Positions 1 through 64,000 of a DNA stretch of 64,000 nucleotides are shown piece after piece. The position numbers were made by a program, and so were the translations under genes. Every line of letters starts with the position of its first letter. Position 1 is the first letter of the stretch. Origin of the DNA: Nitrososphaeraceae archaeon (GTDB lineage Archaea > Thermoproteota > Nitrososphaeria > Nitrososphaerales > Nitrososphaeraceae). The DNA lies in the NCBI GenBank assembly GCA_031316115.1, contig JALDRC010000006.1:1-64000 (forward strand). The letters run 5' to 3'. The notes beneath the pieces were generated by a model. It was not told the DNA's origin and did no database searches. It worked only from the letters and a program-made list of their open reading frames with translations.

Positions 1-1
1 C

Positions 2-61
2 TACATCTGGTTATCAGGTATCTTAGCAGTTGTAAAATCCGCTGCCAATGGTACTACAATG
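2..61 (+). pseudogene. possible C-terminal gene fragment cut by the IS3 element
   Basis: Frame 2 is open from the window edge up to the left end of the insertion sequence and reads as ordinary protein (hydrophobic, with VVKSAAN near its end). It continues into the IS as far as a stop at 95-97. No continuation is seen after the right end of the IS at 1448. It may be the interrupted end of an upstream gene; 20 codons are too few to assign a family. Confidence 0.25.
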
Positions 62-147
62 TGGTCTGGACCCATTAAAAATGAGAACACCTCGTAATGG
101 AGACTTTTTTACTCCTATCATTGTTAATAGAATAGGAGGTCAGACAG

Positions 148-480
148 ATGCAAGGTGTTAGTAAAAACAATAACCACAACAGAAATACTAAGAGTAGAAG
201 ATGGACACCACAGGACAAGACAATGATTGTAATGGAATCACTGACTACAACCATCACAGTAGCAGAACTATGTAGAAAGTACAATCTAAATCCAAATGTG
301 TTATATAACTGGAAACAAAAATTCATAGAAGGAGGTAAGAGTGCATTGTCATGTTCTAGTAAAGATAACATCAACAAGGATCTGGAAACAGAAAATGAGC
401 ATCTCAAGAGAATAATTGGTGAGCAGACAATAGCAATAGATGCTTTTAAAAAAACTTTAGAAACAGGGAAGAAAGGTTAG
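148..480 (+). CDS. IS3-family transposase OrfA
   Basis: This 110-residue protein is the DNA-binding half of an IS3 transposase. An HTH_Tnp_1-type helix-turn-helix occupies about residues 20-70 (TITVAELCRKYNLNPNVLYN, then WKQKF). A Leu/Ile-spaced helix that can act as a coiled coil follows at about 75-105. The last codons cross a T4A7C run at 444-455, where slippage into the -1 frame would join OrfA to OrfB, as IS3 elements do by programmed frameshifting. The slip heptamer is not canonical, so frameshifting is inferred from the A7 run and the open -1 frame. The frame itself is intact. Confidence 0.85.
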   Translation: MQGVSKNNNHNRNTKSRRWTPQDKTMIVMESLTTTITVAELCRKYNLNPNVLYNWKQKFIEGGKSALSCSSKDNINKDLETENEHLKRIIGEQTIAIDAFKKTLETGKKG

Positions 481-482
481 CA

Positions 483-1395
483 GTGGTAAGGACAATAGTA
501 AACAACAAAACCAATACCACCAACGTTAGCGTTAGAAAGGTGCTGAAATATTCTGGTAGTAAAAATATGTACTACGGAAACAAAGATCACGGATGTGCTA
601 TTGCTACTGCAGTTACTGCAGTTACTGCAGAAACATCATCAACAAAAATGATAGAACAAGAGATACAAAAAATCTTTCTACATAGACCAACTTATGGTAC
701 CAGAAGAATGGCTGCAATGCTGACAAGAGTATTAGGAATATCTATCAACAGAAAGAGGGTACAAAGAATCTTCAGAAAGATGGGTTACATTACACCAGCT
801 AAAAGTAAGAAGGAAATCCTTCGTACCAAAATACCAAATGTAAAAGCAAATAGACCAAACCAAGTTTGGGAAGCAGATCTTACCTACATACACTGTGGCA
901 TTGATGAAGGAGGTTAGCTCTTTAACATATTTGATGTATTCACAAGGGAATAGGTTGGTTATTGTTTTGATCTGTCTGCAGTAAAGGAAAATGCAATAAT
1001 TGCGATAGAAAATGCTCTTGTAACACATAAAGGTATTGTACCTGAAAACCTGGTTATCAGAACAGACAACGGTTCACAGTATACAAGCAAAGCATTTAGA
1101 AAATCTACCTCTACTAGGATTGAAACTGGAACATATATACTACAATACACCAGAACAAAACGGACACATTGAATCGTTTCACAAGACACTAAAGAAAGAG
1201 TATATTTGGCCAAATGATTTCCAAAACTATCAGGAAGCAGAATCAGCAATCAAGGATGCGTTCACTGATTACAACCAGAACAGAATACACTCTGCATTGG
1301 GATATATTACACCATATGAGTTTATTTCAAAATGGAAACTGCAACAACAAATCGATTATGAGAAGGTGATAAATCTCGGTAATGGAAGAAAATAG
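483..1395 (+). pseudogene. IS3-family transposase OrfB (DDE integrase), degraded
   Basis: This is the catalytic rve-type domain of the IS3 transposase. The three acidic residues are still encoded: D in WEADLTYI (near 870), D in RTDNGSQY (near 1065) and E in NGHIESFHK (near 1172). The frame stops at TAG 915-917, resumes as LFNIFDVFTRE, stops again at TAG near 951, and then shifts frame around 1095-1110 between AFRK and LLGLKLEH. Both TAGs sit where Trp is plausible, so TGG-to-TAG transitions are likely. A 9-bp unit (GCAGTTACT) is repeated about three times near 606-630. The closing GNGRK-stop matches the relic at 5406-5545. Confidence 0.85.
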
Positions 1396-1448
1396 TATTA
1401 CCTATATGAAAATGGGAAAAGTGTTCCCAAAAATAAGGGTCCTGTCAA

Positions 1449-1761
1449 ATTCTTATTTGTCTATTTTGTATTTTCTATTCTCTTTTTTACCTCCTTTCTT
1501 TTTTTATTTATTATGATACTCAAATGATCTTTCAAGACCCCATCATAGAAGATTGCTCATACATGACAAGAAGTTAGTAAGTTGGATAAGAGAATAGATA
1601 ACAGGAAAAGAGTTTTACATGTATTCAATAAAGCATTAAAAAACATTATTTCAATCAAACAGAAATTTTCGCTACGTCCGGTCTCTTTAAGTATTTCAAT
1701 TGATAAAAAAATATTCAGATATCATTAGATTCTGTAATCTAAAATCTAAAATTATTTTTTA
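1449..1761. other. intergenic, no gene seen
   Basis: The segment begins with a pyrimidine/T-rich run (about 1449-1515) just after the IS end, which could terminate plus-strand transcription. No conserved reading frame or RNA was recognised in the rest. Confidence 0.5.
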
Positions 1762-2493
1762 CTAGATATGAATTATTCCTGTAGCAGCAAGCTCAGAACC
1801 TATTCCATATCCTACTAATGCTATTCCAGTTCCAAGTCCAGCCATTTCAATACCTCCTTTTATCCAGCTCTTTTTCGCTATTCTAGCCTTGAAAGCTCCA
1901 ACGAAAAATGAAGCGCTAACACTAATGCAAATAGCTACTACGATAGCATTTATAGAAGAAATTATATCAAATTTGAAAGCAAAGTAAGGAATAATCGGTA
2001 GGATTCCTCCCAAAAGAAAAGAGCCAAACATAACGAAAGCGCCTTTTAATGGACTTCCAATAAGGTCAAGATTAAGTCCTAATTCTTCAGTCAGCATAGT
2101 TTTTAGCCATACATCTTTATTAGATGTTATCTTGTCTACGACTTGCTTAAGTTCTTCGCCTTCAAATCCCTTGTCATGGTATATACGTTCAATTTCCAAT
2201 CGTTCTTCTTGGGGTTTAGTTTCTATTTCAAATTCTTCACGCTTTATTTCTGATTCCAATATCTCTCTTTGAGACTTTACAGCAAGATAATTTTGAACAG
2301 CCATCGCTTTTGCACCTGTGAACATACCTATCAGTGCAGCTAAAATTACCACATCAGCATCGATAACTGCACCTCCTACCCCTGCTACGATCCCTAAAGA
2401 AGTATTAATTCCATCCCCAAATCCAAATACAATATCTCGTATGTAATTACTTTCTTTAATATGCGGTTCGACATGGATACCAAGATCAGTCAA
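1762..2493 (-). CDS. VIT1/CCC1-family Fe/Mn transporter
   Basis: This 243-residue membrane protein of the VIT1/CCC1 (DUF125) family exports Fe2+ or Mn2+ or moves them across a membrane. The family signature is at the first helix, DIVFGFGDGINTSLGIVAG (residues 20-38). Two helices follow, then a Glu-rich cytosolic arm of about 85-160 (KREEFEIE, EERLEIE) that corresponds to the metal-binding domain of plant VIT1, then two or three C-terminal helices ending in GLGTGIALVGYGIG. No ferritin-like N-terminal domain is present. The gene stands alone and convergent to the IS. The family call is secure; the choice of metal is not visible. Confidence 0.9.
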   Translation of the reverse strand: MTDLGIHVEPHIKESNYIRDIVFGFGDGINTSLGIVAGVGGAVIDADVVILAALIGMFTGAKAMAVQNYLAVKSQREILESEIKREEFEIETKPQEERLEIERIYHDKGFEGEELKQVVDKITSNKDVWLKTMLTEELGLNLDLIGSPLKGAFVMFGSFLLGGILPIIPYFAFKFDIISSINAIVVAICISVSASFFVGAFKARIAKKSWIKGGIEMAGLGTGIALVGYGIGSELAATGIIHI

Positions 2494-3169
2494 TTAATAA
2501 TTAAGAATATGGTTAAATCTATTAAAGATATCTTTTAGAATTATTTTTATCATTTGATACCATGCACTAAGACAAAACAAATAATCATGAACTTTTTTTA
2601 TTGTTTAAAATAATGAATCAAAACAATAAATAATCTAATATTTCATATTTTATCTGGAAAATATTCGACGGTGTTAACTTGATATTATTTTACCTCCAAT
2701 TTTAAAGAGGATTGTGTTATTGATTCTTGAATTGTATAATAAATGAATAGTATTATCCAATTGTATATATGTTGTAGATCACATTTTATACTATTATTCT
2801 TTATACATGGATAATAATCTTCAAAACACTCTGTTCTATCTGTTTATCAATCTTATGTCTTGTATGCGTCATTTTGGAATTATCCTTTAGTATATCCGAT
2901 CCATCATTTTTGTATCTTTTCAGTATATATAAAAAAAACTACTTCTTGATATCCGTATATGATTTCTGATGTCAGTTACTTTCCCTTCTTTTATTCTACT
3001 TTTTATACCTAATCCTAATATCTTCTCTAAATTTTTCTTTTACTGCATCAGCTGTAACAAAACTCCTTACTCATAATACCAAGTAAAAAAGCGTAACAGA
3101 TGTGATGAGATAAGATAATTCAAAGTCGTGTGATATATCTTAAAATATAAATAAATTATATCTAAAAAT
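2494..3169. other. long intergenic region, with likely promoter of the GH5 gene
   Basis: No reading frame with a recognisable product. A TATA-like TAAAATATAAAT at about 3141-3152 lies 24 nt before the ATG of the GH5-like gene and suggests a leaderless transcript. The rest is AT-rich and stop-filled. Confidence 0.5.
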
Positions 3170-4405
3170 ATGTTAGACGAAAAAAAATTACTAAATTATA
3201 GAATAATTATATCCATATCAATAATAATAACAATATCTTTATTTGTTTGTCTTTTAGAAATAAAGATAATCTATTCTGAGAATAATCAAACTACAATAGA
3301 AAAAATCATTGGCGTAAATATGAAAGGAATGTATACTAGTTTAAACTATGAAAGATTTTCAAGTATATCGTTTCCAAGTAATTATTATGATGAAAGTTTT
3401 AAGCTAATCAAGAACATAGGACTAAACCATATAAGATATGTACTCTATTGGGAAGCATTTGAAAACAATCCTTCATTGTTTTTACAAGAATTGAAAAGTG
3501 TAGCGGATATGGCAGACAAATGGGGATTAAAAATAATATATGATAACCATCAATATCACACATCTAGTTGGCTTGATGAAAAAAGAGGAACAGGTTTTCC
3601 TTCATTCCTTTTTGATAAAAATCTTTACCCATTTGATTCAGGCGTAACAACTAGTAGTAATTCTACGAAATCATGGTGGAGTAGTTGGTGGGATAGGAAT
3701 ATAACCTATGAGGATAACAATACTAAACCAGACGGATGGAGTCTTCAAGTTAAATTTTTAAAAACGATTGTAAAATTACTTGATTATCACAGTAGCACAA
3801 TTGGATATGAGATCCTTAACGAACCTCAAATTTTTTCACAAGATCAATGGTCGAAAATAAAAAAATACTATCAATACATGACAGATGAACTCAGAACTCA
3901 AACAAACAAAACTATTGTTATAGACATGACAATTCCCATAACGTTTAAGGATTCGCCTATTAACCTGACTTCTGAAAACATGGCAAAAATCATACCAAAA
4001 GATCAAAATTCTATATTTAAGATCTCATTGTATGGAATTCCTAAAGATAAGAACTATCAAGAGAAAAAACTTGAACTTCTCTCAAATGTTTCAAAAATAG
4101 CAAAGATTCCATTATATGTAGGAGAATGGAATCACGTAAACAGAGAAAAAAAAATGACAATATCAAATACTACTGTCATTGATGATACCAGCAAAATAAA
4201 TGCCATTACAAGTGATCTAACTCAACAACAATCAGACTTTTTTGTAAATAAGTTCAATTTATTACAAGTCTACGGCTGGGCATTTTGGAATTGGAATTAC
4301 ATCAATACACCTCCACAAAATTTTAATTTAATAAACATAACAAAAAATGGTGATATATTACCTACTAAATATTTCTATATCTTGGAGAATTCAATTAAGA
4401 AATAA
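3170..4405 (+). CDS. membrane-anchored GH5-like cellulase/glycosidase
   Basis: This 411-residue glycoside hydrolase has the clan GH-A TIM-barrel layout. An uncleaved signal anchor (about 12-33) places the barrel outside the cell. The acid/base is E218 in EILNEPQ (strand 4) and the nucleophile E319 in YVGEWN (strand 7). HIRYVLYWEAF (87-97) and DNHQYH (125-130) match conserved GH5 strands. The likely reaction is hydrolysis of a beta-glucan or related exopolysaccharide; substrate cannot be read from sequence. A Trp-rich loop (SWWSSWWD, 168-175) may bind sugar. The gene is monocistronic with a TATA box 24 nt upstream. An extracellular glycosidase in a presumed autotroph may remodel its own matrix. 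Confidence 0.85.
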   Translation: MLDEKKLLNYRIIISISIIITISLFVCLLEIKIIYSENNQTTIEKIIGVNMKGMYTSLNYERFSSISFPSNYYDESFKLIKNIGLNHIRYVLYWEAFENNPSLFLQELKSVADMADKWGLKIIYDNHQYHTSSWLDEKRGTGFPSFLFDKNLYPFDSGVTTSSNSTKSWWSSWWDRNITYEDNNTKPDGWSLQVKFLKTIVKLLDYHSSTIGYEILNEPQIFSQDQWSKIKKYYQYMTDELRTQTNKTIVIDMTIPITFKDSPINLTSENMAKIIPKDQNSIFKISLYGIPKDKNYQEKKLELLSNVSKIAKIPLYVGEWNHVNREKKMTISNTTVIDDTSKINAITSDLTQQQSDFFVNKFNLLQVYGWAFWNWNYINTPPQNFNLINITKNGDILPTKYFYILENSIKK

Positions 4406-4714
4406 TTGATTCTGTAATTAAGTTTCCTTATGGCAAAATAACTTAGGGTAAATTATCTTCGTGTTAGTTGATATCACTGCTTTGTCATACAACTCATTTA
4501 GCTAATCAAGCTGACTTATTTTACTTAAACCCATAAATATGTAACTATTATTCTCTGAAACCAATTATATGATTATGCCATCAATATCATCTTGTTAATC
4601 ATAAACTCAATATTATTGGATTTGATAAGAAAATAACTAGCCATATTCATAACTATCTATTTTGGGATAGGTTATTAATTGATTAACAAAAAAAAAAAGA
4701 AAAAAGGAAATTCA
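4406..4714. other. intergenic between convergent genes
   Basis: No gene seen. An A-rich run (about 4688-4707) on the plus strand gives a U-run in the minus direction just downstream of the gene ending at 4715, a likely terminator. Confidence 0.4.
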
Positions 4715-5323
4715 TTATTTATATTCGCTACTTTTGTTTCCTAAAGTTGTACCTGCAGACGTCATTGGCTTTTCTTGGTATTTCATTGGTTCAAAAACAA
4801 TCCCGTATATTGGTTTGTCACCAAAATGATTATCTAGCTTTGTTTGATCCAACATTATGTTAATCACATCGCGATTATCAACTTTTAGTGTTATAGGAAC
4901 ATCATTTACCGAAGCATTTTTCATAGTAATGGTCACTGTTCCTTTATATACTGGCATATTATTCTCCTTAGTCGATTCTTTTAGAACAAAGTTTGAAATC
5001 TCATGTTTATGTTTTTCTAGACCGTCTGGCTTTACCATATGTATTTTGGCATCGAATAAAGCCTTATTAGTATCGGTAAATTGAGTATTATTTACAATAT
5101 TGGTATTAAAATGTCCAGATAACAACCATTTTGTTGTTCCATCTTTATTTTGAACCATTCCAACAATTTGACCAAAGTTGTGACCTTTTCCTATCATTTC
5201 TTTAGCATTTCCCATAGGATATGCAAATGATGCCATTTTGTTCATGGACGGTGTTGCAAATATTAAGATAAAAGATATCGCAACAACTGTATATAGTAAA
5301 GCTGGTTTATACTTTATATTCAA
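4715..5323 (-). CDS. secreted hypothetical protein
   Basis: This 202-residue protein has an N-terminal hydrophobic segment (about 9-25) and then a soluble, Asn/Lys-rich domain. The style is that of small thaumarchaeal surface proteins. The ectodomain alternates polar beta-strands (KWLLSGHFNTNI, YKGTVTITMKNASV, VPITLKVDN), which suggests a beta-sandwich. There are no cysteines and no catalytic motif. It is the only gene between two convergent or divergent neighbours, so context does not help. Function unknown. Confidence 0.75.
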   Translation of the reverse strand: MNIKYKPALLYTVVAISFILIFATPSMNKMASFAYPMGNAKEMIGKGHNFGQIVGMVQNKDGTTKWLLSGHFNTNIVNNTQFTDTNKALFDAKIHMVKPDGLEKHKHEISNFVLKESTKENNMPVYKGTVTITMKNASVNDVPITLKVDNRDVINIMLDQTKLDNHFGDKPIYGIVFEPMKYQEKPMTSAGTTLGNKSSEYK

Positions 5324-5405
5324 TGTGATTTAAATTGTGTCCTATTGTGTATATATATGTGAGTAAACCAAGTTAATACAGATATCAAAATGTCGTCTAA
5401 AAAAT

Positions 5406-5545
5406 AATTGACTGTACCCTATTTTTGTGAACACTTTTCCCATTTTCATATAGGTAATACTATTTTCTTCCATTACCGATATTTATCACCTTCTCATAAT
5501 CAATTTGCTTTTGCTCTTTCAATTTTGAAATAATTATTCATTTCT
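5406..5545 (-). mobile_element. relic of the right end of the IS3-family element
   Basis: Read on the minus strand, this segment matches the last about 130 bp of the element at 62-1448: the 3' end of orfB (ISK-K-QIDYEKVIN-GNGRK-stop) followed by the spacer and inverted repeat. The core over 5411-5510 is nearly identical. It begins at TTGAC (5408), the same terminal bases as the full copy. Everything upstream of the orfB tail is missing or eroded. Confidence 0.85.
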
Positions 5546-5655
5546 GGTAAAGTTAAAACAGATCCTATTTTGATTTATGTTCAATCATTCCAAAACATAG
5601 TTCATTTATTAGGAATTATATATTGTCTTCTAATACTATAAAGATCTCAATTAGT

Positions 5656-5663
5656 TTTATATC
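5656..5663 (+). promoter_or_regulatory. TATA box for the ThDP enzyme gene
   Basis: TTTATATC is centred about 28 nt before the ATG at 5687. That spacing fits archaeal TATA to transcription start and implies a leaderless mRNA. No Shine-Dalgarno sequence is present. Confidence 0.45.
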
Positions 5664-5686
5664 CTTAAAAAATTATCTAATTATCT

Positions 5687-7342
5687 ATGGATGAACAATT
5701 AACTGTAGGGGAATATCTAATTAAAGTCTTGTATAAAAATAACATAAAACACATTTTTGGAATTCCGGGAGATTATGTTCTTGGTTTTTATGATCTACTA
5801 AATAAAAGTAAAATAGATATAGTTACTACATGTGATGAACAAGGTGCTGGTTTTGCAGCAGATGCCTATGCCAGAATAAATGGACTGGGAGCTGTGTGTG
5901 TCACATATTGTGTTGGAGGTTTAAAAATCCTAAATACAACAGCGGAAGCATATGCTGAAAAATCTCCAGTTATTGTAATAAGTGGGGCTCCAGGAATAAA
6001 TGAAAGAAAAAAATATCCTATGCTTCATCACATAGTGAAGAACTTTGATACGCAGCATAATATTTTCAGAGAAGTTACAATAGCAACTACGGTACTGGAT
6101 GATGTTGATACTGCTATTTCAGATATCGATAGAGTTGTAGATGCAGTTGTTAGGTACAAAATACCGGGATATATAGAATTACCACGAGATATGGTAAATA
6201 AAAAAATAACATTGTCAAGATTATGGTGGAATATTTCTAAGGTTCAATCAAACCAATTGGTTCTACAAGAAGCTCTGAAGGAAACCATTGATATGATAAA
6301 CTTCTCAAAAAAACCAGTTGTTGTAGCTGGCGTAGAAATTCAACGTTACGGTGTTCAAAACTTGTTGCTAGAATTGCTTGACAAAACTGGTATTCCTGTA
6401 GTTTCAACTCCCTTGAGTAAGTCGGTTATAAATGAGAATCATCCATTATACCTGGGAGTTTACGAAGGTGCGATGGGTTATGAAGAAGTAAGGGAATATG
6501 TAGAATCTAGCGATTGTGTAATTTTGATCGGATCGTTTATGACAGACGTTGATTTTGGAAATTCACCCACTCCTGTAGATCAGGGAAAGACAATTAACTT
6601 AGGTAGTTCGAGATTTTTAATAAAATATCACAGTTTTGAAGATGTTAACTTTCAAGAATTCATCGAGAAGCTATGTAAATCCAAGCTAATAAAAAAACAT
6701 AATTTAGATAAAAAATTGATCGATAATCTCACCCAGAAAAATAGAAATTTTATAAATAAAATTTCCAATAAAATGATCAACGTTGATCTTCTTTTTCAGA
6801 TTCTCAATGATTTCATAAATGAAAATAATATGGTTATAACAGATGTTGGAGATTCATTATTTGGTGGTCTAGATCTATTTATTCGCAGAGGAACTGAATT
6901 TTTATCCCCAGCATTTTATCTATCAATGGGATTTGCTATTCCTGCTTCTATAGGAGCTCAATTAGCTAATCCTTATCTAAGACCTATAGTTGTGGTAGGA
7001 GATGGTGCATTCCAGATGACGGGAATAGAACTCTCTACTGTTGCTAAGGAGAAATTGAATCCAATAGTAATATTACTAAATAACGACGGATATAGAACCG
7101 AAAGAACAATGTTAGATGGACATTTCAATGACATTTCCCAATGGAATTACACAAAAATTATAAATCTGATAGGAAAAGGAAAAAGTTTTGTGGTGGAAAC
7201 AACAGATGAATTTTACCAAGCGCTTACAAAAGCTGAGCAAAACTCTGAGTATACGTTAATTGAAATCAAATTGGATAAATTCGATGCATCTAAAGCTCTA
7301 AAAAGGATAACGGATTCATTCAGAACAAAAGTTAGGCAATAG
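5687..7342 (+). CDS. thiamine-diphosphate 2-keto acid decarboxylase (pyruvate/indolepyruvate decarboxylase type)
   Basis: This 551-residue protein has the three-domain ThDP fold of the PDC/IPDC group. The cofactor-activating Glu is E51 (TCDEQGAGFAADAYAR). A paired His is at 114-115 (MLHHIV), as in pyruvate decarboxylases and unlike acetolactate synthases. The ThDP/Mg motif runs from GDG (438-440) to NND (465-467) and is followed by GYRTER and NDISQWNY, close to PDC usage. It probably decarboxylates pyruvate, indolepyruvate or another 2-oxo acid to an aldehyde in the cytoplasm. A leaderless start at ATG 5687 is supported by a TATA box. The family is well supported; substrate is open. Confidence 0.88.
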   Translation: MDEQLTVGEYLIKVLYKNNIKHIFGIPGDYVLGFYDLLNKSKIDIVTTCDEQGAGFAADAYARINGLGAVCVTYCVGGLKILNTTAEAYAEKSPVIVISGAPGINERKKYPMLHHIVKNFDTQHNIFREVTIATTVLDDVDTAISDIDRVVDAVVRYKIPGYIELPRDMVNKKITLSRLWWNISKVQSNQLVLQEALKETIDMINFSKKPVVVAGVEIQRYGVQNLLLELLDKTGIPVVSTPLSKSVINENHPLYLGVYEGAMGYEEVREYVESSDCVILIGSFMTDVDFGNSPTPVDQGKTINLGSSRFLIKYHSFEDVNFQEFIEKLCKSKLIKKHNLDKKLIDNLTQKNRNFINKISNKMINVDLLFQILNDFINENNMVITDVGDSLFGGLDLFIRRGTEFLSPAFYLSMGFAIPASIGAQLANPYLRPIVVVGDGAFQMTGIELSTVAKEKLNPIVILLNNDGYRTERTMLDGHFNDISQWNYTKIINLIGKGKSFVVETTDEFYQALTKAEQNSEYTLIEIKLDKFDASKALKRITDSFRTKVRQ

Positions 7343-7519
7343 CATAATCTCATTTTTAATAGACAATTAAATGAATTTTTTTAGTAAAACATAAAAAAAT
7401 ACTCAGAAAATAATTCAATTTCTTCATGTTAGAATACATATAATTCTAGATAATCATCATATCAAAAATAACATATCATCAACTCATTGTAAATGAATTC
7501 AAAATTTGAAATCGAAATT

Positions 7520-7663
7520 ATATGAGATTAAAACTCCAAAGAAAGTACAAATACAAAGAATACATTACTATGATGGCTGTTCTGTTTCTTTCAAATTTCT
7601 ACTACATATATTATTAGAAAAGAATATTCACATCTAAAGCTATTTTGCTAAGTTAACACCGCC
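7520..7663 (-). mobile_element. truncated relic of the IS6-like element
   Basis: On the minus strand this matches the start of the transposase gene and the adjacent end of the elements at 17314-18034 and 21852-22572. AAGAAAGTACAAATACAAAG, ATACATTAC and TGTTCTGTTTCTTTCAAATT are shared, and it ends in an eroded inverted repeat (AGTTAACACCGCC at 7651-7663). The rest of the transposase and the other end are absent. Confidence 0.75.
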
Positions 7664-7813
7664 TTTAACAGATTAAAATTTTATTAGTTGAAACAGCATA
7701 TAATGACAAAAATATATAAAATATACAGAAGGTCTATTAATCTTGATGTTTCAATATCAAAATCATTATCACTTTTCAACTAGATTTGTGATAACCATCA
7801 AATAGATCATGTA

Positions 7814-8326
7814 TCAAATATTATTATTAAATATACAGTGCTTTGTAAGTTTATTATTGATAGATATTATCGCATATATCAAAATTGCAATAGAAAGTAT
7901 TTGTAAATGTATCTCAAATGTAGAAATAAAACTAGAGAAAGTCAATCCTACACCCCCTGCTGATGAAGCAAGAACAAATCCAAGAGATGAACAACTCGCA
8001 CAAGAACCTGTAAGTATTCCCAAACTTCCAGCAGAAAATAATGATTTGCTAAAACCTAATCTCAAAAATTTAAATGTAAAAACATTCATACTGATAACTA
8101 CTCCAAGCAAAATTGAAATTATTGTACTAGTTGTGAACTTAGCAAGAGCATCTACAGGTAAATAAAAAAAGAAAGTAGGATACAAAAATAACAATTGATC
8201 AAAAATATTGAAAATTATCCAAAATGAAATAGTAATGACTACTCCCAAAATTAAATAATAAACATTACTAAAAACAACTTGAAAGCAAGGTATTATATTT
8301 AATGACGATAACGAGCTAAGATTCAC
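7814..8326 (-). CDS. polytopic membrane protein with a CxxC motif, partner of the DsbA-like protein
   Basis: This 170-residue protein has four predicted membrane helices (about 23-45, 65-85, 100-125, 138-157). A CASC motif (C109, C112) sits in LTGSCASCSSLGF at the start of the third segment. It lies 7 nt downstream of the DsbA-like gene on the same strand, so the two are probably cotranscribed. I recognise no named family. The CxxC beside a membrane helix and the DsbA partner suggest a role in reoxidising or reducing DsbA, analogous to DsbB, VKOR or DsbD. That role is inference from context and is not shown by homology. Confidence 0.75.
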   Translation of the reverse strand: MNLSSLSSLNIIPCFQVVFSNVYYLILGVVITISFWIIFNIFDQLLFLYPTFFFYLPVDALAKFTTSTIISILLGVVISMNVFTFKFLRLGFSKSLFSAGSLGILTGSCASCSSLGFVLASSAGGVGLTFSSFISTFEIHLQILSIAILIYAIISINNKLTKHCIFNNNI

Positions 8327-8332
8327 TAAACA

Positions 8333-9049
8333 CTACTCTCCTCCTAATTTCTTTTCGATTATTGATCTAAATAAAGGATAGGGATAAGCTCCTCCAATAA
8401 CCTCTGGGTTGGAACCATCACTCTTTACAACTATGAATGCCGGTGTTCCTGCAAAATTATATGCCATTGCTTGTAATAAATCGGTATTAATCATTGAGTC
8501 ATATCTGGTTGACTCTACACAAGAATTCAAAGATTCAAGATTTATTTCTGGAATTTGAGATGCAAAGTTGATTAGATTTTCTTTACTAGCCCATCCGGTG
8601 TTTGCTCCTTTTTGATTATCATACAATATCTTTTTGAATTCCCCAAACTTTCCTTGTTCATTAACACATTGTGATACTTTAGCTGCATTGATTGAATCCT
8701 GACCAAAAATAGCGAAATGTTTGTAAACTAGTTTTACTTTGCCTGTATTTACATAATCTGCAATAATTGATGGTTCTATGTTCTTTGAATATCTGGCACA
8801 CATTGGACATTGAAAATCACTGAAATCAAAAATAGTTACAGGAGCATCATCATCTCCAAGGACTGGGCTATTTTCATTTATCAGATGTTCCAAGGAAATT
8901 GAGAATTCTGTTTGCAATTGAGCAAAAGCCAAATTATTATTGCTGTCATTCTGGCTAATATTGAAGATATAAAACCCAGAATAAAGAAAAACACTATATA
9001 AAAAAATTAGTTTAAAACTAGTACTTGCTAATTTGGTTTTTATGCACAT
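8333..9049 (-). CDS. DsbA-like secreted thioredoxin-fold oxidoreductase
   Basis: This 238-residue protein has a signal peptide or anchor (about 10-30) and a DsbA/Thioredoxin_4 domain. The active site is C81-P-M-C84 in FSDFQCPMCARYSK. The cis-proline loop is AGTPAFIVV (near 205). The helical insert typical of DsbA lies between them, with extra cysteines (C128 and C158 by rough count) that may form a second disulfide. It acts outside the membrane on protein thiols, as an oxidase or isomerase. It precedes the CxxC membrane protein in one operon. Multiple DsbA-like proteins are usual in thaumarchaea. Confidence 0.9.
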   Translation of the reverse strand: MCIKTKLASTSFKLIFLYSVFLYSGFYIFNISQNDSNNNLAFAQLQTEFSISLEHLINENSPVLGDDDAPVTIFDFSDFQCPMCARYSKNIEPSIIADYVNTGKVKLVYKHFAIFGQDSINAAKVSQCVNEQGKFGEFKKILYDNQKGANTGWASKENLINFASQIPEINLESLNSCVESTRYDSMINTDLLQAMAYNFAGTPAFIVVKSDGSNPEVIGGAYPYPLFRSIIEKKLGGE

Positions 9050-9054
9050 GCCTA

Positions 9055-9530
9055 TCCATCTTCCTATTTTTCAACAGATTATCAGAATTCCCGAATTCAC
9101 TCATATGTTTTGCAGCTTCATTTCTAGATTTTGATAGAAAATGTCCTTTGCTGTCAAATTTTTCCACGTTATTTTCGCAATCTGCAATACATATATCTTC
9201 TTTTGCATCCACATATAGTACATAATGAAGGTGAAATTGACACTCTTTTGTCCCATCTTAATTCTTTTGACAAAAGTATCATTTTTGTAAATTGGCAGCA
9301 ATCTGTTTCCATCTCCATCTATAGCGTATAATTTGGTTCATCTGGACTAAAGTCTAAATCAGGAGGTTGAAGGAATTGTCTATCATCTTCTCTAGCCATT
9401 CCCCACTTTCTGACAAATTTATAGTTCATAGCATTATGAAATTTATCATAAACAGTAGAAGATGTTCTGTTGCCTAATACAATATTGCTAACACAATTAG
9501 CTAACTCATTGTAGTCATATTATGTGAACT
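9055..9530 (-). pseudogene. decayed NHL-repeat beta-propeller protein
   Basis: On the minus strand the reading jumps between frames but reconstructs NHL blades. One frame gives KFVRKWG then QFLQPPDLDFSPDEPNYT (about 9350-9425), the next gives IDGDGNRLLPIYKNDTFVKR (about 9265-9325), and a third gives YVDAKEDICIADCENN and VEKFDSKGHFL (about 9125-9215). This is the blade pattern of the intact NHL gene at 42727-43923. At least two frameshifts separate the pieces, and the 5' part is missing or unrecognisable. Its tail runs into the promoter area of the DsbA-like gene. Confidence 0.7.
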
Positions 9531-9689
9531 AGAATAAATACAATGAATCGCTGGTAAGAAGATGAGAAATATTACTTGATTTTGATGTTATTAATAATTG
9601 ACCTATTGAATTAAATATGAATAAATACAAGAAAGTTTTGATTTTCCTTTCCAATTTCTCTATGGCGGATAATGCATGTTATATTCTTA

Positions 9690-9912
9690 TTATTTGAATT
9701 TTGATTCATGTAAAACATTGCTTCCGATATATCCATTCTCGTTTTTCGGTTTCAACTGTCTAATATTGTTTATTTGAAAAAGCATGTTTTTTAGTAACAT
9801 ACTTTATTACCACAACATTATTCATTCCCAATTCATTTTTGATGTTTTTATCATACTTAGTAATAGACTCATAATTCATTTGGAGATCTAATTCAATATC
9901 ACATTTCCTTTA
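9690..9912 (-). pseudogene. short decayed coding segment
   Basis: Minus-strand codons read like real protein in two frames joined by one shift: LDLQMNYESITKYDKNI and VVVIKYVTKKHAF, then QLKPKNENGYIGSNV and a stop at 9690-9692. There is no start codon and no recognised family. It may be the remains of a gene upstream of the NHL pseudogene. The stretch 9913-10143 shows nothing else. Confidence 0.35.
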
Positions 9913-10143
9913 TCTCATTTTTGCCGCATTATTTCTTGTTTATTTAGTTAGGTTACCAAGAATTGTTTAAGTACCTTATGGTTTAGCTGTAATTATTTCT
10001 CTCTTTACTATCCTTATATACTATTTCTCCAAAAGATTTTACCTGAAAAATAGTCATTGATTTTTACTTTGTTATGAATGACTAATATTGTAAATCCATC
10101 GGTTTATCAAAACCTTTTTCTAATTTAAATAATTATTTAATGT

Positions 10144-11103
10144 GTGGAAAAAGAAAAAATCATTAAAACTAGCTTTACGATATTTTTTTTATGTTTTCTG
10201 TTAATAGCTACTTTCTATTTAATATCTCAAAATTTGGTATTTTCACAACAAAATGAAGATGAAGATTATGAATCTATAAAAACTAATGTTGATCTGCATG
10301 TAGCTGACCTAAAGATTCATGAGAAAAATTCTACCGATCTAGATATATTTGGAATTAAAAAAATTTATCCCACTAAAAAAGGGGGTTTTGAATGGTTTCT
10401 AAATAAAGAGGATCCGGAATCAGATCGGTATTTACATAACTACAAAAGTATTGAAAAAAACGTAGATGACAGCTTTAACATTGGTGAAAGATCCCGAATG
10501 GGAGTATATTCTAAAGATGGAATAAGTTATCCAAAGGAAAATATGGAAACTTATAACTTTACGGAGCTTTCAAAAAAAGGATATTGGTATAAACCTTCAG
10601 ACTGGAAGAATGTAGAAATTACTGGGGAGTATTTATATAAAAAAGGCCAAGGTTCAGGCATAACTCATTATGCTCGATCCGAGGATCATTCTCTATTACA
10701 TAATGGATGTGGTGGATCAAGCTATAAACTTAAAATTCATTTCGATGGAACAAGTAGTATCAATAAAGAACAATCTCATCCAAAATCATGGAAGATACCA
10801 ATAAATACTACCCCTTTTGGTAAACTTGACAAAGATTGGTTTAGATTTAAGGGTGTAATTTATAATCTTCCTGATGGTACTGTTAAGCTTGAAAACTGGT
10901 TGGATCCTTTTCTAAATAATACTTGGACAAAATTTGCAGAATATCAAGATAAAGGGGGTTGGGGTAAAGATGGAAATAAATGCGGAGGTAAAAATGATCA
11001 CATAATAACATGGGGTTCACCAACTACGACTTTTAGATGGGATGATGCATTGGTTTATTTTAAAAATTTGAGTGTAAGAGAAATACAACCACCTAAAAGT
11101 TAA
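10144..11103 (+). CDS. secreted protein, possible carbohydrate-binding or lyase-like beta-jelly-roll
   Basis: This 319-residue protein starts at GTG 10144. A signal peptide or anchor (about 5-30) is followed by a soluble domain rich in aromatic and basic residues. It includes GSGITHYARSEDHSLLHNG and KLKIHFDGTSS near the middle and FRWDDALVYFKNLSVRE at the end. That alternation and the closing strand resemble concanavalin-like jelly rolls of polysaccharide lyases and laminarinases, but no catalytic signature was recognised. Cysteines C190 and about C280 could pair outside the cell. The family call is tentative; export is well supported. Confidence 0.7.
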   Translation: MEKEKIIKTSFTIFFLCFLLIATFYLISQNLVFSQQNEDEDYESIKTNVDLHVADLKIHEKNSTDLDIFGIKKIYPTKKGGFEWFLNKEDPESDRYLHNYKSIEKNVDDSFNIGERSRMGVYSKDGISYPKENMETYNFTELSKKGYWYKPSDWKNVEITGEYLYKKGQGSGITHYARSEDHSLLHNGCGGSSYKLKIHFDGTSSINKEQSHPKSWKIPINTTPFGKLDKDWFRFKGVIYNLPDGTVKLENWLDPFLNNTWTKFAEYQDKGGWGKDGNKCGGKNDHIITWGSPTTTFRWDDALVYFKNLSVREIQPPKS

Positions 11104-11485
11104 TACTGACAAAATTTTTCAGAAGAAAAAATGCCCATTATATCGACCATATTTTTATAACCACTTTAGTGACTCTGTTAAGATAAGAGATATACAGTAG
11201 AAATATGTTTCAATGATCTAGGATATTCTGTGCTCAATTTTAAGAGATTTAGCTAATCTAATCTAATAAAATATTCATTTGGTTATAATTATCAGTATCT
11301 TTCATGTAGTAATAAAATTTAAAGTCTCCTAATAAAGATAATTGAAAATATTATCATGTTTATTAATATCTAAAAATTTACGAAAAAAATATGACTTGGT
11401 TGCACATTAAGATCGGATTGTAGAAAACAGATATCATCAATTAATACAAACTTAAATATAGATTTAGTTTTCTTGATAAATACAA
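11104..11485. other. intergenic, no gene seen
   Basis: AT-rich, all frames interrupted. A TATA-like TTAAATATAG at about 11452-11461 lies 25-34 nt before the ATG at 11486 and may drive the Asp-box protein. Confidence 0.4.
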
Positions 11486-12916
11486 ATGAGTTCTAATATA
11501 AACACTTTTAGCAATCTTTCGAAAATAATTCTTTTAAGCTTTCTAATATTGGTCTTGATCTTCATAACAATTTCATCACCAAGTAATTCAACTAATAATG
11601 CATATTCCCAAAATGATAAGATCCTGGATTTGAGTAATGGTATAATAAATTCGACAAACCCGATAATACAATTGATTGATAATAATACTATTTATGTAGT
11701 TTGGACGGGTATTACAAATCATGGATTTAATGAGGAAGTACAAAGTGATATATTCCTTGCAAGAAGTGAAAATAATGGAGATTCTTTTGAAAAAATTAAT
11801 GTAAGTAATGATCCTGGAAGCTCTTTTAATCCCAAATTTATAGCTTCTTCTAACAAAATTTTTGTAGTATGGGAAGATGATACGTTTTCGAATAAAGTTA
11901 GTCAGAACATAAACACGAGCATTTTCTTTAAACAAAGCGATGACAAAAAAGGATTATCATTTAGTTCTCCAATCTCATTAAGCTCATCAAATAAAGATTC
12001 TAGTAATCCAGATATTTCTGTTAATAATGATAAAAATCTTTTTGTAGTATGGGAAGATACCTATGACGGAATTAGCGAAATATCTCTTCAAAGCCAAGAT
12101 ATAGTTACTATCGATAACACGACTTTTTCAGAAGTAAAAATAATAAGTGGAGATAATAAAGAAGGAGAGTATGAAACCAGTCCACATGTTGTGACAACAA
12201 ATAACACTATTAATATTATATGGATTGATACCAATTTCAACAAAGAAATATCAAAAATATTAAAACGCACTAGTATTGATAATGGTATTAATTTTCAAAA
12301 TACTAATCAACTAAATAATGATTCGAAAATGTCCGGTAAGATAGTTACAAACTCTAATAATGAAGAGATTTATGTTCTGTGGCAGGAAGACATCAATGGC
12401 CATTATGATGTATATCTTTCAAAGAGTTCAGACGGTGGAACTACATTTAAAGAATCGGTAAACGTGAGTAATGATTTGGGAGATTCAATCAATCCCAATT
12501 TTATCATTTCATCTAACAATGATGTACATGTAGTATGGAATGATAATAGTACTGATAAAGGAAATAATATTTTTATTAAATCGAGTTCAGACGGTGGAAC
12601 TACATTTAAAGAATCGGTAAACGTGAGTAATTCTACCAACTCCAATTCAATTAATCCGCAAATAGTCAGTAATGGTAATGAGATATTTGTGGTTTGGCAG
12701 GAAGACATCAATGGCCATTATGATGTATATCTTTCAAAGAGTTCAGACGGTGGAACTACATTTAAAGAACCGATAAATGTAAGTAATTCTACCAACTCCA
12801 ATTCAATTAATCCGCAAATAGTCAGTAATGGTAATGAGATATTTGTGGTTTGGCAGGAAGATAAAAGTGGAAACAATCATATCTATTTCACCAAATTTAT
12901 TGATTCAATATCATAA
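11486..12916 (+). CDS. secreted Asp-box (BNR/sialidase-like) beta-propeller protein
   Basis: This 476-residue protein has a signal anchor (about 12-32) and then a propeller built from repeats of about 50 residues. Each repeat contains IFVVW-ED, a strand, and an Asp-box S-S-D-G-G-T-T-F followed by NVSN. Clear Asp-boxes are at about residues 93-100 (SENNGDSF), 314-321, 367-374 and 419-426. Asp-boxes fold beta-hairpins in sialidases and other propellers, but no sialidase catalytic residues were seen, so a binding or structural surface role is more likely. The last repeats are nearly identical at DNA level, a sign of recent duplication or gene conversion. The ectodomain has many Asn-X-Ser/Thr sites. 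Confidence 0.82.
   Translation: MSSNINTFSNLSKIILLSFLILVLIFITISSPSNSTNNAYSQNDKILDLSNGIINSTNPIIQLIDNNTIYVVWTGITNHGFNEEVQSDIFLARSENNGDSFEKINVSNDPGSSFNPKFIASSNKIFVVWEDDTFSNKVSQNINTSIFFKQSDDKKGLSFSSPISLSSSNKDSSNPDISVNNDKNLFVVWEDTYDGISEISLQSQDIVTIDNTTFSEVKIISGDNKEGEYETSPHVVTTNNTINIIWIDTNFNKEISKILKRTSIDNGINFQNTNQLNNDSKMSGKIVTNSNNEEIYVLWQEDINGHYDVYLSKSSDGGTTFKESVNVSNDLGDSINPNFIISSNNDVHVVWNDNSTDKGNNIFIKSSSDGGTTFKESVNVSNSTNSNSINPQIVSNGNEIFVVWQEDINGHYDVYLSKSSDGGTTFKEPINVSNSTNSNSINPQIVSNGNEIFVVWQEDKSGNNHIYFTKFIDSIS
12425..12865 (+). repeat. near-identical in-gene tandem repeats, 159 and 156 bp apart
   Basis: The string AGTTCAGACGGTGGAACTAC begins at 12425, 12584 and 12740. From 12584 and 12740 the identity runs on for more than 110 bp through the NSTNSNSINPQ and IFVVWQED codons. 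The segment coding for GHYDVYLSKSSDGG is duplicated at 12383 and 12698. Spacings are multiples of three, so the copy number could change without breaking the frame. Confidence 0.9.
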
Positions 12917-13125
12917 AATCTTCACAGATACTTTTTTGATAGAATCCAAATAATTGCAAATAACGAGATAAATTTTATTAAATCAAAATAAATTTTTCAT
13001 ATTTTTTAAAATGAACAAAGAAAGGTAACGTATTCTATTTTCTATTGTTTTTTTGAATGTGTATACATCATTGACAGTTATGCTAAGAATAACTTTATTT
13101 TTAATTGGTCTTTCAACTAACTCTG

Positions 13126-13272
13126 CTAGAAATTCAAAGATTTTATCATTTCTCCTACATTTACAACCATTTGATCAACAGCGATGATGATACCTAAATC
13201 TGCTCCATCACGTGTTGTAACACTCTTATGAATAAAATTGTTCATTGAGTGACATGTATACGTATTTTTCAT
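13126..13272 (-). CDS. 48-residue PRC-barrel-like protein or half-gene remnant
   Basis: An intact small frame starts at ATG 13272. Its centre, NFIHKSVTTRDGADLGIII then AVDQMVVNV, resembles the first half of a PRC-barrel or DUF2171 domain, where a short strand, V-T-R-D-G, G-x-I and AVD recur. The usual second half is absent and the frame ends in KSLNF. It could be a genuine half-barrel protein or the remains of a longer gene. No cotranscribed neighbour. Confidence 0.4.
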   Translation of the reverse strand: MKNTYTCHSMNNFIHKSVTTRDGADLGIIIAVDQMVVNVGEMIKSLNF

Positions 13273-13590
13273 ATCTATCAGCTTTAAATCAAATTCAATA
13301 GATAACCATAATGTGACTTCGTGGATATATTTATCATAATTTTATAAAAATTGATTGACTATATAAAAGAGTAATTTAACTAAATTAACCAATCTATAAA
13401 TATATTACCACAATAGTAAATATGTGTTATGGAATAAATTAGAGACGATCCAAGTTATTCTCATATTGTTTTCCATAGAATGGACTAGACTTGCAATTTC
13501 GCAAGGTGAAAATAATTTTTCATTTAGTCAAATTGTAACTAAAAATAACATAGGATGAAATTCTTAGAATAAAAAATGGTTTGATGAAAG
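13273..13590. other. intergenic, no gene seen
   Basis: AT-rich with frequent stops. It precedes the TTG-started patatin gene. No clear TATA box at the usual distance was found. Confidence 0.4.
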
Positions 13591-14754
13591 TTGAATATAA
13601 AAGAATTTGAAAATGTTTTAATTTTACAGGGGGGAGGATCTTTAGGAGCATTTGGATGCGGAGTTTTTAAAGAGCTTGCAAATCAAGGCATAAAGTTCGA
13701 TATACTTGCTGGGACCTCAATTGGGGGAGTTAATGCAGCTATAATTGCAGGAAGTAAACATGATAACCCTGAAAAAGATTTAGAACAATTTTGGTGCGAG
13801 GTTGGTGAGAATAACACAGATATCTATCCCTCTACATCAACTCTGCACTTATTAGCTAATTATAATCCATTTCTTATCCATTCTAGCTACAAGCAATATG
13901 ATCATTTAAAATCTATGAATTCTTTTTATAGTTCAGCATTTTTTGGTAATAAAGCTATTTTTTCACCTAGATGGAATATCGAGAATTTACAAACTGATCC
14001 GGAGTATTTCCAACCTGAAAAATGGACATATATATATGACATCACATTGTTGGAGAAAACCTTAGAAAAATACATAAATTATAAGAAACTTGGACCAGAT
14101 GGAAAATCTAATGGACGACTGATAATAACAGCTGTGAATGTTCTAACCTCAGAACCATTAACATTTGATAGTTTTAAGATACAAATAACACCTAAACATA
14201 TACTGGCTACATGTGCATATCCATTGTATTTGTTGCCTTGGATAGAGCTTGAAAGAGGTATGTATTGTTGGGATGGAGGAATATTAAGTAATACGCCTGT
14301 TAGAGAAGTGATAGAAGCATCACCAGTAATAAATAAAAATTTATTCATAGTTGAAAACTATCCTAGAAAAATAAAAGAACTTCCTAGCAATATATACGAT
14401 GTTTTACATAGAACTCGAGATATGATTTTTAGCGATAAGACAACACATAATATAAAAATGTCCAAAATTATTACAAGATACTTGAGGTTTATAGATCAAC
14501 TTTATAAAATAATAGAAAAAAATAAAGAGAATTATAAATTGGATGAAAAAGAATTTCAGCAGATAACAGCCAAATATAGGAAATTCAAAGTTGAACGTGG
14601 AGCTGAAATTCAAAATATCTATTATATCGATAGAGAAGAAAAAGCTCCGCACATGTATGAGAATATAGACTTTTCCCTGAAAACCATCAAAGAATTAATT
14701 AAACATGGAGAGAAAAAAACAAAACAGGTCTTGAAAGATAAAAACCTTAGATAA
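13591..14754 (+). CDS. patatin-like phospholipase/lipid acyl hydrolase
   Basis: This 387-residue cytoplasmic hydrolase has a Ser-Asp dyad. The oxyanion loop is GGGSLG (14-19), the nucleophile elbow G41-T-S43-I-G45, and the catalytic Asp D228 in WDGGILSNTP. It cleaves acyl chains from lipids. In archaea, with ether-linked membranes, the natural substrate may be fatty-acyl storage compounds or foreign lipids. The C-terminal 100 residues are charged and helical (EKNKENYKLDEKEFQQ). The start is TTG 13591, because no ATG or GTG precedes the family's first strand in this frame. Confidence 0.88.
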   Translation: MNIKEFENVLILQGGGSLGAFGCGVFKELANQGIKFDILAGTSIGGVNAAIIAGSKHDNPEKDLEQFWCEVGENNTDIYPSTSTLHLLANYNPFLIHSSYKQYDHLKSMNSFYSSAFFGNKAIFSPRWNIENLQTDPEYFQPEKWTYIYDITLLEKTLEKYINYKKLGPDGKSNGRLIITAVNVLTSEPLTFDSFKIQITPKHILATCAYPLYLLPWIELERGMYCWDGGILSNTPVREVIEASPVINKNLFIVENYPRKIKELPSNIYDVLHRTRDMIFSDKTTHNIKMSKIITRYLRFIDQLYKIIEKNKENYKLDEKEFQQITAKYRKFKVERGAEIQNIYYIDREEKAPHMYENIDFSLKTIKELIKHGEKKTKQVLKDKNLR

Positions 14755-15308
14755 TTATTGTAAAGTTTATTTAAACATATTTTAAAAAAATATATTAATA
14801 GATTAAGTTACTTTATTTTGTATGACTTTTTTATTGAAAAAATCTAATAGAACAAAAATACAAATGATGGCTTATGATGCTCACTTTCTAAACTGAAAAT
14901 ATATTCATAGAAAGAATGATACCTCATTTGAATTAATTTCGTTGGATATATTAAAATCATATAATATTGTTTTTTTGGTTTTCTCAAAGAATATTCTCAT
15001 TTACCTTTTTCACATCATTTATTATCAAATTAAATATCAAAATTCATTATTCAATATCATACAAGAGAATAACCTTATATAATTTCCAATAATGTAATTG
15101 GTTCAAATGTTCAAACTATTCAAAAAAGATGCTACTTTTGTATAAAGTAGTATAGAATCAGATAGGGAAGATAAAAAAATTTATCTATGTATATCAAGTG
15201 AATATTTCTTTTATTCAGAAGATAGCTATTATGGATACTATGAAAATAAATCTATCATTTCACATCAACGAAAATTTAATATCATATTTTCGAAATACAT
15301 AAAAATGA
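14755..15308. other. intergenic, no gene seen
   Basis: Very AT-rich, no supported frame on either strand, no RNA gene recognised. Confidence 0.4.
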
Positions 15309-15767
15309 TTATCTTTTGAAGCGTGTTGATTTCTTATATAAAAGTAAACTGTTTTTAACGACCTTGATTAATTTTAGAACCCGTATTAATTTTAAAAATC
15401 TCATAATGCTCAGTATTCGGAAAAATGGAATTAACAAAATTATATCTAACCAATGTTTACGAAAAAATATTTTATAATCTCGTATTTCTGAATATTTTAC
15501 CCCTAAATCTATTACAAAGACAATCCAAATAATCCAATTTATTATGTATATTGGTTGTTGTAACTCCGAAGGCAAGGAAAACAAAGGGGAATTAATACAA
15601 AAAGGTTTAGTTAAATTTTCGAGTATTTTTCCCCAAATTTCTTGTTCTTTTAAACAAAGGAGATCTGTATCAAACGCAATAAAACCTATCACAAATAACA
15701 ATAGCCAGACTACTGTAGTTGTATCTACGAAACTTATCCATCTAGCAGAGCATGATAGGAATTTCAA
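15309..15767 (-). CDS. voltage-sensor-like four-helix membrane protein without a pore
   Basis: This 152-residue protein has helices at about 17-33, 70-92 and 103-120 and a basic S4-like helix (RILSIMRFLKLIRVLKLIKV, 118-137). Arg/Lys recurs every third or fourth residue there, as in the voltage sensors of ion channels. The preceding EIRDYKIFFRKHWLDI resembles the S2-S3 link of K+ channels. No pore helix or selectivity filter (T-x-G-Y-G) follows; the protein stops after LLLYKKSTRFKR. It could be a voltage-sensor-only protein like Hv1, or a channel gene that lost its 3' end. A loop with two cysteines (C38, C57) lies after the first helix. Confidence 0.7.
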   Translation of the reverse strand: MKFLSCSARWISFVDTTTVVWLLLFVIGFIAFDTDLLCLKEQEIWGKILENLTKPFCINSPLFSLPSELQQPIYIINWIIWIVFVIDLGVKYSEIRDYKIFFRKHWLDIILLIPFFRILSIMRFLKLIRVLKLIKVVKNSLLLYKKSTRFKR

Positions 15768-16119
15768 TTATTAATAGAATTAATTTAGTTTGATTATTTA
15801 TTTAATAATTTTCGATTTACAAAAAACAAATCAAAATTTGCTTTAAATAAAGAGATTTGGTATTTATCAGGAATATATTATAAAATATACCAGCATCAAT
15901 TATAATAATTTAGACCATTTCCTAGATTCAAGTCGGAGTTCTCAAGTGTTGTTTTATTGTCAAAAAAAGTTTTCTACAGACAGCATATAAATGCATACAA
16001 TAAATAGGAAACTTCTCGTCCTGTTTTTAATATTGATTATAATAATATCAATTTATTATATACTAGATTATTTTTTGTTGTAATTCATATTTGACAATAA
16101 AAATAAATGAATGTATTAT
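15768..16119. other. intergenic, no gene seen
   Basis: AT-rich spacer upstream of the voltage-sensor gene and downstream of the secreted protein at 16120. Nothing recognised. Confidence 0.4.
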
Positions 16120-16560
16120 TTATTGTCCGAATGGAAGAGGAAGTTTTGCAGTTGCTACAATATCAGAGGGATTAGGATCAGGATCATTTACTGGTTCAGA
16201 AGTGACATAGAATATTGTATATGTGTATGGATTAACCATTGTTTGATTAATTCTAAGGGAGTTATCGTCATCAAATTTTCCTAAACTCAACGAATATCCT
16301 GATGCATCGCCTTTATCCTCGAGCCATCCTTCATATGTCTGGAGCTCTTGTCTGGTAGGATCCATAACTGCAGTAAGACTAAGTGTATTATTTTGGACAT
16401 CTATGGTTAGACTTCCTTGTTTCTCTCCTCCGTATAATTCTGAGATAGTAGGAGCGGTTAAATCTAATGTGATTTGTTGTCCAAATGAATGATTAATAAT
16501 TAATCCTATACTCATCATAAACACGATTCCGATTGAAAATAGTCCGAAACTGATTTGCAT
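16120..16560 (-). CDS. small secreted protein, weakly like the anti-sigma-K (RskA) C-terminal domain
   Basis: This 146-residue protein has an N-terminal signal (about 5-27, cleavage near GQQI) and a compact ectodomain. The order of strands, TYEGWLEDKGDASGYSLSLG followed by DDDNSLRINQTM and YTIFYVTSEPVNDPDP, resembles the extracellular domain of RskA-like proteins. The intracellular anti-sigma part is missing. I treat it as a secreted protein of unknown role. No cysteines. Confidence 0.7.
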   Translation of the reverse strand: MQISFGLFSIGIVFMMSIGLIINHSFGQQITLDLTAPTISELYGGEKQGSLTIDVQNNTLSLTAVMDPTRQELQTYEGWLEDKGDASGYSLSLGKFDDDNSLRINQTMVNPYTYTIFYVTSEPVNDPDPNPSDIVATAKLPLPFGQ

Positions 16561-17305
16561 TAATAATGGATGAATATCTTAATTTAAATATTTATCTATA
16601 AAATGATTTATTAAAGGATTTCATTTGAGAAATAGTTGAGAAAATTTGATTCTATTAAAAACCTACCTCCATTCAAACAACCAATATTAAATTTTTATTA
16701 CTTGATCTTTAATATCAAACCCAACATTCTTTACATCAAACCTAACCCTGTATCCTTAATTTGACCCAGGTATTGCAGGTTATCATTTTACAAGATAATG
16801 GTAGATTATTCACAGAAAGATCATTATCACTTTGACAATGTTTTAGATATATTATAAGAATTGCATCCATTTAAATGCTTGAAATAAAATATACTTTTAC
16901 ATACTCGCCGAGGAATTAACAGAAAACTTCCTAGTTTTCCAAAATCTTCTTTCTACTAAACCTTCTGAAATTAGAGCTGAGATTTTCAACCCTATCAAAT
17001 TATGGATTATGTATTATAAATATGATACACGTCTAACTACCTGTTTCACTAATCGGGATACAAGATATGATGTTTTTAGGTACGAATATGTTTCTACCCA
17101 ATATATACCGAATTCAAGAATCAGACCTTTATGAACCAATGCATGCATAACAACAGGTAGAGCAATGAGAATTTTTGAAAGTTTTTGATTAATGATTTAA
17201 AATATCATAAATGCTGAAAAAATAGTTATTTTATATAGATGTCAATATAACTCCATCTACAATTTCATCCTAGGCAAAAAAATAGATCCTCTTTTCAAAA
17301 CTTGA
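16561..17305. other. intergenic, no supported gene
   Basis: A 44-codon minus-strand frame (17014-17148) opens here but has no family resemblance. The remainder is stop-filled and AT-rich. Confidence 0.4.
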
Positions 17306-17313
17306 TTTTTTTC
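17306..17313. repeat. 8-bp target-site duplication, left copy
   Basis: TTTTTTTC here is repeated exactly at 18035-18042, directly outside both ends of the IS6-like element. An 8-bp duplication is the IS6-family norm. Confidence 0.9.
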
Positions 17314-18034
17314 GGCTCTGTTAAGATAAGATAATATTCACCTCCTTTAACCAAAAATTATTGTTATTATTTGTTATTACATCGTTATACATAGAAGTAA
17401 AGAATTGTATCCAGTTATGAACATGAAATAGATTACATTCAATTTGCTTACAAGGATAGTAATCATCAAATGATTCAATTCTATCTTTAAAATACTGGTT
17501 TGCTCTTTCCATCAAACTTTTTTCTATTGAAGAATGTAGATAGTGTTTTAATTCAATTACATGACACGCTTCCTCGTACCATGTACCGCCATCTGTATAG
17601 ACAGTATGTTTTCCATATTTTGTAACTAATGATCTAATGAATTTTTCTGCAACAAGCATGTTTCTCTCTTCAGAAATATAGATTCCAAGCACCGAAGAGT
17701 TAATTGGTTCTATACATATCCATAACCAAAAATGTTGACTACCAATCTGAATAATTGTTTCATCTATAATAAAAGCAGTTACTCTTTTTCTTTTGTAGAT
17801 CTGACAGGAACCAAACCTTTGTATCCAATTCCAAACAGAAACATGACTCCTTTTATCATCTCTAAATACTACTAATGCTTTAGATGTACTGCGTAGGCTC
17901 AAACCAAGAAAGTACAGATAAAGAGAATACATTACAATAAAAGAAGCTGTTCTATTTCTTTCAAATTTGATTTGATTCATACGATAAATATAAAGTTCTT
18001 AGCTATAGCTGTTTCTGCTTAAGTTAACAGAACC
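17314..18034 (-). mobile_element. IS6-like insertion sequence, copy 1 (frame intact)
   Basis: A 721-bp element. GGCTCTGTTAAGATAAG at 17314 matches the reverse complement of the right end (GGTTCTGTTAACTTAAG, ending 18034) as terminal inverted repeats. It carries one transposase gene of 660 bp. The size, single DDE transposase and 8-bp direct repeat fit the IS6 family. It is the only copy in the window with an uninterrupted transposase. Confidence 0.92.
17321..17980 (-). CDS. IS6-like DDE transposase
   Basis: This 219-residue transposase has a DDE_Tnp_IS240-type catalytic domain. The acidic triad is D73 (FIIDETII), D130 (VYTDGGTWY) and E159 (KSLMERANQ, with the usual basic residues nearby). 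The N-terminal 60 residues (SLRSTSKALVVFRDDKRSHV then SVWNWIQRF) form the helical DNA-binding part. The frame fills almost the whole element, and its stop lies inside the left inverted repeat. All key residues are present, so it may be active. Confidence 0.92.
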   Translation of the reverse strand: MNQIKFERNRTASFIVMYSLYLYFLGLSLRSTSKALVVFRDDKRSHVSVWNWIQRFGSCQIYKRKRVTAFIIDETIIQIGSQHFWLWICIEPINSSVLGIYISEERNMLVAEKFIRSLVTKYGKHTVYTDGGTWYEEACHVIELKHYLHSSIEKSLMERANQYFKDRIESFDDYYPCKQIECNLFHVHNWIQFFTSMYNDVITNNNNNFWLKEVNIILS

Positions 18035-18042
18035 TTTTTTTC

Positions 18043-18483
18043 TAATGATTAATAGTTATTTGGAAAAGGAAGATCAATCAGAATGACCAAATGTGAATAA
18101 TACATTATAATACATATGGTGTTTTATATTTTCAAAAAAAATCGATTGATTGTTATCTAATAAGAATATATCAAACCTTGAACTGCTTCCTTATCTGATA
18201 CTAATTTTCTTTTGATAGATGGATGAAAAAAAGGGTAAGAAATATGATATTAAAATAGAGATAAATGGAAGTAATTAACCAAAACACAGAGCTATAATTT
18301 TTAAATAAAATGAATCAAGTTATATAATAGAGTTAAAGAAATTGTTAAATGTGTTGCCAATACCAATATTAACATATATAGTGATAGATAATGATTGAAG
18401 TCAAGACTGTAAAGAAATTATGGAGTATAAGTTTTTTCTATAGAAATCAAAAGCATCTATTAACTTTTGTTTAAGATTGAAAA
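18043..18483. other. intergenic, no gene seen
   Basis: AT-rich spacer between the element and the HD-domain gene. No clear TATA box at the expected distance from the TTG start was found. Confidence 0.4.
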
Positions 18484-20946
18484 TTGAATACCCATTACAA
18501 GTCCTATAGTCTCTATTATTTTGATCTGGCTAGATGGTTCTTTCTAATCCTTGCATTCTCTGGATTTTTATCTACAGGATGGTTTGGAATTCCTCTAGCT
18601 CCAAATTACTTTACGGATGAAGACATTGATGATTTTAATTTAATGATTACAATATTAAGTGTTTTAGGGATTATCTGGGGTATAATGGCATACAGAGAGT
18701 TTACAAGATCAAAAAACCATGTTACAGAGGCAAGAATATTGTGTAAAAAACTTGATCCAGATATAGGCAATTATGTTTATCAATCTTTCAATCCACTTAC
18801 AAAAAAATATGAAAATGGATATGTACCTTTAGGACCGTTACATTTTTGGGATCCGGAGACTACAACGCCATCTTGGTTAGATAAAGGAAAGTATTGGCAT
18901 ATTTTTTTGGGTTTACAATTTCATAATAAAAATATTCTATTAACAGTGGTTTCAGATGATGAATTGAAATTGTTTTCTGAAAAACAAAATGTTGCTACTA
19001 CATCAAAGGAATTAATATCATCAAAGGAATTAATATCAAAAAAAGAAAACCTATTAACACGAAAGAAAAATTACCAATTTATAGTATGCATACCTCAATG
19101 GTTAGTTTTAGATACTGATTTTAGTAAATTCTCTCCAATTAAATCTAGCTTGGATATTACAGATGATTCTGAACTGGTAACTTTGATTAACTCCATAAAT
19201 AATCAATTGATTAACGCTACTGGTGAGATAATAGAACAAGAAAGACAACGTATAAAATATCCATGGAAGATAGGTACATTTCTAATATTTCTCAATAAAA
19301 GCCTTCCAATTAGAATTGTATATAATGAAATCTTATACAAATTAAGAAAAGATATTCCAGGACAGAAAAAAAGTTTGATAAATGAAGCTAACTTAAATTT
19401 AGCATACCTTACAAACAAAGAACTGATTGATGCTATAATACTTCTGGCGTCTATGAGAGATATATCTAAAGAGAGTATTGACAAGATAGATACTTTACTA
19501 AAATTTTTAGATAATGCTTACAAAAAACAAGGATTAGGAGATGGATCAAACAAGTATCACAACTTTCATCATAGTTTAGAGGTAGCTTTTGTTGGATTGC
19601 AATTCTTACCAAAGAGGTTGTATGAATACGAATTTTCAGGTAAAGATTTTGAAATTTTAACAGTAGCAAGTTTAGTACATGATTATGATCCCTTACAAAG
19701 ATACGATAATAAAATGAGTATAGGTTTGGGGAGAGCAGAGGGTCCAAAAGTAGAAAGAACTATACAAGAACTCTCTAGGAACAAGATTCATGAGGCATAT
19801 TTTTTATTGAATGCATCAGAATTTAGGAATTACTTTGATGAATATTATTCTTACTCACTCCCTCCTCTCAAATACAATACTACACATCCAGAGTATTTAA
19901 AATACCAAAGAGAGGAAAAAGGAAATGACAACGGTAAACCAACAGAAAGCATCATTGTAGAAACCATGGTACTGAGGACGGATTATCCATTCTATTTAAA
20001 AACAGACACTCAAAATAAATTTAAAGAGAATTTAAGGTATTTGGATTCCAGAGGGTTAGATGCTAAAAGATATGAGATTCTGGCTGAAGTATTGTGGTTA
20101 GCAGACTTGTCTGTAGTGTATACAGGTTCAGATCCTCTAAATGCATGGAATCGAGTAATTAATCTATATGATGAATTATATTTACCAAAATCGTCCATTA
20201 TAACTCAGACTGATTTGTTTTTTTCTCAGTTCATAGAAAACGATCTTTTCAAGATATTAATTACTAATAAATCATTGCCAGATATTTTCAAACAAAGATG
20301 GAATATAGTAAGTAAATTCTATCAAGAAGGAAATCCTTCAACAATTATTAATAGGACAATAGAAAGATATAAAGAATCCTATTCGAGTTTTAATTTGGGA
20401 GTAGGTATCAAATCCTGGTCAGTCTTATATAATATGGGTATTACCCATCCTAATGAATATTTCATCAGTATAGATTCAGATTTTGATTCTGTTTATGAGA
20501 TAAAAAATAGGTTAGCTATTTTAAATGCAAGAAATATTTCTTGTTATTGGGGAAAATTGGATAAATTGTTACCAAATATAAAGAGTCAATCAATTAAGGA
20601 CTTATTTTATACTATAGAAATCAAGGATAGAAATTATCAAGTTGATACTAAAGAGATATCAAATATCTTTAGATATGCAAAAAATATAGTAGAGGAAAAT
20701 GGAACTATTCAAATTTTAATTAATTCTTCTATTCTTTTTACCAATACTGAAAAATTGGTGGATATAGATAATACTTCTAAAAAAAACACTATAATAAAAG
20801 AAATTATCCAGATCTCAGATCTGTTTGATTTTAAACAAGTTAAAGAAAACAATGAGGATTTTTATTTCAACTTAAATGGTCAAGAATATTTCCAGGATAA
20901 TAATAATGATAAGAATTATTTATTAAAATTTGTAACTAACATGTAA
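18484..20946 (+). CDS. membrane-anchored HD-domain protein with a cyclic-nucleotide-PDE-like metal site
   Basis: This 820-residue protein has two N-terminal helices (about 16-35, 50-70), then a globular domain. Residues 355-545 form a helical metal-dependent phosphohydrolase. They contain Y358-H-N-F-H-H363, H399-D400 in SLVHDYDPL and D541 in WLADLSVV. YHN-x-HH plus HD is the pattern of class I cyclic nucleotide phosphodiesterases and of the wider HD superfamily. The C-terminal region (about 635-750) reads like a Rossmann-type alpha/beta domain (ISIDSDFD, NGTIQILIN). An 18-bp tandem duplication at about 18995-19035 makes SKELISSKELIS. The start is TTG, since TGA lies two codons upstream. It could degrade a product of the cyclase at 39096; that link is inference. 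Confidence 0.75.
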   Translation: MNTHYKSYSLYYFDLARWFFLILAFSGFLSTGWFGIPLAPNYFTDEDIDDFNLMITILSVLGIIWGIMAYREFTRSKNHVTEARILCKKLDPDIGNYVYQSFNPLTKKYENGYVPLGPLHFWDPETTTPSWLDKGKYWHIFLGLQFHNKNILLTVVSDDELKLFSEKQNVATTSKELISSKELISKKENLLTRKKNYQFIVCIPQWLVLDTDFSKFSPIKSSLDITDDSELVTLINSINNQLINATGEIIEQERQRIKYPWKIGTFLIFLNKSLPIRIVYNEILYKLRKDIPGQKKSLINEANLNLAYLTNKELIDAIILLASMRDISKESIDKIDTLLKFLDNAYKKQGLGDGSNKYHNFHHSLEVAFVGLQFLPKRLYEYEFSGKDFEILTVASLVHDYDPLQRYDNKMSIGLGRAEGPKVERTIQELSRNKIHEAYFLLNASEFRNYFDEYYSYSLPPLKYNTTHPEYLKYQREEKGNDNGKPTESIIVETMVLRTDYPFYLKTDTQNKFKENLRYLDSRGLDAKRYEILAEVLWLADLSVVYTGSDPLNAWNRVINLYDELYLPKSSIITQTDLFFSQFIENDLFKILITNKSLPDIFKQRWNIVSKFYQEGNPSTIINRTIERYKESYSSFNLGVGIKSWSVLYNMGITHPNEYFISIDSDFDSVYEIKNRLAILNARNISCYWGKLDKLLPNIKSQSIKDLFYTIEIKDRNYQVDTKEISNIFRYAKNIVEENGTIQILINSSILFTNTEKLVDIDNTSKKNTIIKEIIQISDLFDFKQVKENNEDFYFNLNGQEYFQDNNNDKNYLLKFVTNM

Positions 20947-21843
20947 ACAACAAATATCAGTTATTTATCAGGGATAAAGTAAAACTGCATAGGTCAAAAT
21001 TTTATATGTCAGAAATCCAATTAAAGGATCAGTACTTTTGACTGTACATCCTAACACTAGTACATAATTATGGTATGAAACATCAGAATTTTGTATATAA
21101 TATGAATAGATTTATTATTCATTAAAACATGAACTTGTAAGATGGATTTTATCCTATTATTAATAATTATTTCATGCATTCCGAGATTATAAGAAATGGA
21201 GATAATAGAAAGATAGATATAGACATAGTATCCTATTGATTTAATAACAACTGATAACATGCTTAATTATGGTAATCAAAAATGTTTAATTCTTTTAAAA
21301 CATTTGAAATGTCAATGTAAAAATTAGACGAAATATGCTATAATGGACCTATTAAATATGACATAAATGTATATATTTTATATTTAATTAATAAATGTAA
21401 AATATCTACTCTTTGTCGACACAAATTTGACAATATTAACCTTAGAATAATAATTTATCTATGCATGCAGATGAACGTGACTTTTGTAAATAATATGGTT
21501 TACCTATTTATCTTTTCAGATGGAATATACTTAATTTCTATCAAATCATGGATTATTCCTCGACCATGAATTATTTTACCCTGAGTTATTTTTCACAGTT
21601 CCGCTAAAAAATCACCTACTTCCACATATGAGATTTATTGTAAGAAGAATATTTTGATTGTATTTTGAAAGTTTTTTGCTAGTTCCATTATGTCTTTTAA
21701 AAACTCATCCAGTCCGATGACATATCCGAGTGTTGAGATTGCAGTGGAAGATCTTGCTCATTTGCCAAAGAATATTCTCATTTTCTTTTATTATAACGTT
21801 TTTTGGACTATTTTTCATAATATTGGGATAAGATAATTATGTC
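20947..21843. other. intergenic with a possible eroded coding segment
   Basis: The minus strand between about 21530 and 21790 has a protein-like run (STLGYVIGLDEFLKDIMELA, then later GKIIHGRGIIHDLIEIKY) broken by two stops. No family was recognised. The rest shows nothing. Confidence 0.3.
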
Positions 21844-21851
21844 GGATTGTA
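21844..21851. repeat. 8-bp target-site duplication, left copy
   Basis: GGATTGTA here is repeated exactly at 22573-22580, directly outside both ends of the second IS6-like element. Confidence 0.9.
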
Positions 21852-22572
21852 GGCTCTGTTAATTTAAGATAATACTCACCTCTTTTTCTAACTCAAAATG
21901 ATTATTGTTTGCTATAGTATCATTGTACATAGAAATAAAGAATTGTATCTAGTTATTAACATGAAATAAATTACATTCCTCTTGTCTACATGGATAGTAA
22001 TCTTCAAAACTTTCTATTCTGTCTTTCAAAAACTGGTTTACTCTTTCCATCAAACTTTTCTCTATTGAAGAATGCAAATAGTGTTTTAATCCAATTACAT
22101 TGCATGCTTGATCATACCAGGTACCACCATATGTATAGATGGTATGTTTTCCATACTTTGATACAAGAGAACTGATAAAATTCTCTGCTACAAACATGTT
22201 TCTCTCTTCTGATATATGGATTCCAAGAACAGATCTCGGGACTAGTTCAATACAAATCCATAACCAAAAATGGGGGTTACCAATCTGAACAATGGTTTCA
22301 TCTATAATAAAAGCGGTTACTCTTTTTCTTTTGTAGATCTGACAACAACCAACTCTTTGTATCCATTTCCAAACAGAAACATGACTTTGCTTTTCATCTC
22401 TAAATATTACTAATGCTTTAGATGTATTACGTAAACTCAAACCAAGAAAGTACAAATACAAAGAATACAACACTATACACGTAGATGTTCTGTTTCTTTC
22501 AAATTTGATTTGATTCATATGATAGATAGAATGTTCTTAGCTATAGCTGTTTCTGATTAAATTAACAGAGCC
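21852..22572 (-). mobile_element. IS6-like insertion sequence, copy 2 (recently inactivated)
   Basis: The element is 721 bp, the same length as copy 1, with inverted repeats GGCTCTGTTAATTTAA (left) and the reverse complement of TTAAATTAACAGAGCC (right, ending 22572). The perfect 8-bp duplication shows it arrived by transposition and has not been rearranged since. Its transposase gene carries two inactivating changes. Confidence 0.92.
21859..22518 (-). pseudogene. IS6-like transposase with D130Y and an amber codon at 190
   Basis: Aligned with copy 1, the catalytic D130 is changed to Tyr (YTYGG instead of YTDGG), and W190 is TAG (21949-21951), so translation ends after 189 residues. The sequence beyond the stop still reads IQFFISMYNDTIA in frame to TAA at 21859-21861. 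There are no indels, so inactivation is recent. Most other differences are conservative (V38I, D42E, R44Q). Confidence 0.9.
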
Positions 22573-22805
22573 GGATTGTATATCTAAAACCAGAATATTT
22601 ACTACAAAATACAAAATAGTATCTTTCTATTCTTTTAAAATACATTATCTATATTATAAATCTATAAGAAGGATTAAGAAGCTGATAGATCAATGTATTA
22701 TCGAGTTTATTTTAGAAAATAATTATGTATCATTAGAATAGTACAAATAAATGGATTAACATCCATTCGTTATAGGTTTATTTTTGGTTCTCTAGATATA
22801 ATTCA

Positions 22806-24311
22806 TTATTTGACCCTTGAGTGTAATTCCATCTTTATTCCTTTTTTAGGATTGAGTGTTATTCCAGGATCTAGTTTGATGCGTTGGTTTGGTACTAGTT
22901 TCATTGTCCATGACATCATTATATTGGATATAATCAATATGCCTTCCTGCCAAGCGAAAGGTTCTCCTATACAACCTCGCAACCCACCTCCAAATGGAAA
23001 ATAAGCGAAACGAGGAAGATGTCTTTTAAATTCATCTGTCCATCTATCAGGATTAAATAATTCAGGATCTTCATAGAAACGAGAATCTCTATGCATAACA
23101 TATTGGCTCATAAATATTGCAGAATCCTTTGGAATTGTATAATCACCTAAATCATAGTCTTCTTTGACAATTCTGCCTATTGACCAAACTGGAGGATATA
23201 ATCGCATTGATTCGCGTAATACTTTTTCAGTATATTTCAATTTGGGTAGATCTTTAACAGTAATGCTTTTCTTTGATTTCTGATTATCCGTTGTTCCAGA
23301 TTTATCTTCATCCTTCTGATTCTGTAGAATTGATTCTATTTCTTGAGTTATTTTTTTTTCTATCTCGGGATGTTGAGAAATAAGATAAAATGTCCAAGTT
23401 AATGCGTTAGCGGTAGTTTCATGCCCCGCTATGAGCATTGTTATCAAATGATCGCGTATTTGTTTATCTGGCAATGCAGAATAAGATGTATCTTGATTTT
23501 TGATATTGTTGTTTTTTTGATTATTTTTAGATTGATTTTCTAAATTAGTAGTTTCATTAGCCTTTTGTGTCAGTAATAATTTTGTAAGTAGATCGGTATT
23601 ATCTGATTTTAAATTATTTACATCAGAAATATCTTGATCTTGAATCATTTTTTTTCTATCAGAAATTAGATTATAAACTATATTTTCAAGTGTTTGGCCT
23701 GCTTTCCTACTTTGTGCTACCTTAGGTAGAATGGGTATACTATCTAATACATGTCCGATTGGATGTTGGAGTCTTTTGGAATATTCTTTGGTTATAGAAA
23801 ATGCTTTAGTAAATTGTTCTGCTTCTTTAGTATCCATATCATAATTCATCATTGACTTACATATTATTGCAAAGGTCAAATCTATCATTTCTTTATGAAT
23901 ATCGATTATCGATCCGTCTATCCATTGCCTAGAGACGTCAACAGAATATTTACTCATTATCGACCCATATGATGAAATCTTTTTGGGGAGAAAAAAAGGA
24001 TGTATAACTCTTTTCTGACTGTCATGTAGTTCTCCTTCGCTTGTTACTAATCCTTCACCGAGAAACCTTTTGGCAGTTTGTAAACGTTTTCCTTTTTTGA
24101 AGTTGTGATGATCATAGATTAATACTTGTTCAATATAATCGGGATTATTTATTAAATAAACATCTTGACGAGCTAATTTAAAATGAGAAATATCACCATA
24201 CTTTTTTGCAATATTATTGAAAGTGTTAATAGGATCATGAAGAAATTTACGTAAAATCTTAGCTGGAAGTATAGATGTAGGTCCAGAAGGATATTTTATA
24301 TTTTTTTCCAT
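22806..24311 (-). CDS. cytochrome P450
   Basis: A heme-thiolate monooxygenase of 501 residues from the start chosen here. The I-helix oxygen motif is AGHETT, the K-helix E-S-M-R gives ExxR, and the PERF-like FNPDRW precedes the heme loop FPFGGGLRGCIG with the Cys ligand. Two Asn/Gln/Lys-rich linkers (about 275-300 and 355-372 in the longest frame) interrupt an otherwise bacterial-type fold. The frame is open for 22 more codons upstream, but a TATA box sits 26 nt before the ATG at 24311, so that extension is probably promoter. No ferredoxin or reductase gene is adjacent. Substrate unknown; fatty acids or terpenoids are possible. Confidence 0.93.
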   Translation of the reverse strand: MEKNIKYPSGPTSILPAKILRKFLHDPINTFNNIAKKYGDISHFKLARQDVYLINNPDYIEQVLIYDHHNFKKGKRLQTAKRFLGEGLVTSEGELHDSQKRVIHPFFLPKKISSYGSIMSKYSVDVSRQWIDGSIIDIHKEMIDLTFAIICKSMMNYDMDTKEAEQFTKAFSITKEYSKRLQHPIGHVLDSIPILPKVAQSRKAGQTLENIVYNLISDRKKMIQDQDISDVNNLKSDNTDLLTKLLLTQKANETTNLENQSKNNQKNNNIKNQDTSYSALPDKQIRDHLITMLIAGHETTANALTWTFYLISQHPEIEKKITQEIESILQNQKDEDKSGTTDNQKSKKSITVKDLPKLKYTEKVLRESMRLYPPVWSIGRIVKEDYDLGDYTIPKDSAIFMSQYVMHRDSRFYEDPELFNPDRWTDEFKRHLPRFAYFPFGGGLRGCIGEPFAWQEGILIISNIMMSWTMKLVPNQRIKLDPGITLNPKKGIKMELHSRVK

Positions 24312-24331
24312 ACTGCTACAACAGACTACTA

Positions 24332-24341
24332 ACATATAAAA
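24332..24341 (-). promoter_or_regulatory. TATA box that fixes the P450 start
   Basis: On the minus strand TTTTATATGT is centred about 26 nt before ATG 24311. This favours a leaderless message starting there and argues against the longer frame from 24377. Confidence 0.5.
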
Positions 24342-24853
24342 TTTAAATAATATGATTATAATATTCCAAAACTCCATTCATGCAGATAATATTTTAGACA
24401 AAATTAGCATTACAGGTTAAAAAATCAAGTCTTTTAACATTCCAAAGTATTTTATATGTAGTATTGATCTCAACTTCAATACATTTCATTCTTTATTTTT
24501 GAATCCTCTCAGGATTGATTATATAAATAAAGTGATTTGGCATTATGTTATTTCTTTTATTTGTCTTGGTTGTCATGTACTGCCATCTAATGCGATTAGT
24601 TCAAAGATAATTTAATTACCTTCAATGTGTTATTTACATAGTTTTTAGATTTCTCTATATATATAAGATTTGTATGTGTGGTATATTGGTAACTTTATTT
24701 GAGAGAACAATAATTATGAAAAATCATATATTAAAGTGATGTAACATATACCAACAATCATATCAATGTGGGTATTTACATTTTAAGATAGTTGATAAGT
24801 GTGAATAAAAAATTTATGTAAAGTATATATTTTAAATAGTAAACAAGTTAAGA
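24342..24853. other. intergenic between divergent genes
   Basis: It holds the promoters of the P450 and amidohydrolase genes. TATATTTTAAATAG at about 24825-24838 lies 15-29 nt before the ATG at 24854. No gene seen. Confidence 0.4.
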
Positions 24854-25672
24854 ATGCAGATTATCGATGTTCATGTTCATCTTAATTATTACAATAATAG
24901 AAATCAGGGTCAAGATATACCAAGCTTGCAAAATAGATTGGAGTTTCTCTTAGCAAATATGAGAACTTATAATATAGATTATTCGCTAATTCTAACTTCA
25001 TACATTGTTAACTCAAATAGACCACCTACATCAGATATTATCAAAATTGTCAATAAGAATAAAATATCTAATAAAGTTGGAATAGTTGCAAGTTATACCA
25101 TTAGTAATAATGACTTTAATAATTTAACAAAATATAAAACATGGATTAAAAATGGCATTATAAAAGGAATAAAAATATACTGTGGATATGAATATTATTA
25201 TCCTAATGATAAAAGATATCAACCTATATATGACTTATGTATTGAATATAAAATTCCTGTTATGATTCATACTGGCGATACTTATTCTCCGAAAGGTAAA
25301 ATCAAATATTCACATCCTTTAAATGTAGATGAGATAGCGGTTGATAATCCTAATCTGAATATTGTTATATGTCATTTAGGAAATCCCTGGATATTAGATT
25401 GTCAGGAAGTCATATATAAGAATAAAAATGTCTATGCTGATATTTCTGGATTGGTTGAAGGTAATTTCAACAAGTATAATCAAAGATGGTATGGTGTTAG
25501 AATAAATGAAATGTTGGAATATATTGGTAAACCACATCGCCTACTTTTTGGGAGCGATTGGCCTATATCTAATATGAATTCCTACCTAAATTTTGTAGAA
25601 AATCTGAAGTTAGATAATGAATCAATAGAATTTTTAATGGGAAAAAATGCCCAGAAGATTTTCCATACATAA
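24854..25672 (+). CDS. amidohydrolase 2 family metal-dependent hydrolase
   Basis: This 272-residue TIM-barrel protein has the H7-x-H9 motif at strand 1 (IIDVHVHL), a strand-5 His in PVMIHTGD, a strand-6 His in IVICHLGNPW and a strand-8 Asp in LLFGSDWPISN. These are the metal ligands and catalytic Asp of the amidohydrolase 2 family (ACMSD-like decarboxylases, resorcylate decarboxylases, lactonases). A hydrolysis or decarboxylation of a small carboxylic compound is likely; the exact reaction cannot be told. Cytoplasmic, monocistronic. Confidence 0.9.
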   Translation: MQIIDVHVHLNYYNNRNQGQDIPSLQNRLEFLLANMRTYNIDYSLILTSYIVNSNRPPTSDIIKIVNKNKISNKVGIVASYTISNNDFNNLTKYKTWIKNGIIKGIKIYCGYEYYYPNDKRYQPIYDLCIEYKIPVMIHTGDTYSPKGKIKYSHPLNVDEIAVDNPNLNIVICHLGNPWILDCQEVIYKNKNVYADISGLVEGNFNKYNQRWYGVRINEMLEYIGKPHRLLFGSDWPISNMNSYLNFVENLKLDNESIEFLMGKNAQKIFHT

Positions 25673-26024
25673 AGATAGGTAATTTATAAAATTATTTAAT
25701 AATTTTTACAAAAATTTATTTATTCTTTCCTTTAATGCATAATCTCTACATCATTATCTTAGTGACCAGAGTTTATCTTTGATTTCTTGATTTTTATTTA
25801 TGCTTTTACTAGCTATATATATTATGTATTAGGGAAAGTTTTTGTATTCGAAGAAGGTTGAAAAGTAGTTCGTGAAATAGAAAGTAAACTTTATGGATTT
25901 TTACCTATAATAGTAATATTAGGTCAGATCAAGAACCTATAGTGTTCATATTAAACCATATCAATAGTCAAGTTAGGGAATATATCAAATAAATTAAGAG
26001 ATTTATTCTGTTTGCGTTGTAATT
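25673..26024. other. intergenic between convergent genes
   Basis: No gene, RNA or repeat recognised. Confidence 0.4.
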
Positions 26025-26678
26025 TCATACACTTAATGGATTCATCCATTCTATAAAACTAGCATAGTTTAAAGATCGCGTATCATCCAAATAGTTTGGT
26101 AATATCTTTATAAATTTAAAATTATTGTGTAATTCAAATGATAATACTGGATCTCGCAATTCACGTTCAATTACTTTATGCGCATATTCCAGTGGAGTCA
26201 TTTCATGTGAATAATCACAATAATTAAATAATCTTCCACCTCCTATCATTCGTTTTAAATTTAAGTTCATGGTTACATATTTTCTAGCTTCATAAAGCAT
26301 ACTACCTATTCCCTCATGTCTATATTTAGGATGTGTTGAAATATCAGCTCCATATAGACTATCTCCTTCCTTATTGTGATTGGTAAACATACCATTATCA
26401 GTAATTTCTATCCAAGTATGTTCTGCATATTCTGGTTTTAGCGCAACTATTAAAGTGCTAGCAGAACCAACCACTGTCCCATCTGGTTCGACAGCAACAA
26501 ATTGTCCTTCTGGAAATATTTTGAGATGACTTGTTAACTCTTCCTCCTTCCAGATATTACCATATCTGGCTAAATAAGGCATTGATTCTTTTTGAAGATC
26601 TATTATCTTAGGAATATCTTCTTTCTTAGTGTATCTAATTTTAGCACCTGTTTGATGTGCATGAAGTAACTCATTCAT
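26025..26678 (-). CDS. GNAT-family N-acetyltransferase
   Basis: This 217-residue acetyl-CoA-dependent acetyltransferase begins with the GNAT strand IRYTKKEDIPKIIDLQKESM. Motif A is ADISTHPKYRHEGIGSMLYE (about 128-147), which binds the pyrophosphate of acetyl-CoA (R-x-x-G-I-G). The middle carries FVAVEPDGTVVGSASTLIV. A C-terminal extension includes YCDYSHEMTPLEYAHKVI. Target unknown. The gene is single and convergent with the amidohydrolase. Confidence 0.88.
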   Translation of the reverse strand: MNELLHAHQTGAKIRYTKKEDIPKIIDLQKESMPYLARYGNIWKEEELTSHLKIFPEGQFVAVEPDGTVVGSASTLIVALKPEYAEHTWIEITDNGMFTNHNKEGDSLYGADISTHPKYRHEGIGSMLYEARKYVTMNLNLKRMIGGGRLFNYCDYSHEMTPLEYAHKVIERELRDPVLSFELHNNFKFIKILPNYLDDTRSLNYASFIEWMNPLSV

Positions 26679-27210
26679 AATAGCAATAAATAATTAAAAA
26701 ACCCAATTTAAATATGATGGTTTACTCCATAGTAAACAAATATCTATTTCAAATAAATATCAAAATTATTTTTATTCTATAGACTGCATTCTATTGTTCT
26801 ATTAACTTTAGAAAATAAAAATGGTTTGAACTAGGTCTTATCTCGGAATTAACTGTTATATAGCATTTAGGTCTTAAATGAAAACTTTGGTAATACTACA
26901 CATCGTTTAGATATGTTTACATTTTAAATATTTACTCAAATCTCTATTAGCTTTATCTTTTTTAATTATACACACATGATTTAGTAACATATCAATAAGT
27001 CCCATGTTAAAATTAACACATGTGGATGAGTTATAATATTTTTGTTAAAGTAATTCTTTAGAAGTAACATAAAATATCATAAAATAATGGATTCACTTCA
27101 GAATCTAGTATACATATATTTTTTTTATATAAACTTTTATTGTTATAGTAATTTATTGATTTTTCATTAGCTGCAAATTTAAGATAGTGTCTTCTTAAAT
27201 TTAATCCTTG
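26679..27210. other. intergenic between divergent genes, no gene seen
   Basis: Only AT-rich spacer. The short TTG codon at 27208 directly precedes the ATG chosen for the next gene. Confidence 0.4.
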
Positions 27211-27804
27211 ATGGTTGAATCTGTACCACCAAGGTGGTTTCGCTTGCTACAGGTAGTAAGTGGCATAGTGTTGCTTGTTTTATCTTCCATAGTGATCATA
27301 TTAGGATTTCCTTTCTTTACTTTGCATACAATAATCACCATTTTATCAATCACTTTGTTAATAATCGGAGTTGAAAGAATATCATTGGTTTTACTATCGT
27401 CTACGCCTACATATGCTTCAGCGCATAAAAAGAGTACTCTATTTACCAATATAGGTTTAGGAGTCTTAGCACTAGCTTTTGCAATAATATCATTTATTTT
27501 TCCAAAAACTGTATCTGCAATACCATTGGTTTTATTATCTGTGACTATAAGTGTAATGTTTAATGGTTTTGGTAGATTATTACAAGGGATACTTGCTCGA
27601 AAACAATCAATTTGGTTCAGGATAACTAGTTTAAGTCTTGGTGCTTTATCCATAGGAGGAGGTATTTTTGTCGGTAATTCTGACATATTTGGAATTGTAT
27701 TTCCTATTAGAATATTATTTGTAATACTTTTTATTCACGGAATAGCTATGATTTTTTTTGGATCTTTTGGGAAATTATCAATAGAACACATGTTAAAGAA
27801 GTAA
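27211..27804 (+). CDS. DUF308/HdeD-like six-helix membrane protein
   Basis: This 197-residue protein has six predicted helices in three similar pairs (about 13-33, 38-58, 78-98, 103-122, 137-155, 160-182). GIVLLVLSSIVIILGFPFF and GVLALAFAIISFIFP repeat the pattern typical of DUF308. Family members include E. coli HdeD (acid stress), but function here is unknown. ATG 27211 is preferred to the adjacent TTG. The gene is followed by the EamA transporter on the same strand, which has its own promoter. Confidence 0.82.
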   Translation: MVESVPPRWFRLLQVVSGIVLLVLSSIVIILGFPFFTLHTIITILSITLLIIGVERISLVLLSSTPTYASAHKKSTLFTNIGLGVLALAFAIISFIFPKTVSAIPLVLLSVTISVMFNGFGRLLQGILARKQSIWFRITSLSLGALSIGGGIFVGNSDIFGIVFPIRILFVILFIHGIAMIFFGSFGKLSIEHMLKK

Positions 27805-27913
27805 TTATTATTTAGGATATGATCTTTAAGGTTTTAAATGATCATTCATTATCTTTAAAATTACCACCAAATCAATCCAAATTTAAAACTATTAATAGTA
27901 TTTAATATTCACG

Positions 27914-27921
27914 TTTATAAC
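27914..27921 (+). promoter_or_regulatory. TATA box of the EamA transporter gene
   Basis: TTTATAAC lies 25 nt before ATG 27942, spacing that fits leaderless transcription. Confidence 0.45.
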
Positions 27922-27941
27922 AACAGGTATTCCAAAAATCG

Positions 27942-28829
27942 ATGAATCAATTAAAGATCTGGATCACAATTGTGTCGTTATCTATCATTTGGGGTTCAAG
28001 CTTTATAGCTATAAAGATAGTTCTAGATTTTATTCCTCCTCTATTTGCCTTTGGAATTAGATTTCTGTTGTCAGGATGTACTTTGATTTTAGTGTCATAT
28101 TTCCACAATAAAAAGGATTTTGAAATTAAAAAGATCTTATTTTGGAGAAACTCACTTTTTCTTGGTATTTTTTTTATAGTAGGAGGACAGGGATTACTTG
28201 CTTGTGGAGCACAATATCTTTCTTCAGGAATGACAGCATTATTAAATTCGACAATTCCATTATGGGTGATTTTAATCCTAATTTTTGGATTCCATACAAA
28301 AACCACGTTACTAGCTAAATTAGGTTTGTGTCTAGGTTTTGGTGGAATGATGTTACTTGTAGGTCCTTCTATTGAAAATGATGAAATCAATATTGTAGGA
28401 ATTATTTCATTAATATTAAGCTCATTATTTTGGGCTTTTGGATCTATACTTTCTGATAAATTATCTACTCCAAATAATGTATTTCTTTCTGCTGGGATGT
28501 TTATGTTTATTGGAGGAATAATTTTAATATTTTTAAGTTTTATCTTTGGAGAAACTATTTTATTTACATCATCACATATAGACTCGAACTTTATTTTATC
28601 ATATCTATTTTTAATATTTATATGTACTGTAATAGGATATGCTGAATTTTATTGGTTACTAAAGAAAACGACAGCACCAATAGCAAATACATTTGCATAC
28701 ATAGTTCCTATTGTAGCTATATTTTTAGGATGGTTTATACTTGACGAAGCTATAACCTATCTAACAATTATAGCAACCATAATCATTTTGATAGGTGTAG
28801 CTTTAATTATTATAAAATCGAATCGATAA
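27942..28829 (+). CDS. EamA/DMT-family transporter
   Basis: This 295-residue protein has ten helices in two EamA halves (about 5-135 and 148-290). The first half starts IWGSSFIAIKIVLDFIPPLF, the DMT signature, and the second half is SLFWAFGSILSDK, then AEFYWLLKKTTAPIANTFAY. Family members (RhaT/YdcZ/RarD-like) export amino acids, nucleosides or other small metabolites. The substrate is not visible. Own promoter upstream. Confidence 0.92.
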   Translation: MNQLKIWITIVSLSIIWGSSFIAIKIVLDFIPPLFAFGIRFLLSGCTLILVSYFHNKKDFEIKKILFWRNSLFLGIFFIVGGQGLLACGAQYLSSGMTALLNSTIPLWVILILIFGFHTKTTLLAKLGLCLGFGGMMLLVGPSIENDEINIVGIISLILSSLFWAFGSILSDKLSTPNNVFLSAGMFMFIGGIILIFLSFIFGETILFTSSHIDSNFILSYLFLIFICTVIGYAEFYWLLKKTTAPIANTFAYIVPIVAIFLGWFILDEAITYLTIIATIIILIGVALIIIKSNR

Positions 28830-29190
28830 AAGATAGGCTAAACAATGTATTAAATTGAAAAATCTTAAAAATCTCGCATGAGATATTAAATATTAATAAC
28901 AATTTTTACTATGTTATCATTGGCTTTACTTAGAGTACGTAGAAGGGCTGTAAAATTTATTAAATTACAATTAAAAGAAAATGTTGAGTTTTAATGTAAA
29001 TTTGAATGTTGATTCGAATTATTTTATTAGTTTTATATTTATTACTGATTTACTTTTTTAGTTTATTAGATAGAAAATTATAAAATAACTCAATTTCTTT
29101 TATTACTTGCATATAAACATATGTGCTTACTAATTTTAAATAGAAATATGCTTGTTTCTTTAATAGTCCATTATATAGTCAATTAAATTG
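28830..29190. other. intergenic, no supported gene
   Basis: Only a 27-codon basic frame (28911-28994) opens on the plus strand, too short to support. Confidence 0.4.
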
Positions 29191-30024
29191 TTAAGGTTGA
29201 CGGTTCTCCTCTGAATGTTTAATTTTATCGTGTTCGGAATTATAAGCAAAACTTGGATATAAGGTCATTCCTCCATCTACCAAAACTGTAGTTCCAGTAA
29301 CATACCGAGCTTTATCTGATGCTAAAAATTCAACCACATTGGCAATTTCCTCTGGTTTTCCTATGCGGCCAACAGGTATTCTCTTCAGAACATTTTCTAG
29401 TTCTACCTTATTAGTTTGAAGTTCAATATTCATATCAGTTTCGACTGCTCCCGGTGCTACAACATTTGCTCGAATTCCATATTTTGCCAATTCTAATGCC
29501 ATAGTTTTAGTCATCATTTCTATTCCAGCCTTTGATGTAGCATAGGGAACATAATGAGGTTTAGGTATAACCTGATGAACAGAAGATATATTGATAATAC
29601 ATCCTCCCTTTGGATCCTGCTGTTTCTGCATATATCTTACAGCTTCTCTACTACATACAAAAGGACCGGTGAGATCTACAGAGATAATTTGATACCAATC
29701 AGAAAGAGTTGTTTCAGTTAGTGGTATGTCTTTCTGAATTCCAGCATTATTTACCAAGACATCTATTCTTTTATAGTGCTGGATAGTCTCTTCAATTAAA
29801 CGAATACAGTCTTCTTCTTTTGATATATCTGCTGTTATAGATATGGAATCACAGTTTGAATTAGAACTCTTTATTTGTTCAGATATATATTGAGCTTCAT
29901 TCGGCTTTCTTGAATTTACTACTATTCCATAATATTCATTAGAATTTGCAAATGCTAATGCGATTGCTTTTCCTATTCCTTTGCTGGAACCAGTAACAAC
30001 AGCTACTTTTTTATTTTCTGACAT
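29191..30024 (-). CDS. short-chain dehydrogenase/reductase (FabG/glucose-dehydrogenase-like)
   Basis: This 277-residue Rossmann-fold oxidoreductase has a TGSSKGIG cofactor loop (12-19), NNAG (91-94), catalytic Ser in INISSVHQ, and Y-x-x-x-K in YATSKAG. PGAVETDM and the C-terminal YVTGTTVLVDGGMT complete a classical SDR. The Ser-Arg/Lys at the end of strand 2 (NSRKP) suggests NADP(H). The substrate could be a sugar, a 3-oxoacyl group or another alcohol. Monocistronic. Confidence 0.92.
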   Translation of the reverse strand: MSENKKVAVVTGSSKGIGKAIALAFANSNEYYGIVVNSRKPNEAQYISEQIKSSNSNCDSISITADISKEEDCIRLIEETIQHYKRIDVLVNNAGIQKDIPLTETTLSDWYQIISVDLTGPFVCSREAVRYMQKQQDPKGGCIINISSVHQVIPKPHYVPYATSKAGIEMMTKTMALELAKYGIRANVVAPGAVETDMNIELQTNKVELENVLKRIPVGRIGKPEEIANVVEFLASDKARYVTGTTVLVDGGMTLYPSFAYNSEHDKIKHSEENRQP

Positions 30025-30481
30025 ATAATTTATTAAGGAATATAGGTTAAAAATATGATGATTATTCCTTTTATTAAATAATAAAACCCAAATATCAAAT
30101 TTAATGAGTCATTTTCTATTTATTATCTAAACATAAAATAATTCATGGTTGCAACCTTTTTACATATTAGAATTCTTATCAATGTAAAGCAAGAATTATT
30201 GGGTAAACTGAATTATAAAGTATGCTGTGAGGTATCATAGATTATCCTAGCAAAAATGCATATATGTTAAATCTATTATACGTCTTCAGTATAGAAAATA
30301 CCTCTACTTTTAGCTTTATTACGATATATATACAACAGGTTCGAAAAGATATATCTTAGAGAAGATTGCCCATCATTTACAATTATTAACTTTATTATAT
30401 TGAAGATATTACAACTCGACTTGGAATAAATACATTTATTTTTTTTTGGAACACATCTCTAGTTTTAGTAAATATAAATTT
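30025..30481. other. intergenic, no gene seen
   Basis: AT-rich spacer between the SDR gene and the end of the oxidase operon. Nothing recognised. Confidence 0.4.
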
Positions 30482-32692
30482 CTACCGCGCACGATGTCTA
30501 AGTTTTTGAAAAATATGAGATATAGAATCATCCTTTTCTTTTATTACCAAGACTATTGTTGATGCTATAAATATAACTTGCATTATTTCTAGTGACATAG
30601 ATATATCGTCATATGGAGCGTCTAATCCAAATATTTTTTCAGGTGGATTTGTAAACAACCAGGATAATATCAAAATGGAAGATATCCCAATTCCGATGTA
30701 AAGTCTTTTTCTACTCCAGTTACTTTTTAGATAAGGAACAATCCAAAAGATTTGTGCTAATCCTGTTACTAAAAAGAATAAAACAAATTTCATATCAAAT
30801 TGGACACTAATAAACAAATATATAAGAAAAATCGTCCCTAAGCCACCAAACAGATACCAGATTCTTCCCCATCTCTTTACTAAAGGTAAAATCCAAAAGA
30901 TTTGAATGATACCACTTAAAAGAAGGAAGATAGATGGTTTTGATTCAAATCCCATAAATAGAGATACTATTAATATATGAGATATTCCTGCAATTGCAGT
31001 AGAGATAATAGCAACATAAAAAATAGTATTATGTTTAGATAAAAATTTATATTTTTTGTTTAAGGTATTAAATAGGTTGTATGCAAATATTATTTGTCCA
31101 ATACCGACAATTATTGCAAAAAATAGCATCAACGGCATAGACCAAGCAAATTCATCTGGAGCTATAGCCTCTCTTCTAATAAATCCTGCAAAACCAAGAT
31201 ATGTAAAAAGAAATGCTATTCCAAATCCTCCTATTAATGTGAGAAGAAGATGAAGAATTCCGAGTGTTTTATTAAATGCTACCTTGATTATACTTGGAAT
31301 AATGGAATATATTAATCCCATAGCGAACAATACACTTCCCATCAAGATCGTTAAGTGAATATGTCCAACTATATTCAATGTATTGTGTAAATATACATCT
31401 TGACCCCACCATCCTGTTTGTGTACCACTATATCCTCCAAATGCCCATCCCGCTATCCCAGATAACATAAATAGTGAAGTAAGATTCCATGATATTTTTG
31501 AACGAAATATGTACATCATTATAGTCATTATAGTTAGACCAGATGGAAATATGATAGCTAGACTTGATGTTTGTGCAATAAATTTTAACCAATCTGGATT
31601 TGGCATATCCATAAATGCATGATGAGTAAAAACAGTCATTGTAAAAACAAAATAAAATGGCCAAGACCTGTATGCCCATTTATCATAAGAAATTATTTTT
31701 CTAGCGTAACGTGGAATATAATAATAAGCTGCACCAAGAAACGAAAACAAAGTAAAGTATACTATAGGATGGCCAAAAAACCACCATGCATCTTTTGTGA
31801 ACAACCAACTTGGTTGAAAATCAGGATTAAGAAGATAAGTAAAACCAGTAAAAAGTTGAATAAATAGTCCAAAATTCCCAACAAATTGCACCATTGCGTT
31901 AACAAATATACCTACTACTACTATTGACATTGCAGGTATCGCTGTTCTATATTTTTTAGGAAACCAAGAGCTAATGCCTAAAACAGATATCCATCTAACA
32001 GATGGAGGCAGGTATTGAAGAGTAAGAGATTCATCTCTTTTTTTATCTTCTTTATTTATACTATCTTCATGGATTTCAGTACTATTATTATTTTCATCTA
32101 ACTTTGTTTGTTCAGTTTTCTGAATACCTGCTGCAATTTTGCCAGATAAAACTGTGGCAATAATATTGATACAGAACATCACCAACGCAATACCTATTAA
32201 TACATCACCTACCAAAAATATTACTGCAGAACTTATACTCCATCCATCGTTACCAGAATGGAATGTTAGTGGCATAAGATTATACCAACCTGCACCGAAA
32301 AACATTGTCCCTGCGATTATTAAAAAAATTACACCGGAATTTAAGAAACAAAATGATAATATTGCTAGATTTATATTGAATAGGGGTTTTTTTCCAAATT
32401 TACTAACTAGATAGTAACTTATTCCAACAGTAAGCATAGAAATAAATCCAAAGAACATTAGTTGACCGTGAATAGTCAAAGATGCGTAAAATAATCCTAG
32501 TGTTTGATCTGGATTGACAAAGATGAATGCATTTGATTGTATTAAACGCATCAGTAAAGCTAAAGAACCTGCAATTAAAAAGTAAATGATAGAAGCAATT
32601 ATAAATAGAATAGTTAAATCAGAGATTTCTTTTTTGACTTCATATTTTGGTATTGGACTTTCTTCTTTTTCATAAAATTCAAATTTTGACAT
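30482..32692 (-). CDS. heme-copper oxidase subunit I, B-type (ba3-like)
   Basis: This 736-residue catalytic subunit of a terminal oxidase reduces O2 and pumps protons. Ligands are visible: H75 (TIHGQLMF, low-spin heme), H308 and cross-linking Y312 in HPIVY, H357-H358 (THHAFMD) for CuB, and H444/H446 in GHIHLTI for the hemes. HPIVY, with Ile where A-type enzymes have Glu, and the 49-residue gap to the His pair match ba3-type oxidases. A charged loop (about 186-225) sits between helices. The C-terminal 250 residues add several helices beyond the 12-helix core. It follows subunit II by 34 nt on the same strand. Confidence 0.93.
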   Translation of the reverse strand: MSKFEFYEKEESPIPKYEVKKEISDLTILFIIASIIYFLIAGSLALLMRLIQSNAFIFVNPDQTLGLFYASLTIHGQLMFFGFISMLTVGISYYLVSKFGKKPLFNINLAILSFCFLNSGVIFLIIAGTMFFGAGWYNLMPLTFHSGNDGWSISSAVIFLVGDVLIGIALVMFCINIIATVLSGKIAAGIQKTEQTKLDENNNSTEIHEDSINKEDKKRDESLTLQYLPPSVRWISVLGISSWFPKKYRTAIPAMSIVVVGIFVNAMVQFVGNFGLFIQLFTGFTYLLNPDFQPSWLFTKDAWWFFGHPIVYFTLFSFLGAAYYYIPRYARKIISYDKWAYRSWPFYFVFTMTVFTHHAFMDMPNPDWLKFIAQTSSLAIIFPSGLTIMTIMMYIFRSKISWNLTSLFMLSGIAGWAFGGYSGTQTGWWGQDVYLHNTLNIVGHIHLTILMGSVLFAMGLIYSIIPSIIKVAFNKTLGILHLLLTLIGGFGIAFLFTYLGFAGFIRREAIAPDEFAWSMPLMLFFAIIVGIGQIIFAYNLFNTLNKKYKFLSKHNTIFYVAIISTAIAGISHILIVSLFMGFESKPSIFLLLSGIIQIFWILPLVKRWGRIWYLFGGLGTIFLIYLFISVQFDMKFVLFFLVTGLAQIFWIVPYLKSNWSRKRLYIGIGISSILILSWLFTNPPEKIFGLDAPYDDISMSLEIMQVIFIASTIVLVIKEKDDSISHIFQKLRHRAR

Positions 32693-32726
32693 AATAAATT
32701 GCTCCTATATAGAAAAACCTAAAAAA

Positions 32727-33413
32727 TTAGGTTGCATGGATGGTGATCTCAGAAATCATATAAGGATGTAGCCAACCACAATACTCTAAACATCTTATAG
32801 TATATGTTCCTGGTTTATCAAATGTATAATAAAAAACATTATCATATCCAGGAACAACTTGCATTTGCATTAGAATTGAATCCATACTTTTTGAACTAGC
32901 TAAAATACCAAATCCATGATTAACGTCCTCAGAATTAGCGATAAATTTTACTGTTTCCCCAGCTTTGACATGTATTTCTTTATTAACCTTCAAACCATTA
33001 CTACTTTTATTTTCCTGTAGTAATTGAGCTTGTTCAATAGAGTTACTATTATTTTTATATGTATAACCTCCATCTTCAAATTCCCAAAACCATTGACCTG
33101 CAGTTATTTTTATAACATGAATAGTTTGATTTTCGGAAATGTTATCGAAAGCCATTGATGGCATCCAAGGAATTCCAAGATACCAAAACCAGATTAATAT
33201 TCCAGCGACAAAAATTGCCCAATATCTCTCGGCATGGTACTTGTATAAACGGTATTTAGCTTGATCCAAACCGGATAACCTAATCTTGTTAGACCTAGTG
33301 GATAATATTACATATATAATAAAACCAGTAGTCAAAAGAATTGCTACAGTCAATGTCTCTACTAACCAAGGAGTTCCAAATCCCAGATCAGATGCAAGAT
33401 TAACTTCTCCCAA
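32727..33413 (-). CDS. heme-copper oxidase subunit II (CuA cupredoxin)
   Basis: This 228-residue subunit accepts electrons for subunit I. Two membrane helices (about 17-37, 62-82) precede a cupredoxin with a complete CuA site: H166 (VNHGFGI), C208-x-E210-x-C212-x3-H216-x2-M219 (RCLEYCGWLHPYM). The aromatic patch GQWFWEF (106-112) is the usual electron entry. It is the first gene of a two-gene operon with subunit I. Electrons probably arrive from a small cupredoxin such as the one encoded divergently at 33533. Confidence 0.95.
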   Translation of the reverse strand: MGEVNLASDLGFGTPWLVETLTVAILLTTGFIIYVILSTRSNKIRLSGLDQAKYRLYKYHAERYWAIFVAGILIWFWYLGIPWMPSMAFDNISENQTIHVIKITAGQWFWEFEDGGYTYKNNSNSIEQAQLLQENKSSNGLKVNKEIHVKAGETVKFIANSEDVNHGFGILASSKSMDSILMQMQVVPGYDNVFYYTFDKPGTYTIRCLEYCGWLHPYMISEITIHAT

Positions 33414-33496
33414 CTTGTTATTTCTAGGTGTAGTTGCTATTATATTTTTACGAAAATCTTAAAGAATCGGACATATTTTCTAATCTTGAATATCAT

Positions 33497-33512
33497 ATAA
33501 TATAATATATAC
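33497..33512 (+). promoter_or_regulatory. TATA box of the cupredoxin gene
   Basis: An ATAATATAATATATAC run is centred 28 nt before ATG 33533. It lies in the 119-nt divergent region shared with the oxidase operon. Confidence 0.45.
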
Positions 33513-33532
33513 TCGTCTGTATAATTTTTTTT

Positions 33533-34039
33533 ATGAATCCAGTTTACTCGAAAGTTATCTTTGGAATCGGAATTATTCTATCTGTTAGCGCCATAATATC
33601 AATTTATGTGACTTCAATAGCAATTACTAATCAAGATTTTAAACCAAGCCCTTCACCTAATACTTCATCATCTTCTCAAACATCTTCTGCCCAAACCAGC
33701 TCTACAAGTAATACAAAAGAGACAAATGGTCAAACCGTTACCATAGATATCCCACAAGGAGCGGGTAATCAACTTGCATCACTAGATAACAAATATTATA
33801 GTCCTAATACGGCAAATGTGACAATGGGTAATACAATCACTTGGGTTAACAAAGATATTGCACCTCATACTGCAACATCTGGGAAAGATGGTTCGGATCC
33901 TAGTTCCGGTAAGATCTTTGATACAGGAGAGATCCCACCCGGTTCTTCAAAATCGATAACTATAGATCAGAAGGGTAACATACCATATTATTGCACTATT
34001 CATCCTTGGATGGTTGGATCTAGTTTAAACGTCTCTTGA
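33533..34039 (+). CDS. plastocyanin-like blue copper protein
   Basis: This 168-residue type 1 cupredoxin has an N-terminal signal anchor (about 7-30) and a Ser/Thr/Gln-rich linker (38-66) that lets the domain reach over the surface layer. Copper ligands are H112 (APHTATSG), C154, H157 and M160 (YYCTIHPWM). Such proteins replace cytochrome c in thaumarchaeal respiration. Its gene is divergent from the CuA/ba3 oxidase operon, which makes it a good candidate for the oxidase's electron donor. Confidence 0.93.
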   Translation: MNPVYSKVIFGIGIILSVSAIISIYVTSIAITNQDFKPSPSPNTSSSSQTSSAQTSSTSNTKETNGQTVTIDIPQGAGNQLASLDNKYYSPNTANVTMGNTITWVNKDIAPHTATSGKDGSDPSSGKIFDTGEIPPGSSKSITIDQKGNIPYYCTIHPWMVGSSLNVS

Positions 34040-34274
34040 TAAGTAAGCCATCTATTTTCTTTATTTTCTTTTTTCCAAACCAAAATAAATAATCATATAT
34101 ACTAAAATAAATATCTTGTAGAAGGCTGTGAAAGAAGATTATAATATTAATTAATATTTATAAAAACAAATTAATAATAACATTCTCAGAAACGAGTTTA
34201 TTGACTATAAAAGTTAAAATAAACTTAATATTAGAAAATCTTTTAACCAGTCCTCTGTAAAATATGTATAATAC

Positions 34275-34454
34275 TTGGAAATAGAATGTGATGAATGTAA
34301 ACAAAAATTTCAAAATAAAAAGTTATTAGGAATTCATCTAAAAAGTAATCATATCAAGGCATTTTGTGGAGCATGTAAAAAAGAATTCAAAAACAAAGAA
34401 CTTTTAAAAGAACATGTCCAAAATTATCATTTAATAGATACCGACAATACATGA
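34275..34454 (+). CDS. small protein with two tandem C2H2 zinc fingers
   Basis: A 59-residue frame consists almost entirely of two fingers: C-DE-C...H-LKSN-H and C-GA-C...H-VQNY-H, each with the C-x2-C-x12-H-x4-H spacing and the central F and L of classical fingers. TTG 34275 is the start, because TAA lies two codons before it. It ends 18 nt before the glycosidase gene at 34473, so it may be cotranscribed and could regulate it or bind nucleic acid. Too short for most gene callers. The repeated C2H2 pattern makes it convincing. Confidence 0.8.
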   Translation: MEIECDECKQKFQNKKLLGIHLKSNHIKAFCGACKKEFKNKELLKEHVQNYHLIDTDNT

Positions 34455-34472
34455 TTGTAGAGGGAAGAATTT

Positions 34473-35837
34473 ATGAGTCCAAATCTTAATAAATTACTCG
34501 AAGATTCGAAAACAACTCTTGAAGGAAATTGGGAAGGAAATTTCACCATCCCTTCGGCGACACTTTATCCACACCAATGGAGTTGGGATTCAGCATTTAT
34601 TGCTATTGGAAATTCTTATTTTGATACACAAAGGTCGATTAAAGAATTAAAATATTTGTTTAATGCTCAATGGAAAAACGGTATGATCCCACATATTGTT
34701 TTTAATGATAAGGAAAAGACATATTTTCCTGCTGCGGATTTTTATGATATTAAAAGATCTGCTAATGCTCCAAAAAATATTGGAACTTCATGTATGACTC
34801 AACCTCCTGTTCATGCAATATCATGTTATTATGTATATAAAAATGCTAGTGACAAAGATGAAGTAATTGGATTTCTTAAGTGGATATATCCAAAGCTAAT
34901 TGCTTTCCACAGATATTTGATGACTTCAAGGGATCCTGAAAATTCTGGATTAGTTACCATTTTTCATCCATGGGAATCAGGACTGGACGATTCTCCAATC
35001 TGGGATCATGCTTTATCAAAAATAAAAATACAACATTTAATAAAATTCAAAAGATTAGATGTTATTGCAGTAGATGGAGCAAAGGATACAATTCCTGCTG
35101 ATAATATGTATAATAAATTCATTTACATGATACAATTGATGAAAGATTATAATTACGATGAAGATAAATTGTATCAAAATTTTCCTTTTAAAATCAAAGA
35201 CATAGTTTTTAGTTCTATACTCTATGTTGCTAATAAATATTTACTTAAAATTGCAAATATATTAGGAGAATCTAATAATGTTGGTGAAATACAACAATGG
35301 ATTTTTAGAACAAAACAAAATTTTTTTAAGTTTTTCTTTCCTGCAAAAGGACAACAATTAGGAATTACAGAAGATGCATTATTCTATGACTATGATTTAG
35401 TAAACAAAATGTGGATTATAAAACGAACTATTTCCTCCTTAATTCCTATTTATACAGGACTCATATCCAAGAACGATATATCAAACTATGTAAAATGGAT
35501 TTCAAATCATCACTGGTGCGGAGATGGTCAATGTCATACTTTTGCTTTGCCTAGCACTGATTTAAAAGAAAAATATTTCAGAGAAAAAACCTATTGGAGA
35601 GGACCAATATGGGTTAACACAAATTGGCTAATTTACCTTGGTTTACTTAGATATGGATATCCGGATCTAGCAGAACACATAAAACAAGGAATATTTGAAT
35701 TGGTTTCCAACCATGGTTTCAGAGAATATTACGATCCCTTTACTGGGCAGGGATTAGGCGGTAAAGCATTCTCTTGGACTGCTGCTCTTGTGATAGACAT
35801 GATAGAGAATAAAGGAATAGGTATTCCACCAGAATAG
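34473..35837 (+). CDS. GH63/MGH1-like (alpha/alpha)6-barrel glycosidase
   Basis: This 454-residue cytoplasmic protein has no signal peptide. LYPHQWSWDSAFIAIGNSYF (about 30-49), QPPVHAISCYYVYK, HPWESGLDDSPIWD and YWRGPIWVNTNWLIYLGLLR are the blocks of the mannosylglycerate-hydrolase-type family related to GH63 and GH37. The Asp in GLDDSP is the likely general acid; the basic Glu probably lies near GFREYYDP. The substrate may be a compatible solute such as mannosylglycerate, glucosylglycerate or trehalose. It sits directly behind the zinc-finger gene and before the CtaG-like gene. Confidence 0.88.
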   Translation: MSPNLNKLLEDSKTTLEGNWEGNFTIPSATLYPHQWSWDSAFIAIGNSYFDTQRSIKELKYLFNAQWKNGMIPHIVFNDKEKTYFPAADFYDIKRSANAPKNIGTSCMTQPPVHAISCYYVYKNASDKDEVIGFLKWIYPKLIAFHRYLMTSRDPENSGLVTIFHPWESGLDDSPIWDHALSKIKIQHLIKFKRLDVIAVDGAKDTIPADNMYNKFIYMIQLMKDYNYDEDKLYQNFPFKIKDIVFSSILYVANKYLLKIANILGESNNVGEIQQWIFRTKQNFFKFFFPAKGQQLGITEDALFYDYDLVNKMWIIKRTISSLIPIYTGLISKNDISNYVKWISNHHWCGDGQCHTFALPSTDLKEKYFREKTYWRGPIWVNTNWLIYLGLLRYGYPDLAEHIKQGIFELVSNHGFREYYDPFTGQGLGGKAFSWTAALVIDMIENKGIGIPPE

Positions 35838-35908
35838 TTTGGTTTAATAAAAATTCACTCTTTTGTGTTTTAATTAAATTTATCTTTATTTTATTTTGAT
35901 ATAGGATC

Positions 35909-35920
35909 ATTATATTAATT
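35909..35920 (+). promoter_or_regulatory. TATA box before the TTG-started CtaG-like gene
   Basis: CATTATATTAAT is centred 27 nt before TTG 35941 and supports a leaderless TTG start. Confidence 0.4.
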
Positions 35921-35940
35921 ACCAAACGCAATTATTCTTA

Positions 35941-36666
35941 TTGAGATTTTGGAAAGAAAAGCGTAATTCACTGATTATCTTTTCGTTCTTATTATTAATA
36001 TTGATATTTTTTTCTCAAGATGATAAAATAGAATCTCTAGAAAAAAATTTATCATTTCATATGATTGTTGAACACTTAATTTTTTTTATCATTGGGGTCA
36101 GTATAGTTTTACTTAATGAATCGATCTTAAAGATTCTTAATAATACTCTTCTAATTTTTAAAAACTCAAATAACAATCAATTGAAGTTTGAAAAATTTTC
36201 TTTTTTGTTTTTATTGAATATAATCGTTAAAAGGTGGAAATCATTTTTAAAAATAATTTTTATGTTAAATCATCATCCTGTGATATGGATTATCATAGCA
36301 ATTGATATTATGATTTTTTGGCATATTCCATTTTTTTTTGATTTAGCATTTCTTGATAATTTTACTCATATTTTACAGCATCTATCATTTATTATTGTTG
36401 GCGCATCAGTTTATATGGCTATCAGAAATTTTGGAGAGTCATTTAATTTAATTTTATTAGTATCTTTGATAGGTATGATGGGGATATCTGGAATATTTTT
36501 TAGTGTTGTAGATGATACTGTTTACGTGGTATATGATATTCAACAACATCATGATACTGGATTCTATATGGTTGTGACTTCTCTTGTTATGTTGATTGTA
36601 ATTCTCCCTGTTTATTTGATAAAAAAGACAATATTTCATATTAAATTTACTAATCAAAAAACATAG
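35941..36666 (+). CDS. CtaG/DUF1404-like membrane protein, possible oxidase assembly factor
   Basis: This 241-residue protein has six or seven helices. Paired histidines in membrane segments, VEHLIFFIIGVS (43-54), HIPFFFDLAFLDNFTHILQH and LSFIIVGASVYM, follow the pattern of CtaG_Cox17 and archaeal DUF1404 proteins, which bind or deliver copper to heme-copper oxidases. The ba3-type oxidase genes lie 2.5 kb away, which supports such a role. The TTG start is the only one that keeps the first helix, and a TATA box precedes it. Family assignment is moderate. Confidence 0.7.
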   Translation: MRFWKEKRNSLIIFSFLLLILIFFSQDDKIESLEKNLSFHMIVEHLIFFIIGVSIVLLNESILKILNNTLLIFKNSNNNQLKFEKFSFLFLLNIIVKRWKSFLKIIFMLNHHPVIWIIIAIDIMIFWHIPFFFDLAFLDNFTHILQHLSFIIVGASVYMAIRNFGESFNLILLVSLIGMMGISGIFFSVVDDTVYVVYDIQQHHDTGFYMVVTSLVMLIVILPVYLIKKTIFHIKFTNQKT

Positions 36667-37250
36667 GTAACTAGAAGTTTTCTGCATGATACATATATTT
36701 CCAGAGTTAATATTGCTAAAAAAATGATACTAATCCCAAAATTATAAATCATGATTTATATCCTAAAAATTAGCTTATATTGATTCCACAGATTTATTGT
36801 GAGCCAAAATGTGCTATTTAGTCATTGATAAAGGACATTTATGAACTATGAATAACAAATGTTATTACATTTTTAAAGTAAAACAATTATCTTTTTATGT
36901 TCCTTTCATAAAAGCTCATAATAGAAAATGATAAAAATAAAGGTTTTAATCTGAAGTATTTAAAATATTAGAGGTGAATAAATTGATATATAGAAACGAA
37001 CCAAAACAATCGGCTAGTACTTCTGATTAATTGACAACTTATTTTACTACTCTGGTCTAAAAATTAAATCTAATAAAAATCAATATTTTGAAATGATAAA
37101 TTATACACCCAATGTTAATTCAGTCAAAAAATTATTTTTTGGAAAAGATCTGACTAAAGATCATACAACAAAGTCAAATATTCCTGCTCATTCTCTACTT
37201 TATCATTACATTGTTCTGAATATTAAACATAGAAAAAACTACATTTTTCA
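36667..37250. other. intergenic between convergent genes, no supported gene
   Basis: A 65-codon plus-strand frame (37093-37290) overlaps the end of the next gene and lacks protein-like composition. Nothing else recognised. Confidence 0.4.
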
Positions 37251-38183
37251 TCATGGTAATGTCCCCTTAGCTATAATTCGTGTACTCTGACTATCTGGTT
37301 TTAAAATAATAAACTTTTGGTTACTATAATAAACAATTGGTTTTTCCAGGATTAACTTTACCTTGGAATCTTGAATCAAAATTCTTAAAGGTTTGATTTG
37401 TAAACCCACTGATATCAAAAAGTTTTGATTTTCTGTTATTTCTTTTTTATAATATTTTATTTTTGAAAAATTGAAAACTTCCAGTTCAAGGGAGGATACT
37501 TTTATTTCTTTGCCACTGCATATAATATCACCTCTTTCTAGTTCATCCGGAGCTACTCCTTTCAAAGAAAGACCTACCCTTGTATTACTGAACGCTATGT
37601 TTGCTGGATCATCATGAATTTGAATCGATTTTACTAATATTTCTCTGTTTAAAGGTAATAACTTCAGTTTATCATAGACATTTATTTTACCTTGCCTAAT
37701 AACCCCTAGTATCACTGTTCCAACCCCTTTAACATCAAAACTATGATCGATAGGAATAATAAGGTCCCCATCTTTTTGCTGACTTGTGAGTTTATCTATT
37801 TCAATTTTTAGCGAATCAATATTATCAATAAATTTAAAGTTAGCTACAGACGTATCTTTTATGATCTGATTAAGTTTTATAGTATCAACTTCATATGAAG
37901 AAAGTATAAATCCAGATGAAATCTCTAGTGAATCTAAAGCAATAACTTGTTCAGCAAAATATTTGTCTAATGATTTAAGATTCAATATTACAAATTCTGT
38001 CATGTTTAGTACTTGAATCAGCGATTGTATTTTATCTGGAAATGAAATAGGCGCTATATAAGTAATGATTTTATCCCGACTCTTCCTATCATAGAGAGAA
38101 ATATCTGAAGTTGTTCCTCGTTTCCCTAGGTTTTCAAGTAGGGTGTAGTCTCCTAATACAGCAATATTTAGATTCTCCAACAT
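37251..38183 (-). CDS. SelB/EF-Tu-like protein without a functional GTPase loop
   Basis: This 310-residue protein has the order of an elongation factor: a short G-like domain (1-135), then two beta-barrels. The second domain is recognisable by IPIDHSFDVKGVGTVILGVI (about 163-182), RQGKINVYDKLKLLP and GVAPDELERGDIIC, close to archaeal SelB. The N-terminus keeps IAVLGD and LGKRGTTSDISLYD, but the P-loop GxxxxGK(S/T) between them is missing, as are NKxD and DxxG. It probably cannot hydrolyse GTP. No selenocysteine genes are seen. It may be a SelB-derived RNA- or tRNA-binding protein. The promoter is divergent from 38252. Confidence 0.75.
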   Translation of the reverse strand: MLENLNIAVLGDYTLLENLGKRGTTSDISLYDRKSRDKIITYIAPISFPDKIQSLIQVLNMTEFVILNLKSLDKYFAEQVIALDSLEISSGFILSSYEVDTIKLNQIIKDTSVANFKFIDNIDSLKIEIDKLTSQQKDGDLIIPIDHSFDVKGVGTVILGVIRQGKINVYDKLKLLPLNREILVKSIQIHDDPANIAFSNTRVGLSLKGVAPDELERGDIICSGKEIKVSSLELEVFNFSKIKYYKKEITENQNFLISVGLQIKPLRILIQDSKVKLILEKPIVYYSNQKFIILKPDSQSTRIIAKGTLP

Positions 38184-38251
38184 TAAAAAACCATGTTTTT
38201 CTTAATAAAACTGTTTATAAGACAAAATAAATAATATAGTGATATTACAAT

Positions 38252-38527
38252 ATGCATAGAAAGCAATTTCATCCACTTTTCCTTCCCTTAATTGCAGCTG
38301 GTATCGTAATTACAACATTTGGAGTATTTTTGATTATTTTAGGTGAAATATTAGGTTCAGATGGAGAAGGATTATCAATAAGTGGCGTAAGGTTAATAGT
38401 TGGAGGAGCTGCTACATTATTTTTAGCTTATTTTGCACAATACTATTCGAAGATTATCCGATCGTTATCTTTGGTAAAATTTTTTATTATGAATTTTAGA
38501 AAGAAAGATGGAGTATTTGGTAGGTAA
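38252..38527 (+). CDS. small two-helix membrane protein
   Basis: This 91-residue protein has two helices (about 12-33, 43-66) separated by a Gly/Ser loop (GSDGEGLS) and a basic tail (RKKDGVFGR). No family recognised. It opens a plus-strand group with the genes at 38597 and 39096, with gaps of 69 and about 80-208 nt. It is 68 nt from the divergent SelB-like gene. Confidence 0.65.
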   Translation: MHRKQFHPLFLPLIAAGIVITTFGVFLIILGEILGSDGEGLSISGVRLIVGGAATLFLAYFAQYYSKIIRSLSLVKFFIMNFRKKDGVFGR

Positions 38528-38596
38528 TACAAGAATAAAGGTTATTCTGACTTTCTTAAAGGTTAAGCTTTTATATTCTAATGAGATAGAACAAAT

Positions 38597-38887
38597 ATGT
38601 CTCAATTAAGTAATGAAAAAAAGATCCATGTAATTGTTCATGGAAATAGACAAATTTTTGAAAAAGTTAAGAGTTTATTGGTAGAGAACAAGGCAAATCC
38701 TGAAAATATAACTATGGCATCTTTGGAAAAGGCAGGACAGATCGGAGAATATGTAGCGATGATTTGGCCTCCTATGAATGCAAAAGAAATCATAGTTAGT
38801 GAAATAGCTGGAACAGAAGCAAAGGGGAAAGGAATGGGAGCTTGGGAATCTATAGATCAGAAAGAATTATTTAGAATCCCGTTATAA
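38597..38887 (+). CDS. conserved hypothetical small soluble protein
   Basis: This 96-residue, cytoplasmic protein reads as a compact alpha/beta fold: strand IHVIVHG, helix EKVKSLLVENK, then AGQIGEYVAMIWPPMNAKEI and a Gly-rich turn (EAKGKGMGAWE). No catalytic signature or known family was recognised. It lies between a small membrane protein and the cyclase. Confidence 0.65.
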   Translation: MSQLSNEKKIHVIVHGNRQIFEKVKSLLVENKANPENITMASLEKAGQIGEYVAMIWPPMNAKEIIVSEIAGTEAKGKGMGAWESIDQKELFRIPL

Positions 38888-39095
38888 CCTATTTGGTTAC
38901 GTTTCTTAGCGACATTACTGCTTTCTATTTGTCGTTACAAGTTCTGATTTAGGAGAGTGAAAACATATATCAATCGAACAAAAACAAACAGTCATTAACT
39001 TATACAAATCTGGAATAGATTTAGAGATTATTGCCCTACAAACAGATCTAGAAATCGATGAAATCAAAAAAATTATAAATTTAGAAGAAAAGAGA

Positions 39096-39911
39096 TTGCA
39101 GGAACAAAATGCAAATCAACCTACAACATTAGCAGAATTTTATCTTGATGCAGTAGTAGATCTTAATGAATTAATAAAAAAAGCTCAGGAAAGAACTTGG
39201 ACTGCGTTACAAGCTAAGGAATTTAACATATCTCCAGATGATTCCAGAAAAATTTTAGGAAAATATCTTGAATCAAAAATAAAATTAGCGATCATCCACG
39301 TAGATTTGGTAGGATTTACTAAACTTTGTATGACATTATCTCCAAACAGATTGGCTGATATTATTAGAGCTTTTACCCAGGAGATGTCAATCTTAATATG
39401 TTCTTATGGAGGATATATTATAAAATTTATTGGAGATGCTGTATTAGGATTTTTTATGGTAAAAGCAGGAGGAGTTGAGGAAGAAAAAATCCCAAGTACG
39501 AATGCTTTGAATTGTGCGTTTGCTATGAAGAACGTTATCAAACATGGAATAAATCCTATTTTAAGTCAATACGATTATCCAGAAATTCATGCAAGAATTT
39601 CTGTAGACGTTGGGGAAAATGTAGTAGTACAATACGGTTGGGAAAAACATAAACTAAATCTAAATAATGAAAATTTTGAGGTTAGAAATCCGATAATTGA
39701 TATTCTAGGATATACAATAAGTATAGCTGTAAAAATGACCTCTTTAGCTAAACCAGACCAAATTGTAATTGGACAAATGATATTCGATATTGTAGATGAA
39801 AACCTTCAAACTAGATTTAATGAACTACCTATAAATTCTGAAGTATGGAATTATATTTCTAGTACAACGGGTAATATTTATAAAATCTATGGGAGTAAAA
39901 TGGACCAATAA
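39096..39911 (+). CDS. class III adenylate/guanylate cyclase-type protein, divergent
   Basis: This 271-residue protein (from TTG 39096) has a class III cyclase domain at about 62-235. Metal-binding aspartates are D70 (IIHVDLVGFTKL) and D114 (KFIGDAVLGFF). The transition-state pair differs from the consensus: in GYTISIAVKM the usual Asn is Ser209 and the usual Arg is Lys213. It may be a weak or altered cyclase. The frame is coding for 43 more codons upstream (SIEQKQTVINLYKSGIDLEI and onward, HTH-like) back to about 38967, but no ATG, GTG or TTG is found there. An AGGAG lies at 38951-38955. An IS fossil was inserted at its stop codon. Confidence 0.8.
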   Translation: MQEQNANQPTTLAEFYLDAVVDLNELIKKAQERTWTALQAKEFNISPDDSRKILGKYLESKIKLAIIHVDLVGFTKLCMTLSPNRLADIIRAFTQEMSILICSYGGYIIKFIGDAVLGFFMVKAGGVEEEKIPSTNALNCAFAMKNVIKHGINPILSQYDYPEIHARISVDVGENVVVQYGWEKHKLNLNNENFEVRNPIIDILGYTISIAVKMTSLAKPDQIVIGQMIFDIVDENLQTRFNELPINSEVWNYISSTTGNIYKIYGSKMDQ

Positions 39912-39913
39912 TT

Positions 39914-40611
39914 GGTCTATGTTAATTTAAGGTCATATTCATCTCCTTAAATTCAAAATTATAATGATTACCCGCTATTGTATCATTATATATAGATAAA
40001 GTCTTGGATCCGATTATAGACATGAAACAAGTTACATTCTGTTAGTCTACACGTATAGTAATCATCAAAACTTTATTTTGTACTTGATATACTTGTTAAT
40101 ACATTCCATCAATTTTTTTTTCTAATTGAGAATTCAAGTAGATATTGTTTTAATCTCAATATAGTGCATACTTTTTAATATCATGCTCCTCTGTGTGTAT
40201 GGATTGTACGTTTTTAGTAATTAAATACAAGAAATCTATTAAAATTTTCTCCAACAACAATGTCCATTTGGAAATATATAAAGCTCTAAACTCTATAGGT
40301 TAGATACATAACCATAAGCAACTATTCTTCCCACAAATCTGGGATCTGTTTCATCTATTTTGAAAGTAGAATAATCTCTTTTTTGTAAATTTGAGATGAA
40401 AAAACCTTTGAATTAGTTTTAAACAGTCACATAATTTCTTTTTCCATCTTTAAATATCGTTAAAGCTTTATCTGTAATACGTAAACTTACTAAAAATATA
40501 GGAAAAGAAATGCATTACTAAATAAAATATTCTATTTCTTTTAAATCTAATTTTTTACATTCAATATATAGGATGTTCTCAGCTATAACTCGTACTACTT
40601 AAATTAAGAGT
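39914..40611 (-). mobile_element. degraded IS6-like element, copy 3
   Basis: The whole length can be aligned to the 721-bp elements but is full of substitutions and small indels. The left end is GGTCTATGTTAATTTAAGGT for GGCTCTGTTAATTTAAGAT. Interior landmarks include ACATGAAACAAGTTACATTC, TAGTAATCATCAAAACTTT and TTTCATCTATTTTGAAAG, and the right end AAATTAAGAG is eroded. It is flanked by CAATAATT (39906-39913) and TAATAATT (40612-40619), a 7-of-8 match to an 8-bp target duplication. No transposase frame survives. Confidence 0.85.
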
Positions 40612-40765
40612 TAATAATTCTATAAAATATTGAAACTATTCAGTACATCTATGTTTCTTAATTCGTCTTGTGTATAAGTATCTTTAAATTGAAATTTAAT
40701 AAATTAATTGGGTTTAAGTAAAAAAATATAATAGGTTGTATGTTTATTACGTAAAGTTATAAGAG

Positions 40766-40780
40766 TATATATTTAAATAT
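40766..40780 (+). promoter_or_regulatory. TATA box before the TTG-started esterase gene
   Basis: TATATATTTAAATAT is centred 29 nt before TTG 40803, a good fit to a leaderless transcript. Confidence 0.45.
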
Positions 40781-40802
40781 AGACGGAAAAAATTTTACTA
40801 AA

Positions 40803-41807
40803 TTGGCAAAGTGTGAAGGGAAAGTAATTGTACATCGCTATGAAAGCTCAATTTTAAAGGAAAATCCGCTCAAGGATCCGTATACAAGGGAGATAATAGT
40901 TTATGTCCCTGCTAACTATTCTCATAGTAGGTCTAAAGGTTATCCGGTCTTAATTGGATTGTCAGGTTTCGCTGGCAATGGTAGATCTTTTTTAAATCAT
41001 GACCCGTTGAGTGAGAACATTGAAGAAAGAATGAATAGGCTAATTTCTGAAGGGAAATCCGGTGAAATGATATTGGTTATTCCAGATTGTTTTACTAAAT
41101 TTGGAGGAAATCAGTATATAAATTCTCAAGCCACAGGACGATATCAAGATTACATAGTAAAAGAAATCGTGCCTTTCATTCAGAGTAATTATAACGTATC
41201 AGATTTTGGATTATGGGGAAAATCATCTGGTGGATACGGTTCGATTTATTTAGCTAGCAGACATCCAGAAATATTCAGAGCTATCGCTTGCCATTCTGGA
41301 GATTGTGCATTTGAATACTGTTACTTGCCTGATTTTCCTGCTGCCTTTAAAGTATTTAATGAAGAAGGTGGAGTAAAGGAATGGTTTGAACAATTTTGGA
41401 AGAAACAGAATAAAAAGGAAAAAAAAGACATTGTTGCTTTAAATATTCTTGCTATGGCTGCACATTATTCGCCTGAGAAAGATTCCGCACTAGGAGTTAA
41501 ATTACCTTTTGAGCCAGAGACAGGAGAATTGATAGAAGATATTTGGAAGAGGTGGAAAACTTTTGATCCTATAAATATGATAGATAAATTCACGAATAAC
41601 CTGAAAAAATTAAAATTATTTTATATTGATTGTGGAAATAAAGACGAATTTAATCTACATATTGGTGCTAGAATAATGCATCAAAAATTGAACAAATTGG
41701 ATATCAAACACCATTATGATGAATTTGAAGGCGGACATTTTAATACCAGTTTTAGATACGACATATCTTTTCCTATGATTTATTCGATATTGTCCAAAGA
41801 TAATTAA
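40803..41807 (+). CDS. esterase of the EsterA/D (PF00756) alpha/beta-hydrolase family
   Basis: This 334-residue alpha/beta hydrolase has nucleophile S141 in G139-K-S-S-G143 (LWGKSSGGYGS) after the strand NVSDFGLW, and an oxyanion region at VLIGLSGFAGNG. The catalytic Asp/Glu is probably in DCGNKDEFN, and the His in FEGGHFNTS. The block EIVPFIQSNYNV is typical of esterase D, enterochelin esterase and mycolyltransferase relatives. It is cytoplasmic and could hydrolyse S-formyl thiols or small esters. Start TTG 40803, supported by the TATA spacing. Confidence 0.88.
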   Translation: MAKCEGKVIVHRYESSILKENPLKDPYTREIIVYVPANYSHSRSKGYPVLIGLSGFAGNGRSFLNHDPLSENIEERMNRLISEGKSGEMILVIPDCFTKFGGNQYINSQATGRYQDYIVKEIVPFIQSNYNVSDFGLWGKSSGGYGSIYLASRHPEIFRAIACHSGDCAFEYCYLPDFPAAFKVFNEEGGVKEWFEQFWKKQNKKEKKDIVALNILAMAAHYSPEKDSALGVKLPFEPETGELIEDIWKRWKTFDPINMIDKFTNNLKKLKLFYIDCGNKDEFNLHIGARIMHQKLNKLDIKHHYDEFEGGHFNTSFRYDISFPMIYSILSKDN

Positions 41808-42003
41808 ATTTTAAAGCTAAATTAAAATAATAATAATTAATACAAATCTAACTTTATTTTAAAAAAACTATAATATTAAAATTTATTTTATTACAGAATA
41901 ATAATCCAAAAAATAACAGGTAACAAAATGACATAATCCTTTTACATAATTCATCTGAATTCAGTTAATATATGACGAATATATAAGAAAGTTTACAAAA
42001 AAA

Positions 42004-42168
42004 ATGAATAGAATTTACTCATTATTAAGTTTAGGATTTCTAGTAATTGGAGTTGGTATTTTGCCAGGATTGTTGTCAGAAATTAATTCAATACTTCAAG
42101 ATGAAGGAAGATCTATTGAATCTCTTAACTGGCAATCTGATTTGAATGAATACAAAGAAGGCGATTAA
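42004..42168 (+). CDS. 54-residue single-helix membrane miniprotein
   Basis: The frame starts at ATG 42004: a short basic start, one hydrophobic helix (YSLLSLGFLVIGVGILPGLL) and an acidic tail of 27 residues. A TATA-like GAATATATAAG lies about 22 nt upstream. No homolog recognised. The helix-plus-tail architecture and promoter spacing favour a real gene. Confidence 0.55.
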   Translation: MNRIYSLLSLGFLVIGVGILPGLLSEINSILQDEGRSIESLNWQSDLNEYKEGD

Positions 42169-42726
42169 AAAAGCTATTCCGATCATTACCATAGTGAAGT
42201 TTACGAAGATAAATACGGGAAAATCTTTTATAAATAATCTACTTCTATTTTATAATTCATATTTTTTATACCTTTGATAATTTTACCTCTAAAAAGTGTT
42301 ACAAGTATTAAAATGAATTTTTTGAATATTCCTATCATTTAACAAGGAAAATCTTGCCTACAGTATATTCAATGGGATCGAATTATTCGTTGGTATGATA
42401 CAATAATTAGAAAGAAATTTCTGTCTTGTATTGAAAATGAGATAATCCTATTTCCACAGAATACAATAAAATAATTTAAATTTTGTAGACACTGTAATAT
42501 CAAATCTATTACTGCAGTAATGGATTCAATATAGGTATCTATTTGAGATGATTGTCATATCAAAGATTTTCCCTACTAGATACAATCTTTTGAATTAATC
42601 ATGATATAATAAACACTTTTATGTTACACAAATTCAAGAGGCATAAAGTGAACTTAAAATTTCGATCTTCTCTGTCCTCAAGTCTAGAAATCCTGCAAAC
42701 TTCCTATTAACTTGTTCTAAAAAATT
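42169..42726. other. intergenic, no gene seen
   Basis: AT-rich, stop-filled on both strands. No repeat or RNA recognised. Confidence 0.4.
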
Positions 42727-43923
42727 TTAATTGATTTTATTTGGATGTGCATCTCTGCTATCTAATACGTACATGATGTCATTCTCAATATCAACATCAT
42801 GGATCAAGAGAAATTCGCCTTTCTCGGGATCTGCCCCTTCAGTTCCAATACTTCTAATGTATTTACCTTCTGGAGTAAATACTTGAACCCTATTATTTTG
42901 AGTATCTACAACATATACATTCCCCTTTGAATCAAAAGTAATTCCGTGTGGTTCATCAAATTGTCCCTCTCCTTTTCCAATGCTTCCCCAACTAGTGATA
43001 AATTTGCCGTCTTTGGAAAATTTTTGCACGTTACCATTATCTTCGTCATCTACATAAATATTATCTTTAGAGTCTATTGCTATTGCGTGAAGATGTCTGA
43101 ACTCTTTATCACCTTCTCCAAATTTTCCCCATGTTTTAATGAAATTCCCTTCAGGGTCGAATTTTTGGATTCTATATGCGTATTTTTCACTAGTATATAT
43201 GTTATTGTCTTTATCAAATGCAACTCCCCAAGATCTGTTAAATTCTCCTTCTCCATCTCCTTTCTTTCCTACACTCATTAAGAGTGTTCCATTGGGAGAG
43301 AACTTGTGTAATTTCCCTTTGCCCCAATCTACTACCCAAACATTGCCTTCTCTATCAATATTTACATCCTCCATTTTATGAGAAAAAAAAGTCGCATTGC
43401 CCCAGGAGAGCAGAAAATTTCCATCAGAATCAAATTTTTGTACATCACTACGCCTTTCATCAGTCACATATACATTTTCATCGGAATCAACTGCTAAGTT
43501 ATGAGCATGTAGGAACTGTCCATCCCCTGTTCCCCTTTCACCCCAACTAGAAATAAGAGTGCCATTTAAATAGTATTTCTGGACATAGTGCTGTTCAACA
43601 TCTTCTTTATCATATTTTCCTACATAAGCTATTGAGGGAGAATAATCTTCATCTACATTGGATTTTGATTTTTTCATAGGTTTTTTTGATTTCGTTGTTG
43701 AATCGTCAGCTGATTCTTTTTCTCCAGATTTATCATCTGATTTTTTCGCCGAGTCTGACTTTGTATCTTCTGAGGATGAATCGTCGAACTCAAAATAATC
43801 ATTCTCGTCAACTTCAAAAACTTGTGAAAAAACATTAGGCAAGTTGTAAAATAAGGAATTATAAGCTAAACTAGTTATTAAAACACAAATAAGAAGAATC
43901 GTAGTAGTACCTAGTATCATCAA
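42727..43923 (-). CDS. membrane-anchored NHL-repeat beta-propeller protein
   Basis: This 398-residue protein has an N-terminal anchor (about 5-28), an acidic/Lys/Ser linker (40-95: EFDDSSSEDTKSDSAKKS and onward) and six NHL blades (about 98-395). Each blade contains WG-x-G-x-G-x-G-x-F, then D-x-x-x-N-x-Y-V-x-D and V-Q-x-F. Such propellers on thaumarchaeal surfaces are thought to bind ligands or partner proteins. No enzymatic residues were recognised. A decayed relative lies at 9055-9530. Confidence 0.92.
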   Translation of the reverse strand: MMILGTTTILLICVLITSLAYNSLFYNLPNVFSQVFEVDENDYFEFDDSSSEDTKSDSAKKSDDKSGEKESADDSTTKSKKPMKKSKSNVDEDYSPSIAYVGKYDKEDVEQHYVQKYYLNGTLISSWGERGTGDGQFLHAHNLAVDSDENVYVTDERRSDVQKFDSDGNFLLSWGNATFFSHKMEDVNIDREGNVWVVDWGKGKLHKFSPNGTLLMSVGKKGDGEGEFNRSWGVAFDKDNNIYTSEKYAYRIQKFDPEGNFIKTWGKFGEGDKEFRHLHAIAIDSKDNIYVDDEDNGNVQKFSKDGKFITSWGSIGKGEGQFDEPHGITFDSKGNVYVVDTQNNRVQVFTPEGKYIRSIGTEGADPEKGEFLLIHDVDIENDIMYVLDSRDAHPNKIN

Positions 43924-44522
43924 ATAAACTCCAATTTACACAAATATTAAGATTATACTAAATTCATCTATAATATGCTTTTATAAGTATTTACCTATCT
44001 TAGTCCTACTTTTATAGATAAACATCCTTAAATGAAAGATCTGTTTCATAGATTAGTATAATAATAACAAAAAATATTCATAAATATTAATAAAAAATAA
44101 AAATAATAATAGACCTTAGTATAAAATGATTTATTTAATATTTTTATTTGTTAATTATGAATTTTTTATCTTTTTGTAGTTAACTTAATTATAGTTATCT
44201 CTTCTTACATTTTAATGCGCCTTAGATATTAAAACTGCGTATAACAATCTATTTTGTATCAAAGTGAGGTGAAGGTAACACAATAATACAAAAAAAAGTT
44301 ATGCTTTTACCATTGTCGTGGTTGACAACATACTATTGAGTGACTAAGATGGATCTATATTTAACGCTTATTATTAAAATAACAAAAAAGTTAAAAACTA
44401 AAAAAAATTAATGAGATAACCTGTATAGTTTATACAATTTAGAATTTCGATATTTCGAATTATAATAGAATATAACTGTTAACAATAACATAACTATAAC
44501 GTTATAAAGAAGAAGCAAGATC
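43924..44522. other. gene-poor region
   Basis: No supported gene or repeat. It leads into the IS fossil. Confidence 0.4.
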
Positions 44523-45200
44523 TGCATAGAGATTGATTTAAGAAAATTATTTTTGATTTCGTAATTGTCATTTTTGATATATTATCATGGACATCTAAAT
44601 ATAGTATTGTATTGAGTGATATAGATGAAATAGTTTAAATTTCTGTTATCTACGGGAATTGCACTCATAAAAAATTACAATTGTATTTTCATTCTACTGA
44701 TTTACCCTTGAATAGTTTTCTGTAAGAGTTATTGCAAATCATGTTTTAATCCTATCAAGTTGTGTCCTTTATCATACTACGGATAGAAGTAAATATATAC
44801 AGAGAGTTTTTAATGCCCTTTTACAGTAGAGGACAATTTCTTTGCAACAAACATGGTTATTGCTTAAATATAAATTCCAACTACAGAACTTTCTAAAAAT
44901 ATGTCCAATAAGTCTTGCTATCCAACTAAATTATTGATGCATCTTTGATTATTGCTAACACTCTTCTTCTGTTGTAAATTCATATTCAAAGTGTTGGTTA
45001 ACTACCATCTCAAATCGTTGCATAACTCCTAATAAAGTCCTTAATTTCTAGTAGTTTGAATCTATTTTTTAATCTTATAGCAAATAAGGATAATAGAAAG
45101 AGTACATTACTATCCATAAATATTTCATTTCCTTTCAAACCATCAAATGATCAGAGATTAGAAATATAGGTCACGGCAAGCTCTTTAGTTGATCTTCAGC
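44523..45200 (-). mobile_element. heavily eroded IS6-like fossil, copy 4
   Basis: Landmarks line up in order with the intact elements: TATTATCATGGACATCTAAA for TAGTATCATTGTACATAGAA (about 44580), GATTTACCCTTGAATAG for GGTTTACTCTTTCCATC (about 44700), GCAAATCATGTTTTAATCC for GCAAATAGTGTTTTAATCC (about 44735), TTTCTTTGCAACAAACATG (about 44840) and GAGTACATTAC (about 45097). Boundaries are approximate. No frame survives. Confidence 0.7.
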
Positions 45201-46211
45201 AAAAATTATTTTTATTGTATTTATAATAATTATTATCATAATTATAAAAATACCAATTAGTTAGCTGATTTACTTTAATTTTCTAAAATATTTAGGATTC
45301 CACATTTTCTAAATCTAGAGACTAAATTAACGTATCTTCCCCGTTAGAAACCTTTACAATTGCACTTTTGTGAATTTTCACTGATCTGAAAATAATGATA
45401 TTGTGACAAGATTTACTTCATGTTACTCTTGTCAGGAATTTAAAAGTCTGACATTTAAATTTAATATAAATATTTATCATTTAAATTCTATTATAAATGC
45501 ATGATCTTATTGGGTATAAGGTTCAATATTTCTGGCATATCGTTCGGCTTTACTGAGAATTATAATCATTAAAAGCTTGAAAGCTTCATAATGTTACAAT
45601 ATATTAGAAAATCCAGGTACCAATTAAGTATTGATTAGAAATAATTAGTCGTGAATTAGAATAATAATCGATTCAAATCTAGTGAATGGTAGTTGTATCC
45701 CCATTAATCGATTGTTACCCTGTTTATGTTAGATTGAAGTCTCAAAATGTCTAATCATTTGTCTAATATATGACTGAAATGCATAATCACTTTCACCAGA
45801 ATGTGTTATTCTATGAATAAACCATTCCACCTTCAAAATATAATAAAGCTTAATAACAATATTATTGGTAAGTGCCTTTATAAGATGTCTATGAATTTTG
45901 ATTATCACATTCTATTTAACTAGATTTTACTATATCCTATAATATATAGGAGCTAAACTATATAGAAGATTTACTATATATGAGATTACTTCTATAGATT
46001 ATTTTTACGTTTTTAAATGGTCGTATTTTTATCTTGTCTAGCTAATGAAAATTCTTCTTTCATAATTTAAATCCCAATAAAAAAGATTTTAGATTCGCAT
46101 ACATTATATGTTTGTCATTGTTAAAAATTCAAAAGGATAGACGGCAGATCTGTTAAGTTATGTAATATACTTCTCATATTTTCCGTGACCTTTGCTAGAA
46201 AGTGAAAAATA
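45201..46211. other. gene-poor region
   Basis: A 59-codon GTG-started minus-strand frame (45729-45908) with protein-like composition (LKVEWFIHRITHSGESDYAF) is present but has no recognised family or promoter, so it is left uncalled. The rest shows nothing. Confidence 0.35.
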
Positions 46212-47618
46212 ATGACAACAACATTTGATAAATTAGGATTGAGTGCCAATATTATCCAAGCACTTAAAGAAATTGGATATAAGTCACCATTTCCCATCCA
46301 ACAAACAGCTATTCCATTTTTGTTAAAGGGATTAGATGTAGTTGGACAAGCTCATACAGGAACAGGCAAAACTGCTGCATTTTCTCTTCCCATTTTAAAC
46401 AAGATAAAGAATAAAGGAACTATTCAGGCTTTGATACTTGTTCCTACTAGAGAATTGGCTATGCAAGTTACTAACGAGATCAATAAATTTGCTAAATATA
46501 CTGGAATTAAAACTCTAGCCATTTATGGTGGACAAAGTATTAATTTACAGTTTGATCGTTTGAGAAGAGGTGTAGAAATACTAGTTGCAACTCCAGGTAG
46601 ATTAATTGATCACATAAAACGTGGCTCCATAAATTTAGAACAAGTTAGATTTGTTGTATTAGATGAAGCAGATCGAATGCTTGATATGGGATTTATTAAA
46701 GATATTAAATTTATTCTCTTTTATGTGAGTGAGGATAGGCAAACTTGCCTTTTTTCTGCAACTATGCCACCTGAAATACTTCGACTTGCTGAAGAATATA
46801 TGAGGAATTATGAAGAGATAAGACTCAATAAGGAAGAGATCAGCCTTGAGACGATAAATCAATCATATTTAATAATAAAAGAGAACGAAAAATTCAAACA
46901 TATGTGTGAGTTTATTGAAAAAAGAGATAATGATCAACAAACCATAATTTTTGTATCCACTAAACAAAGAACACATAGAATATTACACGAGCTAAAAGAT
47001 TCTGGATATAAAGCTGTTACTATACATGGTGATTTATCTCAACGACAACGTGATGATGCAATTTATAGATTCAGAAAAGGTAAAGAAAACATATTGGTTG
47101 CTACTGATATTGTTTCAAGAGGAATAGATGTCCCTGCTGTAGGCCATATAATAAATTATGATATCCCAGAAGATCCGTTGGTATATTTTCATAGAATTGG
47201 ACGAACTGCAAGGGCAGGAGCAACTGGAACTGCAATATCACTTGTATCTGCTGAAAGAGTAGAAGATTTTACAAGAATTCTAAGAAAAACTGAATTACCT
47301 ATTCGTAGACTTAATGAAGAATTGGGAATAGAAGTACCAATTAGCCAAAAACGAAGGTACAATGGCTATAATAGTCAATATCGATCGAATTATGGAAATC
47401 ACAGATACGATAGACGAGAAGGATTTAATCGAAGATCTCGTTACGGTAGTAACAGGTTTTACGATTCCAGCAACCGTTATAATCAGAATTCTAATTTCAA
47501 AAGACATACATATAATGACGATCGTCAAAAATCTTACGATAGCCATTATACGAATAAGGAACATAGACACGAAAGGCATAATAACGGAGTAAAACGAGAA
47601 TATTCATCATCAAGATAA
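46212..47618 (+). CDS. DEAD-box RNA helicase
   Basis: This 468-residue ATP-dependent RNA helicase has all core motifs: Q motif (FPIQQ), I AHTGTGKT (47-54), Ia PTRELA, II DEAD (151-154), III SAT, IV IIFVST, V VATDIVSRGID and VI HRIGRTAR. The last 90 residues are an Arg/Tyr/Asn/Ser-rich low-complexity tail (RRYNGYNSQYRSNYG and onward). Such tails bind RNA and promote cold-shock or condensate functions in CshA/DeaD-like enzymes. It is likely involved in mRNA or ribosome remodelling. Confidence 0.96.
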   Translation: MTTTFDKLGLSANIIQALKEIGYKSPFPIQQTAIPFLLKGLDVVGQAHTGTGKTAAFSLPILNKIKNKGTIQALILVPTRELAMQVTNEINKFAKYTGIKTLAIYGGQSINLQFDRLRRGVEILVATPGRLIDHIKRGSINLEQVRFVVLDEADRMLDMGFIKDIKFILFYVSEDRQTCLFSATMPPEILRLAEEYMRNYEEIRLNKEEISLETINQSYLIIKENEKFKHMCEFIEKRDNDQQTIIFVSTKQRTHRILHELKDSGYKAVTIHGDLSQRQRDDAIYRFRKGKENILVATDIVSRGIDVPAVGHIINYDIPEDPLVYFHRIGRTARAGATGTAISLVSAERVEDFTRILRKTELPIRRLNEELGIEVPISQKRRYNGYNSQYRSNYGNHRYDRREGFNRRSRYGSNRFYDSSNRYNQNSNFKRHTYNDDRQKSYDSHYTNKEHRHERHNNGVKREYSSSR

Positions 47619-48097
47619 ATTGCAGTTCATAATATAACTACAAATAAATACAAATAAATCTAATTTTTTTTACAAATCAAATCGGCTTTAGATAAAGCAT
47701 ATACCAATTATAATATCTTCATATTGGTTGTCGACTGTCTTATAATATAAATCAATCAATACCAGAGAACCAGCAACACAAATAATATTATCACATAAGA
47801 TAAACAAATATTATTGCATATATAAACAGATTATTATCCAAAATTGTTATTAATTACTTTCTGTGTCTAAATAAAGGAAGACATTAAAATCGAAATATTT
47901 CCTGATAAGATATAAAGATTATCAAAATATTAGTAAAAATTTTAGTATTAATTAAATTTAAATAATAACTTATCAGATCAATACCACTAAAATAACAAAA
48001 TACAAAAAATTGTTTATATTGCATTTGAATCATAAAGTTTTTTATTGAATTCTTAAATTAAAAAACATAAAATATCTGTTATCTATAAATCTGTATA
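47619..48097. other. intergenic, promoter of the PsbP-like gene
   Basis: No gene seen. ACATAAAATATC (about 48064-48075) is 28 nt before TTG 48098 and may be its TATA box. Confidence 0.4.
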
Positions 48098-48676
48098 TTG
48101 ACCAAATATTCAAAAAAAAAATATTTGATGATATTTTCATTTATTGTAATAGTTTTAGGTATGTCTATTCTTTTGGAAGATGTATCTGGTTTGTTTCATG
48201 ACAGTAAAGAAACTAATTTTGTACCTTACGAAAATAATGATATGAAATTTAGCATTAAATATCCTTCAAATTGGAATATTGAGGAACATATAGGTGGATT
48301 TGTAACCTTTACTGCCTCTATTGATGATTATACCCAAACTAAATATCCAGCAGGATTGGGTGTATATCCTATTAATCTCGAATCACAAAATGTTTCTTTA
48401 ACAACTATAAAGAATGTTCATCTGGAAAACATAACAAACAATCTTGAAGAATTTCAGTTAATAAATTCAGGACCCATTGTGCTACCAGGATCGAATTCTG
48501 CTTTTCAATTAATTTTTACTGCACTAGATGAAGATCAGATTAGAAAATCTATGCAGATTATAACCAAAAATCAAAACATCGCTTATCTTATAACTTATAA
48601 GGCCGATTTAAACAAATATGATACCTACCTTAAAACAGCTCAAAAAATAGTAGATTCTTTAGTATTCATAAAATGA
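48098..48676 (+). CDS. PsbP-like secreted protein
   Basis: This 192-residue protein starts at TTG 48098, which keeps a basic n-region (KYSKKKY) before the hydrophobic segment (about 10-27). The ectodomain begins NDMKFSIKYPSNWNIEEH and continues GGFVTFTASIDD and AGLGVYPINL. It ends with MQIITKNQNIAYLITYKAD and a final helix, TAQKIVDSLVFI. This is the order of PsbP/PsbP-like domains, which are common as secreted proteins in thaumarchaea. Function unknown. It is 9 nt upstream of a small membrane protein gene, probably in the same operon. Confidence 0.85.
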   Translation: MTKYSKKKYLMIFSFIVIVLGMSILLEDVSGLFHDSKETNFVPYENNDMKFSIKYPSNWNIEEHIGGFVTFTASIDDYTQTKYPAGLGVYPINLESQNVSLTTIKNVHLENITNNLEEFQLINSGPIVLPGSNSAFQLIFTALDEDQIRKSMQIITKNQNIAYLITYKADLNKYDTYLKTAQKIVDSLVFIK

Positions 48677-48685
48677 TGTGTATAA

Positions 48686-49009
48686 ATGAATCCAATTTTA
48701 AAATATATTAAATTAATTTATTATTTTTTTACTCCCCGAAATAATTATATTCGTGTTGGATTATTGTTATTGATCACTTTTTCATTTTTGAGTATATATC
48801 TTAATATACAAGGATTTAATTGCTTATCAAAATTATCTCAATATTACAACGACCATAATAACGAACTTGCTTTTAATGATACATTAATTCAGGATTTAGA
48901 ATTCCAATGTTTTGTTATCACTAATTCATATGTATATTCAATTTTTGGTATAATTATTGGAATAATATTGATAGTATTTTACCTTTTTAAAAAAAGAAAA
49001 AATCCGTAG
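48686..49009 (+). CDS. small two-helix membrane protein
   Basis: This 107-residue protein has helices at about 23-42 and 80-100, an extracellular loop with two cysteines (C49, C73) that may form a disulfide, and a basic tail (FKKRKNP). It follows the PsbP-like gene by 9 nt, so the two products may act together. Not recognised. Confidence 0.65.
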   Translation: MNPILKYIKLIYYFFTPRNNYIRVGLLLLITFSFLSIYLNIQGFNCLSKLSQYYNDHNNELAFNDTLIQDLEFQCFVITNSYVYSIFGIIIGIILIVFYLFKKRKNP

Positions 49010-49326
49010 TATATATATAATAAAATATGTAACTTTCTCAACTTTTGAAGCTAAACAAGATAATAAATAATTTTTAAATCTACATTAAATTTGAATTTAT
49101 TGTTGTTAATCTGGATCTACAATTATTACAAATATTATGTGCTATTCTGTGAGTTTACTTTTTAGATCGTTAGGATCAAATAAATTTGTTTAATAGATTC
49201 TGAAAAATCATTTAAATTTTTTGAATTGATTTATAAGTAATCTTTTATTAACTCCGAATTATACCCCACATGATATTTACTATAATATAAACAGTTCCTA
49301 AACCTGTTAACAAGATTTTAGCTCTA
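49010..49326. other. intergenic between convergent genes, no gene seen
   Basis: AT-rich spacer without supported features. Confidence 0.4.
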
Positions 49327-50325
49327 TCAGGGAATTAATGAAAATTTAATAGTCCTCTCTAAAGGAGTATTGGCTGTATTTTCCATTTCTTTTGTTAATT
49401 TGAATAAACTATTACTATCTAGAATGTAATGAATTATCAATGACGATGAGTTTGAAAACGGATCGACAGAGACCGAACCACTGCTTATCTCTTTAAAATT
49501 TATATCATTTATCTTTATATTGGAATTATTATAATTATAAGACTTGGACAATTCTTTTGGTATTTTTAATTCGGTATGGATATAAATAAAACCTTCCTCA
49601 ATTCTCGTTAAATTATAGTTAAATGGAATTTTAAATGAAATTTCATTTGTATCTTTATTAAAAGATTTATTAACTACAATATCATTATATGATAGTATAT
49701 TTATATTTTCTTCTTTTGCACCGTTAAAATCTTTAATTTTTACTATATCTCCTAAACTTAGAAACGTATCAAATTGAAGAAAATCTTGGTTTTTTATACC
49801 AAGATTACTGATATTAACTTTTACTTTAAGATGGTAATATCCGCTATTTAATACAGGCTGATTAACATGTATTATACCATTACTATTTGCTAATACCTTC
49901 GAATCTTTTATAGAGTTATTATACTTTCCTTCTTTCTTATTATCATACGAGTTAAATTCTAGTGTTAATGAGTCTACGTCTGAAACAAATGTACCATTTA
50001 AAAATAATTCTTCAGTTATATTTCCATTATTATAAATATTTTTAAAAATCGAAATTTCAGTACTTTTTGGAATATAAGTATTATTAGTATCAATATCAAT
50101 CAACTTTAGAATTAGTTGTCTCTTTTCTTTTACAATAGATTCTACCATTGATGGTTTAAATTCTACCCACAAGCTTATTGGAGTATCATCTACATTTAAA
50201 GCCGGCAGAATATCCAATCCAAAATTATTTCTAATACCATTAGAATTTGCATATTCATAATTTATTAGAAATAGGGAAAATATTAGAAAACTTAAAATTA
50301 TTAGCAAAAATAAAAAAATTTGCAA
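49327..50325 (-). CDS. secreted beta-rich hypothetical protein
   Basis: This 332-residue protein has a signal peptide or anchor (about 3-22) and a long beta-strand-rich ectodomain with many Asn-X-Ser/Thr sites. LWVEFKPSMVES and RQLILKLIDIDTNNTYIP near the N-terminus look like one Ig-like sandwich, and GYYHLKVKVNISNLG like a second. The same style is found in the 191-residue protein at 57370, which may be a short relative. No enzyme signature. It is 96 nt downstream of the HtrA protease gene on the same strand. Confidence 0.7.
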   Translation of the reverse strand: MQIFLFLLIILSFLIFSLFLINYEYANSNGIRNNFGLDILPALNVDDTPISLWVEFKPSMVESIVKEKRQLILKLIDIDTNNTYIPKSTEISIFKNIYNNGNITEELFLNGTFVSDVDSLTLEFNSYDNKKEGKYNNSIKDSKVLANSNGIIHVNQPVLNSGYYHLKVKVNISNLGIKNQDFLQFDTFLSLGDIVKIKDFNGAKEENINILSYNDIVVNKSFNKDTNEISFKIPFNYNLTRIEEGFIYIHTELKIPKELSKSYNYNNSNIKINDINFKEISSGSVSVDPFSNSSSLIIHYILDSNSLFKLTKEMENTANTPLERTIKFSLIP

Positions 50326-50421
50326 GATTACAAATAGTCCATTCTTGCTTTCAATTTCTGCTCAAATTAAAAAATGTTAGATAATGCGTTCTATATTTAT
50401 AGATAAGTCACGAATATACAA

Positions 50422-52086
50422 CTATCTAAATAAAAAGTTGCAAATGTCCTCATTAAAGTTTCTGATACATTCTTTTTTTAATTCTTCCATATGCTTGCCT
50501 TGTCCATATTTATTGAATTGATCTGAATCAGTATCTGGAAAAGGCTGTATTTGAAGTTGTTCAGACCCATTCATCTCAGGGAGAATTTCTAAGGTTGCTG
50601 ATGTGTTCAAACGTTTTCCATCTCTTATAATTGTAAGGTCTACAACATCTCCTACTTTTTTATTTGCAATGTAATTGCTGATATCTGTAACATTACTTAC
50701 TTCCATTCCATCAATATTTACTATAACGTCTCCTCCTAATCTTATCTGAGTATTATTAATAATTTCCACTTTATAACCTCCTCTTAATCCAGCCTTATCT
50801 GCCGGGCTATTGGAATTAACATCTATTACTAGAAATCCCTTTGCTTCAGTGAGATTCATTCTCTGTGCTATTTCAGGAGTTACATCAATCCCTGTTACTC
50901 CTAAGGAAGGCTGTCCTTCTGCCTTCATCAATGTTTCAGAATCTGGTCTAGACTGGAGAATTGTATTTTTTTCTTGAATAGTTCCATTTCTTATTATAGT
51001 TAATGTGAGATTATCCCCCACTGATTTTTCTAGTTCTAAATGTGTTAATATGTCATCTATTTTTCTAACTGGTTTTCCATCAATTCCTATAATGATATCT
51101 CCACCAATCTCTATTTCTCTGCCGTCGATATTGTCTATTCTGTCTCCCCCTCTTAATCCAGCCTTATCTGCAGGGCTATTGGAATTAACATCTATTACTA
51201 GAAATCCCTTTGCTTCAGTGAGATTCATTCTCTGTGCTATTTCAGGAGTTATATCTACTCCTGTAATACCTATCCAGGGATGATCATATTTTCCTATCTT
51301 GATTAATTCAGGTATTACTTTTTTTACTGTGTTTGAGGGAATAGCAAATCCAACGCCTGCATAAACCCCTGTATTTGAAAAAATTGCTGAATTGATACCA
51401 ATCACTTCGCCATTGAGATTCAAAAGTGGACCTCCTGAATTTCCTGGATTTATAGCCGCATCGGTTTGAATAATTCCAGGAATATTAAAAGAACCGACTT
51501 TTCCATTACCAAAAATAGGTTCTTGAGATGAAGGCAATAGTCTTCCTAGACCACTAATAATACCTTCAGTAAGAGAACCAGATAATCCAAATGGATTCCC
51601 TACTGCTGCAACTGGTTGACCTACTATCAAAGAAGATGAATCCCCTAAATCTAATGGAATTAGTTTATCTTTAGGAGGATCTTCCAGTATAAGCACAGCA
51701 AGGTCGCTATACGGATCAGACCCTATTACTTTTGCAGAATAAATAGTTCCATCTGAAAAAGTAACGTGTAGTTCCTCGCTATCTGTGGTTACATGATTAT
51801 TAGTTATTATATGGCCTTCTGAATCATAAACAAAACCAGAGCCTAACCTATCTCCCAATAGAGCTGAGCTTTCATCTTGGCTTGATATCTGAACAACTGA
51901 ATCCTCAACATGTTTGAACAAATCAGAAAGTGAGAATGTTTGATTATCATTTTGTGCAAAAACAGGCATATCAAAATTATCCATAATGACCAGTGGCATA
52001 AAAAATAATGCTAACAAAAATATCATCTTGCTATTACATCTTAGTATAAAACCGTCTGAAAAATTTTTATATATATTTTTCAACAT
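50422..52086 (-). CDS. HtrA/DegP-like serine protease with two PDZ domains
   Basis: This 554-residue protease has a signal anchor (about 19-38) and a trypsin-fold domain (55-260). Its triad is H98 (ITNNHVT), D128 (YSDLAVL) and S217 (NPGNSGGP). Two PDZ domains follow (about 268-385 and 393-505), plus a Gln/Asp-rich end. The two PDZ starts share TPEIAQRMNLTEAKGFLVI and further residues almost unchanged. It degrades or refolds misfolded secreted proteins at the cell surface. A secreted protein gene follows on the same strand. Confidence 0.95.
   Translation of the reverse strand: MLKNIYKNFSDGFILRCNSKMIFLLALFFMPLVIMDNFDMPVFAQNDNQTFSLSDLFKHVEDSVVQISSQDESSALLGDRLGSGFVYDSEGHIITNNHVTTDSEELHVTFSDGTIYSAKVIGSDPYSDLAVLILEDPPKDKLIPLDLGDSSSLIVGQPVAAVGNPFGLSGSLTEGIISGLGRLLPSSQEPIFGNGKVGSFNIPGIIQTDAAINPGNSGGPLLNLNGEVIGINSAIFSNTGVYAGVGFAIPSNTVKKVIPELIKIGKYDHPWIGITGVDITPEIAQRMNLTEAKGFLVIDVNSNSPADKAGLRGGDRIDNIDGREIEIGGDIIIGIDGKPVRKIDDILTHLELEKSVGDNLTLTIIRNGTIQEKNTILQSRPDSETLMKAEGQPSLGVTGIDVTPEIAQRMNLTEAKGFLVIDVNSNSPADKAGLRGGYKVEIINNTQIRLGGDVIVNIDGMEVSNVTDISNYIANKKVGDVVDLTIIRDGKRLNTSATLEILPEMNGSEQLQIQPFPDTDSDQFNKYGQGKHMEELKKECIRNFNEDICNFLFR
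50780..50886 (-). repeat. PDZ-coding direct repeat (partner at 51149-51255)
   Basis: About 107 bp are nearly identical to 51149-51255, 369 bp (123 codons) away, with only a few substitutions. The identity covers the segment coding for the PDZ carboxylate-binding region and falls off outside it, which suggests gene conversion between the two PDZ domains. Confidence 0.85.
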
Positions 52087-53051
52087 TTTTTTATAAACGT
52101 AGGTATGTATATTTCTTGATAATTTTAATCAAACTATCCAAAATATTTCTTTTAACTTGGCGTTAAATATGTCAATATTGGCTTTGGAAAATCTACAAGA
52201 TGAAACCTATTGATTTGTAAGAATGATACTTACTAAACTCACTTATTATATGATATGATAGATTTTATTATCCTTATTGATTATGCCTATGGCCATACCA
52301 AGAAGTTTCAATATCAAGTATTTAATCGAATAACTCATGTTTTATAGATTACAAGAGTTTGAAATGTAGGAAAACTAATCTTTCTTTAACTACCATGTTT
52401 GAAAAAATGATAGTATAATCTGCATAATTAGAATAATAGCATTTATAGAGCAGAAGAGGGATTGTAGAAACTTCCATTATATCAAGAGAAAGCTAGTTTG
52501 GAATATGTTTCTACTATCAGCTTTGCAATCCTGATAAATGGATTTATACAAACAGCACCAGTTTACAACGTGTTTCAAAACATAACTAGCAGATGAGAGT
52601 AAAATAAAACAAAACAAGTTAATGACTCATTTGATAATGCATTTCCGAAATACGAACTGATAACAAGAGAAAACCAATCTACAACAATGAGAAGATATCA
52701 TACCATTTGGAAAGCAACGATAACAAATTATGTATTCGGCTACATGAAGAATATATTATCGGAGTATGTTGATCCCAGTGAATTTTAGAACATAGTGGAT
52801 TAAACTACAGTAAAGGAATAATTGCACTAATGCTTCTATACTATAGTTAGTAAATCACTAGGCTTTACATTACAAATAAATAATATTTAAATGAGTTAGC
52901 CAAACATGCAACGAAAGTGACATATATTGCATTTGTTCAAACTTATTGGACCTTCCAACCTGGACTTTGCTTTTAAAATTTTTACCACAGTAATTGTTTC
53001 AACTTGGTTCTTATAAATAAAAACAAATAACAGAAATATTATAATTATTTT
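52087..53051. other. long intergenic region with an eroded coding segment
   Basis: A plus-strand run at about 52665-52788 reads TRENQSTTMRRYHTIWK then ATITNYVFGYMKN and LSEYVDPSEF before a TAG. It looks like the end of a lost gene. No start and no family recognised. A TATA-like CTTATAAATAA (about 53010-53020) lies 32-42 nt before the ATG at 53052. Confidence 0.35.
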
Positions 53052-53825
53052 ATGGATAAACAATCTTCTCTTTTAGAAGAGATGAATTCCTTTCAAGTCA
53101 ACAAAACCGTTAATTCAGATTCGATTGCATTGTTAGTTTTTGGAGCTTGCGAAAATCATGGAGATCATATGCCTTTTGGCTCTGATTTCATTTTTCCTTT
53201 AGAACTGGCAAAACGTATTTCTATTAAAATCAGAAATTTGATAATTTTACCTCCTATTCCATATGGAGTAAGTCTGCATCACAAAAAGTTCTTTATGACT
53301 ATAAATTTGGAACCAAATACCTTAGTTAACCTCATAGAAAATATTTTTTCGAGTTTAATAGATAATGGTATAAAAAAAATTTTAATAATCAATGGGCATG
53401 ATGGCAATATTGCTCCCATTGAAATTGCATCCAGAAATACAAAAGATAAATTTCCAAAAGTAACAATAGCTTGTTTAGAATCTTGGTGGACCTTAGTTGG
53501 TGAATTATCTTCGAATCTTTTTGAGGTCTGGAATGGAATGGGACACGGAGGTGAAGCTGAAACTTCTGCAATGCTATATGTCCGACCTGATTTAGTCACA
53601 ATAAAAAGAGCACCAGCAGATACTATTCCCAACTTACCTGAGCATGTAAGAATTTATTGGAATATTGATGAATTGACAAAAACCGGAGCTACAGGTGCTT
53701 CGAAAAAAGCTACCACCAAAAAAGGAAAAGTTATTATACAAATTCTAGAAGACTTGTTAGTTTCATTTATAGAAAACATGGAAAAGACAGAATGGAAATA
53801 TGGTATTCATTTAAAGTCACACTAG
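53052..53825 (+). CDS. creatininase-family amidohydrolase
   Basis: This 257-residue protein has the metal-binding blocks of the creatininase family: ENHGDHMPFGSDF (about 35-47, for E-x-H-G-x-H-L-P-x-x-x-D), NGHDGN and HGGEAETSAM. Members include creatininase, the archaeal ArfB deformylase of riboflavin/F420 synthesis, and MftE peptidase. ArfB is plausible because ammonia-oxidizing thaumarchaea make F420, but the sequence alone does not decide. It is cytoplasmic, with two or three metal ions expected. No adjacent riboflavin gene is present. Confidence 0.88.
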   Translation: MDKQSSLLEEMNSFQVNKTVNSDSIALLVFGACENHGDHMPFGSDFIFPLELAKRISIKIRNLIILPPIPYGVSLHHKKFFMTINLEPNTLVNLIENIFSSLIDNGIKKILIINGHDGNIAPIEIASRNTKDKFPKVTIACLESWWTLVGELSSNLFEVWNGMGHGGEAETSAMLYVRPDLVTIKRAPADTIPNLPEHVRIYWNIDELTKTGATGASKKATTKKGKVIIQILEDLLVSFIENMEKTEWKYGIHLKSH

Positions 53826-53939
53826 TGAACAATTTTTTAAAATTTAATAGATTATCGTTAAGGTTTCTATAAAGTTCTCCACTCGTATCGAATAAGATCC
53901 AAGTAATAGGCGCAGATTAAGGTCAGAAAGTCATATGCC

Positions 53940-54345
53940 TCAACATACAAGTTTTATAAGTTAGCATAGATTGGAGTTGTTTCTTCCCTGAATACAATAG
54001 AGCTGATAAATTTCTTTGCAAATATGATCTTTGCTGAGATGTATATTCTAAATACAGAATTTTGTATTAGATTCTAAAATCTAGATACAGATAGAGCTGA
54101 TCGATCAAATTATTTGTTTCATTCATAATAAAAATAATTATATTTTTTATTGGTTTGATAGATCTCAAATCTCAACCTAATTTGCTATATTCATTTAACT
54201 TCATTTCTCATTTCTAGATATATTCAATGCTTTAATTGTATTACATATAATTAATCTGAAAAGATATAGTTACAACATATCAAAACAAAATAGTAGATTT
54301 CATATCGAATTCAATTGTCTCGCTGTATAATACATCTTCTGTAAT
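53940..54345 (-). mobile_element. heavily eroded IS6-like fossil, copy 5
   Basis: In order along the element: TACAATAGAGCTGATAAATT for TACAAGAGAACTGATAAAAT (about 53994), TTTCTTTGCAAATATGATC, GTATATTCTAAATACAGA, TTTGTTTCATTCATAATAAA (about 54114), CAATGCTTTAATTGTATTAC (about 54226) and a worn end (GCTGTATAATACATCTTCTG). The left third is not recognisable. It lies between the creatininase-family and parvulin genes. Confidence 0.65.
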
Positions 54346-54470
54346 TTTTATTGTTTAACATACCAGAAATGATAGACTATAAGTACAAATTAATGTTTAT
54401 TATAATTTATCACAATAAAATATAATTATATGAAGATGCCATTCACTCATAATAACAGCAAAAATATACT

Positions 54471-54752
54471 CTAACTAGTTCTTTTGATAATATGATATCC
54501 GAATTCTGTTTTTACTGGTTCAGAAATTTCGCCTTTTGCAAGTTTAAATGCCACATCCTCAAATGGCCTGACCATCTTTCCTTTTCGAAAAAATCCCAAG
54601 TCCCCACCCCGTTTTCCACTAGCCCCATCTATGGAACATTCTTTTGCTAAATTGGAAAAACTCTCACCATTTTTTAATTTCTTTAAAACTTCTAATGCTT
54701 CACTTTGTTTTTTCAAAAGAATATGAGAGCATTTAATTTTGTTCGATTCCAT
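54471..54752 (-). CDS. parvulin-type peptidyl-prolyl isomerase
   Basis: This 93-residue protein is a single rotamase domain (PpiC/parvulin): IKCSHILLKKQSEALEVLKK, NGESFSNLAKECSID, GKRGGDLGFFRKGKMV and FGYHIIKRTS. Active-site positions H10, the following Cys/Asp (C44, D46), and H88 are in place. No signal peptide, so it is cytoplasmic, like the free-standing parvulins of thaumarchaea. It catalyses cis-trans isomerisation of X-Pro bonds in folding. Confidence 0.94.
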   Translation of the reverse strand: MESNKIKCSHILLKKQSEALEVLKKLKNGESFSNLAKECSIDGASGKRGGDLGFFRKGKMVRPFEDVAFKLAKGEISEPVKTEFGYHIIKRTS

Positions 54753-55151
54753 CTAATAAAAGATCGATATGGTTAATTAAAAACTTTAATTCCAATAAAA
54801 TTTTAAATAGTTCCTTTGTTTTTACTTTTTTATTAATTTTCAAATTTTCCTTTGGAATGATTCAAGATATTTTTATTTCAAAGGTTTTTATCAAGATATA
54901 TATGATTTTTATTTTTAAAAATTGATTTAAATCTCAATCTATAAGTAATAATCGAAATTCTAATATAATTATTAGTTTTAAATTAAGAAATATTTCTTAT
55001 TTTCAATATTGGCAGAACTAATTTTATTAACTAATTTTGTTGATGGATTAGTTGATATTCTTTAGCCAATTTTTGACGGATACAATAATTTAAAAAGTAA
55101 ATCTAAAGTCTCATAAAATAAAAAGAATAATCCTTATACAATAGTCTATAA
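54753..55151. other. intergenic between divergent genes, no gene seen
   Basis: Very AT-rich. It holds the TATA box of the PNPOx-like gene at its right end. Confidence 0.4.
55133..55142 (+). promoter_or_regulatory. TATA box deciding the start of the PNPOx-like gene
   Basis: CTTATACAAT is centred 27 nt before ATG 55164 but only 15 nt before TTG 55152, so the ATG is the better start. Confidence 0.5.
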
Positions 55152-55163
55152 TTGAAAAATAGC

Positions 55164-55562
55164 ATGATAAAATTTTCTAGAAAGGAAAATCAGTTTTTAC
55201 AGGAAAATGAAGTTTGTAGAATTGCTACAGTATTCAGGGATATGCCTCATGTTGTTCCCATATGTTATATTTATTTGAATAATTCCCTCTACTTCGCCAC
55301 AGATTATAATACTAAAAAATACAATAACATCTTACATAATAATCACATTTCTATAATTGTTGATGTATATGATACAATAGAGGGAAACAAGGCCGTTCTT
55401 ATCGATGGACTTGCTTATATTATCGAAGACGGGGAAGAATTTAAACAAATTTATTCTTTATTTGAAAAAAAATTCAAGTGGGTAAGAGATGATCCTTGGA
55501 AGGAAGGAGAAGCTCCTTTTATAAAAGTAGTAATAAACAAAAAGGTTAGTTGGGGTTTATAG
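55164..55562 (+). CDS. pyridoxamine 5'-phosphate oxidase-like FMN/F420-binding split-barrel protein
   Basis: This 132-residue split-barrel protein opens FSRKENQFLQENEVCRIATV, then PHVVPICYIYLNNSLYFATD and NNHISIIVDVYD. These are the strands of the PNPOx/FDOR group, which bind FMN or F420 and reduce small molecules. KKYNNI after the flavin strand fits the phosphate-binding Lys. The archaeal context makes F420 as likely as FMN. The start was chosen from the TATA spacing. Confidence 0.85.
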   Translation: MIKFSRKENQFLQENEVCRIATVFRDMPHVVPICYIYLNNSLYFATDYNTKKYNNILHNNHISIIVDVYDTIEGNKAVLIDGLAYIIEDGEEFKQIYSLFEKKFKWVRDDPWKEGEAPFIKVVINKKVSWGL

Positions 55563-55761
55563 ACACTATTGTTATTAATTCTTATACATTTTAATAAAGA
55601 GGTAAACAAAATATATAGTATAGAAACAATTTTTCCTGGCGATAAAATATTTAAAGTTATTTGGAACTATATAGAATATGTAGTATAAATCTGACTATAT
55701 TATCAACATGATCTATGATAATAAATTTAAAATAATTAAAAATATATTTAATTACTGATTG

Positions 55762-55857
55762 ATGAAAAAGAAAAATATAGAAGACTTGTATAATGACGAT
55801 GATGAGGTAATTGATCAAGTATGTTTACGATACCCCAAATCAAAGTCATCTAGTTAA
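55762..55857 (+). CDS. possible 31-residue peptide
   Basis: An ATG-started frame encodes a basic start, an acidic middle (EDLYNDDDEVIDQ), one Cys and a Lys/Ser tail ending KSKSSS. A TATA-like stretch is 16-32 nt upstream. Length gives weak support. It lies between a flavoprotein and a radical SAM gene, where a small modified peptide could be encoded, but nothing else argues for that. Confidence 0.25.
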   Translation: MKKKNIEDLYNDDDEVIDQVCLRYPKSKSSS

Positions 55858-55882
55858 TTTTTCAACATTTTCTATTATGATA

Positions 55883-55902
55883 ATTTTTCGGCGCCGAAAA
55901 AT
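55883..55902. repeat. 20-bp perfect palindrome with GC core
   Basis: ATTTTTCGGCGCCGAAAAAT reads the same on both strands. The CGGCGCCG centre stands out in AT-rich surroundings. It could be an operator for a dimeric regulator. No U-run follows on either strand, so it is not a typical terminator. Confidence 0.6.
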
Positions 55903-55969
55903 AAAGATTCGTCCTTGACTGTCTTCCGATGATGAATATTATTATATAATATTACTTTGAAAGATTGTC

Positions 55970-56064
55970 GGGACATATTCTCAATCCCACCCAGTCTGTG
56001 ATTTACATCCCAGCCGAGTCATCACAATGAGATAGGTCATGTGTTTACTCATGACCTATCTCAT
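55970..56064 (+). ncRNA. candidate structured small RNA
   Basis: A segment unusually GC-rich for the window has three nested-free stems in a row: GGGA 55970-55973 with TCCC 55985-55988, TGTGAT 55997-56002 with ATCACA 56021-56026, and a perfect 15-bp stem 56027-56041 with 56050-56064 around an 8-nt loop. TTATATAATA at 55942-55951 lies about 25 nt before 55970, so transcription could start at the first stem. No known RNA family fits and no long frame is open. The 15-bp hairpin could instead serve as an end signal for the convergent radical SAM gene, but no U-run follows it. Confidence 0.3.
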
Positions 56065-56149
56065 AATAATAAAATTAGTTTATTTATAAAAATAAGATTT
56101 GTTACAATTAAGTTAACTATTTAAAAGCTATTTTATTCGAGTCATCAAA

Positions 56150-57217
56150 TCATAAAGCTTGTTGTTTCTCTTGATTGATGAGATTGGATATTCCTCTCAA
56201 ATAGTTCTTTGCAAAGGTCGTGGTAGGTTGTGATGAATACCAAATGCATCCCAATACCTTACAATCCTTACATGTTCTTGCAATATCCCATTGAGGAGCC
56301 TGCCATACTTCTTCTATATTTTTTTCTAGTAAATTATAGACATTTTCAGGAGAGTTATATTTCCAGCACGGGACCAGAACTGTACCATTTGCATTAATAA
56401 ATACACTTTTCCAAACTCCACATTCATCATACAAGCCTCTACCGTGTTGTATTATTTGTTGAAAATATTCAATTGGTATCATAATTTTAGGAGTAGTATG
56501 TCTCTTATTGTAATCAATGATACTTTCGCATATCGAAATCATAGTTTTTCTATCTGGTAATAAAGAATAGTTTACATCTGATCTATCTTCTACAAATGTA
56601 AGGGAAACAGCATTAGATCCCAATTCTTTTGCTTTTTCAAAATATGATTGATTAATGAATTCTTCAGTATTGTATTTAGTAATTACTGAATTAAAATAAT
56701 GTGGTATATTATTTTCTTTGAGTAGAAGAAGATTTTCTAATATACGTCTAAAAACATTATTTGGAACACCTCTTATTTTACAATAAGATTGCTCGTACAC
56801 AGAATCTATGCTGCAGGTAATAAATTGAACATATTTCTTTAATTCAATTAAATCTATATTGTGTAACAGGGAACAATTTGTGATTAGAGTTACAGGCATG
56901 TTTAATTTATTTAGATAATGAATCAATTCCATGAAATCAGGTCTGGAAGTAGGTTCTCCACCCTCGATAATTGACCATATACAATATTTTGAAACCTTAT
57001 CAAAAATTAACTTCCACTGCTCTGTGGTCAAGTCATTATTCCTTGCCATATTAAGTTGTCCAATTTTATCAGAATCCCCAAATGGACACATGGGACAATA
57101 AAAATTACAATAATGTGTCAAACTGAAGACAGCTATCAGAGGACGTTTTTTCCCCAAAAGTCTCTTCGATGACCATTTTCCTAATAGCTTTATCGTTCTG
57201 ATAGTATCAATTCCCAT
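56150..57217 (-). CDS. radical SAM/SPASM-domain protein
   Basis: This 355-residue enzyme has the AdoMet [4Fe-4S] motif C37-x3-C41-x2-C44 (THYCNFYCPMCPFGD), the GGEP motif (EGGEPTSRPD) and the radical SAM barrel to about 230. A C-terminal SPASM-like region has Cys in DECGVW, VLVPCWKY, TCKDCKVLGC. SPASM enzymes modify peptides, proteins or small molecules with a second Fe-S cluster. The substrate is unknown and no obvious precursor peptide is adjacent, apart from the weak 31-codon frame. Confidence 0.92.
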   Translation of the reverse strand: MGIDTIRTIKLLGKWSSKRLLGKKRPLIAVFSLTHYCNFYCPMCPFGDSDKIGQLNMARNNDLTTEQWKLIFDKVSKYCIWSIIEGGEPTSRPDFMELIHYLNKLNMPVTLITNCSLLHNIDLIELKKYVQFITCSIDSVYEQSYCKIRGVPNNVFRRILENLLLLKENNIPHYFNSVITKYNTEEFINQSYFEKAKELGSNAVSLTFVEDRSDVNYSLLPDRKTMISICESIIDYNKRHTTPKIMIPIEYFQQIIQHGRGLYDECGVWKSVFINANGTVLVPCWKYNSPENVYNLLEKNIEEVWQAPQWDIARTCKDCKVLGCIWYSSQPTTTFAKNYLRGISNLINQEKQQAL

Positions 57218-57369
57218 AACATTCTATTATAATATCCAATCCGTATAAATTCATTATATATCAAATTTAAAGCATGAGAATAGAGAATTAGTTAGTATAA
57301 AATATTCATAGTTCTTATCATTGTTTACTCTAAGGTTTAAATATCAACACTAATAAAAATTTTTTATAT

Positions 57370-57945
57370 ATGGTAATATTTTTTAAAAAATCTGATTTTA
57401 AAAAATATTTGTTTAGTATACCTTTTGTTATTTTCTGTTTGACGTTATTAATTAACCAACCAATATCGTTCAATTCTATATTAGGTCAGATGCATGGAGG
57501 TCATGATTTACCACCATCAGCTATTGGAGATCGGGAAGTTTTTTTAAAATTTGATGCTCCTACATTCAAAACAACAGAAAGAGGAAAATTAAGTCTAGCA
57601 CTAATAGACAATAAAACAGCAGAGAATATTCCTCATGTCACTTTTATAATAAGCATACATAATGAAACCAATAAGGCATTACTCACAGAAAATTTTCATG
57701 GACATAAAGGGGATATCAATTTAGAGTTTATTAACAGTAATTTAACAAAATATAGAATTAACGCAAATTATGATACATTAGCAGCCAGTTATGTTTCTGA
57801 TTTTGGAAGTCCAATTAAAATTGATGGTCCAATCTTTAGTAATAGTGGAGAATATAAAATTATAGCTGAAATTACAGGCATAGATTATGATAATACATTT
57901 TTACCATCGCCGTTGAAGTATGAATATATAATAACCGTTAAATAG
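57370..57945 (+). CDS. secreted small beta-sandwich protein
   Basis: This 191-residue protein has a signal anchor (about 14-35) followed by a His/Gly stretch (GQMHGGHDLPPS) and one Ig-like beta-sandwich: LSLALIDNKT, HVTFIISIHNETNKALLTEN, YKIIAEITGIDYDNT. The mature start with M-H-G-G-H could bind copper or another metal; that is inference. Similar in style to the ectodomain at 49327. Function unknown. Confidence 0.75.
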   Translation: MVIFFKKSDFKKYLFSIPFVIFCLTLLINQPISFNSILGQMHGGHDLPPSAIGDREVFLKFDAPTFKTTERGKLSLALIDNKTAENIPHVTFIISIHNETNKALLTENFHGHKGDINLEFINSNLTKYRINANYDTLAASYVSDFGSPIKIDGPIFSNSGEYKIIAEITGIDYDNTFLPSPLKYEYIITVK

Positions 57946-57983
57946 AAATTACATAACAGGCAATCATAAAGGAAAAATATCAA

Positions 57984-59228
57984 TTATAGACTTTTTGTTA
58001 GCTTAGTCTTTTGTAACTCTAGGTTCCTAGCCATTTTTATACATTTATCTGCTTCAGATGCTTTTCCTAATTTTTCCAGATTGTGTGCCTTGCGATAGTA
58101 TGCATGAATATAATCTGGTTCTATTCTGATAGCTTCTTCATAACATTGTATTGCTTCTTCATATCTTTCTAGGCAGTCCAATGAAAAACCTTTGCCATAA
58201 TAAGCATACACGTAATCATATGATCTGAATATGACCTCATCGTAGGATCTGATAGCCTCATCAAATCTACTAAGTTCAGCTAACGATATTGCTTTATTGT
58301 AGTAAGCATCTAGATAGTCACTCTTTATACTAATTGCCTTATCATAACATTCAATGGCCTCTTGATGATTTCCGACATTAGTTAGTGCAATTCCTTTATT
58401 AAAATAAATATCACTTGCATCAGGGTTCAGGGACAATGCAGCATCATAATAAAAAATTGCATCATCGTATCTACCAAGTGAAGCCAGAGCTATGCCTTTG
58501 TTATTTAGAGCAGTTATATCATTTGGTTTTACAGCAAGAGCCATATCGTAGTATGATATGGCATCATCATATCTAGCAAGTGAAGCCAGAGCTATGCCTT
58601 TGTTATTTAGAGCAGTTATATCATTTGGTTTTACAGCAAGAGCCTTGTCATAATGTTCCAATGCCAAATGGAACTTTTTCATATTTACTAAAGCAACTGC
58701 TTTATTATTTAATGCTGTAATATCATTTGGTTTATTTTTTAGGGTTTCTTCATAAGCATGTGCAGCTTCTTCATACAAACCCATCTGTTGGAATGTTGAT
58801 CCTTTATTATTTAGAACATTAATATCTGTAGGTTTTATTTTTAGTGCATCATCAAAACACTTTATGGCTTCACCGTATCGTTTTAGGCAAGATAATGCCA
58901 ATCCTTTTCTATATAGAGCTTGAAAATAATTCGGTTTTATTTTTAGTGCATCATCAAAACACTTTATGGATTCCTGAAATTTCTCTAATATTTCTAAAAT
59001 GAATCCTTTATCAAAATATGTTGCTGGATCGCTAGGATTTAATGTTAAAAGTTTGTCTAAATGTCGTATAGCTTTGAGGTATTCACTTCTTTCGCCATTA
59101 TTGACTTCATCAATATTAGAACCTACTCCACTTTGGATATCACTATTAGTATCAATGCCTGAATCAACTCTAGTATCACTTAATGAACTAGATTTATCCT
59201 TATCTTCAGATTGACTTTCATCCAACAA
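57984..59228 (-). CDS. TPR-repeat protein
   Basis: This 414-residue protein has about 10-11 tetratricopeptide repeats of 34 residues from about 48 to 400 after an acidic Ser-rich start (1-45). Each repeat follows A-x-x-x-x-x-x-G-x-x-x-x-x-L-x-x-Y-x-x-A with well-kept Trp/Gly/Ala/Pro positions (for example DAISYYDMALAVKPNDITAL). It is cytoplasmic and probably a scaffold for protein complexes. Two adjacent repeats are nearly identical at DNA level. Confidence 0.94.
   Translation of the reverse strand: MLDESQSEDKDKSSSLSDTRVDSGIDTNSDIQSGVGSNIDEVNNGERSEYLKAIRHLDKLLTLNPSDPATYFDKGFILEILEKFQESIKCFDDALKIKPNYFQALYRKGLALSCLKRYGEAIKCFDDALKIKPTDINVLNNKGSTFQQMGLYEEAAHAYEETLKNKPNDITALNNKAVALVNMKKFHLALEHYDKALAVKPNDITALNNKGIALASLARYDDAISYYDMALAVKPNDITALNNKGIALASLGRYDDAIFYYDAALSLNPDASDIYFNKGIALTNVGNHQEAIECYDKAISIKSDYLDAYYNKAISLAELSRFDEAIRSYDEVIFRSYDYVYAYYGKGFSLDCLERYEEAIQCYEEAIRIEPDYIHAYYRKAHNLEKLGKASEADKCIKMARNLELQKTKLTKSL
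58459..58642 (-). repeat. two near-identical TPR units, 102 bp apart
   Basis: About 82 bp from 58459 match the segment from 58561 with few changes (for example CTACCAAGTGAAGCC and CTAGCAAGTGAAGCC). The offset is 102 bp, one TPR of 34 codons. It points to a recent in-frame duplication. Confidence 0.85.
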
Positions 59229-59419
59229 CAGTAGCTATTGATATTAAACTTTAATGATATTTTAGTTTTTTGGGTTACCTATTAATTGAATAGGAAGAGA
59301 ATATCAGATACCCAAGCATAACTAAAGAATATTTATGAGTAAAAAATATTTTATACAGAATTGCATTGATAATCTTTATAGGATATTTTTAAAAGAACTA
59401 ATTTCTGCTATTAATATAA

Positions 59420-60202
59420 ATGAGGTTTAAAGGAAAGAAAGTTCTAATAACAGGGGCATCTTCAGGAATTGGAAAGCAGGCAGCTATTGATTTTTCCAAG
59501 AATGGTGTAAAAATGATATTTTTGGTATCGAGATCAGGTTCTAAGTTGGAGGAGTTAAAGAAGATGCTTGATCCAAAATGTGACACAGTTGTATACCCAT
59601 GCGATATTTCAAAGAAAGATAACGTTATTAAAATGGGAAAAGAAATACAAGACAAATATGGGCAGATAGATATTTTAGTTAACAATGCTGGCTTTGGGCT
59701 ATATGGAACCGTCATTCAGCAAACTATTGAGGAAATAGAAGAGGTAACGTTTACAAATTATTTAGGTATGGTTTATTGTACAAAAGTTTTTATTGATTCC
59801 ATGATAAGGAATAGAACAGGGCATATTGTAAATGTAGCTTCTCTGGCTGCTAGTTTTGGTATACCAGGAATTGCTGGATATTGTGGATCGAAATTTGCTA
59901 TGCTAGGCTTCTCTGAATCCTTATATCACGAATTAAAGGGAACTGGGGTAGGTATTACTGTTGTGAGTCCAATAGCAGTTAGAACAAATTTTTTTAATAA
60001 TGATTCGTTTAAGGGAAAACCAACGCATAAAATTGGATATATGTTAGATCCTAAAAAAGTATCTAAATCAATATTGGATGCAAGTAATTCGAGAAGGTTA
60101 GAGATTGTTGTCCCATTTTACGTCCGATCTGCTGTTTGGTTGAAACATACATTTCCATATTTGATTAATCCTATAATAAGCAACGCGTTTAAGACAATGT
60201 AA
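59420..60202 (+). CDS. short-chain dehydrogenase/reductase
   Basis: This 260-residue classical SDR has TGASSGIG (10-17), NNAGFGLYG, catalytic Ser in VASLAASFG and Y-x-x-x-K in YCGSKFAM. The C-terminal end (RSAVWLKHTFPYLINPIISN) is hydrophobic and may associate with the membrane, as in DhrS7-like or fatty-acyl/ketosphinganine-type SDRs. A basic S-R-S-G after strand 2 suggests NADP(H). Substrate unknown. Confidence 0.92.
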   Translation: MRFKGKKVLITGASSGIGKQAAIDFSKNGVKMIFLVSRSGSKLEELKKMLDPKCDTVVYPCDISKKDNVIKMGKEIQDKYGQIDILVNNAGFGLYGTVIQQTIEEIEEVTFTNYLGMVYCTKVFIDSMIRNRTGHIVNVASLAASFGIPGIAGYCGSKFAMLGFSESLYHELKGTGVGITVVSPIAVRTNFFNNDSFKGKPTHKIGYMLDPKKVSKSILDASNSRRLEIVVPFYVRSAVWLKHTFPYLINPIISNAFKTM

Positions 60203-60306
60203 ACTCAAATTGTAAAAAGTGATCAAATTTTTTATAAAGTTGCTCTTTCAAAAGATTTATGTCAAATCTTTTCTGTTTAATATTTGGAGATTTAATATTT
60301 GAACTA

Positions 60307-60468
60307 TCAGGTAAGTTTGCCTTTTTGTTTTAAATCTCTTATGATATCCATCAACGTATCGTAGTCTATATCTACTTCATTTAGGATTTTAGCATGATCA
60401 ACTGTTTTATTTTTTTTTATATACTTTTCAATAAGGGTTTTTTTCTTTTGATAAATTCGGTCTTCCAT
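60307..60468 (-). CDS. 53-residue helical protein, possible winged-helix fragment
   Basis: ATG 60468 starts an intact frame. TLIEKYIKKNKTVDHAKIL then DYDTLMDIIRDLKQKGKL reads as a helix, a turn and a recognition-like helix, like the first half of a winged-helix domain. It lies in the 366-nt gap between the SDR and helicase genes, divergent from the helicase. Composition and order support a real small gene; the function (DNA- or RNA-binding) is a guess. Confidence 0.6.
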   Translation of the reverse strand: MEDRIYQKKKTLIEKYIKKNKTVDHAKILNEVDIDYDTLMDIIRDLKQKGKLT

Positions 60469-60568
60469 CCTGATCTAAATGAGTTTTGTATTAATTGTTT
60501 AATTTATATATTCAAGATGTAAGAGATTTAAAACAACAGATTTATCAGATCTGTTTTTTATTTAATTA

Positions 60569-63163
60569 ATGATAAAATACCGATGTCCCAATTGTTTGTC
60601 ACTGGATTCTATCGTTGTGGACAGGATTTTTGATGGAAGGATTTTATTCAACTGTGAAAAATGCAAGTTATGTTGTGTGATTCCGTTTGAAGTCAGTATA
60701 GATGATACATATATTGAATTTTTAGATCGATTTGACAGTAAATCAGTTACCATTATGACCAATCTAAAACTTGTTCTTGAACAGGAGAAATTAGTAAGGT
60801 CCGAAAAAGAAATTCAAAATATGGTTAAAAATTATACAATTGAAAATAAATTGGTTAAAGATATTTTGTTTTCCGAAAAAGATTATATTGTAGATTTTAG
60901 AAAAATCAAAGATTCGAAAATAAGGTTCGGAAGAGATATTGAGAATTTACCATTAAATGATATACTACTAGAGCAACTAAAGAAAAAAAATATTATAAAA
61001 TTATATCAATTTCAAGAAGATGCTATTTTAAAAATTCTCTCTGGAAAAGATATAGTTATATCAGCACCAACTGCAGCTGGAAAAACTGAAGGATTTTGTC
61101 TTCCTATTCTCCAAAAAATTTACGAGAACAAAATTTTAACAGGGGATAAAGACAAAGATCTTTTCAGAACATCTGTTACCAGTAATAGTGAAATGATTCA
61201 AAAGGTTTCAGCACTATTCATATATCCTACAAAGGCCCTAGCAAGGGATCAACACGAAAAAATATTATATTATTCCTATGCTTTAGACATTAAAGTAAAA
61301 ATATTTGATGGAGATTTGGATGAATCAGAAAGACAGAGTCTTTATGACAATCCACCAGATATAATGATCACTAATTTTGATATGATTCACTACCACTTGT
61401 TTAATAAGACACGATTTGCCAATCTATTTAAAAACATTAAATTTCTTGTTGTGGATGAAGTCCATAGTTATAATGGAATATTTGGATCAAATATTCACTA
61501 CATCATTAAAAGATTAGAACGAATGATAACTAATGCTGATAAACTTCAGATCATTGCATGTTCAGCTACGTTACCTAATGCAGAAACATTTTGCAATCAG
61601 TTATTTAATAGAAGAATGGAAATTATTCAGGAGAGTGGAAAAAAAGGGACAATTAATTTTTCGATGATTTATCCATCACTAAGATCTAATAGAACATTGA
61701 GAATGGATATAATAAAGAAAATCGCTAAAAAACATAAAACATTAATTTTTAGTAATTCTCATTTATCTGCAGAATTATTGGCATTTAACTCATCTAAATC
61801 AGGAATAAAAATTGGAGTACATAGATCAGGGCTTTTACCTAAAGTAAGAAAGATTGTGGAAAATTCCTTCAAGTCAGGAAAATTAGATGTCTTATCCTCT
61901 ACTCCGACACTAGAATTAGGAATCGACATCGGAGATTTAGACGCAGTAATATCCAACTTGGTACCAATCAATAGATTATTACAGAGATTTGGAAGGGCAG
62001 CACGAAAAGGTCAGGAAGGATTTACATTTCTTACTTTAGGTCATGATCCCATAAGCCAGTATTATAAAAATCATCCAGAAGATTATTTTCATGACTTTGA
62101 GTTAAACTATATCGACCCCTTTAATCCATTAATCCAGGAAAATCAGGTTTTGTCGATGGCTTTTGATAGACCTATTTCTCTATTTGAATCTAAAAATTTT
62201 ACAGAAGTAATAGATAAATTAATTAATAAAAAATTATTAGTTCTAAAAAATGGAAAATATATACCAGATAGCCGAGCTCTTACTGTATTAAGATCCTTTA
62301 ATATCAGAGGTACAGGAATAGACGTAGATATCATTTTTAATGAAAAAAAAATTGGTAGTAGAAATCTACCGTATGCTTTAGAGGAACTTCATAAGGATGC
62401 AATCTATTTTATAGCTGGAAAAAGATATAAAGTTAATAAATTATCCTTAGATAAAAAATCTCAGCGAAATTTTGCAAATATAGAATTGGTACCTAATAGT
62501 TACCCAAATTATACAAAGGCAATTGTGGAAGAAATACCCGTTATTCTGAAGGTGTTTGAAGAGAAATTGGTATTTGGAATTCAGTTAAAATATTGTTTAC
62601 TAAAAATCTCAAAAAGAATAATTGGATATTCTAATATAGAAATAGGAAAGGAGATAAATCAAGGAAAGAAAATCTTCTTTGAAGTTCCAGAAATTTTTGA
62701 ATACGTTACTAAGGGTTTTATCTTTAGAGTTCCTAAACCTGTAGATGTCCTCAGAGACCAAACGGATAGAGAAATAATAGAAATGAGTGGTTACCATGCC
62801 ACAGAACATGTAATCATAGAAGGAAGTTCCATGATAACTGGAGGTGCTTCATATGATTTAGGAGGTATTTCTCTTGGAGATTCGGGAATAATAGTAATTC
62901 GAGATGGAAGCATAGGAGGTAATGGTGCAAGTAAAAGTTTGTATGATAGGTTTGAAAAAGCAGTTATACGTGCTCATAGTATAGTAGAGGAATGCCCATG
63001 TGAAGGAGTAGAAGGTTGTCCTAGATGTACTTATTCTTACAGATGTGGAAATAATAATGAGTATTTGCACAAAAAAGCAGCTTTGGAAATCTTTGTCAGA
63101 CTGAAAAATAATGAAAAAGCAGAGATAACAGTTATCGAAAATGTTGGTAAGAATCTAATATGA
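60569..63163 (+). CDS. Hrq1/MrfA-like SF2 DNA helicase
   Basis: This 864-residue helicase has an N-terminal zinc ribbon (C6-x2-C9, C29-x2-C32), Walker A APTAAGKTE (166-174), Ia YPTKALARDQ, a DEVH box (VVDEVHSYNG), SAT and motif VI QRFGRAARKGQ. The C-terminal region carries CPCEGVEGCPRCTYSYRCGN, the four-Cys cluster of Hrq1 and bacterial MrfA, which repair DNA crosslinks and mitomycin damage as 3'-5' helicases. The zinc ribbon replaces the usual N-terminal extension. It is likely a DNA repair protein. Confidence 0.9.
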   Translation: MIKYRCPNCLSLDSIVVDRIFDGRILFNCEKCKLCCVIPFEVSIDDTYIEFLDRFDSKSVTIMTNLKLVLEQEKLVRSEKEIQNMVKNYTIENKLVKDILFSEKDYIVDFRKIKDSKIRFGRDIENLPLNDILLEQLKKKNIIKLYQFQEDAILKILSGKDIVISAPTAAGKTEGFCLPILQKIYENKILTGDKDKDLFRTSVTSNSEMIQKVSALFIYPTKALARDQHEKILYYSYALDIKVKIFDGDLDESERQSLYDNPPDIMITNFDMIHYHLFNKTRFANLFKNIKFLVVDEVHSYNGIFGSNIHYIIKRLERMITNADKLQIIACSATLPNAETFCNQLFNRRMEIIQESGKKGTINFSMIYPSLRSNRTLRMDIIKKIAKKHKTLIFSNSHLSAELLAFNSSKSGIKIGVHRSGLLPKVRKIVENSFKSGKLDVLSSTPTLELGIDIGDLDAVISNLVPINRLLQRFGRAARKGQEGFTFLTLGHDPISQYYKNHPEDYFHDFELNYIDPFNPLIQENQVLSMAFDRPISLFESKNFTEVIDKLINKKLLVLKNGKYIPDSRALTVLRSFNIRGTGIDVDIIFNEKKIGSRNLPYALEELHKDAIYFIAGKRYKVNKLSLDKKSQRNFANIELVPNSYPNYTKAIVEEIPVILKVFEEKLVFGIQLKYCLLKISKRIIGYSNIEIGKEINQGKKIFFEVPEIFEYVTKGFIFRVPKPVDVLRDQTDREIIEMSGYHATEHVIIEGSSMITGGASYDLGGISLGDSGIIVIRDGSIGGNGASKSLYDRFEKAVIRAHSIVEECPCEGVEGCPRCTYSYRCGNNNEYLHKKAALEIFVRLKNNEKAEITVIENVGKNLI

Positions 63164-63244
63164 TAACAAAGATTTCGTAAAAAAATTAAAATGTATTTGC
63201 TTGGAAGAAATAAAAATTATGTAAAGTGTTGTAAGGCTGGATAA

Positions 63245-63463
63245 CTAGGTATTAAACTTGAGAGTATTTTCTAGTGTCGTTTTAGAAGAATCTGTCAAAA
63301 CATCTCCAAGGGTTTCCTTAGTGCTGTCGGTTAGATTTTTTATGACTGGCATGATACCGATTTTATCTGCCCCTTTAATTACACCGGTAAAAAACGTTTC
63401 CCATCCTAAACCAATAATAGCTAAAAATAATACAATTGCGATTATCCATAACATTACTCCCAT
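63245..63463 (-). CDS. 72-residue single-helix membrane protein
   Basis: An N-terminal helix (LWIIAIVLFLAIIGLGWETF, 5-24) is followed by an amphipathic stretch with repeated T-D-S-(S/T)-K-(E/T)-T (49-63). This resembles short membrane proteins conserved among thaumarchaea. It is convergent with the helicase gene. Function unknown. Confidence 0.65.
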   Translation of the reverse strand: MGVMLWIIAIVLFLAIIGLGWETFFTGVIKGADKIGIMPVIKNLTDSTKETLGDVLTDSSKTTLENTLKFNT

Positions 63464-63604
63464 ATTATTACATAGTACTTTGTTAAGGTATATTTACACT
63501 ATGTAAGATTTATGCTGTTTTATATTACATTAAATATCTTATATAAAAAAAACATAGTTTTTTTATCGTAATTAATTATATAGTATTTAAAAATTAATTC
63601 TCAA

Positions 63605-63997
63605 ATGAAGATCCAAAAAATTAGCGCAATAACATTAAAAGTTAAAAACATGAAGAAATCCTTCGCTTTTTACTCTCGAATTCCAGGTTTCCAATTATCC
63701 TACGGAAATCCTGAAAGTTTGTTTACTTCATTTGAATTGACGGATCGAACTAATGGATCTGTATCTTTTATAAATTTAGAATTGTCAAAAAAAGTCAATG
63801 ATAAAAATTTTGGAAGAATAATATTTTATTCAGAAAATGTTGATAATCTTTATCGTTTCTTTACACAAGATAAAATTGTATCTAAACTTATAAAAATCAA
63901 AAATGCACCAAATAATGCCAACTGGGGAGAAAGATATTTTCATATCTTAGACCCAGAAGGATATGAACTATCCTTCGCACAACCGTTAAAAAAATAG
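63605..63997 (+). CDS. VOC/glyoxalase-superfamily protein
   Basis: This 130-residue, single VOC domain protein has the two beta-alpha-beta-beta-beta units: KISAITLKVKNMKKSFAFYS at the start and RYFHILDPEGYELSFAQP at the end, the usual closing H-x-x-D-P-(E/D)-G. E125 (ELSF) could be a metal ligand, but the first-unit His is not obvious. Members include glyoxalase I, dioxygenases and resistance proteins. Ends 3 nt before the window edge. Confidence 0.88.
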   Translation: MKIQKISAITLKVKNMKKSFAFYSRIPGFQLSYGNPESLFTSFELTDRTNGSVSFINLELSKKVNDKNFGRIIFYSENVDNLYRFFTQDKIVSKLIKIKNAPNNANWGERYFHILDPEGYELSFAQPLKK

Positions 63998-64000
63998 ATT

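Follow-up and report, generated by a model that had tools for sequence, protein, structure and literature searches.

A candidate small-RNA gene between a flavoprotein gene and a radical SAM gene in a Nitrososphaeraceae archaeon

The window analysed here is a 64,000-nt stretch of a Nitrososphaeraceae genome (assembly GCA_031316115.1, contig JALDRC010000006.1, positions 1 to 64,000 of the forward strand), in which an initial annotation had marked a candidate structured RNA at 55942-56064. The features of the locus are summarized in Table 1. The element is flanked by a PPOX-class flavoprotein gene and a convergent radical SAM/SPASM gene, neither of which is part of the RNA. A PPOX-like protein is also encoded beside the RNA in L011, L016 and L025, and the radical SAM gene was found in 50 of the 70 genomes of the family at E ≤ 1e-30. 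In addition, positions 57370-57945 of the window encode a 191-aa protein without Pfam or NCBIfam match, which is kept beside the locus in TH5894 and BD_FP_2. A 31-aa open reading frame at 55762 was considered as a substrate peptide of the radical SAM protein and rejected; among the loci compared, its only real match was in its own locus (next best E 0.65). No open frame had been reported over the element itself, and the list of open reading frames (length cut-off 40 aa) indeed holds none of at least 40 aa over 55942-56064. The GC content reaches 41% at 55950-56049, compared with 15-34% in the remaining windows from 55550 to 56149, so that the GC-rich island described initially stands out from the intergenic background but not from nearby coding windows, which reach 40%. 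In searches with Rfam 15, no family reached its gathering score anywhere in the window. Seventeen sub-threshold matches up to E 10 fell in 55860-56100, the best of them, MIR405, falling on the terminal hairpin with 30.4 bits where 102 are needed, and no match at E ≤ 0.1 was obtained in the seven loci with the window RNA (RNA1), the RNA2 family or the palindrome described below. Readings as a tRNA, a tmRNA or an Rfam RNA were rejected, as none was found.

Table 1. Features of the locus around the candidate small RNA (window coordinates).
Feature	Position	Strand	Basis or remark
PPOX-class flavoprotein gene (upstream neighbour)	55152-55562	+	Open reading frame and family search
Palindrome ATTTTTCGGCGCCGAAAAAT, candidate operator upstream of the RNA promoter	55883-55902	.	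GGCGCC in 4/6 RNA copies
TATA box TTATATAA	55942-55949	+	65 nt before core in 5/6 copies
Predicted small RNA, about 95-100 nt	55970-56066	+	Ends predicted from the TATA spacing (5′) and the hairpin (3′); fold, promoter spacing, covariance model, conservation
Possible short 5′ stem GGGA/UCCC	55970-55988	+	Window fold; relatives by hand drawing
Core motif ATCCCAGCCGAGTCATCAC	56007-56025	+	17/19 positions invariant in 6/6 copies
Terminal hairpin, 15 bp, 8-nt loop	56027-56064	+	Fold, window scan, covariation
Radical SAM/SPASM gene (convergent neighbour)	56150-57217	−	Open reading frame and family search

The minimum free energy (MFE) fold of 55942-56064 (-37.0 kcal/mol) contains three successive stem-loops, and none of 200 shuffled sequences was as stable (mean -21.6, sd 3.1; z = -4.99). 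The three stems of the initial annotation are thus found in the window, but the first two are not conserved as drawn, the folds of the relatives being different. With a start near 55970, moreover, the outer strand of the first stem as drawn there (55962-55967) lies outside the RNA. A counterpart of the possible short 5′ stem, GGGG/CCUC, could be drawn manually in three of the relatives (two of these are contigs from a single genome), and in the remaining two it is weak or missing; the relatives' own MFE folds differ from the hand-drawn pairing. The last stem had been described as a perfect one of 15 bp, and exactly this was found. When the whole 64-kb window was scanned for perfect arms of at least 12 with loops of 3-12 nt, two hairpins were obtained, of which only this one has a 15-bp arm; the other (arm 14) is AT-only but for one base. 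None of 20 sequences simulated from the window by a first-order Markov model had an arm of 15.

The core (ATCCCAGCCRAGTCATCAC), searched with 0-1 mismatches, occurs at six places in four of the six genomes of the genus. The other 64 genomes of the family yielded three two-mismatch matches only, which were rejected as RNA copies based on folds unlike that of the RNA. A covariance model, R1, was built from the six copies (alignment A3) and then searched in the family genomes. It gave six strong matches (84-104 bits, E 1.2e-25 to 8.9e-20) in four of the six genus genomes, these being the same six from which the model was built. The remainder at E ≤ 0.1 comprised 20 matches of at most 27 bits, touching nine genomes of other genera. 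None of those inspected was accepted as a copy: five of the 20 are the hairpin of the RNA itself on the opposite strand, and 12 of the remaining 15 were inspected, 11 of them having at least five mismatches to the core; the twelfth, L142, is the two-mismatch core match in G011. Neither the core search nor R1 found a copy in G003 (92% complete) or G004 (77%). In G003 (L043 from 2560), the radical SAM gene and the first 3′ flanking bases match those of L006 and L007, after which the sequence departs. The absence of the RNA from G003 may reflect loss, gain elsewhere or rearrangement. An exact-match search of the GTDB collection returned six stretches, about four being expected by chance according to our own estimate; two are bacterial, and four belong to three Nitrososphaerales genomes, TH5894 (twice), TH1177 and BD_FP_2_bin.31.

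The initial annotation had pointed to the genus Nitrosocosmicus. This assignment was not upheld: the RNA-bearing congeners are TH5894, TH1177 and BD_FP_2_bin.31, and TH5894 is carried as unclassified Nitrososphaerales in the NCBI taxonomy. In passages of PMC7603488, TH1173 is the one MAG among its 12 that is called closely related to Nitrosocosmicus oleophilus, with TH1177 and TH5894 listed among the others. The genus of the window genome is thus probably not Nitrosocosmicus.

A TATA box had been placed at 55942-55951, and TTATATAA is present at the first eight of these positions; the box takes the form TTTAAATA in three of the other copies and CTTAAATA in one. The distance from the start of the TATA box to the core is exactly 65 nt in five of the six copies, and for the copy in G002 neither a TATA box nor the palindrome was found. 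The usual archaeal spacing between TATA box and start puts the 5′ end of the RNA at about 55970, in agreement with the start suggested initially, and the fixed distance to the core fits as well. Five of the copies thus have their own promoter at the distance expected of an independent archaeal small-RNA gene. The palindrome beside the RNA contains GGCGCC in four copies and a degenerate GGCTCC in the fifth, and the sixth is without it.

In alignment A3, pairing in the terminal hairpin amounts to 97.1% over the six copies, compared with 23-48% when it was slid by 1-3 columns as a control. Compensatory changes in relatives, whose absence had been named beforehand as speaking against the element, are present here: three pairs are changed on both sides, with A-U/G-C at two and C-G/U-A at one. 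In shuffled alignments the covariation score was reached by 1/500, and the number of doubly changed pairs by 48/500. We regard the covariation of the hairpin as modest, because the copies are few and related (effective number 1.9, with one genome contributing two contigs). Conserved secondary structure was found for the terminal hairpin alone. The single-copy folds agree on this hairpin only, while the 5′ part varies from copy to copy. In L011 and L007 most of the core is unpaired; in the window, L016 and L006 part of it is paired. RNAalifold recovered no more than a partial consensus from the six copies. U-rich plus-strand sequence follows the hairpin on its 3′ side in L037, L041, L038 and L040; the window itself has no U-tract at this place.

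TH5894 and BD_FP_2 share the gene order PPOX, RNA, a region with no long open frame, and a gene of the 57370 type. Between contig C76 of TH5894 and BD_FP_2, the stretch from the TATA box to the end of the hairpin is identical at 107/122 positions (88%), against 206/325 (63%) in the left intergenic DNA and 376/541 (70%) from the hairpin to the next gene (Fisher P = 1.5e-6 for the RNA stretch against the two non-coding stretches together, the region bounds having been set after the identity profile had been seen). The corresponding values are 367/420 (87%) for PPOX and 435/481 (90%) for the 57370-type protein, and the RNA stretch thus evolves like the proteins and unlike its non-coding neighbours. 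On a second TH5894 contig, C181 (L103 6483-7155), the RNA lies beside a remnant of the radical SAM gene with many stops and about 30% identity to the window protein (tblastn E 6e-11). About 515 bp of the remnant are missing from C76, and the best remnant matches in BD_FP_2 and C76 are 22 and 32 residues long (E 0.013 and 0.054, respectively). Judging from the single contig C181 and the DNA alignment, the RNA seems to have been retained beside a decayed radical SAM gene, and to be independent of an intact one next to it.

The description as a candidate structured RNA is strengthened by the fixed TATA-to-core distance in five of six copies, the compensatory changes in the terminal hairpin and the retention against drifting flanks. 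We judge 55942-56064 to be probably a genuine, non-coding small-RNA gene, because close relatives have preserved its promoter, core and final hairpin although the surrounding DNA drifted. The promoter spacing, the conserved core, the covarying terminal hairpin and the retention amid drifting surroundings are seen in the sequence itself. Together they make it reasonably likely that the locus is an independent plus-strand small-RNA gene with its own TATA promoter, a conserved core and a 3′ hairpin.

Alternatively, the hairpin could belong to the 3′ UTR of the minus-strand radical SAM gene, stabilising or terminating its mRNA, with the plus-strand TATA box serving something else or nothing. In G000, L006 and L007 the element does lie 3′ of a radical SAM gene, and in C181 it lies 3′ of the recognisable remnant. 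We nevertheless consider a 3′ UTR unlikely, as the element is kept beside a remnant with stops, its conservation runs through the core to the plus-strand TATA box at a fixed distance, and the core was found in none of the 29 other radical SAM 3′ flanks of the family that were examined (L042-L070). Its position between convergent genes and its perfect hairpin would also suit a terminator common to both genes, with the TATA box arising by chance; a terminator, however, needs neither a conserved core outside the hairpin nor a TATA box at a fixed distance, and appears quite improbable. The inverted repeat, and the two copies in different surroundings in bin G005, might recall the remnant of a repeat or mobile element, which is very improbable given that G000 and G002 have a single copy each and that the two TH5894 copies have common surroundings, 96-98% identical. 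Finally, a minus-strand C/D-box guide RNA, suggested by the C box GUGAUGA in the complement of the core (RTGATGA on the minus strand in all six copies), can be dismissed, since the C box is on the minus strand only, the D box is absent in all six copies (no CTGA on either strand over 85 nt minus and 100 nt plus), and no Rfam family reaches its threshold.

For the independent small-RNA gene that we favour, transcription from the TATA promoter at 55942 would begin near 55970 and yield an RNA of about 95 nt. The RNA would carry the conserved C-rich core AUCCCAGCCRAGUCAUCAC, presumably as its working part, and would end in the stable terminal hairpin, which could protect the 3′ end or help to form it. 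The upstream palindrome may be the operator of the RNA gene. Action would be expected in trans, via base-pairing of the core or protein binding at the core, and not on the convergent radical SAM gene. From sequence we infer that the element is transcribed, where its transcript starts and ends, and what its function and target may be; a trans-acting regulatory role is put forward on the same footing, and membership among the trans-acting antisense RNAs is not claimed. When sites complementary to the core were sought in the six genus genomes (17-mer, up to 3 mismatches), 23 were obtained beyond the RNA itself, against 22 with the reversed control; there being no excess, no extended target is visible. 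One two-mismatch complementary site, common to G001 and G003, lies in a frame that is open over the 46 codons examined.

Archaeal intergenic small RNAs are short, have their own promoter and contain stem-loops, features in which the window RNA resembles them. Examples are sRNA162, sRNA154 and sRNA41 of Methanosarcina mazei and sRNA132 of Haloferax volcanii. These belong to other lineages and are likened here by general features, the window RNA being known from sequence alone. Judged by titles and the opening lines of abstracts, no paper found was on regulatory RNAs of ammonia-oxidising archaea, and the portions of literature searched contained nothing on the window RNA itself. Its defined promoter, core and hairpin open the RNA to direct testing. 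Given the palindrome and the RNA2 family linked to it, a wider layer of RNA regulation may be worth looking for in these nitrifiers.

The palindrome, TTTTTCGGCGCCGAAAAAT, is dispersed in all six genomes of the genus and is a candidate operator of a putative regulator. Allowing up to 3 mismatches, matches per strand pair in the six genomes were 12/15, 16/14, 9/9, 24/25, 10/10 and 19/18, and a reversed-pattern control gave 0-1 per strand and genome. The inner 14 bases were not found in the literature text searched. The window genome has sites at 55883-55902 of the window and on contigs C2, C5, C12, C14, C15, C16 and C18. Three of its sites other than that at 55883-55902 follow the end of a member of a second multicopy structured RNA family at a distance of 28-41 nt. 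This family, RNA2, has a TATA box and a covarying hairpin and is present in all six genus genomes, with copies at L149 1501-1588, L156 1501-1582 and L161 1501-1584 in the window genome and ten more in G001-G005. The model R2 was built from the three copies of the window genome, which it thus finds by construction. Of its 17 matches 13 were aligned (A7). The four left out were L163, which lacks the motif, L164, which scored 25.6 bits, L160, which lies on the strand opposite L152, and L155, which comes from outside the genus. In the 13 aligned copies all 124 of 124 hairpin cells are paired and two pairs are changed on both sides; in shuffles, the number of doubly changed pairs was reached by 96/500 and the covariation score by 1/500. 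The loop contains UCUGAGCCAU in seven and AGCCA in ten of the 13 copies, and with a permissive pattern an intact or degenerate palindrome is found 26-41 nt downstream in 11. Two RNA2 copies of the window genome precede similar proteins; the remaining neighbours vary by copy, which speaks for separate small RNAs.

RNA2 and the window RNA are alike in having a TATA box, a hairpin, AGCC in the loop and the same palindrome nearby, and the RNA2 loop resembles the core of the window RNA. Membership of the window RNA in RNA2 was nevertheless not supported, as R2 misses it; with filters switched off, the best match anywhere in the five loci of the window RNA had E 0.85. It is conceivable, though we think it doubtful, that both belong to a single small-RNA regulon, specific to this genus of soil ammonia-oxidising archaea, in which the TTTTTCGGCGCCGAAAAAT operator and an AGCC loop binding a common partner form the link. 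Downstream of palindromes in the window genome, three similar proteins, putative class III nucleotide cyclases, are encoded at L100, L107 and L115, two of them beginning with MIY.SSK..RFI.
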